Positions 1-64,000 of a stretch of 64,000 bases of DNA are shown piece by piece. Source of the stretch: Natronomonas moolapensis 8.8.11 (GTDB taxonomy: Archaea > Halobacteriota > Halobacteria > Halobacteriales > Haloarculaceae); contig NC_020388.1 in the NCBI RefSeq assembly GCF_000591055.1, positions 1,116,001-1,180,000 on the forward strand. Direction: 5' to 3'. The number at the start of each line of letters is the position of its first letter. The first letter of the stretch is position 1. The position numbers and the translations under genes are program-made. The notes beneath the pieces are model-generated. The model was not told the origin of the DNA, made no database searches, and was given only the letters and a program-made list of their open reading frames with translations.

Positions 1-1
1 C

Positions 2-951
2 GTGGACGAAAAGAAGCCGACACAACGGCTCTTAGCCGCAATCGCGTACAAAAACGGTGTGTCGCAAACTGAGTTAGCCGAGTGGTACGACGTTCAGCGG
101 CGGACGATCTACAGCTGGCTCAAGCGACTCGACACCGACGAGTCGCTTGGGCAGGCCGTGTCTGATGCTAAACGAACCGGGAGAAAACGAAAGTTGTCAG
201 AATCACAGCTAAAAGAATTTGAAGAAACTGTACACGAACCACCCGACGAGGTTGGTATTGACGCGCCGGCGTGGACGCCGGCGCTCGCGCAAAACTTTCT
301 CGAAGAGACCTACGGCGTCGAGTATTCAGTCTCGTCTTGTCGGCGGTTGCTGAAAGAGGCTGGGTTGAGTCATCAAAAACCCCGCCGAACAGCCGCTGAA
401 ACCGATGAAGACGAGCAAGACCGGTTCCACGACGAGCTCAAAAAAAAGCGACGGGAGCTGGACGCCACGGTAGTTTGTATCGATCAAACAAAAAAAAATC
501 CGTGCAAGTCGAGCCGCGTGCCGCGTGGTTTCCGCGCGGCACGCGGCCCTCGGTCGAACTGTCTGGTCAACGTGATTGGACGTGTCTGTTGGGTGCGATC
601 ACCGAGGACGGTGATCGCTTCTTCTCTCGGTTTACCGAGTACGTTACGGCTGAACACGCGAAACATTTCATTTTAGCATTATGCAAAGAATTTGAAGATG
701 ATTTGATTGTTGTGCTGGACGGAGCGCCGTATTTTCAGGCGTCAGCCGTCACGGACCTGGCGGCCCGTGACGACCTCACCTTCGTGACGTTACCGTCGTA
801 TTCACCGGAATTAAATCCGGTCGAAGAATGCTGGAGACAGGTACAAAAGGCACTTAGCAACCGATTCTTTGACTCTCTCGACGAGCTAACAACGGCGATT
901 GACACCGCTCTCGACAAACTCTCTGTTCCTACTGTGAGCAATTACTTCTAG
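2..951 (+). pseudogene. IS630-type transposase, frameshifted (left end possibly cut by window)
   Basis: This is an IS630/Tc1-like DDE transposase. The first part (GTG at 2) has an N-terminal helix-turn-helix around residues 15-45 and a winged region. The second part, in another frame, carries the DDE catalytic core, seen as LLGAITEDGD, VVLDGAPYF and SPELNPVEECW. The frames join at the A9 run 490-498: the first frame reads DQTKK then leaves the family pattern, and a -1 shift at the A run continues into SVQVEPRAAWFPRG. This could be programmed -1 slippage, known in several IS families, or an indel that killed the gene. The 5' flank and left inverted repeat lie outside the window, so the element ends are not assigned. 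Family call is strong; activity is unknown. Confidence 0.85.
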
Positions 952-1092
952 TGTCTACTATAGTGTGATAAAATAATGTTTTCAGCTGATTCATTTACGA
1001 TGAGTGTTCCCTTGTTCCCCCTGCAGCTATGTATGATTCTATCTCATCCTCTATTTGTCCCGTTCCGACTGCACATATATTATACGCGATTA

Positions 1093-2202
1093 TCACACAG
1101 ATTCTGACGGACTAAAATCTGTGATAGTCGCTTGTCTGTCCATCCACATGAGGAACTCACTAACTCGATCACCGACGACTTCTCCCAGCCTGGGTGGAAC
1201 TGCGTTCCCGATCAGACGGCCAACTTTGATTATCTCAACTTCTTCAAGATCGTCAGCGAAGCGGTAGTCTTCAGGAAAGGTTTGTATCATCGCACCCTCA
1301 CGGAGTGACAGTGCACGATCTTGATCGGTGTCATAGTGGCCGAAGCGTCCGCTCCCGAGGTTGTAGAACTGTGTCGTGATTGTCGGAGCCGGTTCGTCAG
1401 CGACCATCCGGCCATACACTGCTTCATACGTCTGGCCGCTCGCCTTCTTGTGGCAGTCTAATCGTAGCTCCTCTGGCCAATCTTTCCAACTCCCCCCAGG
1501 ATTTGAGCACCGGATCCTTTTTATGTTCGTCTCAGAAAGAGACCGTGCTGTATGTAGCGGATCTTCCTTGGACGTCTCACCGGCTTCCAGAGGATCCAGA
1601 TGATCTATTCGATCTTTTACTGTCGGATAGTCTGCTGGTTCGGGATTCAGCGGTGCTCCGAGGTCTATCCGACCCTTTTTTGAAGCCAGAACGACCCATC
1701 GGCGTCTAGTCTGCGGTATGTCGTACTCCGGGCAGTAGACCCGCCGATCACTTTTGGGATTCAAATTGTAACCAAGCTGATCAAGGCCATCAATAAATTC
1801 ATCGTAGACGTCGGCGTGGCGGACCTCAAAGACATTCTCCATAACGACAAAATCGGGGTCGCTCTCTCTGACGATCTCCAGAAATGCTCGGAGCATCCCG
1901 TATTTTGAGTGCTCGGAGCTATCCGACCCGTGAGTCAGTGGAGAGAACGGTTGGCACGGAGCACACCCCGCTAATAATGTCGCGTCGGCTTCCGAGTCAA
2001 AGTATTCAGTCACCATCTCTGGTTCCTCTCGCGCAAGTTCGGCAATATCCTTAAGAAGGAACTCAGCATCGTTGTTCTGTTCGTAAGGAAACTCAGAATC
2101 CGGATCAATATCAATACCTGCCTCTACGCAGATACCAGCGCGTTCTAGCCCATTAGTGAGCCCGCCAGCACCGCAGAACAGATCAATAGCAGAGATGTGC
2201 AT
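1093..2202 (-). CDS. drmMII: DNA (cytosine-5-)-methyltransferase, DISARM class 2 DrmMII-type (copy 1)
   Basis: A 369-residue C5 methylase that would transfer a methyl group from SAM to cytosine in host DNA, marking self for the neighbouring defence genes. Motif I is DLFCGAGG (7-14), motif IV PCQPFS with catalytic Cys83, motif VI ENV (122-124), motif VIII QTRRR (164-168) and motif X GNAVPP (332-337). All key residues are intact and the length is normal. The stretch between motifs VIII and IX, where specificity resides, is short. The product is clearly paralogous to the one at 3051-4163. Without the IS6 element between them the two genes would lie about 144 bp apart on one strand, so they may once have been one operon. 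A TATA-like TATATAA-type sequence sits only about 12 bp before the ATG. The DrmMII assignment rests on context. Confidence 0.9.
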   Translation of the reverse strand: MHISAIDLFCGAGGLTNGLERAGICVEAGIDIDPDSEFPYEQNNDAEFLLKDIAELAREEPEMVTEYFDSEADATLLAGCAPCQPFSPLTHGSDSSEHSKYGMLRAFLEIVRESDPDFVVMENVFEVRHADVYDEFIDGLDQLGYNLNPKSDRRVYCPEYDIPQTRRRWVVLASKKGRIDLGAPLNPEPADYPTVKDRIDHLDPLEAGETSKEDPLHTARSLSETNIKRIRCSNPGGSWKDWPEELRLDCHKKASGQTYEAVYGRMVADEPAPTITTQFYNLGSGRFGHYDTDQDRALSLREGAMIQTFPEDYRFADDLEEVEIIKVGRLIGNAVPPRLGEVVGDRVSEFLMWMDRQATITDFSPSESV

Positions 2203-2258
2203 TCAGTCGTTTATATGCTAGGAACTTCCTGGACTAAACATGTTGCTACCGGGCACGG

Positions 2259-2954
2259 GGTAGTGTTCAGATAAGCTGATTCCATGCGAAGGCGAATGAT
2301 CGAAGCCAATTGTCGGCGGTATCTGCTTCGGCGTTGCTGAAACAGTTTGAGAAACTGGTAGTTCTACGTTTTATTTCTCGAAAGACACGTTCGACGCTAT
2401 TCCGATTTCCATGTTTTTCATATTTAAAATCGAGACTGTGACGGCGGCAAGCGTCCTTCAATGAGTGCGAGCCATCGATGAGAAACACGGCGTGTTCTAC
2501 GTCGTGTTTCTCGCGGAGTTCAGCAAAGAACGCGTGAGCAATTACGCTGTTTATGATTGGCTCAAGCGTTGTGTATAGCAATTCGTTTGTTTCAGGATCG
2601 ACAGCCGCGTACAGCCAATATTATTCATCATTGAGCCGGATCACCGTCTCGTCAACGGCGACGTGATCCGGATTTTGACCAGACTCAGGCTGTAGATCTG
2701 CTTTCTGAACCCAATTATGCACAGTTGACCGAGCACGATTGACACCAAATAATTCAAGAATAGAAACAGTATTCGAAAGTGATAATCCAGCGAGATGGAG
2801 CTGAATACTAAGCTTCATCAGAAATCGTGGTGTCGCTTCTCGTTCAACAAACTCTAAGTCGATCTCGTCCAAATTGTCGTTGAGGCGGGCGTTTTCTGGC
2901 ATAGACACTCAAAAAACGCACCGTCTCACCCTTCATCCTTATCTGAACACCGCC
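2259..2954. mobile_element. IS6-family insertion sequence, complete, with 8-bp target duplication
   Basis: The left end GGTAGTGTTCAGATAAG (2259-2275) and right end (reverse complement GGCGGTGTTCAGATAAG, 2938-2954) form 17-bp terminal inverted repeats matching at 15 positions. Both sides are flanked by the direct repeat GGGCACGG (2251-2258 and 2955-2962). An 8-bp duplication is the known signature of IS6-family transposition. The 696-bp element holds one transposase gene, broken by a stop codon. It lies between the two cytosine methylase genes. Confidence 0.9.
2267..2908 (-). pseudogene. IS6-family transposase with internal nonsense codon
   Basis: A DDE transposase of the haloarchaeal IS6 type, normally about 210 residues. 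The N-terminal part runs from 2908 (GTG; an ATG lies 6 nt on) to a TAA at 2623-2621. The same frame then continues without shift through YWLYAAVDPETN to the stop at 2267-2269, inside the left terminal repeat. The first catalytic Asp (AVDETVIRL), second Asp (FLIDGSHS) and the Glu region (NSVERVFREIKRR) are all present. A single change from CAA (Gln, expected in RLNDEQYWLY) to TAA explains the break. It could still move if supplied with transposase in trans, since both ends are intact. Confidence 0.88.
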
Positions 2955-3050
2955 GGGCACGGTCACCGCGCATATTGGTTTCGGTATACGTATCATCATA
3001 TCTACACTTGCCGAGACTCTCTCAAGTTTGTGTCAACAGATCTAACTGCA

Positions 3051-4163
3051 TCAGTCGTCAGCTAGTCCAGTACTCGTTTCGGGTACTTTTGCACCGACAT
3101 GCGAGAGTATTCCCCTGCCGATATGTTTTCCGAGCAATGGCGGAACGGCGTTCCCGATCAGTCGTCCCAAGTTCTTCACTCCGACCTCTTCCCATTCATC
3201 GTAGAAGTCGTAATCTTCTGGGAACGTTTGTAGCAGTGCACCCTCCAGAAGTGAGAGCGCTCTGTCCTGATCGGTGTCGTAGTGGCCGAATCGACCGCTC
3301 CCGTAGTTGTAGAACTGAGTCGTGATCGTCGGCGCTACCTTGTCGGGTTCCATCCGACTGTACGGGGCTTTATAAGAACGCCCACTGGACTTCTTGTGAC
3401 AGTCTGCAAGCAGGTGGGTTAATCCATCCTCTTCCCATAGACGCCAGTCACCGCCAGGCTTCATGTTCCGGATCCGTTCAAGATTTTTTTCTGAGAGACT
3501 TCGCGCTTGATGAAGGTCATACTCTGGGTGAACCTCGCCGGCTTGGAGTGGCGGAAGATGCCCAATCGCCTCCCGGACAGTGGGATACTCCGACTCATTT
3601 TCGTAAAGCGGGTCCGGGAGAGATATCGGCCCCTCTTTTGAGGCCATCATGACCCAGCGCTTACGATTCTGTGGAATTCCGTACTCTGGACAGTAAACCT
3701 TCTTATTCTCATCGTCGTTCACATGATACCCAAGATCTTTCAGGGTCTGTACAAATTCGTCGTAAACGTCGTCTTTCCGCACTTGAGGTACATTCTCGGT
3801 GATAATGATGTCGGGTTCAACATACTCAGAAATTTTTTTGATATCTTTGAGTAGTCCCCATTTTTGGTGGTCTTGATGTGTCTTATTTTTTGACTGGCCC
3901 ATTGTTGAGTACGGCTGACAAGGCGCACAGGCACCGAGAACGTCTAGATCCGAGTCCCAAGGGAACATCCTTGCAACACGCTCAGGATCCTGTGAAAGGG
4001 GGCGCACGTCGGTCTGCCTGTACTCGGCGTCAATATTCTGCTCGTATGCGTGCTTACAGTGTGGGTCCTTGTCAACTCCAACGTTCACCGAGATACCTGC
4101 TTGTTCCAGCCCATGGCTGAGGCCTCCAGAGCCACAAAAGAGGTCCACTGCGGTGATTTTCAT
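3051..4163 (-). CDS. drmMII: DNA (cytosine-5-)-methyltransferase, DISARM class 2 DrmMII-type (copy 2)
   Basis: A 370-residue C5 methylase, the second paralogue. Motif I DLFCGSGG (7-14), motif IV PCQPYS with catalytic Cys82, motif VI ENV (123-125), motif VIII QNRKR (165-169) and motif X GNAVPP (337-342) are intact. It shares with copy 1 the stretch from the ARSLSE region to TITTQFYN-GSGRFGHYDTDQDRALS, so the two may recognise related sites, but the regions around residues 85-110 and 180-215 differ. The start ATG at 4163 has a TATA box 25 bp upstream, fitting a leaderless transcript. It diverges from the ATPase module that starts at 4241. Role in self-marking is inferred from the DISARM context. 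Confidence 0.9.
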   Translation of the reverse strand: MKITAVDLFCGSGGLSHGLEQAGISVNVGVDKDPHCKHAYEQNIDAEYRQTDVRPLSQDPERVARMFPWDSDLDVLGACAPCQPYSTMGQSKNKTHQDHQKWGLLKDIKKISEYVEPDIIITENVPQVRKDDVYDEFVQTLKDLGYHVNDDENKKVYCPEYGIPQNRKRWVMMASKEGPISLPDPLYENESEYPTVREAIGHLPPLQAGEVHPEYDLHQARSLSEKNLERIRNMKPGGDWRLWEEDGLTHLLADCHKKSSGRSYKAPYSRMEPDKVAPTITTQFYNYGSGRFGHYDTDQDRALSLLEGALLQTFPEDYDFYDEWEEVGVKNLGRLIGNAVPPLLGKHIGRGILSHVGAKVPETSTGLADD

Positions 4164-4183
4164 AGTATCATTTTCTATCAGAC

Positions 4184-4192
4184 TAATATAAG
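4184..4192 (-). promoter_or_regulatory. TATA box of the second cytosine methylase gene
   Basis: CTTATATTA on the minus strand is centred about 25 bp before the ATG at 4163. This is the spacing expected for an archaeal leaderless promoter. Confidence 0.5.
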
Positions 4193-4240
4193 ACTAGTGC
4201 ACCAGATGGAGCGTGGCTTTTTATCTGAAATGGTAACCAG

Positions 4241-4597
4241 ATGTGTATGTTGAATGATAATAAACTTACCGAGAGCTACGATGGTTCACTCACAGTCCGT
4301 CTCTTGAACAACGACGAGGAAAAAGAAGATGTCCGGTGTTCGTCATACAAAGAAGCTATCGAAGTGGTCATGGACAATCGTTACTCTACGACAGTGGCCA
4401 AAATAATCGGCAAAGACGGAGATGTCGTGTTCAACTCTGTGGACATGGATATCAACGACGGGGAGACCGAATGGAAACACGCGAAACGCCGGTTGTCGGT
4501 TAAAATAGAAGAGTACGATTGCCCGCACAATAGTGTCGCGTGCTTTGCTGATGATCTGTGCGTTCAGTGTAGGATGGACAAGATTCAGAATCAATAA
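4241..4597 (+). CDS. small protein with C-terminal Cys cluster, unknown function
   Basis: A 118-residue acidic protein, with an alternative ATG 6 nt downstream. The N-terminal two thirds look like a mixed alpha/beta fold. The C-terminus carries CPHNSVACFADDLCVQCRMD, whose four Cys and one His could bind zinc. No family is recognised. It is the first plus-strand gene of the divergent set, beginning 77 bp from the methylase start. About 200 bp separate it from the ATPase gene at 4799, so it may have its own promoter. Small zinc-binding proteins in defence loci are often regulators or adaptors, but nothing here proves that. Confidence 0.6.
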   Translation: MCMLNDNKLTESYDGSLTVRLLNNDEEKEDVRCSSYKEAIEVVMDNRYSTTVAKIIGKDGDVVFNSVDMDINDGETEWKHAKRRLSVKIEEYDCPHNSVACFADDLCVQCRMDKIQNQ

Positions 4598-4798
4598 TAA
4601 ACTGATCGCGTGTGCTGGGTTCGTTGATATATCGGTCTAATCAGGGACATTCAACATCAACGACTAATATCTGACTAATTACCGCTGTCAGAGGACGAGA
4701 GTTGCTGGATGGCTCGTACGAGGGCATAGCTAAATGCGTGGGACCGACACGTTTATCGAGGTCGCCCGATACAAAGACGATATATCTATTCTAAGATA

Positions 4799-6709
4799 AT
4801 GATTAGAAGGCCAAACGATACAGCGAGCGACGCAGAGTGGTTCTTCTTCAACGGCGGACCTGGTGTCCCACGATATGGAGATGACCCGACGAAACACTCC
4901 GTTGACCACGACTCCGAGGCGTTTGTCCGAGAGGTGTTACAGAATGCGAACGATCAAGCGCTGGACAACGAAGATCCAGTACGAGTCACTTTTCGGTTCG
5001 TCACCTTGTCTGGTGAGGATAAAGAGACATTCCTCAACGCTTTAGACTGGGGATCTGGACTCAAGGACCGATTGAGTGCTGTCTCCAGATCCAAACACGG
5101 TCGAAGATACGACGACCTCGTAGACAAAATGGACGACCTCGAGTCCGAATTACGTCTTCTAATTGTAGAAGATCAGAATACGACAGGACTCACGGGTACT
5201 TGGGAGGAGGACTCTAACTACGCCGCTCTCGTCCGAGACGAGTTGTATAGCAGCAAACAAGATGACACTGCCGGCGGCTCTTACGGGCTTGGCAAGTCGG
5301 TCCTCTGGACGTTCTCTGGAGCCTCTACAGTGGTTTTCAACTCGTACCCGGTAGAAATGTCCGAGAGTGCAGAGGAACCGCGAGTGATAGCACGGTCGAA
5401 ATTCCCGACCCACGAGCTTCCGGACGACGAAACCACCTATCAGGGTGCTGGATGGTTGTGTGAACCCGTACAGACGGAGCAGGGTGTCCGTCCCATGTCG
5501 ATACGGGGCGAGGAAGCGGAACGGCTCGCCGAACCTCTCCATGTCGGACGACCAGATTCTAGTGGCACTAGTGCGATGGTCGTGGATTTTCAGGACCCCA
5601 CTCAGGACGAACGACCCGATATCGAAGACCTGGCGGAAGAGTTCGTAGAGGCTTCGGTCAAGTACTTCTGGCCAGCTATCTTCCGTGACGATCTTAAGGT
5701 CACCGTTGAGACGTCCGGAGAGACGTACGAAGCGAACACGGAGGATGTCCCGTCTATCCGACCGTTCCTTGAGTGTTTCAAGTCCCGCTTCACGGAGAAC
5801 AAGTTGCTTGACAGTCCTGGCGACGTCGCAGGACTTGATATCCCACTAAACATCCCTCCGCAAGCAGACGGTTCCGAGACACAAAACGGTGAAGTCCGTC
5901 TGGGCGCTCGCTTAGCCTCTCCAGCAGACGACGACACCTATCTCAATAGAGTGGCCTTATTTAGAGGTGCAGGAATGGTCGTAAAGTACTACGATCAAAG
6001 TAGAGTAGCATTCGGGGACCGGAACTTCCACGCTATACTTGCTAGCGGGGAGGCACGTACCGACTTCCCACCATCTAATTCCGATCAAGAAGTTGATCGG
6101 TTCTTACGTTACGCCGAACCCCCCGAACATGACGAGTGGGAGTCCACCGAGAATCTTCGAGAACAGTACCAGCGTGGGTTCAGAACCGCTATCGAAGACA
6201 TGTTCGGGACGATGCGTGACGGCCTCCGTCATCTCATTGCTAAGAGCGACGGTGGGACAGATCTCCTCTCCGACAACGTACTGAACAGGTTCCCGATCCA
6301 CGGGAACGGGGCACCTAGAGTGACAGGTAACTCTGCCCCTTCAAAAGTATTTGAAATAGAAAGTTCCTCTCGGTTTGACGGTGATCGCTGGACTTTCTCG
6401 GGTCGAATTGAACCAATCGTCAAAGAATTCGAAGGGTGGACCGCTGAGATATCACTCACAGGTATTGGCGAAGACGGCTCAAGATACGACGAAATTCCGG
6501 TCGAATCTATCTTTGTGGACGACGAGAGCGTGACGAAGGTTCGTGAGAACGGGACAGCTAGATTAGTCGCAGATGCGAGTACGGAGAATGCCTCATTCGA
6601 AGGTTACTCGCATGCGACTGATAACGAAGACATATTAAACGGGAAAGTTGGTGAGACACAGATTGAGATCAAGGCGGAGATCCAGACTACTGAGGGTGAC
6701 GAATCTTGA
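4799..6709 (+). CDS. GHKL (MORC/MutL/Hsp90-like) ATPase of a defence locus
   Basis: A 636-residue ATPase. The N-box is visible as E45-x-x-Q-N49-x-x-D52 (REVLQNANDQ), followed by a G1-type stretch LIVEDQNTTGLTG (121-133) and a G2 lid GGSYGLGKS (159-167). In this fold the Glu activates water and the Asn binds magnesium. The remainder is mostly beta-strand, and the last 120 residues look like a separate beta-sandwich. GHKL ATPases of this type occur in restriction-modification-like operons with C5 methylases (Iyer, Abhiman and Aravind, 2008), which matches the two methylases next door. The stop overlaps the TTG start of the next gene by 4 nt, implying translational coupling. Its exact role (clamp, sensor or effector) is inferred only. 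Confidence 0.75.
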   Translation: MIRRPNDTASDAEWFFFNGGPGVPRYGDDPTKHSVDHDSEAFVREVLQNANDQALDNEDPVRVTFRFVTLSGEDKETFLNALDWGSGLKDRLSAVSRSKHGRRYDDLVDKMDDLESELRLLIVEDQNTTGLTGTWEEDSNYAALVRDELYSSKQDDTAGGSYGLGKSVLWTFSGASTVVFNSYPVEMSESAEEPRVIARSKFPTHELPDDETTYQGAGWLCEPVQTEQGVRPMSIRGEEAERLAEPLHVGRPDSSGTSAMVVDFQDPTQDERPDIEDLAEEFVEASVKYFWPAIFRDDLKVTVETSGETYEANTEDVPSIRPFLECFKSRFTENKLLDSPGDVAGLDIPLNIPPQADGSETQNGEVRLGARLASPADDDTYLNRVALFRGAGMVVKYYDQSRVAFGDRNFHAILASGEARTDFPPSNSDQEVDRFLRYAEPPEHDEWESTENLREQYQRGFRTAIEDMFGTMRDGLRHLIAKSDGGTDLLSDNVLNRFPIHGNGAPRVTGNSAPSKVFEIESSSRFDGDRWTFSGRIEPIVKEFEGWTAEISLTGIGEDGSRYDEIPVESIFVDDESVTKVRENGTARLVADASTENASFEGYSHATDNEDILNGKVGETQIEIKAEIQTTEGDES

Positions 6710-7737
6710 CTAAACACACGCAGCGACACAGAAGCACGACTCTCCCATTCAAATACCAGGATGCTGGACTTGATTTCGAACTGGAACAGTACTCCGTAGA
6801 TGGATCAAAGCCGAAGGAATTAGATCTTAAGCCAGGCCAGACCGAGATCAACCTGACACAGACGCTCCAGTCGGCAAAAGATGAGGGGGGCGATGATTGG
6901 GGAAAGGTCACGTTGTTCGGGCGTCTAAACGTTCCCGAAGGGGCGGTGAAAGATGTCTTTCCGGAGTCAGAACGTGATGAACCGCCTGCGAAACTCTATA
7001 TCACAGTGCGTTGTCACGAGACCATATACCGTGAGAAGGCGACCGTATCTGAGGAACCTACTACATCAGGTTCGTACAACGCGACAGTAAAGATACCGAA
7101 GGAGATGGTCAGAGGGACGATTGAACTTCGCCCGTATCTTGTGCGAACACAGGATAGAACCATGAACGGCCAGTACGCCGGGAAGAAGAACTTCAGACTT
7201 GCTAGTGGGACGATCTATTCTGTCGTTGTAGATCTCCCACCTGGAGAGAAGCCACCGGCGATTGATGGCGAAGAGATCAGCTTCTCACGCGCAGTACATC
7301 TTCCAGAGGGTGACAAACTCTACTATCTTGACTTTCGGAACGAGAAACGTCCGAAACTCTGGATCAACTCGGATCACCCTCGTATCACCGATATCCTTCA
7401 GAGCCGAGGTTCTGTTGGAGCCGAAGCGCGGATGCGGGACGTGATCCTAGACGAGATCAGTTACGGTGTCTGGTCCCAGCTGATTGTCCGGGCGGCCTGT
7501 GGTATTGGCGAAGACGGCGATGTTGAACAAGAGTGGCAGCAAACTGTCATTGAGACGTTTGCTCGGAATCTCTATGAGGTAGACAACGTCTCGGAAGCTG
7601 CGCGTAAACTGCGAGCGGACGTCGCCGATCCCGAGACCTTGCCCCATCTGATGGAACAGATTGATCAAGAGCTACAAGAATATATTGACCCGAGAACGCA
7701 ACTCATCAACCTCATGGAAGAAGGGCTCCGGATCTGA
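6706..7737 (+). CDS. unrecognised middle gene of the ATPase/DUF6339 operon
   Basis: A 343-residue protein with a TTG start overlapping the ATPase stop in a 4-nt TTGA arrangement. Residues 1-190 are rich in predicted beta strands (for example LYITVRCHETIY and GTIELRPYLVRT), and residues 230-343 are mainly helical and acidic. There are no signal peptide, membrane segments or known catalytic motifs. It ends 1 nt before the next ATG, so the three genes are surely co-translated and probably form one complex. I do not recognise a family. A nuclease fold hidden in the C-terminal half cannot be excluded by eye. Confidence 0.7.
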   Translation: MTKHTQRHRSTTLPFKYQDAGLDFELEQYSVDGSKPKELDLKPGQTEINLTQTLQSAKDEGGDDWGKVTLFGRLNVPEGAVKDVFPESERDEPPAKLYITVRCHETIYREKATVSEEPTTSGSYNATVKIPKEMVRGTIELRPYLVRTQDRTMNGQYAGKKNFRLASGTIYSVVVDLPPGEKPPAIDGEEISFSRAVHLPEGDKLYYLDFRNEKRPKLWINSDHPRITDILQSRGSVGAEARMRDVILDEISYGVWSQLIVRAACGIGEDGDVEQEWQQTVIETFARNLYEVDNVSEAARKLRADVADPETLPHLMEQIDQELQEYIDPRTQLINLMEEGLRI

Positions 7738-7738
7738 T

Positions 7739-8431
7739 ATGGCAGAGGAAGATCAGCTATATCGACTAGTTGGAGACGGACGGCGACTCATCGGCGAAGA
7801 GTTTCTGAAGGGAGAGGCGGAAATCCCTGACGAGGCATTAGATGAGTACGTTGAACCGATGCCGAGTGGAGCGACAGGCGATCTCCAGACGCTTGACTTA
7901 AGCGTCAAGAAGATCCTAGACGAATATTCCGAAACAGACACTGCGATTGACGGAGCCCTTGCTGAAGATGTCCATCGGTGTTTAGGTATTACTCGACGGA
8001 TGGCCGGCGATCCTGGTATATGGCACTGGATAGCGGTCGACCGGTATCCAGACTTCGTTCGCCATCGCTGGGAGTACCGCTCCGAGGCCGCGATGCGTGA
8101 GAAATTCCTCGGCGCTGGCTCAGACCTCTACTCTAACGCGATCCACCGGCTGTGGTGGATCGCCGAACTCACGTCCGATGGAGATGACTACACCCTAACG
8201 GAACAGGTGTTCGCGAACCAGACGATCGTCAACAAGGTTTTCGATCGATGGTTCGCACGGTATCAGCCAGCTGTTATCGCTATCTGTGATGAACTTGCTG
8301 ACGAGAAATCAGGTGTCATTGACGAAGCCACACGACGATTTAATCACGCTCTGACCAACGTGCAACTTGAAGCTCTTTCCGAAGATGATGCGCGTGACCT
8401 CACGAGACGGATTATAAAAGACGTCAGATGA
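7739..8431 (+). CDS. DUF6339-like protein, last gene of the ATPase operon
   Basis: A 230-residue protein read from the ATG at 7739, one base after the previous stop; an earlier in-frame start inside the upstream gene is less likely. It is mostly helical. The stretch around WHWIAVDRYPDFVRHRW and SNAIHRLWWIAELT resembles, from memory, the conserved core of DUF6339 proteins, which are found beside HATPase and Dcm genes in bacterial restriction-like loci. There is no catalytic motif I can name. The family assignment is tentative; the operon membership is clear from spacing. Confidence 0.6.
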   Translation: MAEEDQLYRLVGDGRRLIGEEFLKGEAEIPDEALDEYVEPMPSGATGDLQTLDLSVKKILDEYSETDTAIDGALAEDVHRCLGITRRMAGDPGIWHWIAVDRYPDFVRHRWEYRSEAAMREKFLGAGSDLYSNAIHRLWWIAELTSDGDDYTLTEQVFANQTIVNKVFDRWFARYQPAVIAICDELADEKSGVIDEATRRFNHALTNVQLEALSEDDARDLTRRIIKDVR

Positions 8432-8450
8432 CCGTTCAAACAAAGGTTCG

Positions 8451-8708
8451 GTGAATACCCCATTGGCTGGTGGCCGGTACTACTTAATATGGGTTTTGAG
8501 TTGCAAGGATGGTGGACGTGGTGCTGTATTTGATTTCACGGAGTTGATCGGAAGTGAGTATCATACGACTGTTGACGTGCCGAAACTGCTTTCAACGAAG
8601 TCCGGTCGTTTGTTGAACGTCTCTCTTGATTTGATTGACCAAGTTGATAATTCGTATATCGCTCCTCCGCATAATATTGTTGACAGAGCCGCAATCATTC
8701 AGGGCTAA
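8451..8708 (+). CDS. short open frame, hypothetical
   Basis: An 85-codon frame with a GTG start, 19 nt after the DUF6339-like gene. No family is recognised. Codon use is AT-rich like the rest of the island. It might be the tail of the upstream operon or a fragment of a decayed gene, since the next 400 bases hold transposase debris. Little more can be said. Confidence 0.3.
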   Translation: MNTPLAGGRYYLIWVLSCKDGGRGAVFDFTELIGSEYHTTVDVPKLLSTKSGRLLNVSLDLIDQVDNSYIAPPHNIVDRAAIIQG

Positions 8709-8817
8709 GTATTTCTCACAGTTCCAAATGTTTCTACGTCGCTCTTCGGTAGACGGGCGGAACTAGCGGAATACGTTGACGCCGATACGATCCACAGAAC
8801 CGTGGATCGGTGCCCCA

Positions 8818-9130
8818 CTAATAGTTAGTGGGTGGAGAAAGCCGTAGGTCCGAGCGGCCTGCTCCAAGCAGGGTTTGGAGCAGGCCGCGGAACTTCGCCA
8901 ACCACGGCTGGAGCAGTGACCAGAGACATTTTGTTTGGCTCACGTGGACGGCCTCGTCAGAGATGTATCTGCCGTCATAGACGACGTATCGGTGATCATG
9001 CTCCATGCTCGGTAGGCTGGCAATCCGTCAGTCCAAACCTCTTACAGCGGCTGAGAGGGGTTGTCGGTCTCCTTAATCACCAACGTGAGATCGTCCTCAT
9101 ACTCGCACCCTCTTGAGTTGACACCACGTG
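8818..9130 (-). pseudogene. remnant of an IS1595-like haloarchaeal transposase (C-terminal part)
   Basis: Pieces of one transposase can be read in different frames on the minus strand: CEYEDDLTLVIKETDNPSQ (about 9070-9120), then HRYVVYDGRYISDEAVHV and LWSLLQPWLAKFRGL (about 8890-9000), then LEQAARTYGFLHPL (about 8825-8870). Motifs of this kind are familiar from C-termini of haloarchaeal IS1595-type transposases. At least two frameshifts and the missing N-terminus make it non-functional. The join between FRGL and LEQAA falls in a perfect hairpin (8855-8887). The family name rests on memory of the motif. Confidence 0.5.
8855..8887. repeat. 13-bp perfect inverted repeat inside the transposase remnant
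   Basis: CGGCCTGCTCCAA (8855-8867) and TTGGAGCAGGCCG (8875-8887) are exact reverse complements around a 7-nt loop. The plus strand across it reads SKQGLEQAA while the minus strand reads the preceding FRGL. This suggests the central segment was flipped between short inverted repeats, disrupting the transposase frame. Confidence 0.6.
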
Positions 9131-9673
9131 AAGCGCGTCGCGGCAGGCCGTGATGAGCGCCACCACATCTCCCTAACTCCCTGTCCAGCGGGTGCGTCCG
9201 CCCTCGGGCGACCCGCGCGGTTAAGCCCCTTCCACGGCGGGTCTTGGCGTTTGACCCCGACACACCTGGCTGTGTTTCATTGACCTGTGTTGCCCATTCA
9301 GCGTGTCATAGAATTGTTCACAGCGTACTGTATAGCTAACCACGCTTAAGTTTGGGACATCACCTGTCGCGGTAGCAGGGCCAACATGGGAGCGCGGGAT
9401 CAGCGTACCAACAGTCAAAGTCATTTGCAAGACTCGCGCTGTCGATCTTGCACGCTTACTAGTAATAATATTGCTAATCTGATCCTTGTTTCGCTCAGTT
9501 AGTGAAGAGTCTTAGTCAATAACTACTGAGTGCGGTGATGTGTAGCTCACATCTACCACCGAACTCTCATCAAACAGGTCCAACAATATCCACTCAGACA
9601 ATAGTTCGTTCTGCTAAACTAGAACGGATGCCTTTCACCCAAGGCAGCGAATGAGAACCAACGATTATCGGAA
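9131..9673. other. non-coding stretch at the 3' end of the DISARM operon
   Basis: This stretch lies between the transposase remnant and the drmC stop. Short frames here lack recognisable motifs and match neither neighbour. The first 150 bases are GC-rich and probably more debris of the same transposon; the rest is AT-rich. No tRNA, repeat array or promoter of note was seen. Confidence 0.4.
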
Positions 9674-10588
9674 TCACAGAGGTAATTTGACTTTTTTTGC
9701 GAAGTCGAAAACCACATCAAAGACGTCTACAGCGGATCCAACAGTCTCTCCTTGGAGGAGAATGCCCAACTCAAAGTTGTTTGAGAGACTCGTATCAGTC
9801 AAGTTTGCACTCCCGAGGTAACAGATGTCTCTGTCAGCTATCGCTATCTTCGCGTGCGTCGCGTAAGCTTGGCGTCCAGTCTCGTCATCTGATTCGTAGA
9901 GGTCACGAACTCTCAACAGGTGTCGATTCCCCGGATTGACTCTTTCGTGGACCGAGTTCAGTGTTGAGATGAGTTTTGAGTTCGCAGACCCCGTTTCGCG
10001 TGTTAGTATCTTCGTCGTAACTCCGCGATTTGCCAGGCTGGCAATATCGCCCACTACCGACGGATTTGGATTGAAGTACGGATTTGCGATCCGGACGACC
10101 GAATCTGCATCAAAGAACAACTTTCGTAGGTCGCTGGACAAGGGTCTAACGTCGGTCATCCCCTTGCGGTGGATTCCCGGAGGGAAGGTCGCTGTTAGTT
10201 CAACGTCCGGGGCCCTGCTAGTCTTCTCCGTCACGCCCGCTTCTTCTAAAGCCGCTCTAGCGATTCGTTGACCCTCTAAAATTCTAGCCGCAGCTTCACA
10301 CTCTACGGTGAAAGAGTAGTCAGCGAAGGATACTCCACTCCTCTTCTGATCTGCGACTCCGTTCAGTACCAAACCAGTAAAGAGGGACTCCGCATCTGAC
10401 TTTGAGAGTCTGTGGCGTTCGATAGATCTGTTTAGTTCTGTTCGGTTGATTTGGATAAGACGCTCTGATCGCTCGGCGAAGTAGTCCCTCAAGAGTGGCA
10501 GGATTTCCGAGTCGCTCACTCCCCGGGCGATGGTGAACTCAAGGTCGTTGTTGAACCACTCGTCGCTGGGTTCTCCATCGTCAATCAT
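9674..10588 (-). CDS. drmC: DISARM DrmC, phospholipase D-fold protein
   Basis: A 304-residue protein ending the drm operon, 6 nt after drmB. The C-terminal half is a phospholipase D domain with a single HKD motif: H245-x-K247 then D252, followed by GSANLT (259-264). PLD-fold proteins with one HKD usually act as dimers, and many cut nucleic acids. Residues 1-120 are helical and acidic. DrmC is a core gene of every described DISARM system, although it was reported as dispensable for protection in the Bacillus system. Nuclease function is inferred from the fold. Confidence 0.88.
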   Translation of the reverse strand: MIDDGEPSDEWFNNDLEFTIARGVSDSEILPLLRDYFAERSERLIQINRTELNRSIERHRLSKSDAESLFTGLVLNGVADQKRSGVSFADYSFTVECEAAARILEGQRIARAALEEAGVTEKTSRAPDVELTATFPPGIHRKGMTDVRPLSSDLRKLFFDADSVVRIANPYFNPNPSVVGDIASLANRGVTTKILTRETGSANSKLISTLNSVHERVNPGNRHLLRVRDLYESDDETGRQAYATHAKIAIADRDICYLGSANLTDTSLSNNFELGILLQGETVGSAVDVFDVVFDFAKKVKLPL

Positions 10589-10594
10589 CGGTAG

Positions 10595-12481
10595 CTAGAC
10601 ATCCCAGAACGGTGTGTGGTCGTTACCTCCAACGAGTAATTCCCTGTCGAGAGCTCCGTTGTAGTACTCACACGTGAACTCGCTCACGTGTAGACATGCG
10701 TGACAGGCTGCACCCTCATCGTCGTCTAAGCAGGCTGGGTCGTAGATGCAGCGAGATGCGTGGTCTACCGCGTCGTCAATCCATGGGTGGATGCGGGTCT
10801 TGAATAGTGTGAACATCCCACCGAGTGCGAAGTGTTCCATACTCTGCGCGTACAAGACGATAGCCGGTACAGTCGGGAGGAGCAGCTCGGAGATGCTGTC
10901 GGTACCGAGGCCGCACTGTTCGCTCGCTGTACTCATCAGTGCGTGACTACTGGAGTGGATCAGCCGATAGACGACGTCGGTAATATCATGTTCGATTGGC
11001 GTGAACGGATGCTGAGTCTGTGTGTTGTCGAAGTTACTCAGGAACCAGCGCTTCAACTCGGCGTCGTCGTCGGTGTCTGGTGCCGTAGATTCGGTTAAGT
11101 AGCCGTTCTCAATGAGCCACTTGACAATCTCTGCTCTGTCAAGTTCCAAGACGATGGCTTCGGACGGGGATCGATCTCCCCATACAGTGAGAGCGTCAAG
11201 GTTGTACGGGTGATCGAAAGCACGTAGAGTGGTCTCGCTGGCGTCTGGGGAGTCACGTGTATACCCGAACACGGTGTTCAAAAGCGGGAAGTTATCAACG
11301 ACCCAGGCATCCGATACGTTGATTCGGTCCAGCTTCTCTCGATATAGTTTCGCTTGCGGGTACTTTTCCACGAACTCGTCGTTGTCCACGAACTCCGATA
11401 GAGAACGAGGTGTTGGGTGCCGTTCTTCAACACTCTCTCGCATGGACCCTCCTTCGTAACCCCGAGTAGATCTCAAGAAGGTAAACAGGTCGTGTGCGAC
11501 TGCAGTGTACGCGGAACCTGCGTCCTCTTCAGTACGTTCCGTGGGTAGCTTGACACGATCTCTGTTCTGGGTTACGACGGTCCCTCTGCTTGGCGAGTTA
11601 CCCATCGCAATTTGCAGAGCCTGTTCTTTGTTCTTTTCAACCCACTCCTTCCCAAACTGCTCATACAGATCTTTGAGAACATCCTCTTCAGACTGTTCAC
11701 TGATGGCGATCTCTTCAAGAGTAACGTCTTTTTTTTCCAAATCAACATCCCCCAAGTGGGCCGCCATCAAAATCCGAGTCCATTCTTCACCATACGGAAT
11801 TTCGTCTTCTTGAACGCCTACGTGAGGGATATCGACGATTACCTCACGTTGTGGGTAAAACACGGTGCCAGCGTTGGTCGGTTGTATGGATCTGACAGTC
11901 TCGTCGCAACGGTCACAGTAAGCCGAGAGGTCACCGGTTCGCTGGTGACAGATGCCACACTCAAACGACCACGTTCGCATATCTTCCGGGACGCCCCTGT
12001 TTAGTCGAACGTCGTCGTAGCCGTGGGAATCGCATCCAGATGGCGTCAAGGTGAAGATCTCGCCACAGTCGTGAGTAGCGATGAACGAGAGCTGCTGGAG
12101 CTGTCCGCCGCACCCGCTCCGTGTACAACGACCCTTCGTATACTGGAAGCCCTTAGCAGTGTCCCGGTACTCAACGTGGTCGCACCGCTTACAGACCATC
12201 GTAGTCGGGAAGATCTCTCCGTAGACTTGCTGGGGGCGGAACACGTCTATCCGTGCGTCGTTAAGCTCGGACCACGGAGGGCTCTCCCCGTTTCGGAAGC
12301 TCGAAACCCGTCCTTGGACGTGGTTTGCTATTCGTCGCTGATCTACGTCCATCTCTTGATGGTGCCACTCGTCAACCATCATTGTAATCCCGTACCGGGC
12401 GTAGTCAAACAGGTCACCGGGTACGAAGTTCGCCAGTACCTGTGCGACACCGCGTTCCATTTCGGCGTTCTCTTGGCTCAT
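10595..12481 (-). CDS. drmB: DISARM DrmB (DUF1998 domain)
   Basis: A 628-residue protein, start ATG at 12481, 20 nt after drmA. A zinc-ribbon-like group lies at Cys97, Cys100, Cys119 and Cys124 (CKRC and CTRSGCGG), with further Cys pairs near 168-195 (CGIC, CDRC). The C-terminal DUF1998 region (about 505-628) includes HSSSHALM and the final Cys cluster CIYDPAC...CHAC. In DISARM, DrmB binds the DrmA helicase and forms the DrmAB complex that engages phage DNA. Tight spacing with drmA and drmC fits co-expression in equal amounts. Length is normal for the family. Confidence 0.9.
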   Translation of the reverse strand: MSQENAEMERGVAQVLANFVPGDLFDYARYGITMMVDEWHHQEMDVDQRRIANHVQGRVSSFRNGESPPWSELNDARIDVFRPQQVYGEIFPTTMVCKRCDHVEYRDTAKGFQYTKGRCTRSGCGGQLQQLSFIATHDCGEIFTLTPSGCDSHGYDDVRLNRGVPEDMRTWSFECGICHQRTGDLSAYCDRCDETVRSIQPTNAGTVFYPQREVIVDIPHVGVQEDEIPYGEEWTRILMAAHLGDVDLEKKDVTLEEIAISEQSEEDVLKDLYEQFGKEWVEKNKEQALQIAMGNSPSRGTVVTQNRDRVKLPTERTEEDAGSAYTAVAHDLFTFLRSTRGYEGGSMRESVEERHPTPRSLSEFVDNDEFVEKYPQAKLYREKLDRINVSDAWVVDNFPLLNTVFGYTRDSPDASETTLRAFDHPYNLDALTVWGDRSPSEAIVLELDRAEIVKWLIENGYLTESTAPDTDDDAELKRWFLSNFDNTQTQHPFTPIEHDITDVVYRLIHSSSHALMSTASEQCGLGTDSISELLLPTVPAIVLYAQSMEHFALGGMFTLFKTRIHPWIDDAVDHASRCIYDPACLDDDEGAACHACLHVSEFTCEYYNGALDRELLVGGNDHTPFWDV

Positions 12482-12501
12482 TGTCTCTTGATCCTCCGAG
12501 T

Positions 12502-15500
12502 TTAGTTGTCAGTGAACATCTGAAGTACGGACGCCGAGTCGGGTGTGGGGTACACGGGAATCTGTTCGTCGATGTCTCTGAGACTCCGCATCGGCCCCCG
12601 GTGATCCTCTTCCCTGTCGAGTAGAAATCCAATCCAGTCCTTCTTTGGATTGAGCGGTTTCTTCATGGCACGAGTCCACAATTCGTCAAAGTAACTCTCC
12701 AGCTTCTCCCGGTAGAGTTGCATACCGGTCGTGTCTGCCCACTCGCGTTCGTGATCCTCGGTGACGGCGTAACAACGCAACACCATCTCTAACATCTCTT
12801 CACGGTCTATGTCGCCGTTCCGAGCCGCTTCCTGTAGTCCTCCATGAAGATAGACACGGTCGTCGTACTTTCCCTCAAGCATTTCGTCGTAGTACTGGAT
12901 GATCAACCCAGCGAATATTCCAGGTAGAGTACACTCCACGGCGAATTCTGCCCACCGTTCCAACGGGGTCGCCTCAACGAGTAGGTCTTGGTACCGGTGG
13001 TAGTGATCGAAGCGAGTATAGTGGCTCCGGTCCCGTGCACGCATCGAATCAAACAGTAGGAACACGCTCCCCGTGTGACGTCGTCCAACTCGTGAGTACG
13101 CTTGGATGTACTCCGCGGTGTTCCGCGGCATACCGAAGAACGAGATGAAGTTGAATTTGTCAACATCAACCCCGTGGGATATCATTGATGTGGCGATGAC
13201 GATGTCGATTGGCCGATCCGGGTCATCAGATTCAAGTCGAGCGAGAGCGTCTCTGACCACACTCATCGGTGTTTCTCCGGTCAGAGATACGGGTGTGAGT
13301 GACTCGTAGGGGTCACCGTGAGACTCCAACTGCCAATTAATCATGGTCTTGACCGACCGTTGGAGCATGTCGCTATTGCTTTTCGAAATGTTGTACGATA
13401 TCTGCGTCTCGTATTGGGTCAAGAGATCTTCCAGTAGTTCCTTGCGTTCGCCGGCGTCGTCGGGCAAGTCCAGTGGGCCACTCGTCGCATCCACGGAGAG
13501 TAATGAGTCATATAGCGACTCCAGATTCGCACGGAACTCCTGAATGATCTGAGCGTACTCCTTAATAACGGTGTTTATAGCGAAGGTACGGGAGACGCTG
13601 CGAGGTACGGCACCGACCATTTCTCTGCCGAGTTGGTGTGGATCTTCGTACGCGTAGAACGACTGTTTCAGACGCGGTCCCTGTGACGGGAAGATTTTGG
13701 CGTCACGCCAGTAGAGAGCTTGAACCTGCTCCTCCGCACCGGCAATCGTCGCCGTCGCAGCTACGTATTTTGGATTCCACCCCCCATCGTTCACTTCGTC
13801 CATCCACTCTTGGAGGAACGTCTCATAGTGTGAATCAAATGCACCAAATTCCTCCCGTAAAAGGTGCAATTCGTCCTGAATAAAGAGGGATGGAGGATCA
13901 ACTGGGTCAACGGACTCCAACGACTCGCTGTCGCATTGGACGTCGTCCGGATAGTTCCAGTCGTCACACAGACAACCGTCTTCACCCGTATAACCATGGT
14001 CAAGACACCTGTGTTTTACCCGACCGAACAGAGTTCGTGCCCGCCGCTGCATCCCCATGATTGCGATCTTGTCTATCGTACTCACAACGAACGTGGGAGC
14101 GTATCGATACACCTCCTCATCTGTAATATATACGGGCAACTCAGCGGTCTCTCCCCCTTGGCGTTCTACTTCCGGACACTCGGAGTTCGTACACTGGTGA
14201 ACGATTCGTAGGCGTCGTTCGTCCCCGGTGACTTCCACGGAGTCTTCTCCACAGTAGGGACACTCCGAGACGATGAGCCAGTCTTCTTGCTTTTCTTCGT
14301 CGTCCCGGGCCTTTCTTGCGTTGTTCGCGCCGTTTGAGTCTCCCTCAATCACCTTGTTCGGAGTATTGTTCTTCCCGACAAAGTACCCAACACTGAATTC
14401 TTCTCCGCCGAAGTGATTGTCTTCTCTCCGGATCGTTTCTGCGCGACAGAGTACGTTCGCAATCCGCTGTAACTGCTGGAGGGAGAGTAACCGTAGAGGG
14501 AATTTCGTCCAAGCCGTTGTCCCGAAGTTCTTCCCGCGGAGACGGTCGTAGAAGGCTGTGAAGACGACGAGTCCGAGGTAAGCCTCTGTCTTCCCACCAC
14601 CGGTAGGGAAGTAGATCACGTCGCCTATGTTGAGACGATCTTCCACGTCCCGACCAGGATCTGCCTGGGCGACGATGTCCGGGATGCTCATTACGATGAA
14701 TATGATCTGGAACAGTCGCCACTCGGTGAACTCTTCACCCATTCGAGAGAACGTCCGGTTCAACGCTCTAAACGCTCTCTCTACGTTCTCATCTTCTCTG
14801 ATCAGTTCTCGCCCTCGCTGGAAACGCTCACGCTCGGCGACGAATTCTTCAATGGCGTTTTTGAACTCTTCTACGGCTTCGTCCGACTTCCCCTCCAGAG
14901 CTTCGTCCCTCACTTCGTCGTACTGTTCCGCGGCACGTTCCATCTCGTCCCTGATAGCACCTAACACATCATCTATGTCACCGTTGGCGAGATCTTCAAA
15001 AGGTGCCGGAACAGCTTCACGGGATCGGTACTTCGGTTGCTCATGGAAGGGAACCGTGGTCGTCTCGGCGTGAGTGACTGTTTCTCCTCCACCAGAGTTC
15101 ACCGCGCAGTTTTCACCAACCGCATAAATCTCTCCGTCATACTGGTACTCATCACGAATCTCCTGAGAATTAAACGGAAGGAGAGAAGCACCGTCTACAT
15201 CAACTGATAGACCAGCGTCAAAGAGGTATGTCTGCCACTCGGAACCACCTTCGACCGCGTTGTTGAAGTCCTCACCGTGGGTATTCACCAATTGAACGTT
15301 GATTGCGATGGATCCCTCGTCTGGTCGGTGACTACAGGTGATTCTCACAGAGCCCTCCCAGAGAGTCGGCACCGGGTCACCTGTGAACACCCGGTTGAGG
15401 TAATCCTCAAAGGCGGATTCGTCTTCTCGTGCATCTGGCGGAACGTCTTCTTTCTCTCTGTAGGTAGCGTCTGGATCGGCTTCCCGGAACGCTCTGCCGG

Positions 15501-16170
15501 CGTTCTCAAACTCTCTTCGTGCTTCAGCGAACGCCTGGTCTAAACTCTTGTTTATAGTTCGTCCAGTCTCGGCGGCGTCCTTGAGGTCCGAACCGGTCAG
15601 CTCTAACGACCGAAACGATGGCTCAATCCGTTCGTAAACACCGACCAAGCTCTGAGTTCGAGCGTCTTCGGTCTCGCCTCCGTCGGCACGGACGTCGGTC
15701 TCTCGGGCTTCTTCCATTTCAATATCCTCTGCAGCGTTCGCTAACTCACCGTGTTGTACCTGCTCTTTGTACGTCGGGAACCGCCTGTAGAACACCTTTG
15801 CATCCGGCGTCACGTCTACCACTGCGTCGTCGTCAACGTTATCGTCGATACGGAATTTTATACCGAGAGTAAACGGAGCGACTCTCGTAGCGATGTTCTG
15901 AAAAATGTCGTCTTCAGCTTGTGCTTCACGGTAGGGATACTGACTAGCGACGACACCCGCGAAGAACTGTTCTTGAGGATCTATCCCGAAAACCGTTTGT
16001 TGCTCTTCCCCCCGTCCGGTGATGCGGTTCGTGAGCCTCTGGGTGATGATTTTGTTGACGGCTTGATGCCGCCGGTACGAGGGATCGTCGGAGACTTCGT
16101 ACGCACTGTCTGGGGGACGGACGTACTCCGGGTCAGTTCTCGGAGGGATTGAGCTGAATCGAGGAGACAC
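12502..16170 (-). CDS. drmA: DISARM DrmA, superfamily 2 helicase
   Basis: A 1222-residue helicase with a GTG start at 16170. Walker A is PTGGGKTEAY (about 522-531) and the motif II box is DELH (about 766-769). The second RecA lobe is recognised by IVIATSMISHGVDVDKFN and the motif VI arginines in AYSRVGRRHTG. An insert with Cys pairs (CPYC at 637-640, then Cys near 660 and 665) probably binds zinc. The first 500 residues are an acidic helical domain without known motifs. DrmA uses ATP to move on or open DNA and works with DrmB. A 181-bp gap separates it from the upstream gene, so a second promoter is possible. Confidence 0.92.
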   Translation of the reverse strand: MSPRFSSIPPRTDPEYVRPPDSAYEVSDDPSYRRHQAVNKIITQRLTNRITGRGEEQQTVFGIDPQEQFFAGVVASQYPYREAQAEDDIFQNIATRVAPFTLGIKFRIDDNVDDDAVVDVTPDAKVFYRRFPTYKEQVQHGELANAAEDIEMEEARETDVRADGGETEDARTQSLVGVYERIEPSFRSLELTGSDLKDAAETGRTINKSLDQAFAEARREFENAGRAFREADPDATYREKEDVPPDAREDESAFEDYLNRVFTGDPVPTLWEGSVRITCSHRPDEGSIAINVQLVNTHGEDFNNAVEGGSEWQTYLFDAGLSVDVDGASLLPFNSQEIRDEYQYDGEIYAVGENCAVNSGGGETVTHAETTTVPFHEQPKYRSREAVPAPFEDLANGDIDDVLGAIRDEMERAAEQYDEVRDEALEGKSDEAVEEFKNAIEEFVAERERFQRGRELIREDENVERAFRALNRTFSRMGEEFTEWRLFQIIFIVMSIPDIVAQADPGRDVEDRLNIGDVIYFPTGGGKTEAYLGLVVFTAFYDRLRGKNFGTTAWTKFPLRLLSLQQLQRIANVLCRAETIRREDNHFGGEEFSVGYFVGKNNTPNKVIEGDSNGANNARKARDDEEKQEDWLIVSECPYCGEDSVEVTGDERRLRIVHQCTNSECPEVERQGGETAELPVYITDEEVYRYAPTFVVSTIDKIAIMGMQRRARTLFGRVKHRCLDHGYTGEDGCLCDDWNYPDDVQCDSESLESVDPVDPPSLFIQDELHLLREEFGAFDSHYETFLQEWMDEVNDGGWNPKYVAATATIAGAEEQVQALYWRDAKIFPSQGPRLKQSFYAYEDPHQLGREMVGAVPRSVSRTFAINTVIKEYAQIIQEFRANLESLYDSLLSVDATSGPLDLPDDAGERKELLEDLLTQYETQISYNISKSNSDMLQRSVKTMINWQLESHGDPYESLTPVSLTGETPMSVVRDALARLESDDPDRPIDIVIATSMISHGVDVDKFNFISFFGMPRNTAEYIQAYSRVGRRHTGSVFLLFDSMRARDRSHYTRFDHYHRYQDLLVEATPLERWAEFAVECTLPGIFAGLIIQYYDEMLEGKYDDRVYLHGGLQEAARNGDIDREEMLEMVLRCYAVTEDHEREWADTTGMQLYREKLESYFDELWTRAMKKPLNPKKDWIGFLLDREEDHRGPMRSLRDIDEQIPVYPTPDSASVLQMFTDN

Positions 16171-16351
16171 GAAGGCGGGTTTCTCTTGTGGGGATATAAA
16201 TGTTCAACCGGATGGAGGTACCCCTTTGCGAGACGAATTGAACGATCCCGCAAGGAGCGTAATAGGTACAGGTCGATAAAATTATCACCTCCATACCTCG
16301 TAGTGCCCCGAAACAACGCTACCCTGGATTCAAAGAGTTTGAATGGACATA

Positions 16352-19300
16352 TCACTCAACGTCGCCGTCTTCGCTTACCTCCTCTATCTCTTCTACAGTA
16401 TGGTGAGTGCCAGCTTCCGAGACGCGAGTGGGTTTATCAGCGTTCATTTGTTCTTTGATAGTATCGTGTAGCTCGTGACCCTGTTGCCGGTTGATTGTTC
16501 GGAGCCCTTCCATCGCCGCTTCTATTCCTTTTGGATCGGCGACGAGTTTTTGATACTCAAAAGCACGACCGATAGCCTCTATGTCGAGATACGATCTCGG
16601 GCCGATAGTTAATGAAGGATCTTCTACAAGGTCAATCGGGCCATCTGCTTCCAGTACAGATTTGAACCAAGTTCGGACCGTTGCTTTCGTACGGTCAAAG
16701 TCGTCGTTTGATCCTTTCACACGGTCGTATATCGTATCATGTATTTTCGAATTTGTATCCATCTCGTCGGGAGAAAGCTTGTCCGCGACGCGTTGCCGAA
16801 TGTCTTCTATTGCGTTGTACCAGTCATTTAAATGGTTGATTGCGTGATCAGGACTAATCTCTTCTTCGTAGAGGTTTCGAAGTTGCTCTTGCCAGAGTTC
16901 CGTTTCCAGCTCATCCGGAATCGTCACGAATACATCACCGTCGGTTAGAGCTTCAGGACTCACCCAGTGGTACTCAACGTCATCGAGGTTTGCTCGCTCT
17001 CGGAGGGTCCGGTCGTGATTCGTTAGTTCAACTTCTTCACCACTTGTAGTTTCAACGACGTAGTGTTGAACCTCTCTATCGTACCGTCCTGACTCTTCAC
17101 GATATTCGCGGGCGGAGACTGATTGAATAGTGTCCGCCAGGATATCGGCTTTCGACTTAGGTTGTGAACCCGTCGCAGACCGAGACGCTGAAGATTGAGC
17201 GTCAGACCCCTGGGAGGACGTTTCAGATGTGCCGTCAGGGGGTACCTCCCGTTCATTGACTGGCTCTGGTTCGCTGTCTCCGGATAGCTCCGGGTAGGCA
17301 TAGGGCGAGTAATCAGAACCGGCGACGACGCCGTTCAGAGTATCGACGAACTCACGGGCGTGTCGCTCCACCATCGTAGCCCAGGTTCGGTCATAGGTCA
17401 GCACCACGGTTTGGGCCACCCTCGGGTGGAGATAGAAGCCCGCGTTCTCCTTGTGGAGTACACCACAAACAACGAGTACATCTTTCGGGTCTATCCATCT
17501 AGCTTCGTCAGGTGAGACGACAGAGATAGTGGCCGAATCTAGTTCGTCTTGAGTGACTACTTCACGTTTCAAGAGGGAGTACCGGAGAATCTCTGCGTGT
17601 TTCGGACTCTCGCTAAAAATCGCCACGCGTCGCCCGTCCTCCCTCCCGCTTTTGATGTATTCTCTCAACGCTTCGAACATGGGGTTCTGTTCTTCTAATA
17701 TTTGAGCTATTTGTTCGAATATATTGGCAGACTTATTAAGAGGACGGACCGCTTGGAGATTATCGACAGAGTCTGCTCTCTGTTCAACGTCCTCTATTCG
17801 TTCCTGAATCATCGGAGGTACGAACCGCTCCCCTTCGTAGTAGCGTTCTCGAATCCACTCATTGAAGTCTTCACTTGGGACAGGTAGGCGTTCAAAGAAC
17901 AACTGCCGCGAGAAGATCATCCCCCCCGCACCGCCATCGTCAACTCCTCTGAGGGTGGCCGATTTTTCGAAGACTTGATCCAACAACGACGAGATATCTT
18001 CCGCCTCTACGTGGTCTATCTTAATTGACGCCGACGTGGCTAGTGCACGTACGTCGTCGTCACCTATGGACCAAATGGCTTGTTCCGTGTCGTCCTTCGT
18101 TGAGTTCTCAGGTGGGTTAGAACTTCCAGAAAGCGAGCTATTCAGGCGAGAATCCCTGTCGAAACTAGCTCCTCTGATTGCACTGTCAATCGTTTCAAGC
18201 CCAGGGACTGTTGAAGCCGAATCAAGTCCGAGCGGAGGACCGTAACGTGGGCGTCCGTCCCGTTCGTTCTTCACGAAATAACTGTACGTGTTGACGAACG
18301 TGGCATCTGGATGTACATCCTCTACGTCTTCAAATCGCTCGTTAGTGTCTTCTCGTGTCCTGGACGTTAAGTTTGACAAGACGACGTCTACGTTACTAAC
18401 GTGTTTTAAATCTCTCAATTTCTTACAGAGAATAAAACGTCCAGGGCCGTGTCCGTCGGAGGCATTTTTTACCTCACCATCCCAGACGTACGCGTGCGGA
18501 ACAAGTTCCGGGATGGGCTTCGCGCTTACTACCTCCCCGGCGACATCGGAGAGAGCGAACCTCTGTAGTTCTTTTCTGATCTCCCCTTTCATTCCCCAGT
18601 GTGTTCGCGACCCTGGTGAGAACAAGCCAACCTGTCTCTCCTCTTCAGGATCGGTTAATACAATCGCTATTGCAATCAAAACGACATCTCTCGGTTCATA
18701 ATACGGAAGTACCACTGGGGCGTTTTCTCCCCGGTTCACGTGTCTAACGACCTTGTCTACGGTCTCTCGCCTGACCCCTCCGAAGCCGACATCTTTCCAC
18801 AGACCTTCTTTTGTACGTTTCTTGAGGTTGAGATCTCCCTCGGTTCTATCAAATAGACCGATCTCCGGTTTGTCCATTCGAAGGGTTTGATTGAGTGAAG
18901 AAGAGCTCTCATCGTTTCGCTGCGAGAGTTCCTTTAGTACCCCAGAAGCCTTGTCGGCGACCTTCGTGTCCCCTTCTGCCAGTTGTTTTAATCTGGGTGG
19001 CGGTGGGTAGAAACCGGCAGCTGAAACACTCTCTATTGCCGCTATCACGATAGACTGGTCATCTGACTCCAATGCCCGCAAAGCGACCTTCCCCAGGTTT
19101 GCCGGAAGCGTGGATTTTTGTCTACCAATCGTTGATATAACTCCCAACCCTTCTATGGCGTCAGTGTGTTCTCTCCGGTCAATAAGCTTAATCAACCTCT
19201 CTGATCTCTGTAATATGGCCTCCGGTGCGCGTTTTGAGACTCTTGACAGGAAACGCCAGACTACATCTCTGTCCTCTAAGTCCTCTTCTAAGAGGCTGAA

Positions 19301-20542
19301 CGCTCGTTCTGTGATTGTGTGGTACACTCGTATTGTTCCACTCCGCGACGTGAATGAGACAACGTCCAGTGCTTCCGAGAGGGTATTAGGCTCGGCACTA
19401 TCTATCAAACTAGAAATCCTCTCTGAATTGTCTGAGATGACCTCAGGAGCACCTTCTGCAACTCTTGAAAGAATTCGCCACGATACGTCTTCTTCCTTGG
19501 CTTCTTGTTCCAGATCAGTCAACGCCTGATCCGCGGTTGTGCGATAAACTGGGATGGGTTCGTCCCTTGGTACAAACGAGAGCACGTCCAGTGCGTTCAA
19601 GAGGGAAGAGGGGTCTGCGTCATTAAGCAACCTTGACAACCTCTCTGAATTATCCGAAACGACGTTCGGATCGCCTTCTGCAACCCCTTTGAGAAATTCC
19701 CACGCACTACGATGAGCTTCGGGATCCTGTTCAAGCAGCGCTAACGACTTTTTGATGATTGGTTTCGCTACTTCTTTGCTCTTCGCCGCGATACGATTGG
19801 TGGCAGTCCTAACTTCCTTTACATCTTTTTCGTCTAGCTGTAGCGAGTCCAACGACAAATTCTGAATGTGTTTAATTCCCTCCGATTCAGATATAATCCC
19901 TGTCGCGTACAGTTCGGAAAAAGAGACAATCTCGTCACTGGTTCTCATGTGGCCGTTACTACATAGAGAACTGGCGACAATTCTTCCGGCTTCTTCAAGA
20001 GCAACCTCACGAGAGTTGAGGACCGAGTCTACCTCATAGGAAGGTTCTTCTACCAGTTTTCTAATCGCCTGTGGGGTTGCGATCCGGCCCAACAATCTGT
20101 AACCTAGTGAGCGTTGTGCTGCATCACCATGCTCAAGTAATTGATCAAGGTCGCTATGAGAAAAATTTGGAAAGTCATCATCTGGTCCTGTATTCTGTAT
20201 AACCGTCTGAAGTATTGACGTACACCAGTTTACTATCTTACCGTGTGACGGTTCTTTTCCGTTCAAATTGTGTAGTTCTTCATTAAGTTCTTGCGTAACA
20301 ACTGGAACGGCTGTAGTAGCTAATTCCGGATACGCTTCCGTCATCCGTTTTAATTCTTTGTAAATCTGATACTGGTTGTATCGGTTGTTGTCTTCTTCAA
20401 CAGCAAACACTATATCATCTATCCAAGATTCAACTAAATGTCGGGGAAGTGGGTCTATTTTACTGATGATACTAATAGCTTTAAGACGGTGGTCATCGCT
20501 ACGGAGGGCCCCTCCGATAGCCTCTATTTTATTATCTTCCAT
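16352..20542 (-). CDS. large DrmE-like protein with HEAT-type repeats at the head of the drm operon
   Basis: A 1396-residue protein, first gene of the operon. Residues 1-510 are helical and HEAT-like, containing three tandem units of about 73 residues (roughly 279-500). Each unit has an ERLSRLL-, ERISSLI- or ERLIKLI-type helix followed by ALDVLSF-, ALDVVSF- or GLGVIST. Residues 590-1070 form a distinct domain with stretches such as QVGLFSPGSRTHWGMKGEI, NVDVVLSNLTSRTREDTNE and VVCGVLHKENAGFYLHP. This domain occupies the position and neighbourhood of DrmE, the class 2 DISARM protein of unknown function. The C-terminal 300 residues are acidic. No Walker motifs were found. It is much longer than I recall for DrmE, because of the repeat domain and tail. 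The DrmE label is inference from position plus a remembered likeness. Confidence 0.65.
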   Translation of the reverse strand: MEDNKIEAIGGALRSDDHRLKAISIISKIDPLPRHLVESWIDDIVFAVEEDNNRYNQYQIYKELKRMTEAYPELATTAVPVVTQELNEELHNLNGKEPSHGKIVNWCTSILQTVIQNTGPDDDFPNFSHSDLDQLLEHGDAAQRSLGYRLLGRIATPQAIRKLVEEPSYEVDSVLNSREVALEEAGRIVASSLCSNGHMRTSDEIVSFSELYATGIISESEGIKHIQNLSLDSLQLDEKDVKEVRTATNRIAAKSKEVAKPIIKKSLALLEQDPEAHRSAWEFLKGVAEGDPNVVSDNSERLSRLLNDADPSSLLNALDVLSFVPRDEPIPVYRTTADQALTDLEQEAKEEDVSWRILSRVAEGAPEVISDNSERISSLIDSAEPNTLSEALDVVSFTSRSGTIRVYHTITERAFSLLEEDLEDRDVVWRFLSRVSKRAPEAILQRSERLIKLIDRREHTDAIEGLGVISTIGRQKSTLPANLGKVALRALESDDQSIVIAAIESVSAAGFYPPPPRLKQLAEGDTKVADKASGVLKELSQRNDESSSSLNQTLRMDKPEIGLFDRTEGDLNLKKRTKEGLWKDVGFGGVRRETVDKVVRHVNRGENAPVVLPYYEPRDVVLIAIAIVLTDPEEERQVGLFSPGSRTHWGMKGEIRKELQRFALSDVAGEVVSAKPIPELVPHAYVWDGEVKNASDGHGPGRFILCKKLRDLKHVSNVDVVLSNLTSRTREDTNERFEDVEDVHPDATFVNTYSYFVKNERDGRPRYGPPLGLDSASTVPGLETIDSAIRGASFDRDSRLNSSLSGSSNPPENSTKDDTEQAIWSIGDDDVRALATSASIKIDHVEAEDISSLLDQVFEKSATLRGVDDGGAGGMIFSRQLFFERLPVPSEDFNEWIRERYYEGERFVPPMIQERIEDVEQRADSVDNLQAVRPLNKSANIFEQIAQILEEQNPMFEALREYIKSGREDGRRVAIFSESPKHAEILRYSLLKREVVTQDELDSATISVVSPDEARWIDPKDVLVVCGVLHKENAGFYLHPRVAQTVVLTYDRTWATMVERHAREFVDTLNGVVAGSDYSPYAYPELSGDSEPEPVNEREVPPDGTSETSSQGSDAQSSASRSATGSQPKSKADILADTIQSVSAREYREESGRYDREVQHYVVETTSGEEVELTNHDRTLRERANLDDVEYHWVSPEALTDGDVFVTIPDELETELWQEQLRNLYEEEISPDHAINHLNDWYNAIEDIRQRVADKLSPDEMDTNSKIHDTIYDRVKGSNDDFDRTKATVRTWFKSVLEADGPIDLVEDPSLTIGPRSYLDIEAIGRAFEYQKLVADPKGIEAAMEGLRTINRQQGHELHDTIKEQMNADKPTRVSEAGTHHTVEEIEEVSEDGDVE

Positions 20543-20982
20543 ATATTATAGATGATTGGTTATTCTCCCTGGGAGTACTGCAGGCACCGGCATAATATGT
20601 CGATATGACATACCCTCACAAGATAAATGTTGGGTCAACTTGTATCGCTCTTTCAGGGTACTCGTTCTTTGCTCAGCAAGAAATCAAACCCCATTGTGAT
20701 CGGTCTCTACTGGGATCCGGAATTTCAATGACGTATTATATGGGAATTTGGAAGCCTTCCAAGTCAAGACTCGCTATCCTATACTACATCTCAACCAGCG
20801 ATTGGTTAAGTATCTCCCCCGCGTCGGTTATCACAGAAGCCCGGAGGGCGGCGACCCGCATTCACAGCATGGTTGGACTCCAACGAAAACAAAGCGACGA
20901 AACCGGTGTCCGAAGGAGAAAACAAGCCGTAGCTGGTCTCTACGGGTCGATTCCGTCGGCTAGGAATCGTGCAAACTCTGGA
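20543..20982. other. junction between island and backbone, no clear gene
   Basis: About 440 bases upstream of the drm operon and ending at tRNA-Val. Open frames here run through the tRNA or lack motifs, so none is called. Sequence is AT-rich near the operon and becomes GC-richer toward the tRNA. A weak TATA-like GAGAATAACC on the minus strand lies about 20 bp before the operon ATG. No copy of the tRNA 3' end was seen. Confidence 0.4.
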
Positions 20983-21055
20983 TGGGTCCGGGCGGAGTCG
21001 AACCACCGATCTCGTCCTTGTAAGGGACGCGTCATAACCACTAGACCACGGACCC
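20983..21055 (-). tRNA. tRNA-Val (anticodon TAC)
   Basis: The minus strand folds as a full cloverleaf: acceptor GGGTCCG pairing with CGGACCC, D arm GGTCTAGTGGTTATGAC, anticodon stem CGTCC/GGACG around a loop with TAC, T arm containing GGTTCGACTCC, and discriminator A. The 3' end faces the island, which is the usual orientation for integration at tRNA genes. Confidence 0.95.
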
Positions 21056-21139
21056 GGCGTTCGTGGGAAACCACCGGGGGCGGATAACGCTTACTTTTCC
21101 ACGGAACGTTTACGCGTGTCCGTCTCCTCCGTCCGGGGT

Positions 21140-21664
21140 ATGGACTCCCGGTGGGTCGTCTATAGCCTCTTGGCGGTCGCCGTCGTCTGTGCGATCGGAC
21201 TGATTGCCCTCTCGGTCGGAATCATCGGTCCCCTGCTCGGCGACGGCTACGACCCGACGGCCGGGACGGGCGAGTACGAGCGGACGAGCGTGACCGTCGT
21301 CGACGGAACGACCGAGGTAGAACTGGGAACGGTTGACGCGGCGGTGGCCGACACGTTCGTCAAGCGGTATCTCGGCCTGAGCGGGACCGAGAGACTTCCC
21401 GAGGACGGCGGAATGTTGTTCGTCCACGACGCCCCCGGCGAGTACACCTACGTGATGCGCGATATGTCGTTCAGTCTCGACATCGTTTTCATCGCACCAA
21501 ACGGAACGATCACGACGATTCACGAGGCCCCCGAACCCGGCCCCGACGAGGACGGCACCGCCCAGGCGTACCCCGGACGGGGCCAGTACGTACTGGAGGT
21601 CAATCGCGGGTGGACAGCCGAACGGGGAATCGAGGCCGGCGACGAGGTCCGATTTGAGCGTTGA
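21140..21664 (+). CDS. DUF192 family protein, membrane-anchored
   Basis: 174 residues from the ATG at 21140; an earlier in-frame start adds only an unlikely leader. A single N-terminal membrane segment (about 7-30) is followed by an extracytoplasmic DUF192 domain with RYLGLSGTERLPEDGGMLF, YVMRDMSFSLDIVFI and the ending IEAGDEVRFER. DUF192 proteins are small beta-barrel proteins common in archaea; their function is not established. First backbone gene after tRNA-Val. Confidence 0.85.
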   Translation: MDSRWVVYSLLAVAVVCAIGLIALSVGIIGPLLGDGYDPTAGTGEYERTSVTVVDGTTEVELGTVDAAVADTFVKRYLGLSGTERLPEDGGMLFVHDAPGEYTYVMRDMSFSLDIVFIAPNGTITTIHEAPEPGPDEDGTAQAYPGRGQYVLEVNRGWTAERGIEAGDEVRFER

Positions 21665-21774
21665 GCCCGAACGCGGCGTCGAGCTACCCACTTCGTGGCG
21701 CCGAATCACCCTCGAGGCGGCGTCGAACTGCCAGATGGCCAAGCGTTATCCCCGCCGAAGGCCGACTAGCGATA

Positions 21775-23712
21775 ATGGCGGACTTGGCGGTGGACGATGA
21801 GGACGACCCCTTCGAGGACCAACGGGCGAACGCGGAGGATCCGATGCGGCGGCTGTTCACCGAGTACGGCCGCCCGAAGCGGCTCCCCTTCGCCGTCGGT
21901 GTGCTCGCGAGCGTCTTCGCACGCGTGCTCGATTTGCTTCCGCCCGTTTTGCTCGGATTGGCGATCGACGCCGTCTTCCGCGACGACAAGGCGTTCGCGC
22001 CGTGGCTGTGGCCGGCGGCGTGGACGCCCGCGGCGCGGGACGGCCAGCTCTTCTTGATCGTCGGGCTCATCGCGGCGGCGTTCGGCCTCGGCGCGCTGTT
22101 TCACTGGGTCCGAAACTGGGGGTTCAACGCCTTCGCCCAGCACATCCAACACTCGATCCGAACCGACACCTACGATACGATGCAGCGGCTCGACATGGCC
22201 TTCTTCGCCGACAAGCAGACCGGCGAGTTGATGAGCATTCTCTCGAACGACGTCAACCGCCTCGAGCGCTTTCTCAACGACGGCCTGAACTCGACGTTCC
22301 GGCTCGCGGTGATGATGCTCGGCATCGCGGCCATCCTCGTTTGGCTCAACTGGCAACTCGCCCTCGTCGCCCTCGTGCCGGTTCCGCTCATCGCGCTGTT
22401 TACCTACAAGTTCGTCCGGACGATCCAGCCGAAATACGCCGAGGTACGCTCGACGGTCGGTGACGTCAATTCCAGGCTGGAGAACAACCTCGGCGGCATC
22501 CAGGTCATCAAGTCGGCCAACACCGAGTCCTACGAGTCCGAGCGCGTCGAGGGCGTCTCCGGGGACTACTTCGACGCCAACTGGAACGCCATCCGGACGC
22601 GGATCAAGTTCTTTCCCGGGCTGCGGGTCATCGCCGGGGTCGGATTCGTCCTCACGTTCCTCCTCGGCGGCCTGTGGGTGCTGTCGACGGAGGCGACCGG
22701 GACGGCCCCGGGACCGCTCACCGAACCGCTGTACACCGGCGAGTTCGTCACGTTCATCCTCCTGACCCAGCGGTTCATCTGGCCGATGGCGCAGTTCGGT
22801 CAAATTATTAACATGTACCAGCGCGCATACGCCTCCGCCGAGCGCATCTTCGGGCTGATGGACGAGCCCGACCGCCTCGCGGTGGCCGACGGCGCGGAAC
22901 CGCTCGCGGTCACTGAGGGCCACGTCCGGTACGACAAAGTCACGTTCGGGTACGACGACGAGCCGATGGTCGAGGACATCGATGTCGAGGTCGCAGGCGG
23001 GGAGACGCTCGCGTTGGTCGGCCCGACCGGTGCCGGAAAGTCGACCGTGCTCAAGCTTTTGCTCCGTCTCTACGACGTCGACGAGGGCGCGATTCGGATC
23101 GACGGGACCGACGTCCGCGACGTCACGCTGTCCTCGCTGCGCCGACAGATCGGCTACGTCGGGCAGGACACTTTCCTGTTCTACGGCACCGTCAAGGAGA
23201 ACATCGCCTACGGCGCCTTCGACGTCGACGAGGCCGACGTCGTCGAGGCCGCAAAGGCCGCGGAGGCCCACGAGTTCATCACCAACCTTCCGGACGGGTA
23301 CGAGACGATGGTCGGCGAACGCGGCGTCAAACTTTCCGGGGGACAGCGCCAGCGCGTCTCCATCGCCCGTGCGGTGTTGAAAGACCCCGCGATTCTCGTC
23401 CTCGACGAGGCGACCAGCGACGTCGACACCGAAACCGAAATGTTGATCCAGCGCAGCCTCGACCGCCTCACCGCCGACCGGACTACCTTCGCCATCGCCC
23501 ACCGGCTCTCGACGATCAAGGACGCCGACACCATCGCCGTCCTGGAGGACGGCCACGTCGTCGAGCGCGGCGCCCACGGCGACCTCCTCGAGAACGACGG
23601 TCTCTACGCGCACCTGTGGGGTGTCCAGGCCGGCGAGATCGACGAACTCCCCGAGGAGTTCCTCGAGCGGGCGGCCAGGCGACAGGCCCGCACGGAGGCC
23701 GGCGACGACTGA
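21775..23712 (+). CDS. ABC transporter, fused membrane and ATPase domains (exporter type)
   Basis: A 645-residue half-transporter. A charged N-terminal tail precedes about six membrane helices (residues 35-345). The ATPase domain has Walker A GPTGAGKST (about 416-424), signature LSGGQRQR (about 520), Walker B ILVLDEATSDVD (about 540) and the H-loop AHRLST (about 575). All catalytic residues are present, so a homodimer could work alone. The family exports lipids, drugs or peptides; the substrate is not evident. Start chosen at MADLAVDDEDD because the upstream in-frame extension is not protein-like. Confidence 0.92.
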   Translation: MADLAVDDEDDPFEDQRANAEDPMRRLFTEYGRPKRLPFAVGVLASVFARVLDLLPPVLLGLAIDAVFRDDKAFAPWLWPAAWTPAARDGQLFLIVGLIAAAFGLGALFHWVRNWGFNAFAQHIQHSIRTDTYDTMQRLDMAFFADKQTGELMSILSNDVNRLERFLNDGLNSTFRLAVMMLGIAAILVWLNWQLALVALVPVPLIALFTYKFVRTIQPKYAEVRSTVGDVNSRLENNLGGIQVIKSANTESYESERVEGVSGDYFDANWNAIRTRIKFFPGLRVIAGVGFVLTFLLGGLWVLSTEATGTAPGPLTEPLYTGEFVTFILLTQRFIWPMAQFGQIINMYQRAYASAERIFGLMDEPDRLAVADGAEPLAVTEGHVRYDKVTFGYDDEPMVEDIDVEVAGGETLALVGPTGAGKSTVLKLLLRLYDVDEGAIRIDGTDVRDVTLSSLRRQIGYVGQDTFLFYGTVKENIAYGAFDVDEADVVEAAKAAEAHEFITNLPDGYETMVGERGVKLSGGQRQRVSIARAVLKDPAILVLDEATSDVDTETEMLIQRSLDRLTADRTTFAIAHRLSTIKDADTIAVLEDGHVVERGAHGDLLENDGLYAHLWGVQAGEIDELPEEFLERAARRQARTEAGDD

Positions 23713-23807
23713 TCGCAACCGACGACGACCGACCCGGCTGCCGAGTTCCCCTCTCCTCTCCCCTCCACCTTCGGCGCGTTCAAGTTCCCCAAACCCCTGT
23801 ATCGGGT

Positions 23808-24674
23808 ATGCTTCGGCTCGCGGTGGCGACGGACGCCGAGACCCTCGATCGAATCATAGATCCACTCGCCGAGCGCGGAATCGAGGCCCGGTACGTCCCG
23901 ACGACCGGGCGCGCACAGCCGCTCTCGGAGCCACTCATCGAGGAAGGGTTCGACGTCGGCTTCGTCTACCCCTCGCGGATGATGGAGGGCGGCGTCGCGG
24001 ACGCGCTCCTCGGCGTGCCGTGGGTCAACGATCGGGCGGCAGTCCTGCGGAGCCGGAACAAGGCCGAAACGCTCGCGCGTCTGAAGCGGGCAGGCGTGCC
24101 GACCCCGAAAAGCGTCTATGTCTCGAACCCCGCCGCCGACTCCGAACTCCGGGCGGCCTTCGATCGGCTCGACCCGCCCGTCGTCGTCAAACCCAACTCG
24201 ACGACCCGCGGGGTCGGCATCGCGAAGGCCGGCGACCTCGACTCCTTTTTGGGGATCTGTGAGTACCTCTCGCTGGTCCACGATTATCGCGCCGTCGACG
24301 ACAGATCGTTTCTGCTCCAGGAGTTCCTCCCTGCGGCCCGCGACTTCCGGGCGATGGTCGTCGACGGCGAGTACGCGGGCGCCGTCGAGCGACGGTTACC
24401 GGCCAGCGAGCGAGCGGCGGGCCGCTGGAAGCATAACGTCCACCGCGGCGCGGCGGCGGTCGGCGTCGACCTCGCGCCCGGGCGCCGCAAGCTCGCCGAA
24501 GCGGCGGCCGAAGCGCTCGACATCGAGTGGCTCGGCGTCGACCTCCTCGTCGCCGAGGGCCGCGCCGTCGTCAACGAGACGAACGCCCGGCCGACGGTCG
24601 ACTCGGCCACGAAGTACGACTCGGGGTTTTACGACCGGATGGCGGGACTGATCCGCCGGACGGCGGACGTCTGA
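23808..24674 (+). CDS. RimK-like ATP-grasp ligase
   Basis: A 288-residue ATP-grasp protein starting at the ATG at 23808. ATP-binding features are PVVVKPNSTTRGVGIAKA, the loop LLQEFLPAARDFRAMVVDGEY and the metal site VNETNARPTVDSATK. Members join a carboxylate to an amine, for example glutamate ligation in RimK, LysX or MptN. The N-terminal domain (MLRLAVATDAETLDRI) resembles the pre-ATP-grasp fold. The substrate cannot be told from sequence alone. Located 96 bp after the ABC exporter on the same strand. Confidence 0.85.
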   Translation: MLRLAVATDAETLDRIIDPLAERGIEARYVPTTGRAQPLSEPLIEEGFDVGFVYPSRMMEGGVADALLGVPWVNDRAAVLRSRNKAETLARLKRAGVPTPKSVYVSNPAADSELRAAFDRLDPPVVVKPNSTTRGVGIAKAGDLDSFLGICEYLSLVHDYRAVDDRSFLLQEFLPAARDFRAMVVDGEYAGAVERRLPASERAAGRWKHNVHRGAAAVGVDLAPGRRKLAEAAAEALDIEWLGVDLLVAEGRAVVNETNARPTVDSATKYDSGFYDRMAGLIRRTADV

Positions 24675-25127
24675 GACACGCGCCGCTCGTCGGTCGTCGT
24701 CTCGTTCGTCAGGATGGGGACGCCCCGGAGCGGGCACCGACGCGTTCGTGGCGTTTCGGCGTCGGTTCGACGCGCTCTCCCCGCAGTGACGCGTGTTTTA
24801 ATACGCCGAGCGATCGGGGGACGAGACCGGCCCCAGCCGACAACGCGATACCGACTCCCCGCTGGCACGCCCAGTCGCTTCCCCGGGATCTCGCGTCCGC
24901 GTGGACCCATCGACCGACGGTCCCGGACACGAGAACAACAGCAAGAGGACGATCAGCAGTTCGGGGCCACCGGGGATCCAAAACGGTCGGAGGAAGCTGA
25001 GAGAGCGACTCTTCCGGACGGACATAAACGTCCTCCTACCGTCTAATCCGGTGAGTTACCCCCAGAAATCGATCAAGCGCGTCCGTCGGTTCAGCTGGGT
25101 GATCCCTCAGTCGCTCATGGTGCCAGT
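24675..25127. other. intergenic stretch with a TatA-like fragment
   Basis: About 450 bases between two convergent genes. The only protein-like signal is the minus-strand fragment at 24798-25025, listed separately. No RNA gene or array seen. Confidence 0.4.
24798..25025 (-). pseudogene. possible truncated TatA-like membrane module
   Basis: A 75-codon frame whose residues 16-32 read FWIPGGPELLIVLLLLF. The GGPELL plus hydrophobic helix arrangement is the hallmark start of haloarchaeal TatA, the twin-arginine translocation pore component. In TatA the helix is followed by FGANKIPKLAR and an amphipathic helix; here the text changes to SCPGPSVDG and is not helix-like. It is either a gene fragment or chance resemblance. 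Confidence 0.3.
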
Positions 25128-25475
25128 CTATTCGTCTTCGGTCTCAATATTCAGCACCGTGCCATCGTCCGCGTGAACGGTGACTTCAGTTTCCGCCCCG
25201 GTTGACGCAACGAGTTCGACTTCGTAGACTGGTGTGCCGTCCTCGCTCTCGAGTTCGACTTCTTCAACGGTACCATTGGCTTCTGCGGTTGCGATATCTA
25301 TCGCCGCTTCTTCGGAGAGACTGACATTGCTTTGAGTAATCGCGTTATCCTCATCGGCACCATCTAGCGGTGACGAACCGGCACCCTGTGCAAGCGCAAA
25401 CCCGCTGCCAGATATAACCGCCAGGGCAATTGCGACAGCAGCTATTCCAGACAGCGCTCGAAGGTTATGTTTCAT
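25128..25475 (-). CDS. secreted PepSY-domain protein
   Basis: 115 residues. A signal peptide covers about 1-30 (KHNLRALSGIAAVAIALAV... ending near ALA-QG). The rest is a PepSY domain: LSEEAAIDIATAEANGTVEEV followed by YEVELVASTGAETEVTVHADDGTVL. PepSY domains are found in protease propeptides and in small exported proteins, where they may bind peptides or metals. A TATA box at 25509-25516 and a GGATC ribosome-site-like stretch precede the ATG. Confidence 0.85.
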   Translation of the reverse strand: MKHNLRALSGIAAVAIALAVISGSGFALAQGAGSSPLDGADEDNAITQSNVSLSEEAAIDIATAEANGTVEEVELESEDGTPVYEVELVASTGAETEVTVHADDGTVLNIETEDE

Positions 25476-25508
25476 CTTGGGATCCTCTACATACGAGTTC
25501 GCGGCCGG

Positions 25509-25516
25509 ATATAAAG
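25509..25516 (-). promoter_or_regulatory. TATA box of the PepSY gene
   Basis: CTTTATAT on the minus strand, centred 37 bp before the ATG at 25475, leaving room for a short leader of about ten bases. Confidence 0.45.
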
Positions 25517-25554
25517 TGCCGTTTGGTATATGAGTTTAACAGTGGTACACTTCT

Positions 25555-26457
25555 TTAACGACTTGCTTGCCGCGACGACTCCGCGAGCGAGGCCGCGATG
25601 GCCGCTTCGATCGGGGTCCGATCGATGGGGACCACGTCCTGGATGTCGTAGTCCTCGCGCACGGTCACCGGGTGGCGCATGCTCTCGGCCAGCGGACGCG
25701 CGATCGCGTACTGGACGTCGGTGGTAAACCGGAGCCAATGCGAGGAGAGTTTCGGCGTCATCACCGGAACTGGGAGGATGCGTATGTTCCGTCCCTTCCG
25801 GGCGGCCGTCATCCGGAGCAGCGACTCGTACGAACAGACGGAGGGACCGCCGATGTCGTAGGTCTCGCCGCGGGTCTCCGCGGCCCTCAACAACCCGGTG
25901 AGGTAGTCGATCGCGTCTTGGACACCAATCGGCTGACACGGCGTCCGGACCCACTGTGGGACGACCAACACCGGCAGTCGGTCGGTCAGGTCGTCGACGA
26001 TGCGGAAACTCGCGCTCTCGGGGCCGATTATCACCGCCGCCCGGAGCACGGTCAGATCGAAGGCTCCCTCCGCGAGGACGGTCTCGACCTCGCGCCGGGA
26101 GGCGAGATGCGGCGAGAGGTCGGTCTCGTCGCCGCTGATCCCGCTCAGGTAGACGACTCGATCGACGCCTGCGTCGGCAGCAATTTCGCGAAAGCGGGCC
26201 GCGTACCGGCGATCGAGTTCGGCGAAGTTCTCGGAAGTGAGCGAGTGAATCAGGTAGTACGCGACGTCGACGCCGTCACAGAGCCCCTCGAGGGACTCCG
26301 GATCGCCGAGGTCGCCGGCGAAGGGCTCGACGCCATCCGGAAACGACTCGCTGTCGGCGCTCCGCGAGAATGCGACCACGTCGTGGCCTTCTTCGTCGAG
26401 GGCCCGAACCAGCCGCGATCCGACGAATCCAGTCGCGCCGACCACTAGCGTCCGCAT
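25555..26457 (-). CDS. NAD(P)-binding atypical SDR/NmrA-like protein
   Basis: 300 residues with an N-terminal Rossmann motif GATGFVGS (7-14). The YYLIHSL and SGISGDE stretches are typical of NAD(P)H-binding SDR-a5/YbjT-like proteins of haloarchaea. The catalytic Tyr-x-x-x-Lys of classical SDRs is absent, so it may act as a reductase on quinone-like or unknown substrates or as a sensor. It is separated from the PepSY gene by 79 bp on the same strand. Confidence 0.82.
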   Translation of the reverse strand: MRTLVVGATGFVGSRLVRALDEEGHDVVAFSRSADSESFPDGVEPFAGDLGDPESLEGLCDGVDVAYYLIHSLTSENFAELDRRYAARFREIAADAGVDRVVYLSGISGDETDLSPHLASRREVETVLAEGAFDLTVLRAAVIIGPESASFRIVDDLTDRLPVLVVPQWVRTPCQPIGVQDAIDYLTGLLRAAETRGETYDIGGPSVCSYESLLRMTAARKGRNIRILPVPVMTPKLSSHWLRFTTDVQYAIARPLAESMRHPVTVREDYDIQDVVPIDRTPIEAAIAASLAESSRQASR

Positions 26458-26509
26458 TTATACTGCATACGTGACCCATCCACAAGACAGTTGTGTACGG
26501 CCGATCCGG

Positions 26510-27619
26510 TCATCTGGCTCCGTCCGCGTCGGGTGGAGCCGACGGAAACCGGAACCGAAAGCGCGTCCCGGTCGGCGAACGATCAGAGACGGTGACGCGT
26601 CCGCCGTAGGCGTCGACGAGCTTTCCGACGAGGTATAGCCCGATGCCGTCGCCCGAACTGTCCGGGTCGTGGACGCCCGGCTCGAAGAGGCGCCCGCGGA
26701 CGTCGGGCGGGATCCCGTCGCCGTCGTCGGCGATTTCGATTTCGATCGCCCCGTCGGCGGCGGTCGCAGTGACGGAGACCGTGAGGTCCGCCGGAGGATT
26801 GTGAACGACCGCGTTCTCGAGGACGTTCCGGAACACCTCGCCGACGAAGCGATCCGACTCGACATGGAGGTCGTCCCCGATGTCGGCGTCGATCGAGACG
26901 TCGGGGGCGTCCGACCGGATCACGGCGATCTCCTCCCGGAGGACGCACCCGATATCGACGCGCTCGAACTCCCCGCCGTCGGTCTCGGACTCCAAGACGA
27001 CGTTGGCAGTGTCGAGTAACTGCTCGATGCTTGCGGTCCGCTCCCCGATCGCTTCGGCGGGCGTCGGCGACGGATCGAACGTCGAGGGCCGGATCGAGTC
27101 GGCGTGATTCGAGATGGCGACCATGTGGTTTCTGATGTCGTGTTCGAGCAACCGCAAGAGGAAAACGAGCGTCTCCTCGCGGTCAGCGGTTCGGTCGGCG
27201 AGCCGTCGGTTTCGGGCGGCGCGGCCACGGTGCAACCCTACCAGAACGCCCGCGGCGGCTCCGGCGGAGCCGACGACGACGAACTCCCGGAGCGTGTCCA
27301 AGGCGATCGCCCCCGAGGTGAGCTCGGGGATCGCCCCCCAGAGGACCAGCGCCCCGGTGAACGCTGCCCCGCCGAGACACCACTTCGTCGCGAGTCGGTA
27401 CTCCATGGCAGGGGGGTCACTCCGGAGCAGTACGATCGCGGACATCACGACGATGTAACCGAACACCACGTGGACGACGATGCCGAAGACGGCTTGGTTG
27501 AGATCGGCCGTCCGGGGGCGGATCCACGCGAACCAAAGCGTCAGCCCGGACGCCGCGAAAACGATTCCGACGGAGCCGAGCAACAGCCCGAGCGATCGGC
27601 GGTGTGCCGTTTCAGACAT
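26510..27619 (-). CDS. membrane sensor histidine kinase
   Basis: 369 residues. Four or five membrane helices fill residues 10-135, followed by a dimerisation helix with the phospho-accepting His in LLEHDIRNHM (about 168), then an ATPase domain: N-box FRNVLENAVVHN, G1 DDGDGIP, G2 GDGIGLYLVGK. There is no PAS or HAMP domain, so the signal is probably sensed in the membrane. No response regulator lies next to it, as is common in haloarchaea. Start ATG at 27619. Confidence 0.88.
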   Translation of the reverse strand: MSETAHRRSLGLLLGSVGIVFAASGLTLWFAWIRPRTADLNQAVFGIVVHVVFGYIVVMSAIVLLRSDPPAMEYRLATKWCLGGAAFTGALVLWGAIPELTSGAIALDTLREFVVVGSAGAAAGVLVGLHRGRAARNRRLADRTADREETLVFLLRLLEHDIRNHMVAISNHADSIRPSTFDPSPTPAEAIGERTASIEQLLDTANVVLESETDGGEFERVDIGCVLREEIAVIRSDAPDVSIDADIGDDLHVESDRFVGEVFRNVLENAVVHNPPADLTVSVTATAADGAIEIEIADDGDGIPPDVRGRLFEPGVHDPDSSGDGIGLYLVGKLVDAYGGRVTVSDRSPTGTRFRFRFPSAPPDADGAR

Positions 27620-27856
27620 CGATACCCGTTGCTGCCCGTGTGGCGCTTCGTCGGCGCGGCGGATGTGGGCGGGCGCTCATCGTTCAGACGTGTCGGCCGA
27701 CGCCGGACGTCCGCCCGCCCGTTCGCTCCCGTCCCCGTGTCGGATCGGATCCGTGAACTCCCATGCTGGAGACACGACGCCACCCCGAACAACCGTTCGG
27801 GCCGACTCGCCCGCCGTTTCGATCGTCGATACCGACCGACGGCGGCGGCTTCGCGT

Positions 27857-29077
27857 CTATCCCTCGCCGTCACCCTCGCCCGGCGTTCGGAGCGGCTGGA
27901 GCCGCCCGTAGGTCAGCACGCGCCAGAGCCACTCCATCGGGCCGTACCGGAACCGCCGCAGCCAAAACACGGACAGCGGGATCTGGGTCGCCCAGATGGC
28001 CACGGCGACGCCTAGCGCCTCCACCCGGCTGACCGAGCCGAACAGCCCCAACCCGTGGCCGTAAAACACCGACGTGGCGAGGACCGTCTGGAAGAGGTAG
28101 TTGCTGAACGCTGTCCGGCCGACGGCCGACAGCGCGCGGGTTTCGATCCCCGTCGGACGCCACCGGCAATACCGAGCGATCACACCGACGTAGGCGGCGG
28201 CCAACGGCAGCGCGCCCCAGTAATTGAACTGCCGCCAAAACAGCGCCGCGCCGGCGCTCCAGTCGGCCGCCTGGATGTAGGCAACGCCGGCGACGACGGT
28301 TCCGATTCCGACCGCGCCCCCGACGGCGATCAGCCGGCTGTAGACCCGTGGATCGCGGTCGTTGGTCAGGACACCGGATTTGAAAAGCGCCATCCCGAAC
28401 AGCATCGCGCCGCTGACGCGCCAGGCGGTGTAGCCGAGCAGGCCTGCGGTCTGCCGCTGGAACGACGACGGAACCCGGTGGTCCATCTGGGCCAACCAAC
28501 CGCCGCGGTAGGTCTCGACCTCGGCCCGGAGGACCGACGCCGCCGGCCGCCACGAATCGCCGATGGCGGCCGCACCCGAACGCAGCCCCGAGAGGACCTC
28601 GATGGCCGACGGGACCGCATACAGCAGCGCGCCGAGGACGAGAAGCGACCGGACGGAGCGGTCCCGGAGTGCGACGACGACGAACGCACAGACGCCGTAG
28701 GAAAACAGGATGTCGCCGTACCAAAGCAGGTAGGCGTGCCCGAGGCCGAAGACGACGAGCCACGCCGACCGGCGGGTGTACAGCGATCGAGCGGATCGAC
28801 CCGCCTTGTCACCCCGGGTGAATAACACGACGCCGGCCCCGAAGAGGAACGTAAACAGCGTGATGAACTTCCCCTCGAAGAAGACGTGACTGAGGAGCCA
28901 CGCCCAGTAGTTCGCCCCCGTCAGATCGCCGTAGATCGTCGGATTGAGAAGCGTCAGCTCCGGCATCGAGAACAACTGGACGTTGATCACCAGGATGCCG
29001 AGGAGGGCAAACCCCCGGAGGACGTCGAGGCTCAGGATGCGTTCGGCGGGCGGGGTCGGGCCGCTCGGTTCGCTCAT
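27857..29077 (-). CDS. DUF418 family membrane protein
   Basis: 406 residues with about ten membrane helices. The N-terminus ERILSLDVLRGFALLGILV and the C-terminal region with FSNYLFQT and GPMEWLWRVLTYG are diagnostic of DUF418 (YeiB-like) proteins. These are related to heparan N-acetyltransferase-like membrane proteins and are thought to handle acyl or small-molecule transport, but no activity is proven. Monocistronic by layout. Confidence 0.88.
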   Translation of the reverse strand: MSEPSGPTPPAERILSLDVLRGFALLGILVINVQLFSMPELTLLNPTIYGDLTGANYWAWLLSHVFFEGKFITLFTFLFGAGVVLFTRGDKAGRSARSLYTRRSAWLVVFGLGHAYLLWYGDILFSYGVCAFVVVALRDRSVRSLLVLGALLYAVPSAIEVLSGLRSGAAAIGDSWRPAASVLRAEVETYRGGWLAQMDHRVPSSFQRQTAGLLGYTAWRVSGAMLFGMALFKSGVLTNDRDPRVYSRLIAVGGAVGIGTVVAGVAYIQAADWSAGAALFWRQFNYWGALPLAAAYVGVIARYCRWRPTGIETRALSAVGRTAFSNYLFQTVLATSVFYGHGLGLFGSVSRVEALGVAVAIWATQIPLSVFWLRRFRYGPMEWLWRVLTYGRLQPLRTPGEGDGEG

Positions 29078-29204
29078 GGCCTCCTCGGGGGGTCGTCGTT
29101 CGGGTGTGCCCGCCGATGCATCGGTTCAGTGTGTGATAACGGGAGAGATATCAAAGTCGTGTTGGAGCGTCAGGGCGGAGGCGACCGCCCGTTCCGGATC
29201 GCCG

Positions 29205-29870
29205 TCATCCTCTGAGCAACCGGACCACTTCGTCGGAGATGTCGGTTCTGACGGCGACCAGATACCGGAGCCCGGGTTCGAGAACCATCTCCGGCCCGGG
29301 GAGTTGGTTGCTGTCGCGTCCGGCGACGACGATGGCCCCCCGCGGAAAGGCGACGGATTGGAGCTCCCGGTTGGCGACCGGCGCGTCCTCGGCGACCGTG
29401 ATCTCCAGCAGCGTGAGATCGTCGGTGACGTGCTCGACAGCCTGCACGCCGCCGCCCGCGACGTGTATGATCTCGTTGGTCGCGGCGTGTGCCGCCAGCT
29501 CTTCGGGGTAGACCACTTGATCGACGAGTCCGGCGTACTCGTCTTTTTCGCCGTGGTCGATCCGCGCGACGGTCCCGATATCCTGTTGGACCTTCCGTGC
29601 CATCGTACAGATGCCGATGTTGGTCATCGCCCCGTACCCGGTCAACGCTGCGAAGACGTCGCTCCGCTCGAGACCCGCTTGTTCGAGGATCGACCGCCGA
29701 CCGCCGTCCCCCTCGATAACGGTCGCGTCGTACTGCTCGCTGAGGAACGCCACCCGATCCGGGTCCTTTTCGATTATCACAACGTCGTGGCCGCGTTTCG
29801 AGAGGTTCCGTGCAGCGTTGTAGCCGACGTGCTGGCCGCCGACGATGACGACTCGCAGATCGGTGCTCAT
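29205..29870 (-). CDS. TrkA-type NAD-binding regulatory protein
   Basis: 221 residues: a TrkA-N Rossmann domain (GGQHVGYNAARNL; then EKDPDRV and EGDGGRRSILEQAG), followed by a TrkA-C domain (about 140-221, ISDEVVRLLRG at the end). Such proteins gate potassium channels and other ion or solute carriers by binding NAD(H) or nucleotides. It is divergent from the amino-acid permease at 30020, which it may regulate. Confidence 0.87.
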   Translation of the reverse strand: MSTDLRVVIVGGQHVGYNAARNLSKRGHDVVIIEKDPDRVAFLSEQYDATVIEGDGGRRSILEQAGLERSDVFAALTGYGAMTNIGICTMARKVQQDIGTVARIDHGEKDEYAGLVDQVVYPEELAAHAATNEIIHVAGGGVQAVEHVTDDLTLLEITVAEDAPVANRELQSVAFPRGAIVVAGRDSNQLPGPEMVLEPGLRYLVAVRTDISDEVVRLLRG

Positions 29871-30019
29871 TTGTCACCGTTCACCCGACAGCTAAATGTA
29901 GGTTTCGCTGATACAGTTATGAAGCACCGTGCAATCGTATCACACCAATTGGTGGATATATATGCCCGACGGGCCTGTGAAGCGAGTGCAATAATGACAG
30001 TCCACTGGAGCAAAGCGCG

Positions 30020-31495
30020 ATGAGCAGCCACGATCAGCGAACGCCCGAAGCTGAACTGACCCTGCTGGACGCGACGATGATCGGCATGGGGGCGATGATC
30101 GGCGCGGGCATCTTCGTGCTCACCGGCCTCGCGGCGGAGATTTCCGGGCCAGCCGCGCTACTCGTGTTCCTCCTGAACGGGGTCGTGACCGCGTTCACGG
30201 GGCTCTCGTACGCGGAACTGGCCTCCGCGATCCCGAAAAGCGGCGGCGGTTACGCCTTCGTCCGGGAGATCTTCGACGACTTCGGCTCGTTCATTATGGG
30301 CTGGATGCTCTGGTTCGCGTACATGATCGCCGGCGCGCTGTACGCGCTCGGGTTCGCGCCAAACTTCCTCGAGTTACTCCACGTCTACGGCGTCGTGGCG
30401 CCGCCGGATCAGGTGGGTGCTGTCGTGATTCCGCTGTTGGGGATCGGCGTTCCCGCGAAGTTCGTCCTCGCGTTCGTCGCGGTCGCGGGACTCGTCGCGC
30501 TGAATGCCGCGTCCACGGCCGCAAGCGGGAGTGCCGAAACGGCGTTCACGATCATCAAGGTCTCAATCTTGGTGGTGTTCGTCGCGTTCGGGTTCTTTTC
30601 GGCCGGTGGCGGCGGCGAAACCAGTTTCACGTTCCAGAACTTCGACCCGCTGTTTCCGGAGAGTGCCGGCGCGTTCAGCATCCTCCCAGCCATGGGGCTC
30701 ACGTTCATCGCGTTCGAGGGGTACGACCTCATCACGACTGTCACCGAGGAGGTAGAGAACCCCCGCGAGAACATACCCAAGGCGATCTTCCTGAGTTTGG
30801 GTGCGACCGTGCTCGTGTACCTTCTGGTCGTAACGGTCGCCATCGGCACGCTGGGTGCCGAGGAGTTGGCTGCCGCCGGTGAGGCCGGAATCGCGGCGGC
30901 GGCAACCTCGTTCATGCCGACCGGCGTCCCGCTCATCCAGAACGGCGGCGCACTCATCGTCTTCGGCGCCGTGTTCTCGACGATCACCGCGCTGAACGCG
31001 GTGGTGATCGCCTCCTCGCGGGTCGCGTTCTCGATGGGTCGGGAGGGGCAGTTGCTGCCGTCGATCGGTCGGATCCACTACCGGTTCGGGACGCCGTTCG
31101 TCGCGGTGCTTTTGAGCGCGGTCGTCATGCTCGGATCGGTCGTGCTCCCGACACAGAGCGCGGGGAACATGTCGAGTCTGTTCTTTCTTCTGTCGTTCAT
31201 CGTGGTGAACGTCGCGGTGATCAGGCTCCGCCGGAAGCGGCCGAACATGAACCGTCCCTATGAGATCCCGTACTACCCGGTTCCGCCGATTCTAGGCATC
31301 GTCCTGAACAGCGTGCTCGCCGTCGTTTTGATCGGCTTCCTCGTGCAGACAGACCTGCTCGCGCTCCTGCTCAGCGCCGGGTGGTTGGTGGTCGGCGGGG
31401 TGATGTACGTCGCACTCAACAGATACCGGGCACGAGGGGACGACGCCGATTCGACGGCGGAACAGCCGACCGTAGACGAGCCCACAGAGGAGTGA
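30020..31495 (+). CDS. APC-family amino acid permease
   Basis: 491 residues and about 12 membrane helices. The first helix has the APC substrate-binding signature MIGMGAMIGAGIFVLTGLAA. Helix 6 appears as MGLTFIAFEGYDLITTVTEEVENPRENIPKAI, a typical APC consensus. It should carry amino acids or related amines coupled to ions. The C-terminal tail is acidic and cytosolic, without a fused USP domain. A TATA-like GGATATATATG lies about 60 bp upstream, and the TrkA-type gene is divergent. Confidence 0.9.
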   Translation: MSSHDQRTPEAELTLLDATMIGMGAMIGAGIFVLTGLAAEISGPAALLVFLLNGVVTAFTGLSYAELASAIPKSGGGYAFVREIFDDFGSFIMGWMLWFAYMIAGALYALGFAPNFLELLHVYGVVAPPDQVGAVVIPLLGIGVPAKFVLAFVAVAGLVALNAASTAASGSAETAFTIIKVSILVVFVAFGFFSAGGGGETSFTFQNFDPLFPESAGAFSILPAMGLTFIAFEGYDLITTVTEEVENPRENIPKAIFLSLGATVLVYLLVVTVAIGTLGAEELAAAGEAGIAAAATSFMPTGVPLIQNGGALIVFGAVFSTITALNAVVIASSRVAFSMGREGQLLPSIGRIHYRFGTPFVAVLLSAVVMLGSVVLPTQSAGNMSSLFFLLSFIVVNVAVIRLRRKRPNMNRPYEIPYYPVPPILGIVLNSVLAVVLIGFLVQTDLLALLLSAGWLVVGGVMYVALNRYRARGDDADSTAEQPTVDEPTEE

Positions 31496-31532
31496 GGTGG
31501 CGCGGGACCTCGCGCGGGCCGCGTCGGGATTC

Positions 31533-31601
31533 GAACAGTTCGTTCGCTCTCCGACGAACAGTTCGTTCGCTTTCCGACGAACAGCTCGCTCGCCTTCCGA
31601 C
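31533..31601. repeat. three tandem 23-bp repeats
   Basis: Three direct units of 23 bp, starting at 31533, 31556 and 31579. Units 1 and 2 differ at one position; unit 3 has four further substitutions. Each holds GAACAGTTCGTTCGC or a close variant, itself partly palindromic (CGAACAGTTCG). The array lies just after the permease stop and before tRNA-Ile. Confidence 0.85.
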
Positions 31602-31776
31602 CGCGTTGAGAACGTGATTCGGCTCAAGGCTTCCCCCGACGTGAGGGCCCCCAACAGGTTCCTACGTCGGATCGTCGAAAACGCGTCGCTGACGAAACGT
31701 GGTATCGTCCGAAATTGGGCGCCTACGGGAGTTTGGCCACCGATTTCCGACGGCCAAGGACCGTTCGGAAACCGAG

Positions 31777-31851
31777 TGGGCCAACTCGGATTTGAACCGA
31801 GGACCTCCCGGTTATCAGCCGAGCGCTCATACCTAGCTGAGCTATTGGCCC
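31777..31851 (-). tRNA. tRNA-Ile (anticodon GAT)
   Basis: Cloverleaf on the minus strand: acceptor GGGCCAA pairing with TTGGCCC, D arm AGCTCAGCTAGGTATGAGC, anticodon stem CTCGG/CCGGG around CTGATAA (anticodon GAT), T arm with GGTTCAAATCC, discriminator A. No intron. Confidence 0.95.
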
Positions 31852-31931
31852 TAGGTAGGCGCGTTTCACCGTAGCGCCGTGGATTGTTTAAACGTTTCTT
31901 TTCGCCCGCCCCTCGGCGGGTCCTCGCACGG

Positions 31932-32564
31932 TTATCGGTCTCGCGAGGCGCCGTCGTCCCCGTCGTCAGTCCCGGAGACGTCCTCGAACTCGTAGTCCTC
32001 TTCGCCCATCTCGACCGTCTCGCCGTCGTAGTCGGCGGCGCCGGCGTCGGTGTCCGGCCCCGGCCCTGGCCCCGGTCCCGGACTCTGGCCGCCGAAGCCG
32101 CCCCCGAACCCGCTCGCATCGCCGTCACCGCCGGGGAACCCGCCGATGTAGACGTTGCCGCTTGCGAAGCCGTCGGTCTTGTCGTCGATGTACGGCTTGA
32201 CGACGTAGCGTTTGACGACCAGTCGGATCGGGTACCGCGTCGGCGGCAACACGAGAACGAGTCCGAGCAGGTCGGTGACGAGGCCGGGCGTGAGCATCAA
32301 CGCGCCGGCGACGAGGAGCAAGGCGCCGTCGAGCAGTTCGTCGGTCGGTGGGTCGCCGCGCGCGAGTTTGCGCTGAATCTTCCGGATCGTGTGGCGGCCC
32401 TCCGCCCGGACCAAGAGGAGCCCGATCAGCGCGGTCAACACGACGACGGCGACCGTCGCCGCCGGACCGATCGTCACCGGTCCCAGCCCGGTCGCGAGGA
32501 CGACGAGCAACAGGACGTCCGCGAGGGGGACGAGCAGCGCGATCCCGATGAGCCGCAGATACAT
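31932..32564 (-). CDS. fxsA: FxsA family membrane protein
   Basis: 210 residues. The FxsA domain spans about 1-125 with helices at 5-25, 30-50 and 80-110 and the conserved GALLLVAGALMLTPGLVTDLLGL. A Gly/Pro/Asp-rich low-complexity tail (about 140-210) is typical of haloarchaeal members. In E. coli, FxsA overproduction suppresses F-plasmid exclusion of phage T7; the native role is unknown. Confidence 0.85.
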   Translation of the reverse strand: MYLRLIGIALLVPLADVLLLVVLATGLGPVTIGPAATVAVVVLTALIGLLLVRAEGRHTIRKIQRKLARGDPPTDELLDGALLLVAGALMLTPGLVTDLLGLVLVLPPTRYPIRLVVKRYVVKPYIDDKTDGFASGNVYIGGFPGGDGDASGFGGGFGGQSPGPGPGPGPDTDAGAADYDGETVEMGEEDYEFEDVSGTDDGDDGASRDR

Positions 32565-32687
32565 ACCTCCGGCTACCGGCGGCCTCGGGAAAACGTTTCC
32601 GAGAGGCGAGGGGCGGCCGCGTCCCGCCGACGAAACGGGGGGCGTCGAAGCGACATCGCCTTAGGGTGGGGGCCACTTCCCGGACGT

Positions 32688-34229
32688 ATGCAAGCCGCGC
32701 TCGTAATCCTCGACGGTTGGGGCCTCGGCGACGGTGGCGAGGGCGACGCCGTCTCGGCGGCCGCGACGCCGACCGTCGACCACCTCCGCGACGCCGGGGC
32801 GTACGGAACGCTCGAAACCCACGGCAGACGCGTCGGGCTTCCCGACGGACAGATGGGCAACAGCGAGGTCGGCCACCTCAACATCGGCGCGGGACGGGTA
32901 CTCAAACAGGACTCAACGCGGGTGACGGACGACATCGACGCCGGCGTCTTCGCCGACAACGAGGCGATCGGCGAGGCGCTCTCGCACGCCGACGACGGCG
33001 GACGGGTCCACTTCCTCGGGCTCGTCAGCGACGGCGGCGTCCACTCCTATCAGGCCCACCTCCACGCGCTGATCGAACTCGCCGCAGAGCAGGGGGTCGA
33101 GGCCGTCACCCACGTCTTCACCGACGGCCGTGATACGGCCCCCGAGGGCGGGGTGGGCTTTCTCGCCGACCTCGAGGCGACGGTCGAGGCGAACGGCACC
33201 GGGCACGTCGGGACGGTCTGTGGGCGCTACTACGCGATGGACCGCGACGGGAACTGGGCGCGGACGAAGCGCGCCTACGACGCCATCGTCGAAGGTGAAG
33301 CCCCCCACGCCGCCGCATCTGCTGTCGAGGCTGTCGAGGCCTCGTACGACCGCGGCGAGACGGACGAGTACGTCGAGCCGACGCTGATCGAGGGTGCGCC
33401 CCCGCTTTCGGACGGCGACGCCGCCGTCTTCTTCAATTTCCGGGCCGATCGGGCCCGCCAACTCACCCGGATGCTCGCCGACATCGACCCCGAATGGGCC
33501 GTCGAGACCGACCCGCCCGAGGTCGAGCTCGTGACGATGACCGAGTACGACGAGACGTTCGGCCTTCCGGTCGCCTACCCGCCGCTGGAGCCCGAACGGA
33601 CGCTCGGTGAAGCGCTCGCCGAGGCCGGGCGCACGCAGCTTCGGGCCGCCGAGTCCGAGAAGTACGCCCACGTCACCTACTTTCTGAACGGCGGCCGCGA
33701 GACCGCCTTCGATGGCGAATACCGCGAGATCGTTCCGAGCCCCGACGTCCCGACCTACGACGAGCGGCCGGAGATGTCGGCGGCCGAGTTAACCGACACC
33801 GCGATCGACGCGATCGAGCGCGGGGTCGGCGACGGCGAGACGGCTGGTCCCCACGACCTCGACGTCTTGGTGTTGAACTACGCCAACCCGGACATGGTCG
33901 GCCACAGCGGTGATTTCGACGCCGCGGTCTCGGCCGTCGAGGCCGTCGACACCCACCTCGCCCGCCTCGAAGAGACGGTCCGGGCGGCCGGCGGCCACCT
34001 CTTCGTGACCGCCGACCACGGCAACGCCGACGATATGGGAACGCCCGAGGACCCCCACACCGCCCACACGACGAACCCGGTGCCGTTCGTTTACCTCGCG
34101 CCGGACGGCACCGACGGCGACCGGACGGTCCGGCCGGGAGGGACGCTCGCCGACATCGCGCCGACGCTGCTGTCGCGGATCGATGTCGAGGTGCCCGGGG
34201 CGATGACCGGTGACCACCTGCTAGAATGA
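32688..34229 (+). CDS. gpmI: 2,3-bisphosphoglycerate-independent phosphoglycerate mutase
   Basis: 513 residues, start ATG at 32688. It interconverts 3- and 2-phosphoglycerate in glycolysis and gluconeogenesis using two manganese ions. The metal-bound catalytic Ser is in LPDGQMGNSEVGH near 62-72. Other metal ligands are in VILDGWG (N-terminus), NYANPDMVGHSG and VTADHGNAD. The length is normal for the family. It overlaps the hydrolase start downstream by 4 nt. Confidence 0.96.
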   Translation: MQAALVILDGWGLGDGGEGDAVSAAATPTVDHLRDAGAYGTLETHGRRVGLPDGQMGNSEVGHLNIGAGRVLKQDSTRVTDDIDAGVFADNEAIGEALSHADDGGRVHFLGLVSDGGVHSYQAHLHALIELAAEQGVEAVTHVFTDGRDTAPEGGVGFLADLEATVEANGTGHVGTVCGRYYAMDRDGNWARTKRAYDAIVEGEAPHAAASAVEAVEASYDRGETDEYVEPTLIEGAPPLSDGDAAVFFNFRADRARQLTRMLADIDPEWAVETDPPEVELVTMTEYDETFGLPVAYPPLEPERTLGEALAEAGRTQLRAAESEKYAHVTYFLNGGRETAFDGEYREIVPSPDVPTYDERPEMSAAELTDTAIDAIERGVGDGETAGPHDLDVLVLNYANPDMVGHSGDFDAAVSAVEAVDTHLARLEETVRAAGGHLFVTADHGNADDMGTPEDPHTAHTTNPVPFVYLAPDGTDGDRTVRPGGTLADIAPTLLSRIDVEVPGAMTGDHLLE

Positions 34230-34828
34230 GCAAGGCGGTCGTCGTTCCCTCGGATCGGGATGTCCGCGGGACGCTCGACGCGCCGGCGAGCGACTGCTGT
34301 GTGGTCGCGTGCCCGCCGCATCCACAGATGGGCGGCAGCCGAACCGATCCCCGACTCGAGGCGGTGAGCGACGCCCTCGAGTGTGCGTGTCTCCGCTTCG
34401 ATTACGGGGCCTGGGACGGCGGCCGCGGCGAACTCGGGGACACCCGGGACGCTCTCGCGTGGGCGCGGGCCAACCACGAGCGCGTGGGGCTTTTTGGATA
34501 CAGTTTCGGGGGCTGTCTCGCCGTCGCCGCCGCCGCCCGCGAGTCCGCGGCCGGGACGGCACCTGACGGTGTCGTGGCGCTGTCGCCCGCCGCGAGGCTC
34601 TCCGCGGGCGTCGACGCGGTCGCCGCACTCGACGACGTTGCGTGTCCGATCGCGGTGGTGTACGGCGAGCGGGACGCGACTGTCGACGCCGAGGCGGTCG
34701 CCGATCGGGCTCGGGCACGCGGCGGCGAGGTCCGGACCCTCCCCGCGGACCACCACTTCGTGGGCCAGACCGCAAACGCCGGCGACACCGTCGCCGATCT
34801 TTTTACACACGCCGCTCGCGATCGCTGA
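34226..34828 (+). CDS. alpha/beta hydrolase, dienelactone hydrolase-like
   Basis: 200 residues starting with an ATGA overlap with gpmI. The nucleophile elbow is GYSFGG (about 91-96), the acid is in GERDATVDA and the His in LPADHHFVG. Short members of this family have a CPPHPQMGGS oxyanion region as seen here near 29-38. Substrate unknown. Probably translated from the gpmI mRNA. Confidence 0.85.
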   Translation: MSKAVVVPSDRDVRGTLDAPASDCCVVACPPHPQMGGSRTDPRLEAVSDALECACLRFDYGAWDGGRGELGDTRDALAWARANHERVGLFGYSFGGCLAVAAAARESAAGTAPDGVVALSPAARLSAGVDAVAALDDVACPIAVVYGERDATVDAEAVADRARARGGEVRTLPADHHFVGQTANAGDTVADLFTHAARDR

Positions 34829-34873
34829 TGAGCGACGTCCGTCGGGTCCCCAGCTGTGTGGACCGCCCGGGCA

Positions 34874-35144
34874 TCAGTGCGTCGCCATAGCGATCCTCGC
34901 GAAGGTGTCTCGATCGGGCCACGTTCCGGCTCGGGTGGTCACCCCGGTGATGAAATCGAGCAGCTGCGCCGTCTGCCGGGGCAGCGGCGTCGGCCTGACC
35001 TCCTGGACAGTCTCGTGATACTTGAGGAGCCTCAGCTCCGCGAACGACAATAGCGACTGAATACAGATGTTAGGTACCTCAACGGGAATGCCGCCAGAGG
35101 CGGCGTTAATGAATGTCGTCTTGGGATTTAGGCGAAAGGGTTGA
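34874..35144 (-). pseudogene. open reading frame without start codon beside tRNA-Thr
   Basis: A minus-strand frame runs open from inside tRNA-Thr to a TGA at 34876-34874, about 90 codons. It contains protein-like text: PKTTFINAASGGIPVEVP, FAELRLLKYHETVQEVRP, LPRQTAQLLDFITGVTTRAG. No ATG or GTG lies near its left end. It begins exactly where the tRNA 3' end stops, as seen for gene remnants left by integration at tRNAs. No family is recognised. Confidence 0.35.
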
Positions 35145-35216
35145 AGCCTAGGCCGGGATTTGAACCCGGGCTCTCGTCCTTACCAAGGACGCGCTTTACC
35201 GCTAAGCTACCCAGGC
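35145..35216 (-). tRNA. tRNA-Thr (anticodon GGT)
   Basis: Minus-strand cloverleaf: acceptor GCCTGGG with CCTAGGC (one G-U pair), D arm AGCTTAGCGGTAAAGC, anticodon stem CGTCC/GGACG around TTGGTAA (anticodon GGT), T arm with GGTTCAAATCC, discriminator T. Confidence 0.94.
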
Positions 35217-35420
35217 ACTCAGGGTGCGTACACCCCGTTTTTCCGCCGTCTGCACTCGATTCTATTACACAACCGTATAAGAATGTGATGAAAGCCACCG
35301 GGCGTGCCGTACTGTGACGTGCCAAAGAAATAATCGAACCCCATCTGAAGCTCCCACCCTCGATGAAATTAACCACTCATTCAGTCGTTCGTCAAGCAAT
35401 TTCGGGCGCAATACCCCCGG

Positions 35421-36524
35421 TTAGAAATCAGAAAGTGAAGCGACCTCGCCACCCCGCTTGTTTTTTTCAATCTGAACATCCGTATCCTCCACAGGGCTGT
35501 GTGACACCTCATAACCCTCCTCAGTTTCTCGAATATCGGAAACCGAGTAGAACTGAATCGGCTTCTCTTGTTTCGTCGTGACGGGGAAATCGTAGTTGTC
35601 GGCCCGGTACTTGCACTCCTTCCCCTCGGAGAGACGCTCCTCGAGAAACTCGCTGTGTTCGTCCAACCGCCGTTTGACGACCTCACGCGAGTATTCAGGA
35701 ACGTTTTCGACTCGGTGCTCAAACAACTGAACGAACTCCTCGTCCAGTTCGTATCCGACGGAGTTTCGCCCCGCGACCATCGCGGCGAACGAGGTCGTGC
35801 CCGTTCCCCAAAATGGGTCAAGCACCGTGTCTCCGTAGACAGAATACATATTGATGAGCCGATACGGGATCTCGAATGGATACGCCGCAGACCGCTCTCT
35901 CAATTCGTTTCGTTCGAGGAATTGAATCTCCCCCTTGATATCCGTCCAAACGTCGGAGAACCACTGGTTCCGTTCTTCCCAAAAATACGCCGAATTATAC
36001 CGCCGTTCCGACCCCGGCTCGAAGGTTCGACTCTCCTTCCCGTTACGGAAGACGAGGATGTACTCGTGTTCGAGTGTGACGTATGCGTTGGGCGGGAGCA
36101 TACCTGAGCCCATAAATTTGGCTCCCGAATTGACGGGCTTGCGCCACAGAAGTTCGGGCAGAGGCTCGAAGCCGAGATCTTCGAAGGCGTTGATGATTCG
36201 AGAATGGTTCTGGAAAACACGAAAACTTCCGTCCACTTTTCGTGTTGCGTCACCGATATTGATACACGCAATGCCGCCATCAATCAGTACCCGGCTGACT
36301 TCTTTCCAGACCTTCTCGAGCTCCTCGTGCATCTGTGAGGCGGCGGCGTGCCCCTCGCCCGCTTCGAGAGAAGCTGTTATTTCCGGGTTGAGTTCGGAGA
36401 ATAGCTCGTCCCACATCTCGATCATGGGATAGGGCGGAGAGGTAACGACCAGTTCGACGGAGTCGTCGTCTGTCTTTGAAAGCGAGCGAGAGTCTCCGGT
36501 AACGATGCAGTGAGTCGTCTCCAT
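35421..36524 (-). CDS. zim: CTAG-modifying DNA methyltransferase Zim (amino-methylase, beta class)
   Basis: An amino-group DNA methylase. The motif order is catalytic TSPPYP first (about 28-33 of the METTH start) and SAM-binding DPFWGTGTT later (about 235-243), i.e. beta class. The text [31 protein letters not shown] and [21 protein letters not shown] matches my memory of Zim, the N4-cytosine CTAG methylase widespread in haloarchaea. ATG at 36524 is preferred over the GTG at 36539 because an AT-rich TATA-like stretch lies 30 bp upstream of it. No nuclease partner is adjacent. Base composition is clearly more AT-rich than both flanks, suggesting transfer together with the tRNA-Thr flank. Confidence 0.82.
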
Positions 36525-36807
36525 CGAGTACGACTTCACCGCGTTACCGTCTTAATTTTTCGTGAGAACGAGTCAGTGCAGACCCTCATCGGGTTCGTGT
36601 GAACGACCCTACTCTACTTTATTTTACCCTACCTACTCGCTCCGGCTGAGCCGTTCGCTCCCCGGTTAGCACTCCGCGTCGATACTTCGTTGTGAGCATC
36701 AGATGGGAGTGAAGTGAATATGTGGAGTGCGCTCCCGAATCGAGGTCGTATTCCATTGGGCTCAGCCGATACTGCGTTGCCCTGCTACAAAACGCGACGA
36801 CGACACA

Positions 36808-37467
36808 CTACGTGCCCGACGACCGGGAACCGGCGGCCGTCCGATCGGGGCTTGCGCCCGCCGCCGAGATCCGCTCCGCGACGCCGCCGAGGGCCGCCTC
36901 GGTCTCGGGTAAGGGATCGGTTCCCAGCTCTTCGGCGAGTTCGTCGGCAACGGTATCGACCGGCTCCGGGATCGAACCGAGGGCGACGTCCGCACCCGCT
37001 CTGACCGCGATCCGGACGAAGTCCGCCTCGAGCCGTCGGTCGAGTTCGGCCGGAGCCACGTCGGTCTCCCGGAGCGTCTGGTCCCGTCCGAAGTGCCGGA
37101 CGGCATCGACGACGTCCATCGCGACGCCAGTGTGGGCGAGGTACTCGAATCCGCGAGCGACGAGCACCTCGGCGGCGATCGCATTCATATCACCTTCCCC
37201 CCTGTCGCCGTTCGACCACGGGTCGGTGTGGATGAGATCCCGCGACAGCCGGAGCCCTTCGTAACTCATCTGGACCCCGGCGCCCCGGCGCGAAGCGGTG
37301 TCGAGGTCGACCGACTCGTCGAGCGCCGTCGCCGTCACGACGGTGAGTGTACCGGGGGTCATCGACGCCGACTCGAGCACTCCCTCGAGGCGTTTCCGGA
37401 GGGCTTCGGGGACGATGTCGCCGATCCCCTCGCTGAACGCGGCCCGGGCGTGCGCGGTTTCGTCCAT
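36808..37467 (-). CDS. conserved haloarchaeal protein (DUF7114-like), unknown function
   Basis: 219 residues, mostly helical and acidic. The pattern GLRLSRDLIHTDPW and MNAIAAEVLVARGFEYLAHTGVA...VRHFGRDQT resembles a haloarchaeal family distantly like polyprenyl synthetase folds, but the DDxxD motifs needed for that chemistry are missing. The C-terminal 20 residues are low complexity. Name recalled tentatively. Confidence 0.65.
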   Translation of the reverse strand: MDETAHARAAFSEGIGDIVPEALRKRLEGVLESASMTPGTLTVVTATALDESVDLDTASRRGAGVQMSYEGLRLSRDLIHTDPWSNGDRGEGDMNAIAAEVLVARGFEYLAHTGVAMDVVDAVRHFGRDQTLRETDVAPAELDRRLEADFVRIAVRAGADVALGSIPEPVDTVADELAEELGTDPLPETEAALGGVAERISAAGASPDRTAAGSRSSGT

Positions 37468-37593
37468 CTGCCATTCGGTAGGGACGGGAGGGGCAAATCA
37501 GTTTGGAAAGCGTGAACGTGCCGCCGAGGAAGCCGGATCGGCGACCGCCGCGTGACCGCAGCACTTACTGCCCGTTCCGTCCCCCGTTCGGTG

Positions 37594-38307
37594 ATGATCG
37601 ACATTGACGATCAGGGGGCGATCCGAGTCGTTACGCTCGATCGCCCGGACAGGCGAAACGCGCTCACCCCGGCCGGGCTAGAGGCGCTCGAGACGGCCGT
37701 CGCCGATCCCCCTGCTCCGGTGGTGTATCTCCGCGGCGCGGGGGAGGCATTCAGCGCCGGTGCCGACTTGGACTCCGTCGCGGCGCTTGCCGGCGACGCC
37801 GACGCCGATGTCGAGGCGTTCGTTCGCCGGGGCCAGCGTACTGCCGACGCCATCGAGACCAGTCCCGCAGTCGTGGTCGCCGGTATCGACGGGGCGGCCC
37901 GCGGTGGCGGCGTCGAACTCGCGCTGGCCTGCGACCTACGGATCGCGACCCCTCACGCGACGTTCGCCGAACCCGGTGTGACGTTCGGGCTGTTCGGCGC
38001 TTGGGGTGGGACCGTCCGGCTCCCCGAGACCGTCGGCCTCGGGGACGCGCTCGACATCTCGCTCTCCGGACGAGTCATCGATAGCGAGGAGGCCCGTCGT
38101 ATCGGTCTCGTCTCGCGGATCGTCGAGGAGCCCCGGGCCGTTGTCGAGGAGATCGCCGAGAACGACCCCGCTGCTCTCGAGGCGGTGAAGGCGTGTCTCA
38201 GAGGTCGGGAAAACAAAGCCGAGCGGGAGGACAGCGAGGTCGCCGCGTTCGAGGCGCTCGTCGAGACGCACGCCGAGACGCTTCGGGACCTCGGTGGGTC
38301 GTCGTAG
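37594..38307 (+). CDS. enoyl-CoA hydratase/isomerase family protein
   Basis: 237 residues from ATG 37594 (a GTG sits one codon earlier). Crotonase fold: N-terminal LDRPDRRNALT, oxyanion hole segments GEAFSAGADL and GAARGGGVELALACDLRIA, then EPGVTFGLFGAWGGTVRLP. The position that carries the second catalytic Glu in true hydratases reads AWGG, so isomerase or other crotonase chemistry is possible. Acts on acyl-CoA substrates. Stands alone, divergent from the DUF7114-like gene. Confidence 0.88.
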   Translation: MIDIDDQGAIRVVTLDRPDRRNALTPAGLEALETAVADPPAPVVYLRGAGEAFSAGADLDSVAALAGDADADVEAFVRRGQRTADAIETSPAVVVAGIDGAARGGGVELALACDLRIATPHATFAEPGVTFGLFGAWGGTVRLPETVGLGDALDISLSGRVIDSEEARRIGLVSRIVEEPRAVVEEIAENDPAALEAVKACLRGRENKAEREDSEVAAFEALVETHAETLRDLGGSS

Positions 38308-38361
38308 CGGTGCGGCGGTCGACGGCGCGCGGGCGCCAGCGCCGTCGGCCGGTCGGGCCGT

Positions 38362-39189
38362 TTATAAGGACTCTGGTGCCGGCGGCATCGAGCGCTTGTG
38401 CGCGCTGGTCTCGTGGAGTTCGACGACGCGGTCGACGGCCTCCTCGGGTACGTCGAGCGTCTCGACAGTCGCGTGTTTCGACAGCGGGCCGTGGACGTGC
38501 AGTGCCAGGATAGCGTCGAGGTCGTCGTAGTCGAGGCCCATCTCCTCTTCGTCCGTCTGGCCCTCCCACATCGCCGCCGTCGGCGTTCGGGTGACTAGGT
38601 CCTCGGGGACCCCGAGTTCGCGGGCGAGCTGGCGGACCTGACACTTGTACAGGTTCCCGACCGGGTTGCAGTCGACCGCTTGGTCGCCGTACTTGGTGTA
38701 GTATCCGGTCGCGGCCTCGGAGCGGTTGCCCGTGCCGAGGACGACGCGGTTTTCGGCGTTGGCGACGAAGTAGTTCAACACGGCCCGGGTTCGGACCCGG
38801 ACGTTGCCGAGCGCCATCCGATCCTCGGCGGCGTGGTCGGGTGCGGCGTCGACGAACGCGTCGACGATCGGGTTGATGTCGACGGTGTCGTACTCGATGT
38901 CGAGCGCCTCGGCGACCCGTTCGGCGTCGGTCTCGTCGGCATCGGGGTTCACGGAACTCGGCATCAGGAGGCCGTGAACCGCGTCGGCACCCAACGCCTC
39001 GACGGCCAGATAGGCCGTCGTCGTCGAGTCGATCCCCCCCGAGAGGCCGATGACTGCCCCTTCCGCCCCGGCGTCGTCGACGATATCGGCGATGAACTCG
39101 ACGATGTGGTCGCGTCTCGCTTCGAGTTCGTCGTCCGAGAACAACAGTTCGACGCCCGTCTCTTTCTGTAACAGCTCTGCGTCCGTCAT
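38362..39189 (-). CDS. nadE: NAD+ synthetase
   Basis: 275 residues. It makes NAD from nicotinic acid adenine dinucleotide with ATP and ammonia. The PP-loop is GLSGGIDSTTTAYL (about 48-61). Other hallmarks are GTGNRSEAATGYYTKYGD and the C-terminal AHKRSMPP. There is no glutaminase domain, so it uses free ammonia, as usual for short archaeal forms. Length and motifs are normal. Confidence 0.95.
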   Translation of the reverse strand: MTDAELLQKETGVELLFSDDELEARRDHIVEFIADIVDDAGAEGAVIGLSGGIDSTTTAYLAVEALGADAVHGLLMPSSVNPDADETDAERVAEALDIEYDTVDINPIVDAFVDAAPDHAAEDRMALGNVRVRTRAVLNYFVANAENRVVLGTGNRSEAATGYYTKYGDQAVDCNPVGNLYKCQVRQLARELGVPEDLVTRTPTAAMWEGQTDEEEMGLDYDDLDAILALHVHGPLSKHATVETLDVPEEAVDRVVELHETSAHKRSMPPAPESL

Positions 39190-39331
39190 TACTTTCTGTT
39201 GGGTCTCTCAGCACTAATACTCTCCCGTCGGTCCCGTGTTTTTGGACGGTCGTTCGATATGGTCTCGGTGCCGCGGACGCGCAGATCCGAGACGCTACGT
39301 TCAAGTACGCCGGGGCGGAACACCCGTGTGC

Positions 39332-39402
39332 GCGCCGTTGGTCCAGTGGTAGGACATTAGCTTCCCAAGCTAATAGCCCGGGTTCAATTCCCGGACGGCG
39401 CA
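39332..39402 (+). tRNA. tRNA-Gly (anticodon CCC)
   Basis: Cloverleaf on the plus strand: acceptor GCGCCGT with ACGGCGC, D arm GGTCCAGTGGTAGGACA, anticodon stem TTAGC/GCTAA around TTCCCAA (anticodon CCC), T arm with GGTTCAATTCC, discriminator A. The following 268 bases are unusually AT-rich and carry a spaced inverted repeat (39489-39498 with 39559-39568) but no gene. Confidence 0.95.
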
Positions 39403-39670
39403 CTACAGGTACGCGCAGTATTGCAGTTTCCCCTATCGATTCACTCGAGATTAGTGCATTCCCCGAAGTCAATTTGTTCAGTTGACTCTAAAACCACCAT
39501 ACAGCGATTGCTTCGAGGCCAACTGATTGGATATCTTTCACAGATGTCTAATAAAATCGGTGGTTTTATCATCTTATAATATATAAGCGGACTCGCTTCG
39601 ATCGGCCTTTTTAAACAATTTGAAGAATCGTACGACAGGACTCATGTGAATCCGGCCACAAGAGTGCGAC

Positions 39671-40636
39671 GTGGCAACTATACGTACGAGCGAGGATCCA
39701 CGCATCCGGATCGACACGCTACGGTCGGCTCTGGGAGGCGACCACACCGTGCGTTCGACCGACCTCTCCTCGACCGAGCGGGTCGTCGAGGCGGCACGAG
39801 AGACCGACGCGCTCGTCGTCGACACCGGCGTTCCGGTCCCGGCAGCAGTCTTCGACGCCTGTGAGCGTCTCGACGTCGTCGCCCGTGCCGGGACGGGCGT
39901 CGACAACATCGACATCGCGGCGGCCGACGACGCCGGCGTAACAGTGACGAACGTGCCGGAGTACTGCACCGAAGAGGTCTCGACGCACGCAGTCTCGTTG
40001 CTTTTGACGCTCTTTCGGGACGTAGAGGGCTACGATCGGGCGATAGAGGACGGACGATGGGACTGGACCGACGGCCAACCGATTCGTCGCCTCTCCGAAC
40101 AGACGGTCGGGTTTCACTCCTTCGGCGGCATCGCCAGACGGACGGCGGAGAAGTTAGCCGGCTTCGGCTGTGAGTTGATCGCTTCCGACCCGTACGTCGA
40201 TGCCGACGAGATGGCGGCACACGGTGTCGAAAAAGTACCGTTCGGGGACCTCCTAGAGACGGCCGATCACGTCTCGGTTCACGCCCCCCTGACCGAGGAA
40301 ACGCGCCACAGTTTCGACCGCGACGCGTTCGAGCGGATGCGCGAAACGGCGATTCTCGTCAACGTCGGTCGCGGCCCGATCGTCGATCAGTCGGCGCTTC
40401 GTCGGGCGCTCGACGCCGGGGAGATCGCCGCCGCGGGCCTCGACGTGTTGAACGAGGAGCCGCCGGTTGATTCCGAACTCGTCGGCCACGACGACGTGGT
40501 CGTGACGCCGCACGCGGCGTTTTACTCCGAGGATTCGCTCGTGAGTCTCAACGAGCACATCGCTGAGGACGTTCGCGACGTGTTCGCGGGCGACCGGCCC
40601 GATGGCTTCGTCGACCCGAACGCAGCGGTGCTCTGA
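39671..40636 (+). CDS. D-2-hydroxyacid dehydrogenase family protein (CtBP-like)
   Basis: 321 residues with a GTG start. The catalytic domain pattern is present: RAGTGVDNIDIAAA, NVPEYCTEEVSTHAVSL, and the active-site Arg in LVNVGRGPIVD with Glu in LNEEPP and His in TPHAAFYSE. The dinucleotide motif reads GFHSFGGIARR, where the usual GxGxIA has Ser in place of the second Gly. NAD binding may be altered. Substrate unknown. It lies after an AT-rich gap following tRNA-Gly. Confidence 0.85.
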   Translation: MATIRTSEDPRIRIDTLRSALGGDHTVRSTDLSSTERVVEAARETDALVVDTGVPVPAAVFDACERLDVVARAGTGVDNIDIAAADDAGVTVTNVPEYCTEEVSTHAVSLLLTLFRDVEGYDRAIEDGRWDWTDGQPIRRLSEQTVGFHSFGGIARRTAEKLAGFGCELIASDPYVDADEMAAHGVEKVPFGDLLETADHVSVHAPLTEETRHSFDRDAFERMRETAILVNVGRGPIVDQSALRRALDAGEIAAAGLDVLNEEPPVDSELVGHDDVVVTPHAAFYSEDSLVSLNEHIAEDVRDVFAGDRPDGFVDPNAAVL

Positions 40637-40753
40637 TCGCTCGGCTTCGCCGTCGGCCCGTACGGGACCTCGACCGTGCCGAGTCGACCCTACCCCCCGC
40701 CGAAGGACACTCGCGCTTCAGCGCCGAGACGAAACGTCAGCGCGGAAGAGATA

Positions 40754-40906
40754 TCACAGCCGATTACAGGCCTCGTCGACCCCGTCCTCACAGAGTCGCT
40801 GTAGCGTATGGCACGCTCTGTCGTTTCCGTCACTGCACTCTTTTCGAAGGAGCTCCATATTTATCTGGTCCATGTGTGCTATGTCGTACCATGTCTCACA
40901 CCCCAT
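40754..40906 (-). CDS. small Cys-rich protein, 39 or 50 residues
   Basis: A short frame with two matching halves, KECSDGNDRACHTLQRL and LCEDGVDEACNRL: a repeated C-x(2)-G-x(3)-AC-x(2)-L pattern giving four conserved Cys. The upstream ATG at 40906 is too close to the TATA-like TTTAAATA at about 40908-40915. The ATG at 40873 (MDQINMELL) lies about 38 bp from it and is the better start, giving 39 residues. The pattern resembles half of a SEL1-like helix pair or a disulfide hairpin. Stop TGA at 40756-40754. Family not recognised. Confidence 0.5.
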   Translation of the reverse strand: MGCETWYDIAHMDQINMELLRKECSDGNDRACHTLQRLCEDGVDEACNRL

Positions 40907-41071
40907 TACTATTTAAATCTTGTGGCCACGCTCCGAAGCGGCGACGGCTCGAACACCCGTCGGACGGGGCTGAATCACTGATCCGGCGGGCCGTGCAGTT
41001 CCCCTTGCGGCGAGTGCCCGGGCCGGTGCTCCCCCGCCGGACGTCTGCCGGAGTACGACGAACAGGTCGTC

Positions 41072-41464
41072 TCACTCGATGCTCGGTGTCACCGTCACGG
41101 ATACCGATCGCTCACAGGGACCGTCGCACTCGATCAGGAGGATCGACTGCCAGGTGCCGAGGGCGAGTGCCCCGTCACGAACCGGTACGGAGACGTCTCG
41201 GCCCAGAACCGACGACCGGAGGTGTGCGTCAGCGTTGCCGTCGAGTGCGTCGTGGCGCCACCCGCTGGGGGCCGACAGTTCGGCGACGAACGCCTTGACG
41301 TCCTCTATCAGCCGCGGTTCGGCCTCGTTGATCGACACCGCCGCCGTGGTGTGCTCGGCGAAGACGGTACAGAGACCCCGTTCGACCGTCTGAATTTCGG
41401 CCTCGATGCGTTCGGTCACGTCCACGACGTCGATGCGGTCCTCGGTACTGACGCGTAGCTCCAT
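41072..41464 (-). CDS. YjbQ/UPF0047 family protein
   Basis: 130 residues from MELRVSTEDR at 41464; the 10 extra upstream residues are less likely. UPF0047 hallmarks are FAEHTTAAVSINEAEP, the GWRHDALDGNADAHLRSSVLG stretch with metal-binding His residues, and GTWQSILLIECDGP. The family has a beta fold that can stand in for thiamine-phosphate synthase activity when overproduced in E. coli; native role uncertain. Confidence 0.9.
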   Translation of the reverse strand: MELRVSTEDRIDVVDVTERIEAEIQTVERGLCTVFAEHTTAAVSINEAEPRLIEDVKAFVAELSAPSGWRHDALDGNADAHLRSSVLGRDVSVPVRDGALALGTWQSILLIECDGPCERSVSVTVTPSIE

Positions 41465-41509
41465 CGGACGCCCCTGTTGGCTCGCTCGATACATATATCC
41501 GTGGCCGCC

Positions 41510-42314
41510 TCACTCCGCCGACTCGAGGAAGGCTGCGGCCCGTTCGCGGCCGCGATCGATCAGCTCCGGAACGAACACCGGATCGCGATCCAGTTTCGTC
41601 GCGGAACTGTACCCGCCCTCAAGGACCAACCGGCGTATCTCCGGCGTCGTGAACCGGTCGGCCGGGAGCATCCCCGCCTCGACCCACTCGGTTACCCGCT
41701 CGACGAACGCCAACTCCTGGTTCAGTGAGATGTTCCCGGACAGTTCGTTGCGCCGGTCGGTGATCGTGTCGAGCCGTCTCGGTTCCGTGTCCGTCGACTG
41801 GTCGTCGATCTGGACGATCCACACTTCCTCGGGCTTTCGCTCCGGCAGCTGGTGGAGGAGGTCTCTCGCCGGCGGGTTCTGGCTGAACAGCCCGTCCCAG
41901 CGATAGTGGCCGTCGATTTCGATCGCCCGATAGAGGTTGGGCACGGCGGCGGCGAGAACCGCCTCGACGGTGACCGCCTCGTTGACGAACGTCTCGAACT
42001 CACCCGAGTCGACGGTGACTGTCCCGACGACGAGCTCGGGGGCGGTTCGCTCGCAGCATCCGGGGATCTCGTCGAAATCGACGTAGCGTTCGAGCACCTC
42101 TCGGATGCACTACCTCTCGGATGCACTGCTTGCCGAGTTCGGTCCCGGGGAGCCGACAGGGGCTACCTCTTGGGATCGGCGTGCCACCGTTTTGGAGGGA
42201 AGAGACGGTACACAGCCAGCCGTTTATGACTCGGCCGACCCCGTCGTCCGCCGCGGGGTCGTGCCGGACGTCGGCCACCGTTGCCGTGGCGGCGGCACGG
42301 CCGTCCGCGAGCAA
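41510..42314 (-). pseudogene. patatin-like phospholipase remnant, frameshifted
   Basis: The C-terminal part (41510-42097) reads PELVVGTVTVDSGEFETFVNE..., the catalytic-Asp region HYRWDGLFSQNPPARDLL and DRRNELSGNISLNQEL, all typical of haloarchaeal patatin-like proteins. The N-terminal GxSxG nucleophile domain is absent. A 16-bp tandem duplication (42096-42127) shifts the frame. Removing one copy joins ELGKQCIREV to LERYVDFDEIP and opens the frame up to 42314, right beside the reductase stop. Even then the nucleophile is missing, so the gene was already truncated or rearranged. Confidence 0.6.
42096..42127. repeat. 16-bp tandem duplication breaking the patatin-like gene
   Basis: ACCTCTCGGATGCACT occurs twice, at 42096-42111 and 42112-42127. 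Sixteen is not a multiple of three, so the extra copy creates an in-frame TAG just upstream of the remaining open frame. Confidence 0.9.
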
Positions 42315-42315
42315 A

Positions 42316-42975
42316 TTATAAAACGTTCCATTCCAGCACGACGCCCGAATCGAGGCGTTCGACGGCTTCGAGCGCCAACTCCGGGAACTCCGAGACGAAC
42401 CCCTCGCCGTCGGCGAGCGTCGGCGCGTCCCGCCCGCCGATCACTGTGTCCCCGACGTAGACGGTCAGTTCGTCGACGAGGCCTGCCTCGAACAGCGAGA
42501 AGATCACCTCGCCGCCCCCCTCGACGAGCAGGCGCTCGATCCCCACCGATTCGAGGCCGTCGAGCGCCCCCGAGAGGTCGACTCGCTCCTCGCCTGCGAC
42601 GACGGGCGTCCCTCCGGCGTCCTCTACCGCCGCCCGCCGCGTGTCGGGAGCCGCCTCGCTCGCCAGCACGTACGTCTCCGGTTTGCCCGCCAGTATCGCG
42701 GCGTTCGCGGGCGTCCGACACGTCGAATCGACGACGACGCGGGCGGGTGGCGACGCGTCTTCCCCCCGGATCGACGCCCGGTGGGTCTCGTCGTGGCGGA
42801 CGAGCGAGGGGTCGTCCGCGAGCACGGTGCCGATGCCGACCGCGACGGCGTCGGCCTCGGCGCGGAGCCGGTCGACCCTGTCGAAGTCTTCGTCACCGCT
42901 GATCGCGATCTGTTCGCGCCGCCGCGAGGAGAGTTTGCCGTCGGCGCTCGTGGCGGCGTTGACGGAGACGTACAT
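42316..42975 (-). CDS. archaeal riboflavin pathway reductase (RibD C-terminal/RIB7-like)
   Basis: 219 residues. It reduces 2,5-diamino-6-ribosylamino-pyrimidinone phosphate with NADPH, the second step of archaeal riboflavin and F420-chromophore synthesis. It is a DHFR-like fold: MYVSVNAATSADGKLSS, ADAVAVGIGTVLADDPSL, RVVVDSTCRTP and the nucleotide loop LLVEGGGEVIFSLFEAGLVDEL. No deaminase domain is fused, as in other archaea. Length normal. Confidence 0.9.
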   Translation of the reverse strand: MYVSVNAATSADGKLSSRRREQIAISGDEDFDRVDRLRAEADAVAVGIGTVLADDPSLVRHDETHRASIRGEDASPPARVVVDSTCRTPANAAILAGKPETYVLASEAAPDTRRAAVEDAGGTPVVAGEERVDLSGALDGLESVGIERLLVEGGGEVIFSLFEAGLVDELTVYVGDTVIGGRDAPTLADGEGFVSEFPELALEAVERLDSGVVLEWNVL

Positions 42976-43014
42976 ATCGGTTGTGGGGCCGCCGCCGTCA
43001 AAACGGTTGGCGCT

Positions 43015-43791
43015 TCAGCGGTCGTCGCCGTTGCCGTTGTCGGTCTCGCCGTCGCCGGAGCCGCGCGGTAACTCGCCGCTCGCACGCATCGCCCCCCGCC
43101 GGAGGACGCCCCGCAACGTCCGGGCCTCGCGGCCGGTCGGGTGCGCGCGCGCGAGCAGCCGCCGGAACAGCCGTTCGGTCTTCGGGATCTTCTCTTCGGG
43201 GTGGCCGACGTCGTGGAGGTACTCCGAGAACGTCGCATAGAGCCCCTCTATCTCGTGTTCGTCGGCACGGTCGTGGGACTCCGGGGGGTGTTGGGTCTCT
43301 GCGACCGTCAGCCCGCGGAGTTCATAGAGGACGACCGTCGCCGCCTGTGCGAGATTCAACACGGGGTACTCGCCGCTGGCGGGGATCGAACAGATGCGAT
43401 CCAAGACGGCGAGTTCGTCGTTCGTCAGCCCGACGCGCTCGCGGCCGAAGACAACGCAGACGTCGGCGTCGACTCCCTCGAGTTCCCTCGGGAGGTCGGC
43501 CGGTTCGACGAACGGATACCGGACGTGTTTCCGGGCGTCTTGATTCGTCGTCGCCGTGCAGGCGACCGTATAAAAGCGCTCCGTGAGGTACTCGAAGCCG
43601 ACCTCGGTGGCGTTCGGGAGGACGTCCTCGCGGGCGTGGCCGGCGAACCCATAGGCCTCCCCGTCCGGGTCGAGTTCGGGGGGATCGACGAGGTACAGCT
43701 CCGAAAGCCCGAAGTTCTTCATCGAGCGCGCGATGGAGCCGACGTTGCCCGGGGTTTCGGCTCCGACGACGGCGACGACGATGTCGACCAT
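43015..43791 (-). CDS. trmJ: SPOUT tRNA methyltransferase TrmJ-type
   Basis: 258 residues. It 2'-O-methylates tRNA position 32 (TrmJ) by a knotted SAM-binding fold. Motifs: VVAVVGAETPGNVGSIARSMKNFG, CVVFGRERVGLTNDEL and SIPASGEYPVLNLAQAATVVLYEL, the deep-knot loop. The C-terminal extension has TrmJ-like helices (GLYATFSEYLHDVGHPEEK) and an acidic low-complexity end. The neighbouring reductase lies 39 bp downstream on the same strand. Confidence 0.9.
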   Translation of the reverse strand: MVDIVVAVVGAETPGNVGSIARSMKNFGLSELYLVDPPELDPDGEAYGFAGHAREDVLPNATEVGFEYLTERFYTVACTATTNQDARKHVRYPFVEPADLPRELEGVDADVCVVFGRERVGLTNDELAVLDRICSIPASGEYPVLNLAQAATVVLYELRGLTVAETQHPPESHDRADEHEIEGLYATFSEYLHDVGHPEEKIPKTERLFRRLLARAHPTGREARTLRGVLRRGAMRASGELPRGSGDGETDNGNGDDR

Positions 43792-43894
43792 TACCGGCCA
43801 GTTCGGCTCGGCGATTTATAAGCGCGTTCGTCCGAGGGCCGTCCGTACCGCCGGCTTCGGCGGTCGGTGTCGATCCCACCGACCGGCACCCGAA

Positions 43895-44155
43895 TCACTC
43901 CTCGTCGGTTCGGTCGGCGACGCGGTCCATCGCGAGCGTGGCGACGCCCGCCGCGGCCAGGCCGATACCGAGCGCGCGGATCTGTCGGACGTACGCCGGC
44001 TTCGCCTCGAGATCACCGGCGTTCTCGAAGTTCTTTCCGATCATCTTTTTGACGAACGCGACGCTCAACTGCGGGACGAGTGCGCCCACGAGCCCCTGGC
44101 CGATCGCCCACAGAGCACCGGCGTTCCGGAGTTTATCGCAGTTCATACGCTTCAC
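43895..44155 (-). CDS. small membrane-associated protein, unknown
   Basis: 86 residues, or 83 if started at MNCDKL. One hydrophobic stretch near residues 14-34 (WAIGQGLVGALVPQLSVAFV) and a second near 60-75 (IRALGIGLAAAGVATLAM). The charged KKMIGKNFENAGDLEAKPAYVRQ between them resembles small haloarchaeal two-helix proteins. No function known. Confidence 0.7.
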   Translation of the reverse strand: MKRMNCDKLRNAGALWAIGQGLVGALVPQLSVAFVKKMIGKNFENAGDLEAKPAYVRQIRALGIGLAAAGVATLAMDRVADRTDEE

Positions 44156-44379
44156 ATACGGACCGTGTATTCATTAACGCCGTGGTACGATCCCAACAAC
44201 GTGGATTCGAGCGGGGGGTAGAATGCGTCGACCGTCTTCGAGGCCTCGGCGTCGGCGTGCCCGATCGGCGTGCCACGGGCCATCGCTCCCCCGCACCGTT
44301 TACTGGGTGATTACTGTATATATACCGAGAGGAGCGGAGGAACAAATATAAATGCGCGTGATTTTTGTATGGTCGTAGA

Positions 44380-45360
44380 GTGACGGGACGACGGCCGAGC
44401 GAGTACGACGACGTGAACGACGACGCTTCGATCGGAGGACTGACCGCGGAGTTCGCCGACGTCGACGGGGTCCGAACGCGCTATTACGCCGAGGGCAGCG
44501 GCGACCCGCTCGTCCTCCTGCACGGCGGGACCTGGAGTGGGTTTGCCAGCGCGAACACGTGGGCGAGAAACGTCGAGCGTCTCGCGGAGCGGTTCCGCGT
44601 GATCGCTCCCGACCGCCTCGGGAACGGGATGACGGACAACCCCGCAAGCGCCGAGGCGTTCGTTTTCGACTCCGAGGTGACACACATGGAGTCGTTTCTC
44701 GAAACGCTCGGCGTCGAGTCGTATCACCTCTGTGGGCAATCACGCGGCGGCGGCCTCGCGGCCAGGTTAGCGGTCAGGTCCCCCGAATCGGTCGACACGC
44801 TCACGATCGTGAACAGCGCGACCCTGGCCCCCGAGGCGGCGGGCTACGAGCGCAGGCGGGAGCGACTCCACGCGGGGAAACCGGACGATCCGGATTCGGC
44901 GACGTACCTCGAGGACACGTTCCGGCACTTCGAGGAGACGCTGTCGTACTCGGCCGGTCACGTCACCGACGAGTACGTCCGCGCCGGAGCGTACATGCGG
45001 CGTCGGTCGAAGGCGATGGAAACCGCCGCGGTGCTCGGGTCGGATCCCACGGAACCGTACTGGCAGCGAGAGACCCCCGAGACGGATCGGTGGCACCGGT
45101 CGCTCCGCGAATCGATGTGGGAGACGAACCGCCGCATCGTCGTCGACGGCGCGTTGACGATGCCCACACTGCTGTATTGGGGCAGCGACGACCCGACGAT
45201 GCCCCTCCGGAGCGGCACCGCGCTGTACGATATGATCGCCCAGCACGCCCCCGACGTCAGGCTGTACGCCGCGAACAACGCCGGCCACCACCCGTATCGA
45301 GAACACCCGACCGACTTCGAAGACGCCGTACGCACTTTCGTCGGGACGTTCGACCAGTAG
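44380..45360 (+). CDS. alpha/beta hydrolase
   Basis: About 326 residues from the GTG at 44380; a TTG at 44365 and a GTG at 44413 are alternatives. Canonical fold: DPLVLLHGGTWSG, nucleophile elbow GQSRGGG (Ser at about 127), acid YWGSDDP and His in NNAGHHPYREHP. Broad family of esterases, lipases or epoxide hydrolases. TATA-like stretches ATATATA (about 44316) and AAATATAAA (44344-44352) precede it. Confidence 0.87.
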   Translation: MTGRRPSEYDDVNDDASIGGLTAEFADVDGVRTRYYAEGSGDPLVLLHGGTWSGFASANTWARNVERLAERFRVIAPDRLGNGMTDNPASAEAFVFDSEVTHMESFLETLGVESYHLCGQSRGGGLAARLAVRSPESVDTLTIVNSATLAPEAAGYERRRERLHAGKPDDPDSATYLEDTFRHFEETLSYSAGHVTDEYVRAGAYMRRRSKAMETAAVLGSDPTEPYWQRETPETDRWHRSLRESMWETNRRIVVDGALTMPTLLYWGSDDPTMPLRSGTALYDMIAQHAPDVRLYAANNAGHHPYREHPTDFEDAVRTFVGTFDQ

Positions 45361-45492
45361 CCATCGACAGGGCACATCCGACCGACGACGAGCCCCGGGC
45401 CGCCGGAGACGGGACGTCCCGGCGGCCGCCTGCCCCCCGACACGAGGTTCCGGTATCGGTCGGCTTTAGCGACGAGCGCTCCAAACAGGTGT

Positions 45493-46638
45493 ATGCGAAC
45501 AGTCGACGCCGCCGGATTGTCGATCGGCGACGAGCACCCGCCCCGGATCATGGGCGTGTTGAACGTCTCGAAGGAGTCACCCTACGACCCGAGCGTCTTC
45601 GATGACCCAGGGGAGGCGGCCGCCTACGTCGACGAGGAACTGATCGGCGAGGGGGCCGACGTCGTCGACGTCGGGCTCGAATCCGCCAACAAGCGCTTCG
45701 AGGTGCTGTCGGCCGAGGGCGAGCTGGACCGCCTCGAAACGGCCGTCGAGACGCTCGAATCGACGTCGGGCGACGCGGTCTGGTCGATCGAGACCCGCTA
45801 TCACGAGGTCGCCGAAGCCGCCCTCGACGCCGGCTTCGAGATGGTCAACGACATCTGCGGGTTCGCCGACCCGGAGATGCCGGCGGTGTGTGCCGAATAC
45901 GATGTCGCGGTCTCGAAGATGGCTTCGCCTCCGGACCTCGAACGCCCGGGGGCGATCGAGGACGTCGACGACATCTACGACGCCCTCGAACGGAACGGCT
46001 TCACCGACAAGACCATCGTCGACCCCGCCTTCGGCGGCTGGTCAGAGTCGAAGACGACCGAGGACGACCGGGAGACGTTCGACCGCCTTCGGGAGTTCCG
46101 CGGCCACGGGCGGCCGATTCTCGTCTCGATCAACCGGAAGAACTTCCTCCGGCAGGTCGCTGGCCGGGACACGGAGGGGGCGCTTCCGGTCTCGCTCGCG
46201 GCGACGTCGATGGCCGTCGAGCGCGGCGCCCACGTCGTCAGGACCCACGACGTCGCCGAGACGCGGGACGCGGCGCTCGTCGGCTACGAGTTCCGGCGGG
46301 AACGGGCCCGCGACCCCGACCGCGGCGTCGAGGTCCTCGACGTGACGACCGACCGGGAGTTCGGCCGCCACCTCGCCCGGATCGGGGCCGAGGACGACGA
46401 CGGCGACCGCGACCCCTCGGTGAGCACCCACGTCGTCGAGGTCAGGCTTCCCGAGCCGTCGACGACGGCCCTCGCACGGGCCGGTCGTGCGGTCGGCCTC
46501 GGCGTCTACCTGGGCGAGGGGCTGCTCCTGGCGGGCACGGCCACCGAGTTCGAAGCCCTGATCGCCGAAATCGCGGGCGGACCCACGCCGGCCGTGGAAG
46601 CAGCAGGGAGCGCCTACGACGGGTTGGGAGGCGTCTGA
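45493..46638 (+). CDS. folP: dihydropteroate synthase-like protein
   Basis: 381 residues, start ATG at 45493. TIM-barrel of the pterin-binding family: MGVLNVSKESPYDPSVF at the first strand, VVDVGLESANK at the second, MVNDICGFADPEM, and the C-terminal RTHDVAETRDA. It should join a pterin diphosphate to an arylamine in folate or methanopterin-like cofactor synthesis. The classical loops NVTPDSFSDGG and GGESTRPG are altered, so the arylamine partner may differ. The last 110 residues after the barrel are an extra domain. Followed by the pterin kinase mptE, consistent with one pathway. Confidence 0.82.
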   Translation: MRTVDAAGLSIGDEHPPRIMGVLNVSKESPYDPSVFDDPGEAAAYVDEELIGEGADVVDVGLESANKRFEVLSAEGELDRLETAVETLESTSGDAVWSIETRYHEVAEAALDAGFEMVNDICGFADPEMPAVCAEYDVAVSKMASPPDLERPGAIEDVDDIYDALERNGFTDKTIVDPAFGGWSESKTTEDDRETFDRLREFRGHGRPILVSINRKNFLRQVAGRDTEGALPVSLAATSMAVERGAHVVRTHDVAETRDAALVGYEFRRERARDPDRGVEVLDVTTDREFGRHLARIGAEDDDGDRDPSVSTHVVEVRLPEPSTTALARAGRAVGLGVYLGEGLLLAGTATEFEALIAEIAGGPTPAVEAAGSAYDGLGGV

Positions 46639-46706
46639 CGCGTGACAAACGGACGGCTTACGCTACAAGAAAGCTTATGCCAGATGCACTGGAATGACCG
46701 CTTGGA

Positions 46707-46754
46707 AGCCCGAAGGGCACATCCGGGTAGGGGTACCTTGGTGCGCTTCGGGCT
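46707..46754. other. long imperfect hairpin between folP and mptE
   Basis: AGCCCGAAG (46707-46715) pairs with CTTCGGGCT (46746-46754). After one G-G mismatch, GCAC pairs with GTGC. After an internal loop, GGTA pairs with TACC around GGGG. That gives 17 pairs in three stacked helices. It lies 7 bp before a TTTATATA box and 24 bp before the mptE ATG. It could be a structured RNA in the folP 3' region, a terminator-like element or a palindromic operator. No known riboswitch is recognised. Confidence 0.5.
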
Positions 46755-46778
46755 CAGTCTTTATATACGGTAGTGGCA

Positions 46779-47474
46779 ATGCAATACGCCGACTGGGCTC
46801 CCGTCTACGCCGCGGTACTGGACGACTTCGGCTACGACCGGGCCGGTGACGAACGCGCCCGGGACCTGCTCGGCGCGTTCGTCGCCGACGGCGACCCGCT
46901 CGACCCCGGCGAAATCGACCTCGGCGGCACGGTCGCGGTCTGTGGCGCGGGGCCGACACTCCCGGCGGAGTTGCCCCTCGCCAGGCAGGCCGACAGCGTG
47001 GTCGTCGCCTCGACGGCCGCCGACACCTGTCTCGACGCCGGGATCGCCGTCGACTGTATGGTGACCGACCTGGACAAGAACCCCGAAACGGCGCGGGAGC
47101 TAAGCCAGGAGGGCGTCCCCGTCGCCGCTCACGCCCACGGTGACAACCTCGAGGCGATCGAGCGCCACGTCCCGACGTTCGGCCTCGATTCCGTCCTTCC
47201 GACGACGCAGGCGGCCCCGAAACCCCCCGTGTGCAACCCCGGTGGGTTCACCGACGGCGACCGCGCGGCCTTTCTCGCCGACGCCTGTGGGGCCGACCGC
47301 CTCGTCTTTCCGGGGTGGGACTTCGACGACCCCGCCGTTGTACCCACGAAGGCGAAAAAGCTGCGGTGGGCCGAACGCCTGCTTGCGCTGCTCGAGGAGC
47401 GCCGCGGCGAACGCTTCGCCGTCCTCGATGGGCGGCGCGACGACATCGACCGTCCCTGGGGCGACAGCCCATAG
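46779..47474 (+). CDS. mptE: 6-hydroxymethylpterin diphosphokinase, MptE-type
   Basis: 231 residues from ATG 46779. It activates 6-hydroxymethyl-7,8-dihydropterin with ATP so that dihydropteroate synthase can use it. COG1634/DUF115 features are VAVCGAGPTLPAELP, CMVTDLDKNPE, AHAHGDNLEAIE and FPGWDFDDP. The archaeal enzyme replaces bacterial FolK. Directly downstream of the folP-like gene. The TATA box TTTATATA (46760-46767) is only about 15 bp from the ATG, closer than usual, so read-through from folP may matter. Confidence 0.88.
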   Translation: MQYADWAPVYAAVLDDFGYDRAGDERARDLLGAFVADGDPLDPGEIDLGGTVAVCGAGPTLPAELPLARQADSVVVASTAADTCLDAGIAVDCMVTDLDKNPETARELSQEGVPVAAHAHGDNLEAIERHVPTFGLDSVLPTTQAAPKPPVCNPGGFTDGDRAAFLADACGADRLVFPGWDFDDPAVVPTKAKKLRWAERLLALLEERRGERFAVLDGRRDDIDRPWGDSP

Positions 47475-47555
47475 CGATTCCGGCGTGTGCGCCAGTTGCG
47501 TCGATACTCGCCCGGAAGCAGCCACCGTTATGCCGCCGCGGCTGCTACGTCGCGT

Positions 47556-48116
47556 ATGGGTTTTCACACGTTCGATCCGGAGCGCGCCGAGCGCCTCGAG
47601 GACGCGTCGCGGTATCGATGGTGCTCCGGCGAGGAACTGCTCTCGCTCCTGTCGGCCGGCCCCGCGGAAACGATCGCTGACCTCGGGAGCGGGACCGGAT
47701 TTTACACCGACCTCGTTGCTCGCCACGCCGGAACGGTCCACGCGGTCGACGTCCAGGCGGCGATGCACGAACGCTACGTCGAAAAGGGTCTCCCGGACAA
47801 CGTCCAGACGGTCACGGCCCCGATCGACGGGCTACCGTTCGAGGACGGTGCGCTCGACGCCGCGTTCACCACCATGACGTATCACGAGTTCTCCGGCCCC
47901 GAAGCGATCGGAGAGATCGCCCGCGTCCTTGCCCCAGGCGGCCGAGTCGTCGTCGTGGATTGGACCCGGGACGGCCGCGGTGCGGACGGCCCTCCGATCG
48001 AGGAGCGCCACGGCCTCGGACACGCCGTGTCGGCGCTGGGCGAGGGCGGGTTCGTCGTCGATCACGCCGTTTCGAGGACCGAGACATTCGTCTGTCGGGC
48101 GCGGCTGGAGGGCTGA
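47556..48116 (+). CDS. class I SAM-dependent methyltransferase
   Basis: 186 residues from MGFHTF at 47556. SAM-binding motif I is IADLGSGTGFYTDL, the acidic loop is VHAVDVQAAM, and motif post-II appears as FTTMTYHEF. UbiE/Methyltransf_11 type; substrate unknown. The region upstream (ATG choice) lacks coding bias. Confidence 0.87.
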   Translation: MGFHTFDPERAERLEDASRYRWCSGEELLSLLSAGPAETIADLGSGTGFYTDLVARHAGTVHAVDVQAAMHERYVEKGLPDNVQTVTAPIDGLPFEDGALDAAFTTMTYHEFSGPEAIGEIARVLAPGGRVVVVDWTRDGRGADGPPIEERHGLGHAVSALGEGGFVVDHAVSRTETFVCRARLEG

Positions 48117-48158
48117 TACGGCTGGACGGACGACGCCCGCCACGGCGACTCGAACGTC

Positions 48159-48812
48159 TTAGCCGTGCAGTACCGACCGGATCTCGTCGAGGTCGACCTG
48201 TTCGGTGACGAGCGCCACCTGGTCGCCGGGTTCGATCTCCGTCTGCGGGAGCGGGATCGTCATCGGTTCCCGGCGGCGGCCGTGGGCGTACACCCGGGCG
48301 TCTCCCGGCAGGTCGATGTCGACGACGCGGCGGCCGACGGCCGGCGACCCCTCGGGGATGTCGAGACTCGTCGCGGTGAGGTGTTCGGTCAGGTCGCCGA
48401 GGACGTTTAGATCGCCACCCAGGAGGGCCGTCTTGGCCCCCGCGGCACCCATCCGCTCGGGGTAGACGACCTCGTCGACGTCGGCGGCGTACTTCCGGTA
48501 GATCTCCTCGCGGTAGTCTTCGTCGATCCGGAGCACTGTCCGACAGTCGTGGCCGTTGGCGATCATGCAGGCGGTGAAGTTGACGTTCAGATCGCCAGTG
48601 AGCGCCGCGAGCGCGTCCGCATCGTCGAGACCGACGTCGTCTAGCACTCGTTCGTCTTCGCCGTCCCCCTCGACGACCTCGTGGCCGGCCGCCTCGGCTG
48701 TCCGCGCTTTCTCCGCCACCGACTCGACGATCGCGACGTCGTGGCCCTCCGAGGAGAGGATGTCCGCTGTCCGGGCCCCGACGCGACCGTAGCCGACTAT
48801 GACGAACTTCAT
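48159..48812 (-). CDS. TrkA-type potassium channel regulatory protein
   Basis: 217 residues from the ATG at 48812. TrkA-N domain: MKFVIVGYGRVGARTADIL, EGDGEDERVLDDVGL. TrkA-C domain: about 135-217, ending EQVDLDEIRSVLHG. Second TrkA-type gene of the window, with a cleaner GxGxxG motif than the one at 29205. No channel gene is adjacent. Likely NAD-responsive gating partner of a potassium transporter encoded elsewhere. Confidence 0.88.
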   Translation of the reverse strand: MKFVIVGYGRVGARTADILSSEGHDVAIVESVAEKARTAEAAGHEVVEGDGEDERVLDDVGLDDADALAALTGDLNVNFTACMIANGHDCRTVLRIDEDYREEIYRKYAADVDEVVYPERMGAAGAKTALLGGDLNVLGDLTEHLTATSLDIPEGSPAVGRRVVDIDLPGDARVYAHGRRREPMTIPLPQTEIEPGDQVALVTEQVDLDEIRSVLHG

Positions 48813-48867
48813 GCGACGTGGTATGTGACGCCACGACAAAAAGGTGTATGTCGACGGCGTCGGGCGA

Positions 48868-49455
48868 TCAGCTTCGCCCGACGACCCGCGTCTGTTCGTG
48901 TTCGGGAAACACCTCTGTGACCGTCCCGGCACCCCACCGCGCCTCGATCAACGCGCGCAGTTCGGTCTCGTAGTCACCTTTCTTGATCGATTCGCTCGGG
49001 CCGGACTCGACCGCCAGACGCGTTTCGACGAGACGGTCGATCGCGCCCCGGCCGAACCCCGACAGCGGGGCGACGTAGTCGACACCGTGTCGGTCCTCGA
49101 GGCTCTGGGCGACCGCCCGGGAAATGGTCGGGACGCGGTCGTCGCGGCGCGTTCCGTCCGCGACCACGTCGTACCTGTCGGCGACCGCCTCCAGGGCGGC
49201 CTCGTGGACCGCCTGGATGCCGGCTCGTGGGAACCCGTCCTCGCGCATCCGGTCTGTTGCCTCTCTAGCGACGTCCTCGGACAGTTCGACGCGCTCGAAG
49301 GAAAAGCCGAGCGCCCCCGCGGCGTCGCGGGCGTGGGTCCAGTCGTCGGTGATCCCGAAGGTAGCTGTCACGAGCGTGACGTCGTAGAACTCCTCCAAGA
49401 GGAGTGCCGACAGCGAGGAGTCCTTCCCGGCGCTGAACAGCAGTCCACACTCCAT
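48868..49455 (-). CDS. PP-loop ATPase-like protein (adenine nucleotide alpha hydrolase fold)
   Basis: 195 residues. PP-loop SAGKDSS (8-14) at the N-terminus, GTRRDDR and GDYETELRALIEARWG further on. It belongs to the family with asparagine synthases, GuaA and diphthamide ligases, which adenylate substrates. The start ATG overlaps the stop of the PDCD5-like gene by one base, a conserved haloarchaeal pairing as I recall (DUF7411). Substrate not known. Confidence 0.78.
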   Translation of the reverse strand: MECGLLFSAGKDSSLSALLLEEFYDVTLVTATFGITDDWTHARDAAGALGFSFERVELSEDVAREATDRMREDGFPRAGIQAVHEAALEAVADRYDVVADGTRRDDRVPTISRAVAQSLEDRHGVDYVAPLSGFGRGAIDRLVETRLAVESGPSESIKKGDYETELRALIEARWGAGTVTEVFPEHEQTRVVGRS

Positions 49456-49802
49456 CAGCGACGTTGGATGTCGAAGCTCTTCGATTCGGGCTTCATTTCC
49501 TGGAGCAGTTCCTTCATTTTGTCCTCGTCGATCTTGCCGTTCAGCCGGCCGCTCTGTGCCAGGGCGACGATCTGTTGTTCGACTTTCTCGCCGAACTGCG
49601 GTTTCGACATCTGGACCGTGTTGAGCCGCTTTCTCGCCCCGTCGGTCAGCGCCTGCCGGAGCATCGCTTTCTTTTGCGCTTCGGCCTGTTGCTGTTGAGC
49701 CTCCGCGGCCTCGGCCCCATCGTTGCCCTGTCGGTCCTTGAGCTGTTCCATCTTCTTTTCGCGGAGTTCCTGCAGTTCCTCGTCGGTGGGATCGCCGCTC
49801 AT
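49455..49802 (-). CDS. PDCD5/TFAR19-family DNA-binding protein
   Basis: 115 residues, highly charged. Conserved core: [41 protein letters not shown] and the C-terminal [12 protein letters not shown]. The first 40 residues form a Gln-rich helix. Archaeal homologues bind DNA and often follow rps19e. Translationally coupled to the PP-loop gene (TGATG overlap). Confidence 0.9.
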
Positions 49803-49857
49803 ACAGATACGTTATCGCCGCGGGCACAAAAACGGTTTCCACTCCAGGCGGTCGTGG

Positions 49858-50796
49858 CTACTCTCGGAGTCGAACCCGGTTGCGGAGCGTCTCGCCGGCC
49901 TTGAGCCGCCCCACGTTGTCGGCGACGATGTCGGCGAGGCGCCCGTAGTAGTTCGGCGTCGCGCCGGCCGAGTGCGGCGTGATGAGAACGTCGTCGATGC
50001 CCCACAACGGGTGGTCGTCGGGCAGCGGTTCGGGGTCGGTCACGTCGAGGACGGCCCCCCCGATCCACCCCCGGCGGAGCGACTCGACGAGGGCCTCCGT
50101 CTCGATCACTTCGCCGCGGGCGACGTTGACGAGCACGGCGTCCGGCGGGAGCGTCGCGAGCGCCTCGGCGTCGACGAGCCCTCGCGTCGACTCGGTGAGC
50201 GGACAGCACAACACGACGAACTCGCTGCGCGCAAGGGCGTTCTGGAGCCGTTCGGGGCCGATCACCTCGTCGGTGGGACCGCCCGACTCGGGACGACGGC
50301 GCACGCCCACTGTGGTGACGCCGAAGGGGTCGAGTCGCTCGGCGATCCCGGTCCCGATGGCCCCCAGCCCGACGATGGTGACGGTCGAGCCGGCGAGTTC
50401 GCCCGGCGAGACCGGCTGCCACGAATCGGCCCGGGCGGCCTCGTGGAGCCGCCTGGAGAACGCCAGCATCGACCCGATCGCCTGCTCGGCCGCGTTCGGG
50501 GTGTGGACGCCGGCGGCGTTCGTCACGGCGATGTCGTGCTCCGCGAGGGCGTCCAGCGGGAGGTGGTCCGTCCCGGCGTACGCGCAGGCGAACACCCGGA
50601 GCGAGTCGGCGTCTGCGAGGATTGATGAGCGCACGTCGAGCCCCGTCGCGACGTCGGCGTCGGGGATCAACTCGCGTTCGGCGTCCGGCGTCGTCGCGTG
50701 TTTGACGGTGTGGCCGGGCAGTCGTTCGGCGAGCGCGCCGGCGTACGACTCGGCCGGGAGGCCGTGAACGCCCTCCCGGAGGACGAGTAGTTCCAT
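49858..50796 (-). CDS. D-2-hydroxyacid dehydrogenase
   Basis: 312 residues from MELLVLREG at 50796. NAD motif VGLGAIGTGIAERL is canonical. Active-site Arg in VLVNVARGEVI, Glu in DVTDPEPLP, His in TPHSAGATP. Members reduce 2-ketoacids such as glyoxylate, hydroxypyruvate or phosphoglycerate-type substrates; the substrate is unclear. Upstream lies a universal stress protein on the same strand with 49 bp between them. Confidence 0.88.
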   Translation of the reverse strand: MELLVLREGVHGLPAESYAGALAERLPGHTVKHATTPDAERELIPDADVATGLDVRSSILADADSLRVFACAYAGTDHLPLDALAEHDIAVTNAAGVHTPNAAEQAIGSMLAFSRRLHEAARADSWQPVSPGELAGSTVTIVGLGAIGTGIAERLDPFGVTTVGVRRRPESGGPTDEVIGPERLQNALARSEFVVLCCPLTESTRGLVDAEALATLPPDAVLVNVARGEVIETEALVESLRRGWIGGAVLDVTDPEPLPDDHPLWGIDDVLITPHSAGATPNYYGRLADIVADNVGRLKAGETLRNRVRLRE

Positions 50797-50845
50797 GTTC
50801 CCGGGTTCGGCGAGGGGGTATTTCAAACCCGCCGGCGGGCAGCGA

Positions 50846-51220
50846 TCAGGCCGACGGCACCACTACAACCACCGGGACGCCTGCTCCCTCGACCACGCGG
50901 CGGGCCGTCCCGCCCAACCCGGGGCTGGCCCCGGGCGTTCCGGCGTGCCGCCCGACGACGACAGTGTCGGGCGAGCGCTCGTCGACCGCGGCGAGGATCG
51001 CGTCGGCGGCGTCCTCACCCGCGTCGAGTCGTGTCGTTTCGACGTCGGCGCGTCCGAGCAACCGGGCGGTCGCGACGTTCAGCGCGTCCGCCGCGTCGCG
51101 GGCCTCGTCCGTCGGGACGGTCACGACGGCGACGGCGTCGTCCCCGTCGAGTCGCGGCTCGAGGTAGTCGCAGGCGGCGGCGGTCGTGTGTACCGAGTCG
51201 GTGGCGATCAGAACCCGCAT
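50846..51220 (-). CDS. universal stress protein UspA family
   Basis: 124 residues. Fold signature: MRVLIATDSVHTTAAACDYL, VVVGRHAGTPGASPGLGGTARRVVEGAGVPVVVV. The ATP-binding G-x2-G-x9-G-S/T pattern is partly altered (GRHAGTPGASPGLGGTARRV), so nucleotide binding is uncertain. Start ATG at 51220. Divergent from the MFS gene. Confidence 0.88.
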   Translation of the reverse strand: MRVLIATDSVHTTAAACDYLEPRLDGDDAVAVVTVPTDEARDAADALNVATARLLGRADVETTRLDAGEDAADAILAAVDERSPDTVVVGRHAGTPGASPGLGGTARRVVEGAGVPVVVVVPSA

Positions 51221-51359
51221 AGGGGTGTTTCGGCGACGCGACGCTCGAACGTTTCGGTGGGCCGGCGGTCGCGGGGCTTTCGAGGAAGCGTTCGAGGGAC
51301 GCCCGCGACCGCCGCCCCGAACCGGGGGGCTTAGGGACGGACGCCGCGAGCGACCGATC

Positions 51360-52604
51360 ATGACGGGGCGTCGGCAGTGGTTCGCGCTCGCGCTCGCGAC
51401 AGTCACCCGGTTCACCGGCGCGATCCTCATGGGGACGGCGCTGGCGGTGATCGTCGAGGCACGCGCGTCGGCCTTCGCCGCGGGGCTCGTTGGGACGGCG
51501 TACTACGCCGGTCTGATGCTGTGGTCGCCGTTTTGGGGCGCGATCGCGGACATCACCGGGCGCCGTCGCGCCGTGTTGCTCCTCACTGGGGCCGGCGGTG
51601 TGGCGGCCGTGGTGCCGCTCGTTGCCGTCGACTCGGTCGCGGTCGCGATCGGTTCGCGGGGCGTCTACGCCGCCTTCCTGGCCGGCTTCGCGCCGGTTGC
51701 ACTCTCTATTGCGAGCCATCACGGCGGCACCGACGGGCGAGGCCGATCGATCGGCATTTTCAACAGCGCGCGCTCCGGCGGGTCCGCGGTCGGCTACGTC
51801 GCTGTCGGCGCGGCCCTGGAGTACGTCGCTCCGGTCGCTATCTACTGGGCGGTCGCGGCGGTCACCGCCGTCTCGACGGTCGCGCTATTGCTCGTCGCCG
51901 ACCCGACGCCGACTCCGGAACAGTCCCCGTCGCTGGGGGCGGTACTCGCCGAGACGCGACGGCGGCTGCTTCCGGCGCCGGACGAGCGGGGGCACCTCCG
52001 GCGCAACGGGCTCGCGTGGCTCTACGTCGCCGTCGCGCTGCGGAACGTCGCCGTGCTCGGGATCATGGCGGTCGTCGCGCCCTACCTGATCCGGGTCATC
52101 GGCGTCGCCGAGCTCGCGATGGGCGCCTTGCTCGCGTTCAATCACGGCTCGCAGGTCGGGTTCATGTACGCCCTCGGGGTAGTCGCCGACCGAACCGGCA
52201 GGAAACCCCTCGTCGTCGCAGGAATGGGCGGCAGCGCAGCGTTCGCGCTGCTCGTCGCCGGACTGACGCTCGTCCCCCCAGGTGTCTCGCGGCTCGTCCT
52301 CGGCGCGGCGACGTTCGTCGTGCTGGGGGCGTCGTTCTCCGCGATGACGATCGGCGGACTGGCGTTTATAAGCGACGTCGCGCCCGACGGCCGGGAGTCG
52401 GAGTTGATGGGGATCCGGGAGACGGCGAAGGGTCTCGGCGGGGTCGTGGGGCCGACAGTCGTCGGCGGGGTCGCGACGCTCGCGAGTTACGAGACCGCCT
52501 TCGCCGCCGCGAGCCTCCTCGGCGTCCTCGCGACGGCTATCGTGGCGTGGGGACTGGTCGAAACGTACGATACCGTCTCGACCCCGCTCACAGTCGATCC
52601 CTGA
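51360..52604 (+). CDS. MFS transporter
   Basis: 414 residues from ATG 51360, about 12 membrane helices. MFS loop 2-3 motif is seen as GAIADITGRRRAVLL and its repeat as GVVADRTGRKPLVV, both canonical. Likely a drug or metabolite exporter; substrate unknown. No linked regulator. Confidence 0.88.
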   Translation: MTGRRQWFALALATVTRFTGAILMGTALAVIVEARASAFAAGLVGTAYYAGLMLWSPFWGAIADITGRRRAVLLLTGAGGVAAVVPLVAVDSVAVAIGSRGVYAAFLAGFAPVALSIASHHGGTDGRGRSIGIFNSARSGGSAVGYVAVGAALEYVAPVAIYWAVAAVTAVSTVALLLVADPTPTPEQSPSLGAVLAETRRRLLPAPDERGHLRRNGLAWLYVAVALRNVAVLGIMAVVAPYLIRVIGVAELAMGALLAFNHGSQVGFMYALGVVADRTGRKPLVVAGMGGSAAFALLVAGLTLVPPGVSRLVLGAATFVVLGASFSAMTIGGLAFISDVAPDGRESELMGIRETAKGLGGVVGPTVVGGVATLASYETAFAAASLLGVLATAIVAWGLVETYDTVSTPLTVDP

Positions 52605-52722
52605 GCCGGGGTACTCGACGACGAACTCCGGGGACCCGTCGGTCCCGAAGGCGGCGCGCGAACCCCGTCGTGTCCGTGGGTCAAGCCATCCAGTCGCTCG
52701 GGGGCGGGGGGTCCCGAGGCGG

Positions 52723-53991
52723 TCACTCGAAGCGTTTCTCGACGCTCTCGGCGTGGGCCTCGAGCCCCTCGGCGCGGGCCAGCGTCGTTACGGTCTCCCG
52801 GAGGTCGGCGAGGGCGTCCCCGTCGAGCTTCTGGACGGTCGTCGACCGCAGGAAGTGATCCACCGAGAGCCCCCCGGCAACGGCCGCGAGCCCTCCCGTC
52901 GGGAGGACGTGATTCGGCCCGGAGGCGTAATCGCCCGCCGCGACCGGCGCGGTCTCGCCCAAAAAAGCGCTCCCCGCGGAGTCGATCCGGTCCAAGATCG
53001 CCTCCTCGTCGGCCGCGACGATCGAGAGGTGCTCGGCGGCGTATTCCTCCGCGAAGAGGACGGCCTCCGACATCGAGCGGGCGTAGAGTACGCCGGAGGC
53101 GTCGTTGTCGAGCGCCGCCTCGATTACCTCCCGGCGGTCGCGCGCTCCGAGCTGTCGTTCGCAGGCGTCGGCGACCGCCTCGGCGGTCGCCGCGTCGTCG
53201 GTGACACAGACCGCGGAGGCGTTCGGGTCGTGTTCGGCCTGGGCGAGCAGGTCGGCCGCCACGAGGTCGGGATCGGCCGTCCCGTCACAGACGACGAGCA
53301 CCTCGGAGGGACCGGCGAGGAAGTCGATTTCGACGTCGCCGCGGACCGCGGCTTTCGCCGCCGTGACCCACTTGTTGCCCGGACCGACGATCTTCTCGAC
53401 GGGGGCGACCGTCTCGGTCCCGTAGGCCAGTGCCGCGACTGCCTGGGCGCCGCCGACCTGATAGACCGCGTCGGCGTCGGCGACGTGGGCCGCCGCGAGC
53501 GTCGCCGCCGGGAGGTCCTCCGCGGGCGGCGTCGCGACGGCGACGTGATCGACGCCCGCGACCACGGCGGGGACGACGCCCATAAGCACACTCGAGGGGT
53601 ACGCCGCGGTCCCGCCGGGCGCGTAGACGCCGACCCGAGAGAGGGGCCGGTATCGGCGACCCAACTCCCGGCCGTCGACGTTCGCCCGCCAGTCGTCGGG
53701 GACCTGCCGTTCGTGGAAGACGCGGATGTTCTCGGCCGCGGTCTCGATCGCTTCCTGGAGGTCCGGATCGATCGCCTCGTAGGCGCGCTCGGCCTCGTCG
53801 GTGACGTCGATGTTGCCGACCTCGACGCCGTCGAACTCGCTGGCGTACGACCGGAGGGCGACGTCGCCCTCCGATTCGACCCGGTCCAGGATATCTCCGG
53901 CCGTCTCGCGGGCTCCCTCAATGCCGGCGTCGCGCTCGAAGAACGCCGCCCGCTCGTCCGGCGAGAGATCGGCAACGGCTCTCACGTTCAT
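52723..53991 (-). CDS. hisD: histidinol dehydrogenase
   Basis: 422 residues. It catalyses the last two steps of histidine synthesis, oxidising L-histidinol to histidine with NAD and zinc. Motifs: [53 protein letters not shown] (zinc site) and [19 protein letters not shown]. Length and order normal. It stands apart from other his genes, as is common in haloarchaea. Confidence 0.96.
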
Positions 53992-54109
53992 ACACGACCG
54001 TCGGCCGCGGGGCGGAAATCGGTTTCTATCGACCCCCGGGCCGACCGCCTCGCGGTGCCGATCGGCCGTGACACAAACACTATGCGCGTCGGTAGCTTAC
54101 GGGACGACG

Positions 54110-54781
54110 ATGCTGAGCGCCGTCATGGAGGACTACATCAAGGCCGTCTACGCGATCGAGAACGACACCGGCGAGCGCGTCGGCACCGCCGAACTCGCCG
54201 ATGCCCTCGATGTCACCGCCCCGACGGTTTCGAGCATGCTCAAGAAGCTGACAGAGCGCGGCCTGATCGACCGCGAGGAGTACCGCGGCGTGACGCTCAC
54301 CGAGGAGGGCGAGGTCGTCGCCCTCGAAATCCTCAGACACCACCGCCTCCTCGAGTCGTTCTTGAGCGAACGGCTCGATTACGACTGGGCCGACGTCCAC
54401 GAGGAGGCCGACCGCCTCGAACACCACGTCTCGGCCGAGCTGACCGACCGCATCGCGGAGGTGCTCGACAACCCGGGCGTCGACCCCCACGGCGACCCGA
54501 TCCCGGACGCGAACCTCGAGTTGCCCGAGGCGTCCGGTCGGTCGCGGCTCATCGACGTCGCCGAGGGCGAGCGGGCCGTAGTCAAGCGGATTCGAAACCA
54601 AAGTGACGAGGCGCTGCGGTATCTCGCCGCCGCCGGCGTCGAACCCGGCGTCGAGATCGAGACCGTCGAGATCGCGCCGTTCGGCCTCGTTACCGTTCGG
54701 ACACCCGGGGGCGAGCAGAGCCTCCCGGAGGAGATCGCCCGGTCGATCGAGACCGCGCCGACCGCCGAAGCCGAGACGTGA
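54110..54781 (+). CDS. DtxR/SirR-type metal-dependent transcription regulator
   Basis: 223 residues from MLSAVMEDY at 54110. N-terminal winged helix (MEDYIKAVYAIENDTGERVGTAELADALDVTAPTVSSMLKKL), then a metal-binding dimerisation domain with HHRLLESFL, EEADRLEHHVS and HGDPIPD, and a C-terminal FeoA/SH3-like domain. Represses iron or manganese uptake genes when metal is bound. It diverges from hisD with about 118 bp between starts. Confidence 0.92.
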   Translation: MLSAVMEDYIKAVYAIENDTGERVGTAELADALDVTAPTVSSMLKKLTERGLIDREEYRGVTLTEEGEVVALEILRHHRLLESFLSERLDYDWADVHEEADRLEHHVSAELTDRIAEVLDNPGVDPHGDPIPDANLELPEASGRSRLIDVAEGERAVVKRIRNQSDEALRYLAAAGVEPGVEIETVEIAPFGLVTVRTPGGEQSLPEEIARSIETAPTAEAET

Positions 54782-54919
54782 CGGGGAACAAATCGCTGTC
54801 GGCGGGATCGGAGGCCTCGACGCAGCGGACACGACCGAGCCGCCTCGATGGGGGCGACCCGTTTGGACTGCCAAGAGGGGGTCGTCGCCCGATGCTACTT
54901 ACAAATCTGGGGCACAGTT

Positions 54920-55174
54920 TTAAAAGAGATCCTTGGATTCGAGGCCCTCCATGAGGTCGTCGACCAGCTCCTCGACGGACTCGTAGGGGAACGACTGTTG
55001 GTCGCCCGACTTCGCGTTGAGTTCCATCGCGGTCATCGAGAACTCGTCCGATTCGAACGTCGTACCGGGACCCTCCGGCAACGCGGGAACGAGGTCCATC
55101 GGCCCCTCGACTGGGAACTCGGCGCCCTCGAACGCCTCGGTGAACTGCCGTCGGAGCTCGGCTTTGTCTGCCAT
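54920..55174 (-). CDS. MTH865-like small protein
   Basis: 84 residues starting MADKAELRRQF. Matches the MTH865 family: EAFEGAEFPVEGPMDLVPALPEGPGTTF and SVEELVDDLMEGL. EF-hand-like small helical fold known from methanogens; function unknown. Confidence 0.83.
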   Translation of the reverse strand: MADKAELRRQFTEAFEGAEFPVEGPMDLVPALPEGPGTTFESDEFSMTAMELNAKSGDQQSFPYESVEELVDDLMEGLESKDLF

Positions 55175-55326
55175 CGTGGCTTCGGCTACACTGCACACGT
55201 AATTGAGTGTTCTGTTCCGGTCGATCCGAGGTGCGCTGTCGGTCTGCGTCGGTAGGGGCCGCCGACGTCCCGGCAACGTTCCGGTCGACTGCCGGGGCTT
55301 ATGTGCCACGAGGGTGATTCGACGGT

Positions 55327-56004
55327 ATGGACGACGAACCGGCGCGCGCGGACGCACCCGACGGCGAACGCGGGCCGTCGCCCCCGCCGGAAGACCTGCT
55401 CGCGACGCTGTTTCGCGGCGGGCGGGGCAACGCGATGCTCGCGTGGCCGCTCGTCGCCGTGCTCGGGGTCACCCTCGCCGAGAGCGTCCTCGATTTCGAC
55501 CGCCTGTGGATCCCTTTCGTCGCCGTCACGGGCGCTATCGTCCTCGTCCCCCCGATTGCCCACCGCGATTGGCGGGTGATGCTTCCCTGGGAGGTGCTCG
55601 TGCTCGCGCTCGCCCCGATCCTGGTCCGTGGGCTCTTCGGCAGGGAGCTCGGAACGTTCGCGTACTACCTCTCCGTCGCCGGGCTGGCGCTCGTCGTCAC
55701 TGTCGAGTTGCACATGTTCACGACGATGCGGATGACACACTGGTTCGCCATCGTCTTCGTCGTGATGACGACGCTGGCCTCGGCCGGAGCGTGGGCCGTC
55801 GCCCGGTGGAGCGCCGACAGACTGCTCGGCACCGAGTTCCTCTCTGCCCCGACGACGACCGCCGATGCGGCCAACGCCGCGCTCATGATCGAGTTTCTCC
55901 GGGTCGCGCTCGCCGGGCTGGCCGCTGGCGTGCTCTTCGATGCGTATTTCAAACGGCGCGGGCGGCGGCTGGGCCGTCACCTCCGGCGGGTGGTCCGACG
56001 GTGA
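55327..56004 (+). CDS. polytopic membrane protein, unknown
   Basis: 225 residues. After an acidic Pro-rich tail (1-35), there are about six membrane helices. The H-M-F-T-T-M-R-M-T-H-W segment near 135-145 has two His that might bind metal or haem. It sits 20 bp before the DUF2238-like membrane protein gene, which probably shares its mRNA and role. Confidence 0.72.
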   Translation: MDDEPARADAPDGERGPSPPPEDLLATLFRGGRGNAMLAWPLVAVLGVTLAESVLDFDRLWIPFVAVTGAIVLVPPIAHRDWRVMLPWEVLVLALAPILVRGLFGRELGTFAYYLSVAGLALVVTVELHMFTTMRMTHWFAIVFVVMTTLASAGAWAVARWSADRLLGTEFLSAPTTTADAANAALMIEFLRVALAGLAAGVLFDAYFKRRGRRLGRHLRRVVRR

Positions 56005-56024
56005 GGCTTCTCCCCCGCCCGTCG

Positions 56025-56642
56025 ATGGCAAACCAGCGACGGATAACACTCGGGATGCGGGCCGCGCTGGCCGCGCTCGTCGGGTACGGCGTCGTGGCCG
56101 GCGAGCCAAAGGCGATCACGAACGGGACGATCTCGCTTTTGATCACGTCGGTCCCGGCGCTTTTGGAACGCAACTATCGGATCCCGATCGACCCCTGGCT
56201 CGGCCTCTGGATCACGCTCGCCGTGTTCCTCCACACGGCCGGATCGGCCGGGCTCTACGCGGTCGTCGGGTGGTGGGACCACCTGACGCACGCCATGTCC
56301 GCCTCGCTCGTCGCGGGGGTCGGCTACACGTTCGCCCGCGCTGTCGACATCCACAGCGACCGGATCTACCTGCCCCGGCAGTTCTTTTTTATTTACACCC
56401 TCGTCGTCGTCCTGGCGTTCGCCGTGGTATGGGAGCTCTTCGAGTTCGGCCTCGACGTCGCCGCTGATGCGACGGGCGTCCCGATGCCGCTCGCCCAGCA
56501 CGGCCTCGATGATACGGTCTTGGATCTCGTGTTCAATTTCGTCGGCGCGCTCGCCGTCGCGGCGTTCGGGCAGGCCCACCTCATGGGGGCCACTGAGCGA
56601 GCGCTCGCGGCGCTCGGTGCCGACCCGGACGGGGAAGGTTGA
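56025..56642 (+). CDS. DUF2238/YjdF-like membrane protein
   Basis: 205 residues from ATG 56025, with about five membrane helices. Family hallmarks are GWWDHLTHAMSASLVAG near residue 82, VVWELFEFGLD near 138 and the terminal LDDTVLDLVFNFVGALA. The His and Glu residues in membrane helices suggest ion or metal binding. Likely co-transcribed with 55327-56004 and 56668-57153. Confidence 0.8.
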   Translation: MANQRRITLGMRAALAALVGYGVVAGEPKAITNGTISLLITSVPALLERNYRIPIDPWLGLWITLAVFLHTAGSAGLYAVVGWWDHLTHAMSASLVAGVGYTFARAVDIHSDRIYLPRQFFFIYTLVVVLAFAVVWELFEFGLDVAADATGVPMPLAQHGLDDTVLDLVFNFVGALAVAAFGQAHLMGATERALAALGADPDGEG

Positions 56643-56667
56643 AGCAGGCCGGGCGCGAGCGTGACAT

Positions 56668-57153
56668 ATGCTTCGTGGCCGGATCGCCGACTACCGCCGC
56701 CGGGTCTGTGTCGAACTCGAGGCGGCCTTCGCCGAGGAACACCCACCCGGCGACGTCGCCGGGAGCTTCGCGGTCGGGGTGTTCGTTACTGCGTTGCCGA
56801 CGCTCGGGGCCGGCTTTCTGGTCTTTTTCGCGCTCGTTGCGCTCGTCGAGCGGATCAGCAAACTAGCGCTCTTTGCGTCCGTCGTCGTCCTCAACCCCGT
56901 CGTGAAGTGGGGCGTCTACGCCGCGAGCTTCTCGCTCGGATCCGTGCTCCTCGGGCCGGTCCCCGGAACGACACCGGCGGAAATATCGCTGTCGGCGGGA
57001 CCGGGGATCCTCGCCCGATTGCTCGTCGGCAACCTGATTTTGGCCGTCGCGTTGACCGCCGTTGGGTACGTCGTCGTCCTTCGGCTCGTCACGTCGTTTC
57101 GGGCGCGCGAGGCCGACGTCGCGGAGTTGCTTCCCGATGTCGGCCTGAAATGA
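56668..57153 (+). CDS. DUF2062 membrane protein
   Basis: 161 residues. About four helices; DUF2062 pattern PPGDVAGSFAVGVFVTALPTLGAGFL and NPVVKWGVYAASFSLGSVLLG. Found in many archaea and bacteria, function unclear. Third gene of a presumed membrane-protein operon (25 bp spacing). Confidence 0.85.
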   Translation: MLRGRIADYRRRVCVELEAAFAEEHPPGDVAGSFAVGVFVTALPTLGAGFLVFFALVALVERISKLALFASVVVLNPVVKWGVYAASFSLGSVLLGPVPGTTPAEISLSAGPGILARLLVGNLILAVALTAVGYVVVLRLVTSFRAREADVAELLPDVGLK

Positions 57154-57192
57154 GGGCGTCCGGCGCGCGGGCCGGATTCGAAGCGTCGGCCA

Positions 57193-57837
57193 TCATTCCA
57201 CGCGCTCGACGACGCCGCTTCTCATCGCGGCGACGTTGTCCGCCTCGGCCGCTTCGACCTCGCGTGGATACACCCCGATCGTGACGAGGTGGTCGTCGGT
57301 CGTCTCGACGCTCTCGGTGACGTGGAGATTCACGTCGACGGAGACCCCCGCATCGAGTTCGGCCTCGGCCTCGAACAGCGACTCGGCAGTCGACTGCCCG
57401 AGGACGGTCGCCTCGCCGTCCTCGACGCGTTCGACGTCCGACAGCCCCTCGGAATCGCTCTCGATCGCCTCGATGAGTTCGGCCGCCGACATCCCCGCGA
57501 TCGGGTTGAGTCCCCGCCCGGCGATCGAGATCTTCGGGGACGTGAACACCGTAAACGTAGCCGCCTGTACGGTGCCGATCGGTCCGAGATCGACCCCCTT
57601 CTGGTGTTCGGTGAGATAGTTCCGGACCGTGATCTCCTCGGAGACGCCGGCGTCGACCGTCCGCTCGATGACCTGCTCTTCGACGGCTGTCTGTTCGTAC
57701 CCCGTCTCCTCCCGGACCGCCGGATCCACGCCGGCCGGCGTCGCCTCGTATTCGTCCATACCGACGGCGCCCAGACAGCCCGCGGCCGCCGAAGCCGCGA
57801 TCCCCACAGCCCCGCCGAGAAGTGTCCGTCGTCTCAT
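57193..57837 (-). CDS. DUF6517 family Tat lipoprotein
   Basis: 214 residues. N-terminus MRRRTLLGGAVGIAASAAAGC is a twin-arginine signal ending in a lipobox Cys at about 21, typical of haloarchaeal lipoproteins. The mature part reads like DUF6517 (VDLGPIGTVQAATFTVFTSPKI, AAELIEAIE). Surface-attached; role unknown. Convergent with the DUF2062 gene. Confidence 0.85.
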   Translation of the reverse strand: MRRRTLLGGAVGIAASAAAGCLGAVGMDEYEATPAGVDPAVREETGYEQTAVEEQVIERTVDAGVSEEITVRNYLTEHQKGVDLGPIGTVQAATFTVFTSPKISIAGRGLNPIAGMSAAELIEAIESDSEGLSDVERVEDGEATVLGQSTAESLFEAEAELDAGVSVDVNLHVTESVETTDDHLVTIGVYPREVEAAEADNVAAMRSGVVERVE

Positions 57838-57937
57838 GTCCCCTACGAGTGTCCGAGGGGATATGCCTCTGTTGGCCATATGCGGGGTTGCGAGACCGGA
57901 TCGGAACGGGGACGCGGACAGACCGGGGATCGCGGCC

Positions 57938-59779
57938 TCACGCTTCGGCGCGGGGCAACCGGAGGACGACGACCGTACCGGAGGGATCACGACCGTTGAT
58001 CCGGAACTCACCGCCGACGCTCCGAACGGCCCAACTGACGAGCCACAGGGTGAGCCCCTGGAGGTGCTCGAGGGCGGTCTCGCCGCCACGCCGCAGCGCC
58101 TCGCGCTCGCGGTCGGGGATACCGGGACCGTCGTCAGCGACGCGAATCTCCGCGAGATTCTCCTCCGGCTGATCGAGGACCGCAACGACGACGTGCGGTT
58201 CGGACGAGGTGGCGTACTCGACGGCGTTTTCGATGATCCCGTCGAGACCCAATCGGAGCGTCGAGGGGATAGTCGCCGCGACCGGCTCCGGAGCGTCGAA
58301 CTCGATGTCGGCGCCGGGATACCGCCGCCGGGCAGCCGTGACGACCTCCTCGACGAGATCCGAAAGGTCGGCATCCGACCCGGCCCGATCGCCCGGTTCG
58401 ATGCTCCGGTGAAACTGGCGGGCGGCTTCCGTGAGACCGAGCAGATCTGCAACGGCGGCGTCGACGCTGTCGGCGATGTCCGCGATCGCCTCGGACGAAA
58501 GTTCCTCGCGCCGGTCGGTGAGCAGGTCCGTGTTGCCCGCGATCACCGTGAGTTTGTTCTGGAGGTTGTGCCGGAGCACCCGATCGAGGACCGACAGCCG
58601 GTTTTGGTACTCCCGGAGCGTCGTCACGTCCCGGCCGACGACGATGGTTCGGGCGACCGGTCGATCCGCCGTGTTCCGCTCGCGCTGGAACCGGAACTGA
58701 AACACCTGCCGTTCGCCGTCCGCGGCCGGCAGCGCGAACTGACACTCCTGTGGCTCCTCGGAGCGTTCGATGTCGGTCAACGCCCGCCGTACGTCCTCGC
58801 GGGCGCCGGGCGGGAACAGGGCCGAAACCGGTGTCCCCACTGCGAGCTCGTCGTCCTCGCCAAGCAGCTCGGCGGCGGCGGCGTTCGACAGTTCGACGCA
58901 CCGCTCGGTGTCCAAGACGACGATCGGATCGTCGATGGACTGCATCACCTGCTCGTACTGTTCGAGGTCGATCTCGCGCTGTCGGCGCTCGGTGATGTCG
59001 TCTTGGAACCCCAGAAAGTGCGTCACTTCGCCGTCCCCGTCGGTCACCGGCACGATCTTGAGGTCGTTCCAGAATGGCTCGCCGTCCGCCCGGTAGTTCA
59101 GGATCTCGACCGAAACCGGCTCCTCGGCCTCCAGGGCAGCCCGAACCCGGTCGACGGTTCGCTGGTCGGTTCCCTCGCCCTGCAGGAACCGGCAGTTTCG
59201 CCCGAGGGACTCCGCCGGGCCGTAGCCGGTGATCGCCTCGAAGCTGTCGTTGATATAGACCAACGGCAGATCCGGTTCGTCGGCGTCGGCGATCGTGATC
59301 CCGACGTTCGCGCCGTCCATCGCCCGCTCGTACAGCTCGAGCCGTTCGTGGCGCTCCTTCGCGGCGCGGGAGAACCGACGCATCTGGAGCAACCCCCGAA
59401 CGCGGATCAAGATCGCGCGCTTCGGAGCCGAGGTCGACTGGACGGCGTCGAGCTTTCGGCCCATCGCGTCGGCGTACTCGTCCCAGATCGCCGGCTCCGG
59501 GGCGTTCGCCAAGAGGAGCGCCGGCGCCGCCGCCGGTCGCTGTTCGGCCTTCCAGCGCTCGATGTCGGCCGCGAGCCGGTCGAACCCGCCGGGGTCGACG
59601 ACACAGAGATCCGTTTCCGACCCGACGCGGTCCTCCAGTTCGACGGCCTCGTACTCCGAGAGTAGCTCCGAGAGGAGCTCTCGGTTGCGCCGGTTGTCGA
59701 TCCCGAGCCCGATACGTGGGGTGTCTGTCCCGCCGAACGGCGCCTCGAACCCGCCCGGCGGGGTCGGGGAGTCGTCCAT
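57938..59779 (-). CDS. LOV-domain sensor histidine kinase
   Basis: 613 residues. Residues 20-135 resemble a degenerate receiver domain (DLCVVDPGG). Residues 150-265 are a PAS/LOV domain with GRNCRFLQG (193-201): Cys196 is in the position that forms the flavin adduct, and N228, N238 and Q259 match flavin contacts. A second PAS follows (277-390), then the kinase: VLRHNLQNKL with His404, N-box GLDGIIENAVEYA, G1 DDGPGIP. In known LOV kinases blue light changes autophosphorylation. Its start overlaps the stop of the KaiC-like gene. No response regulator nearby. Confidence 0.88.
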   Translation of the reverse strand: MDDSPTPPGGFEAPFGGTDTPRIGLGIDNRRNRELLSELLSEYEAVELEDRVGSETDLCVVDPGGFDRLAADIERWKAEQRPAAAPALLLANAPEPAIWDEYADAMGRKLDAVQSTSAPKRAILIRVRGLLQMRRFSRAAKERHERLELYERAMDGANVGITIADADEPDLPLVYINDSFEAITGYGPAESLGRNCRFLQGEGTDQRTVDRVRAALEAEEPVSVEILNYRADGEPFWNDLKIVPVTDGDGEVTHFLGFQDDITERRQREIDLEQYEQVMQSIDDPIVVLDTERCVELSNAAAAELLGEDDELAVGTPVSALFPPGAREDVRRALTDIERSEEPQECQFALPAADGERQVFQFRFQRERNTADRPVARTIVVGRDVTTLREYQNRLSVLDRVLRHNLQNKLTVIAGNTDLLTDRREELSSEAIADIADSVDAAVADLLGLTEAARQFHRSIEPGDRAGSDADLSDLVEEVVTAARRRYPGADIEFDAPEPVAATIPSTLRLGLDGIIENAVEYATSSEPHVVVAVLDQPEENLAEIRVADDGPGIPDREREALRRGGETALEHLQGLTLWLVSWAVRSVGGEFRINGRDPSGTVVVLRLPRAEA

Positions 59780-60129
59780 CAGTCGTCTGCCGCCGTCCGC
59801 CCGGGGATCCCCGTCAACGCTCCACGGAGCCCGGTCGTTTTCTCGCCGAGCACGACGCCCTCGGACGTGATCGACAACTCCCGCACGGTACGCTCGAAGT
59901 CCCCGAAGCGTTTCTTCAACACGCCGATCGGCTCCCGGATCCCGCCGTCGCTCCCGACGTACCGCAGGAAAACGATGTTGTCGGCGAGGTAGCTGATCCC
60001 CTCGTCGGTGGCGACCGGATCGCCGCTGACGAGCGTCGTCTGCCCGCCGATGACCCCGCCGCACAGCCCCACGTCCACCCCGGGAGTTCCGGAGGGGATC
60101 CGGGCCCATGTCTGCCCCGCAGTGGTCAT
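59779..60129 (-). CDS. KaiC-like protein with internal deletion
   Basis: 116 residues. It starts like a KaiC/RAD55-type ATPase (RIPSGTPGVDVGLCGGVIGGQTTLVSG) but then jumps directly to the KaiC C-terminal region (ISYLADNIVFLRYVGSDGGIREPIGVLKKRFGDFERTVREL, split here by description: residues about 45-85). The Walker A is cut (SGDPVAT rather than GxxGxGKT) and Walker B is missing, so ATP hydrolysis is not expected. ATG 60129 is preferred because a TATA box lies 27 bp upstream. Coupled by a TGATG overlap to the LOV kinase. Confidence 0.65.
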   Translation of the reverse strand: MTTAGQTWARIPSGTPGVDVGLCGGVIGGQTTLVSGDPVATDEGISYLADNIVFLRYVGSDGGIREPIGVLKKRFGDFERTVRELSITSEGVVLGEKTTGLRGALTGIPGRTAADD

Positions 60130-60151
60130 ACACATTGGGTATAGAGCTACG

Positions 60152-60159
60152 AGATATAA
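60152..60159 (-). promoter_or_regulatory. TATA box of the KaiC-like/LOV kinase operon
   Basis: TTATATCT on the minus strand, centred about 27 bp from the ATG at 60129, as in leaderless haloarchaeal genes. Confidence 0.5.
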
Positions 60160-60202
60160 CGGTTGTGACCGGCGGCTCCCCGGCTCGGGGGCGCCGGCCG
60201 CT

Positions 60203-60790
60203 TCAGGCGCGCATTCGAGCAGTCTGTCGGGCGAGTTCGATGTGGTGTTTCGGGTCGGCGTCGACGGTGCGGCCGTGGCCGACGTACATCGTCGAAAGCG
60301 CGCTGTCGACGCTCGAAAGCAGGTACTCGAGGCTGTTGAGGAGCGCCCCGTGGTCGCCCTCCTCGAGGTCGGTCCGGCCGTAGCCGCCGTCGGCGAACAC
60401 CAGATCGCCGGCGAATAACGCCCCGGCAGCCGCCGAGTACAGACAGACGTGATCGTCTTTGTGCCCCGGCGTGTGGAGGACCTCGTAGTCCTCGTCGCCG
60501 ATCCGGATCCCGTCGCCGTCGGCGACCGCGTGGTCGACAAACCCGCTGTCGGGGTCGAACCCCCAGACGTCGACGTCGAAGGCTTCGACGACCGATTCGA
60601 GATTCCCGACGTGGTCCGGGTGGGTGTGGGTGAGCGCGACCGCATCGAGCGTCCCGGTCGCCGCCTCGATTCGCTCGACGGCGTCGAAGCCGCTGCCCGC
60701 GTCGACGAGGACGCTCCGTTCGCCGTCGACGAGGAAGGCGTTGCTGGTGAACGACTGGACGCCGCGCGCGATGTTCCGGACGGTGGACAT
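60203..60790 (-). CDS. MBL-fold metallo-hydrolase
   Basis: 195 residues. Zinc-binding motif THTHPDHVG (about 54-62), then HTPGHKDDH (His ligand), GDLVFADGGYGR (Asp ligand) and YVGHGRTV (last His). Two-metal site complete. Glyoxalase II-like; substrate unknown. It is preceded by three tandem TATA-bearing repeats at 60858-60944. Confidence 0.9.
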   Translation of the reverse strand: MSTVRNIARGVQSFTSNAFLVDGERSVLVDAGSGFDAVERIEAATGTLDAVALTHTHPDHVGNLESVVEAFDVDVWGFDPDSGFVDHAVADGDGIRIGDEDYEVLHTPGHKDDHVCLYSAAAGALFAGDLVFADGGYGRTDLEEGDHGALLNSLEYLLSSVDSALSTMYVGHGRTVDADPKHHIELARQTARMRA

Positions 60791-60857
60791 ACGGGCCGGT
60801 AGCCGCGGCAGCCGCTTCCGTGTTTCTACTACGATCCAGATCGGGACGACACCTCCC

Positions 60858-60944
60858 GTCGGGCGATATTTATATACCGGTTATGCCAATGTCGGGCGAT
60901 ATTTATATACCGGTTATGCTAATGTCGGGCGATATTTATATACC
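60858..60944. repeat. tandem 33-bp repeats each containing a TATA element
   Basis: Units start at 60858, 60891 and 60924; the first two are 33 bp and differ at one base, the third is a 21-bp partial copy. Each contains GCGATATTTATATACC, an archaeal TATA element readable on both strands (GGTATATAAATATCGC on the minus). They lie 70-155 bp before the MBL hydrolase ATG. The stop codon of the MFS gene at 60936 falls inside the TATA element of the third copy. They look like a multiplied promoter. Confidence 0.85.
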
Positions 60945-62204
60945 TGCGCGTCCGCCCTGAAACCGGCCGACCCACGCGGAGAGTACGAGGGCGAGGCCGG
61001 CGGTGGCCGCGACGACGAGGAACGCCACACCGACGCTTGTCGCCTCAATGATATATCCGAAGGCCGGCGGCGCGACCGCGCCGCCGCCGGAGACGCCGAG
61101 CGTGATGAGCGCGAAGTTCTTGCCGACGTCGCTGCGCTCGGAGGCCAGGTCGGTCAGCGTCGACCGGGCAGGCCGCGAGAGGTCGATCGTCGCCGCCAAA
61201 AACACCACGACCCCGACCGCGGCTATCGCCGGGAGGAGTCCGTTCGCGACGACGACGGCGAGGACGACGAGGGAGCCGTACCCCGCGAACAGCATCGCCA
61301 TCGGGCCGGTCCGATCGGCGAGATACCCGCCGCCGAGCAACACGACGGCCCCGACGGCGAGCATCGCGCTCGCGACGGTGTTCGCGAGTCCCGGCGACAG
61401 TCCGTACCCCTGATCCAGAAGCGTCGCGGCGTACGCCCGGATACCCCAGGCGGCGACGCTGTTGACGAACCACAGCGCGGTGAGAACCAGGACGACGGGC
61501 GACCCGGCGAGCGTGCGGGCGTACCCCCGGAGTCGGCCGGTGACCGCCCGCAACCGATCGCGGCACCGGTGCCCGCCGATGGGGCCGCCCTTGCTCTCGG
61601 CGTCGGCGCGAGCCAGCGCCCCGGCCCGGGCGATTGAGCGGGGAACCCGCCGGACGGCGAGGGCCGTGCCGACGGCGTAGAGTCCCCCGAGGACACCGAC
61701 GGCGAAGAAGGCGTCCCGCCAGCCGCCGCCGAGCGCCAGCGACGCCGGGAGAACGGCGAAGGGGACCGCAAGCCCCACCGCGCCGGCGAAGCCGTGAACG
61801 CTGTAGGCCCGCGATCGGTAGGCGTCCGTCGTCGTCGCGGAGATGAGCGGGTAGTGGGCGGGGTGGTGGCCGGCGACGCCGAGTCCCATGACCGCCGCGG
61901 CGGCGAGCAACCACTCGTACGTCGGCGCGACCGCGGCCAGCAGACACCCGAGCGTGCCGAACGCGAGTGAACCGACGAGTACCGCCGTGTGGCTGTAGGC
62001 GTCGGAGACGTACCCCAAGGGAAGTTGTCCAGCGGTGACGACGAGGTTGACGACTCCGAGCGCGAGCCCGACGGCCGCCAGCGAGACGCCGAACTCCTCG
62101 CCCAAGAGCGAAAACGCGGGAGCAAAGAGCAACAGGTACGCGTGGTTGACGGCGTGAGAGCCCGCTACGAGTCCGATCACGAGCGGTGCCGGGCGGCGCG
62201 TCAC
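60936..62204 (-). CDS. MFS transporter
   Basis: 422 residues, about 12 helices. Loop motifs GYVSDAYSHTAVL and GYLADRTGPMAML are MFS-like, though the first lacks the usual Arg. The His-rich stretch GVAGHHPAHYPLIS in helix 4 is notable. Resembles fosmidomycin-resistance-type exporters (AGSHAVNHAYLLLFAPAF at the N-terminus). The last codons GGT ATA TAA are built from the third TATA repeat. TATA box at 62223-62231. Confidence 0.88.
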   Translation of the reverse strand: MTRRPAPLVIGLVAGSHAVNHAYLLLFAPAFSLLGEEFGVSLAAVGLALGVVNLVVTAGQLPLGYVSDAYSHTAVLVGSLAFGTLGCLLAAVAPTYEWLLAAAAVMGLGVAGHHPAHYPLISATTTDAYRSRAYSVHGFAGAVGLAVPFAVLPASLALGGGWRDAFFAVGVLGGLYAVGTALAVRRVPRSIARAGALARADAESKGGPIGGHRCRDRLRAVTGRLRGYARTLAGSPVVLVLTALWFVNSVAAWGIRAYAATLLDQGYGLSPGLANTVASAMLAVGAVVLLGGGYLADRTGPMAMLFAGYGSLVVLAVVVANGLLPAIAAVGVVVFLAATIDLSRPARSTLTDLASERSDVGKNFALITLGVSGGGAVAPPAFGYIIEATSVGVAFLVVAATAGLALVLSAWVGRFQGGRAGI

Positions 62205-62222
62205 GGCGGCTGTTCGACACGG

Positions 62223-62231
62223 GTATATAAG
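62223..62231 (-). promoter_or_regulatory. TATA box of the MFS gene at 60936-62204
   Basis: CTTATATAC on the minus strand, centred about 23 bp from the ATG at 62204, consistent with a leaderless transcript. Confidence 0.5.
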
Positions 62232-62314
62232 TCGGTTCGGATCGCGTTGGGGACCGCCCGGAGCATCGCGGCCGTTTATATAACGAGCAACGCAGTCGCG
62301 GTCGTCTACGGGGC

Positions 62315-62521
62315 TCAGTCGGCGCCGACGGCGACCCGACCGGCGTCGACGTCGGGTGTCGGGACGGACCCGCCGGCGCGTCGGACGGCCCGGCGGAGGC
62401 GGTCCTCGGAGACGCCGGCCCGGGTGGCGGCCGTCGGCAGGTCCAGTGTTCCGCCCTCGTACAGGGTCATCGCGGTCCGCAACGCGTGCTGTTGCATATC
62501 TCCTCCGAGGGGACGGGACAT
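62315..62521 (-). CDS. small helix-turn-helix-like protein, unknown (DUF7317-like)
   Basis: 68 residues, or 60 if begun at MQQHALRTA (62497). The core LYEGGTLDLPTAATRAGVSEDRLRRAVRRAG reads as a helix-turn-helix (residues about 20-50). Similar short proteins are common in haloarchaea. Possibly a small regulator; target unknown. It diverges from the Lrp gene. Confidence 0.6.
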   Translation of the reverse strand: MSRPLGGDMQQHALRTAMTLYEGGTLDLPTAATRAGVSEDRLRRAVRRAGGSVPTPDVDAGRVAVGAD

Positions 62522-62682
62522 AATAATAGTATCGAGAAATAAATTGTCAATCTATGACCTTATATGCCGACCCTCATAAAGGATCATTATATTAATGCCC
62601 GAGGGGGCGCCGTCCGATCCCGCGAACGCACCGGCCACTCGTGGCTCGCAACGTTTTAGTTCGCGCTGCCGCCCTATACTGT

Positions 62683-63171
62683 ATGGAGCACGCCGACGAA
62701 CTGTTGGAGCTTCTGTGCGAGAACGCTCGGTACTCGACGGCGGACCTCGCCCGCTTCACCGGGCTCTCCGAGGCGACCATCGAGGAGACGATCGCCGAAC
62801 TCGAGGCCGAGGGGATCGTCCAGGGCTACACCGCGGTCGTCGACTGGGATGCCGTCGACGACGACCGGGTGCAAGCTCACGTCGAACTCAACGTCACCCT
62901 GGATCGGGAGACGAGCTACCGCGACGTGGCCGAACGGGTCGCGGGCTTTCGGGAGGTCCAGGGGCTTCGGCTCGTCTCCGGCGACTACGACTTCGCCCTC
63001 GAGGTCGAGGGCGAGAATATGCGCGAGGTCTCACGGTTCATCAGCGACAAGGTGGCCCCGATCCCGGAGATCACCCAGACGGTCACCCACTACATCATGG
63101 AGACGTACAAACAGGGCGGCCATCGCTTCGACGACGGAGACGACGACGATCGTCTCTCGGTCACGCCATGA
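62683..63171 (+). CDS. Lrp/AsnC family transcription regulator
   Basis: 162 residues from MEHADELL at 62683; a GTG at 62641 is a weaker start because a TATA-like CGTTTTAGT lies about 28 bp before the ATG. The N-terminal winged helix-turn-helix (YSTADLARFTGLSEATIEETIAELEAEGIVQGY) is followed by a RAM-type ligand-binding domain (LRLVSGDYDFALEVEG). It overlaps the aminotransferase by 4 nt, so the pair forms an operon, suggesting that an amino acid controls the aminotransferase. Confidence 0.92.
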   Translation: MEHADELLELLCENARYSTADLARFTGLSEATIEETIAELEAEGIVQGYTAVVDWDAVDDDRVQAHVELNVTLDRETSYRDVAERVAGFREVQGLRLVSGDYDFALEVEGENMREVSRFISDKVAPIPEITQTVTHYIMETYKQGGHRFDDGDDDDRLSVTP

Positions 63172-64000
63172 CGCTCGAACCCTCCGGGCGGGTCGCGGAC
63201 GTGCCGCCCTCGGGGATCAGACGCTTCTTCGAACTCGCCGAGGAGATGGACGACGTGATCTCCCTCGGCGTCGGCGAGCCGGACTTCTCGGCCCCGTGGT
63301 CGGCCCGAGAGGCCGCCATCACCGCCTTGGAACGCGGGCAGACCGCCTACACTGCCAACCGCGGCAAGCGGGAACTCCGCGAGGCGATCGCCGCCGACGT
63401 CCGCCGGTGGAACCTCGAGTACGATCCCGACAGCGAGGTGTTGGTCACCGCCGGGGCGAGCGAGGCGATCGATCTCGCCTTCCGCGCACTGGTCGACCCC
63501 GGCGACACTGTCGCCGTCGCCCAGCCGTGTTACGTCTCCTACACCCCCGGCGTCGCGTTCTCCGGCGGTGAGGTCCTCGACGTGCCGACGCGCGTCGAAG
63601 ACGAGTTCGCGCTGACGCCGGAGGCACTCCGGGCAGCGGGCGCGGAGTCCGCGGATCTGCTCGTCTACTGTTATCCGAACAACCCCACGGGGGCGACGAT
63701 GGACCGCTCGGAACTGGCCGATGTCGCTGCGTTCTGCCGCGAACACGATGTCGACGTCCTCTCCGACGAGATCTACGCCGACCTCACATACGAGGGCGAT
63801 CACGTCTCGATCGCCGAACTCGACGGAATGCGCGAGCGGACCGTCGTGTTCAACGGGTTCTCGAAGGCCTACGCGATGACGGGGCTCCGGCTCGGCTACG
63901 CGATGGCCCCCGAAGAAGTGATTGCAGCGATGAACCGAGTCCACCAATATACGATGCTGTCGGCCCCGACGACCGCCCAACACGCCGGCATCGAAGCGAT
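63168..64000 (+). CDS. class I/II aminotransferase, cut by window end
   Basis: At least 277 residues from ATG 63168, running off the right edge. PLP enzyme: SLGVGEPDFSAPW (substrate loop), TAGASEAIDLAF, YPNNPTGATMD (PLP contact), SDEIYADLTY, and the Schiff-base Lys in FNGFSKAYAMTGLRLGY. Aspartate/aromatic aminotransferase subgroup. Start overlaps the Lrp regulator stop (ATGA). Confidence 0.92.
   Translation, partial: MTLEPSGRVADVPPSGIRRFFELAEEMDDVISLGVGEPDFSAPWSAREAAITALERGQTAYTANRGKRELREAIAADVRRWNLEYDPDSEVLVTAGASEAIDLAFRALVDPGDTVAVAQPCYVSYTPGVAFSGGEVLDVPTRVEDEFALTPEALRAAGAESADLLVYCYPNNPTGATMDRSELADVAAFCREHDVDVLSDEIYADLTYEGDHVSIAELDGMRERTVVFNGFSKAYAMTGLRLGYAMAPEEVIAAMNRVHQYTMLSAPTTAQHAGIEA

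What the first reader, a model, noticed from the sequence alone, without database searches (positions are those of the whole stretch)
16352..20542. Oversized DrmE-like protein with three internal 73-residue repeats
Residues about 279-500 hold three tandem units sharing an ER-L/I-S-L/I-L/I helix and a downstream A-L-D-V-x-S-F segment. They extend a HEAT-like N-terminal domain of about 500 residues ahead of the DrmE-like part. No Walker motifs were seen. A repeat scaffold on DrmE could recruit phage components or DrmAB and would be a new architecture.
Basis: partly seen in the sequence, partly recalled or inferred. Interest (0 to 1): 0.65.

Follow-up and report, generated by a model that had tools for sequence, protein, structure and literature searches.

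The report
Antiviral DrmE with helical-repeat arm
This salt-loving archaeon carries a DISARM antiviral system in which the poorly understood subunit DrmE has gained a long, fast-changing helical-repeat arm; the same unrecognised variant occurs in at least 11 other haloarchaeal genomes, where public annotation, in the one case checked, calls it a hypothetical protein.

Summary
The gene is on the minus strand (1396 aa). It has three tandem units of exactly 74 residues (not 73) at 265-338, 339-412 and 413-486. Self-alignment scores 288, against a maximum of 52 in shuffles. The closest relative, in Halalkalicoccus paucihalophilus, lacks exactly 148 residues, two units. AlphaFold2 gives residues 1-510 as an all-helical solenoid with two hairpins per unit. 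Foldseek finds HEAT/ARM proteins.

Residues 583-1391 align end to end with ordinary DrmE (hhalign E 3e-31). NCBIfam DrmE_fam matches at 9.5e-19 but scores below its cut-off, and PADLOC misses it. DrmA, DrmB and DrmC follow in order, with DrmMII-type methyltransferases nearby, so this is class 2 DISARM.

The extension is not normal for DrmE: ordinary archaeal forms are about 700-880 aa. It is also not unique. Long DrmEs in 12 haloarchaeal genomes form one clade on the core tree. RefSeq calls the one checked 'hypothetical protein'. Between the two closest relatives the solenoid is 40% identical, against 69% for the core, 86% for DrmA and 91% for DrmB.

Best reading: a fast-evolving protein-docking or sensing arm on DrmE. 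The partner is unknown and the function is untested. New variant of a known kind.

The parts
16352..20542 (-). long DrmE gene, 1396 aa
   Evidence: ORF and translation; NCBIfam NF038316 E 9.5e-19
19013..20542 (-). N-terminal HEAT/ARM-type alpha-solenoid, residues 1-510
   Evidence: AF2 model all-helical, mean pLDDT 75; Foldseek to HEAT/ARM proteins
19529..19750 (-). 74-residue repeat unit A, residues 265-338
   Evidence: self-alignment, unit HMM
19307..19528 (-). 74-residue repeat unit B, residues 339-412
19085..19306 (-). 74-residue repeat unit C, residues 413-486; aligns with the single unit of the H. paucihalophilus protein
18797..19012 (-). low-confidence linker, residues 511-582
   Evidence: pLDDT below 50 for most of 512-561
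16370..18796 (-). DrmE core, residues 583-1391
   Evidence: hhalign to 21 ordinary archaeal DrmEs, E 3.3e-31, 702 columns
12502..16170 (-). drmA, SF2 helicase, 1222 aa
   Evidence: PADLOC DrmA PDLC02576, 1404 bits
10595..12481 (-). drmB, DUF1998/MZB protein, 628 aa
   Evidence: PADLOC DrmB 603 bits; Pfam MZB
9674..10588 (-). drmC, PLD-family protein, 304 aa
   Evidence: PADLOC DrmC 206 bits; Pfam PLDc_2
3051..4163 (-). drmMII cytosine-5 DNA methyltransferase, 370 aa
   Evidence: PADLOC DrmMII 656 bits
1093..2202 (-). second DrmMII-like cytosine-5 methyltransferase, 369 aa
   Evidence: PADLOC DrmMII 431 bits

Best explanation
This is the DrmE subunit of a haloarchaeal class 2 DISARM system with a ~510-residue HEAT/ARM-type solenoid fused in front of a complete DrmE core. 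Shown by computation: the DrmE core, its place ahead of drmA-drmB-drmC, the solenoid fold prediction, the exact unit-number change between relatives, and fast divergence of the solenoid. Inferred: the core keeps the usual DrmE role with the DrmAB helicase, while the solenoid is a protein-docking arm that ties DrmE (and so DISARM) to a quickly changing partner, either a viral component that signals infection or a variable host or defence protein. Adding or removing 74-residue units (two helical hairpins each) would lengthen or re-curve the arm and change what it fits.
For: DrmE identity: NF038316 E 9.5e-19; hhalign 583-1391 to ordinary DrmE 40-819, E 3.3e-31; same slot before drmA-drmB-drmC as in 20 ordinary archaeal loci. 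Solenoid: AF2 and Foldseek, HEAT hits of homologues. Docking arm: solenoid 40% identical to the nearest relative, against core 69%, DrmA 86%, DrmB 91%, DrmC 70%, MTase 70%; two-unit length difference; net charge of units A and B more acidic than DrmA/DrmB, so nucleic-acid binding there is less likely; HEAT solenoids usually dock proteins (established knowledge).
Against: No partner is identified and no experiment exists. Fast divergence also fits relaxed constraint on a spacer. The DrmE score is below the NCBIfam cut-off and PADLOC has no hit. The core AF2 model failed (pLDDT 31), so the core fold is untested. Three of the long DrmEs have no drmA within the ~20 kb fetched (L031, L034, L035).
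Confidence: 0.55

Rival explanations
1. The solenoid binds nucleic acid and helps DrmE-DrmAB grip viral DNA, as some HEAT proteins (AlkD/AlkC type, condensin subunits) do.
For: HEAT folds can bind DNA; unit C has net charge +2 where the other regions are acidic; DISARM acts on DNA (PMC9142583).
Against: Units A and B carry -7 and -9 net charge per 74 residues, more acidic per residue than DrmA/DrmB; DNA-binding surfaces are usually conserved, but this is the least conserved module.
Confidence: 0.2
2. The extension is a permissive spacer: unit number drifts neutrally and contributes little function.
For: Fast divergence (40% identity), unit-number change; the related short protein in G215 (L029) has the core without the solenoid.
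Against: The ORF stays open with helix periodicity kept across three units, and homologous N-terminal regions persist through a deep clade.
Confidence: 0.15
3. The protein is not DrmE but an unrelated gene that replaced it.
For: Below the NCBIfam cut-off, no PADLOC hit, no Pfam DrmE_C hit for this protein itself.
Against: End-to-end profile alignment E 3.3e-31, NF038316 E 9.5e-19, DrmE_C hits in 10 of 13 long or related cores, conserved gene slot.
Confidence: 0.05

Closest known systems
DrmE of class 2 DISARM (NCBIfam NF038316/NF038323; Pfam DrmE_N and DrmE_C)
   Same: Residues 583-1391 align along the whole ordinary protein; same slot before drmA-drmB-drmC.
   Different: A ~510-residue HEAT/ARM solenoid plus linker is added in front; the core is so diverged that PADLOC misses it and NCBIfam scores it below cut-off.
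Class 2 DISARM system (DrmE, DrmA, DrmB, DrmC, DrmMII)
   Same: All components present and colinear for E-A-B-C.
   Different: PDC-M33-like genes lie between drmC and drmMII, a second DrmMII-like methyltransferase is present, and transposase-like fragments lie between the two methyltransferases.
Stand-alone haloarchaeal HEAT-repeat proteins (L083-L086, 408-457 aa)
   Same: Match the 74-residue unit (E 2e-9 to 2e-13) and Pfam HEAT models.
   Different: No DrmE core; role unknown.
HEAT/ARM scaffolds SF3B1, CAND1, PP2A-A, karyopherins
   Same: Fold class by Foldseek, E about 1e-4 to 1e-6.
   Different: No sequence relationship; TM-scores normalised to the query 0.22-0.45, so only the repeat type agrees and not the overall curvature.

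Membership tests
DrmE family | Match to curated DrmE profile | tested here: inconclusive
   NF038316 E 9.5e-19 but 67 bits against a cut-off of 80; NF038323 15 bits against 250; PADLOC none
DrmE family | Full-length homology to other DrmEs | tested here: met
   hhalign 702 columns, 583-1391 to 40-819 of 831, E 3.3e-31
DrmE family | Pfam DrmE_C domain | tested here: inconclusive
   10 of 13 related cores hit it (E up to 1, best 3.4e-6); this protein itself does not
Class 2 DISARM | drmA, drmB, drmC beside drmE | tested here: met
   PADLOC 1404, 603 and 206 bits; order E-A-B-C
Class 2 DISARM | DrmMII cytosine methyltransferase | tested here: met
   656 bits at 3051-4163, same strand, about 5.5 kb beyond drmC
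Class 2 DISARM | Antiviral activity | not testable with these tools
   needs infection assays
HEAT/ARM repeat proteins | Tandem helical hairpins of about 35-45 residues stacking into a solenoid | tested here: met
   AF2 and Foldseek; prediction from a 2-sequence alignment
HEAT/ARM repeat proteins | Pfam HEAT/ARM match of the protein itself above cut-off | tested here: not met
   HEAT_2 E 0.32, Adaptin_N E 0.048, below cut-offs; two related N-termini, L034 and L032, hit HEAT_2 at 5.5e-8 and 6.3e-5. I therefore say HEAT/ARM-type, not a Pfam HEAT member

The most novel reading that the evidence does not exclude
The solenoid is a direct infection sensor: its variable units bind a fast-evolving halovirus protein and switch on DrmAB through the DrmE core, making DISARM protein-triggered as well as DNA-triggered in this clade.
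Probability: 0.15. Interest if true: 0.7.

Novelty: new variant of a known kind. Interest (0 to 1): 0.42.

Why it matters
DrmE's role in DISARM was still named an open question in the 2022 DrmAB structure paper (PMC9142583). A clade in which DrmE carries a fast-evolving solenoid, with a natural pair differing by exactly two units, gives a clean way to ask what DrmE contacts. It also suggests that DISARM loci in haloarchaea are under-called, since PADLOC misses this DrmE and RefSeq names the one example checked 'hypothetical protein'.

Tried and rejected
AF2 of the core (residues 556-1396, two-sequence alignment) gave pLDDT 31 and was not used. A degenerate SF1/SF2 helicase reading of the core (strand-loop-helix patterns, no Walker A) was tested by profile comparison with DrmA (E 0.11, probability 0.6%), Pfam (Helicase_C E 0.15 in one ordinary member) and PDB sequences (nothing significant); it stays an unproven lead. 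Viral-contig scans found no long DrmE; the DrmA scan found one distant locus whose ORFs did not match the DrmE profiles. The phage collection gave no match. I considered that the repeats might be normal in all DrmEs: rejected, as ordinary archaeal forms are 695-883 aa and the DrmE profiles are 785-838 positions long. I considered a lineage-unique oddity: rejected, as long forms occur in 12 genomes.

Full report
Observation. The gene at 16352-20542 is on the minus strand and encodes 1396 aa. Ungapped self-comparison gives a best score of 288 at lag 74 (residues 265-400 against 339-474) and 96 at lag 148; 60 composition-preserving shuffles reached at most 52. The units are therefore exactly 74 residues: 265-338, 339-412 and 413-486. 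Identities are 46% (A-B), 36% (B-C) and 26% (A-C), so these are not fresh copies.

Unit number differs between relatives. The nearest homologue, in Halalkalicoccus paucihalophilus (L027/L028, 1253 aa), aligns end to end except for a gap of 148 residues, exactly two units, and keeps one unit most like unit C (41%). Whether this window gained two units or the relative lost them cannot be told from two sequences.

Fold of the extension. AF2 on residues 1-561 with a two-row alignment gives helices almost throughout, mean pLDDT 75, pTM 0.52, with low confidence after residue 512. The helix pattern repeats every 74 residues, with two helical hairpins per unit. Foldseek against the PDB returns HEAT/ARM scaffolds (SF3B1, CAND1, PP2A-A, karyopherins, AP2), best E 2.3e-6, with query-normalised TM-scores of 0.22-0.45, so the repeat class is supported but no particular overall shape. 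The protein itself does not pass Pfam HEAT cut-offs. Stand-alone haloarchaeal proteins that match the unit hit HEAT_2 and HEAT_EZ strongly, and the N-termini of two related long DrmEs (L034, L032) hit HEAT_2.

The core is DrmE. NCBIfam DrmE_fam matches residues 841-1372 at E 9.5e-19, below the curated cut-off. A profile of eight long forms aligns with a profile of 21 ordinary archaeal DrmEs over 583-1391 to 40-819 of 831, E 3.3e-31. So the long form is a whole DrmE with about 575 residues added in front. Pfam DrmE_C is hit by 10 of 13 related cores but not by this one.

Context. Downstream on the same strand are DrmA, DrmB and DrmC, and beyond them DrmMII plus a second DrmMII-like enzyme. In all 20 ordinary archaeal DrmE loci fetched, drmA follows drmE in the same direction, mostly with drmB and drmC behind it. 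The region from the window start to about 21 kb has about 52% G+C against mostly 60-70% beyond, and a tRNA-Val lies at its edge (20983-21055): a likely acquired island.

Distribution. Long DrmEs (1144-1445 aa) occur in this genome and 11 other haloarchaeal genomes. Nine of the twelve sit beside drmA; L031, L034 and L035 have none within the fetched stretch. Ordinary archaeal DrmEs, in haloarchaea and in other members of the phylum, are 695-883 aa. On a tree of the core the long forms group together with 99/98 support, with one short relative (L029, no solenoid) inside. DrmAs partnered with long DrmE fall in three places on the DrmA tree, so long DrmE and DrmA have been exchanged or acquired separately more than once. 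RefSeq calls the Haladaptatus long form 'hypothetical protein' but calls several ordinary haloarchaeal ones 'DrmE family protein'. No held paper that I found describes a HEAT-extended DrmE.

How it may work. DrmAB binds 5'-overhang DNA and its ATPase is essential; DrmE's role was left open (PMC9142583). Between the two nearest loci the solenoid is 40% identical, the DrmE core 69%, the C-terminal part 62%, DrmA 86%, DrmB 91%, DrmC 70% and the methyltransferase 70%. A fast-changing solenoid of variable length in an otherwise conserved machine is what one expects of a docking or sensing arm with a changing partner. This step is inference. Nucleic-acid binding is less likely because units A and B are very acidic, and a neutral spacer is not excluded.

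M33 link. PADLOC 'PDC-M33' genes lie near drmE in four of nine long-DrmE DISARM loci. In G100 they read M33A-M33B-M33C-drmE-drmA-drmB-drmC, with 5 bases between M33C and drmE. An M33 gene was seen in 1 of 20 ordinary loci (Fisher one-sided p 0.02; the loci are related and the comparison was chosen after seeing the data). M33A has GHKL-ATPase-like motifs (EVLQNAND, GGSYGLGKS). The M33 proteins are candidate partners of the solenoid.

Verdict. Function of the arm is untested.

Noticed in passing
4799-8431 (+ strand): Three genes matching PADLOC phage-defence candidate M33A and M33C (M33B only at E 0.045). They are linked to long-DrmE DISARM loci in four genomes and sit directly upstream of drmE in the same direction in G100 (L030). 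M33A has GHKL-ATPase-like motifs.
   Followed up: partly
20983-21055: tRNA-Val(tac) at the edge of the low-G+C region. A 56-base piece covering its 3' end and downstream flank recurs at 98% identity at G000:C1:622861-622916, perhaps the footprint of a related integrating element.
   Followed up: partly
1093-2202 and 3051-4163: Two DrmMII-like cytosine methyltransferases, separated by ORFs at 2267-2908 that look like broken transposase pieces.
   Followed up: no
L029:6892-9225: The H. paucihalophilus genome has a second, 777-aa DrmE-core protein beside the M33 genes and DrmMII, without solenoid or DrmE C-terminal region. A DUF5797 hit found in one of the 13 cores may be this protein; the table did not say which.
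   Followed up: partly
L031, L034, L035: Long DrmE without drmA within the ~20 kb fetched. In L035 it lies next to two cytosine methyltransferases, in L031 near restriction-type genes: possible uses outside DISARM.
   Followed up: partly
L083-L086: Stand-alone 408-457 aa haloarchaeal HEAT-repeat proteins related to the 74-residue unit; role unknown.
   Followed up: partly
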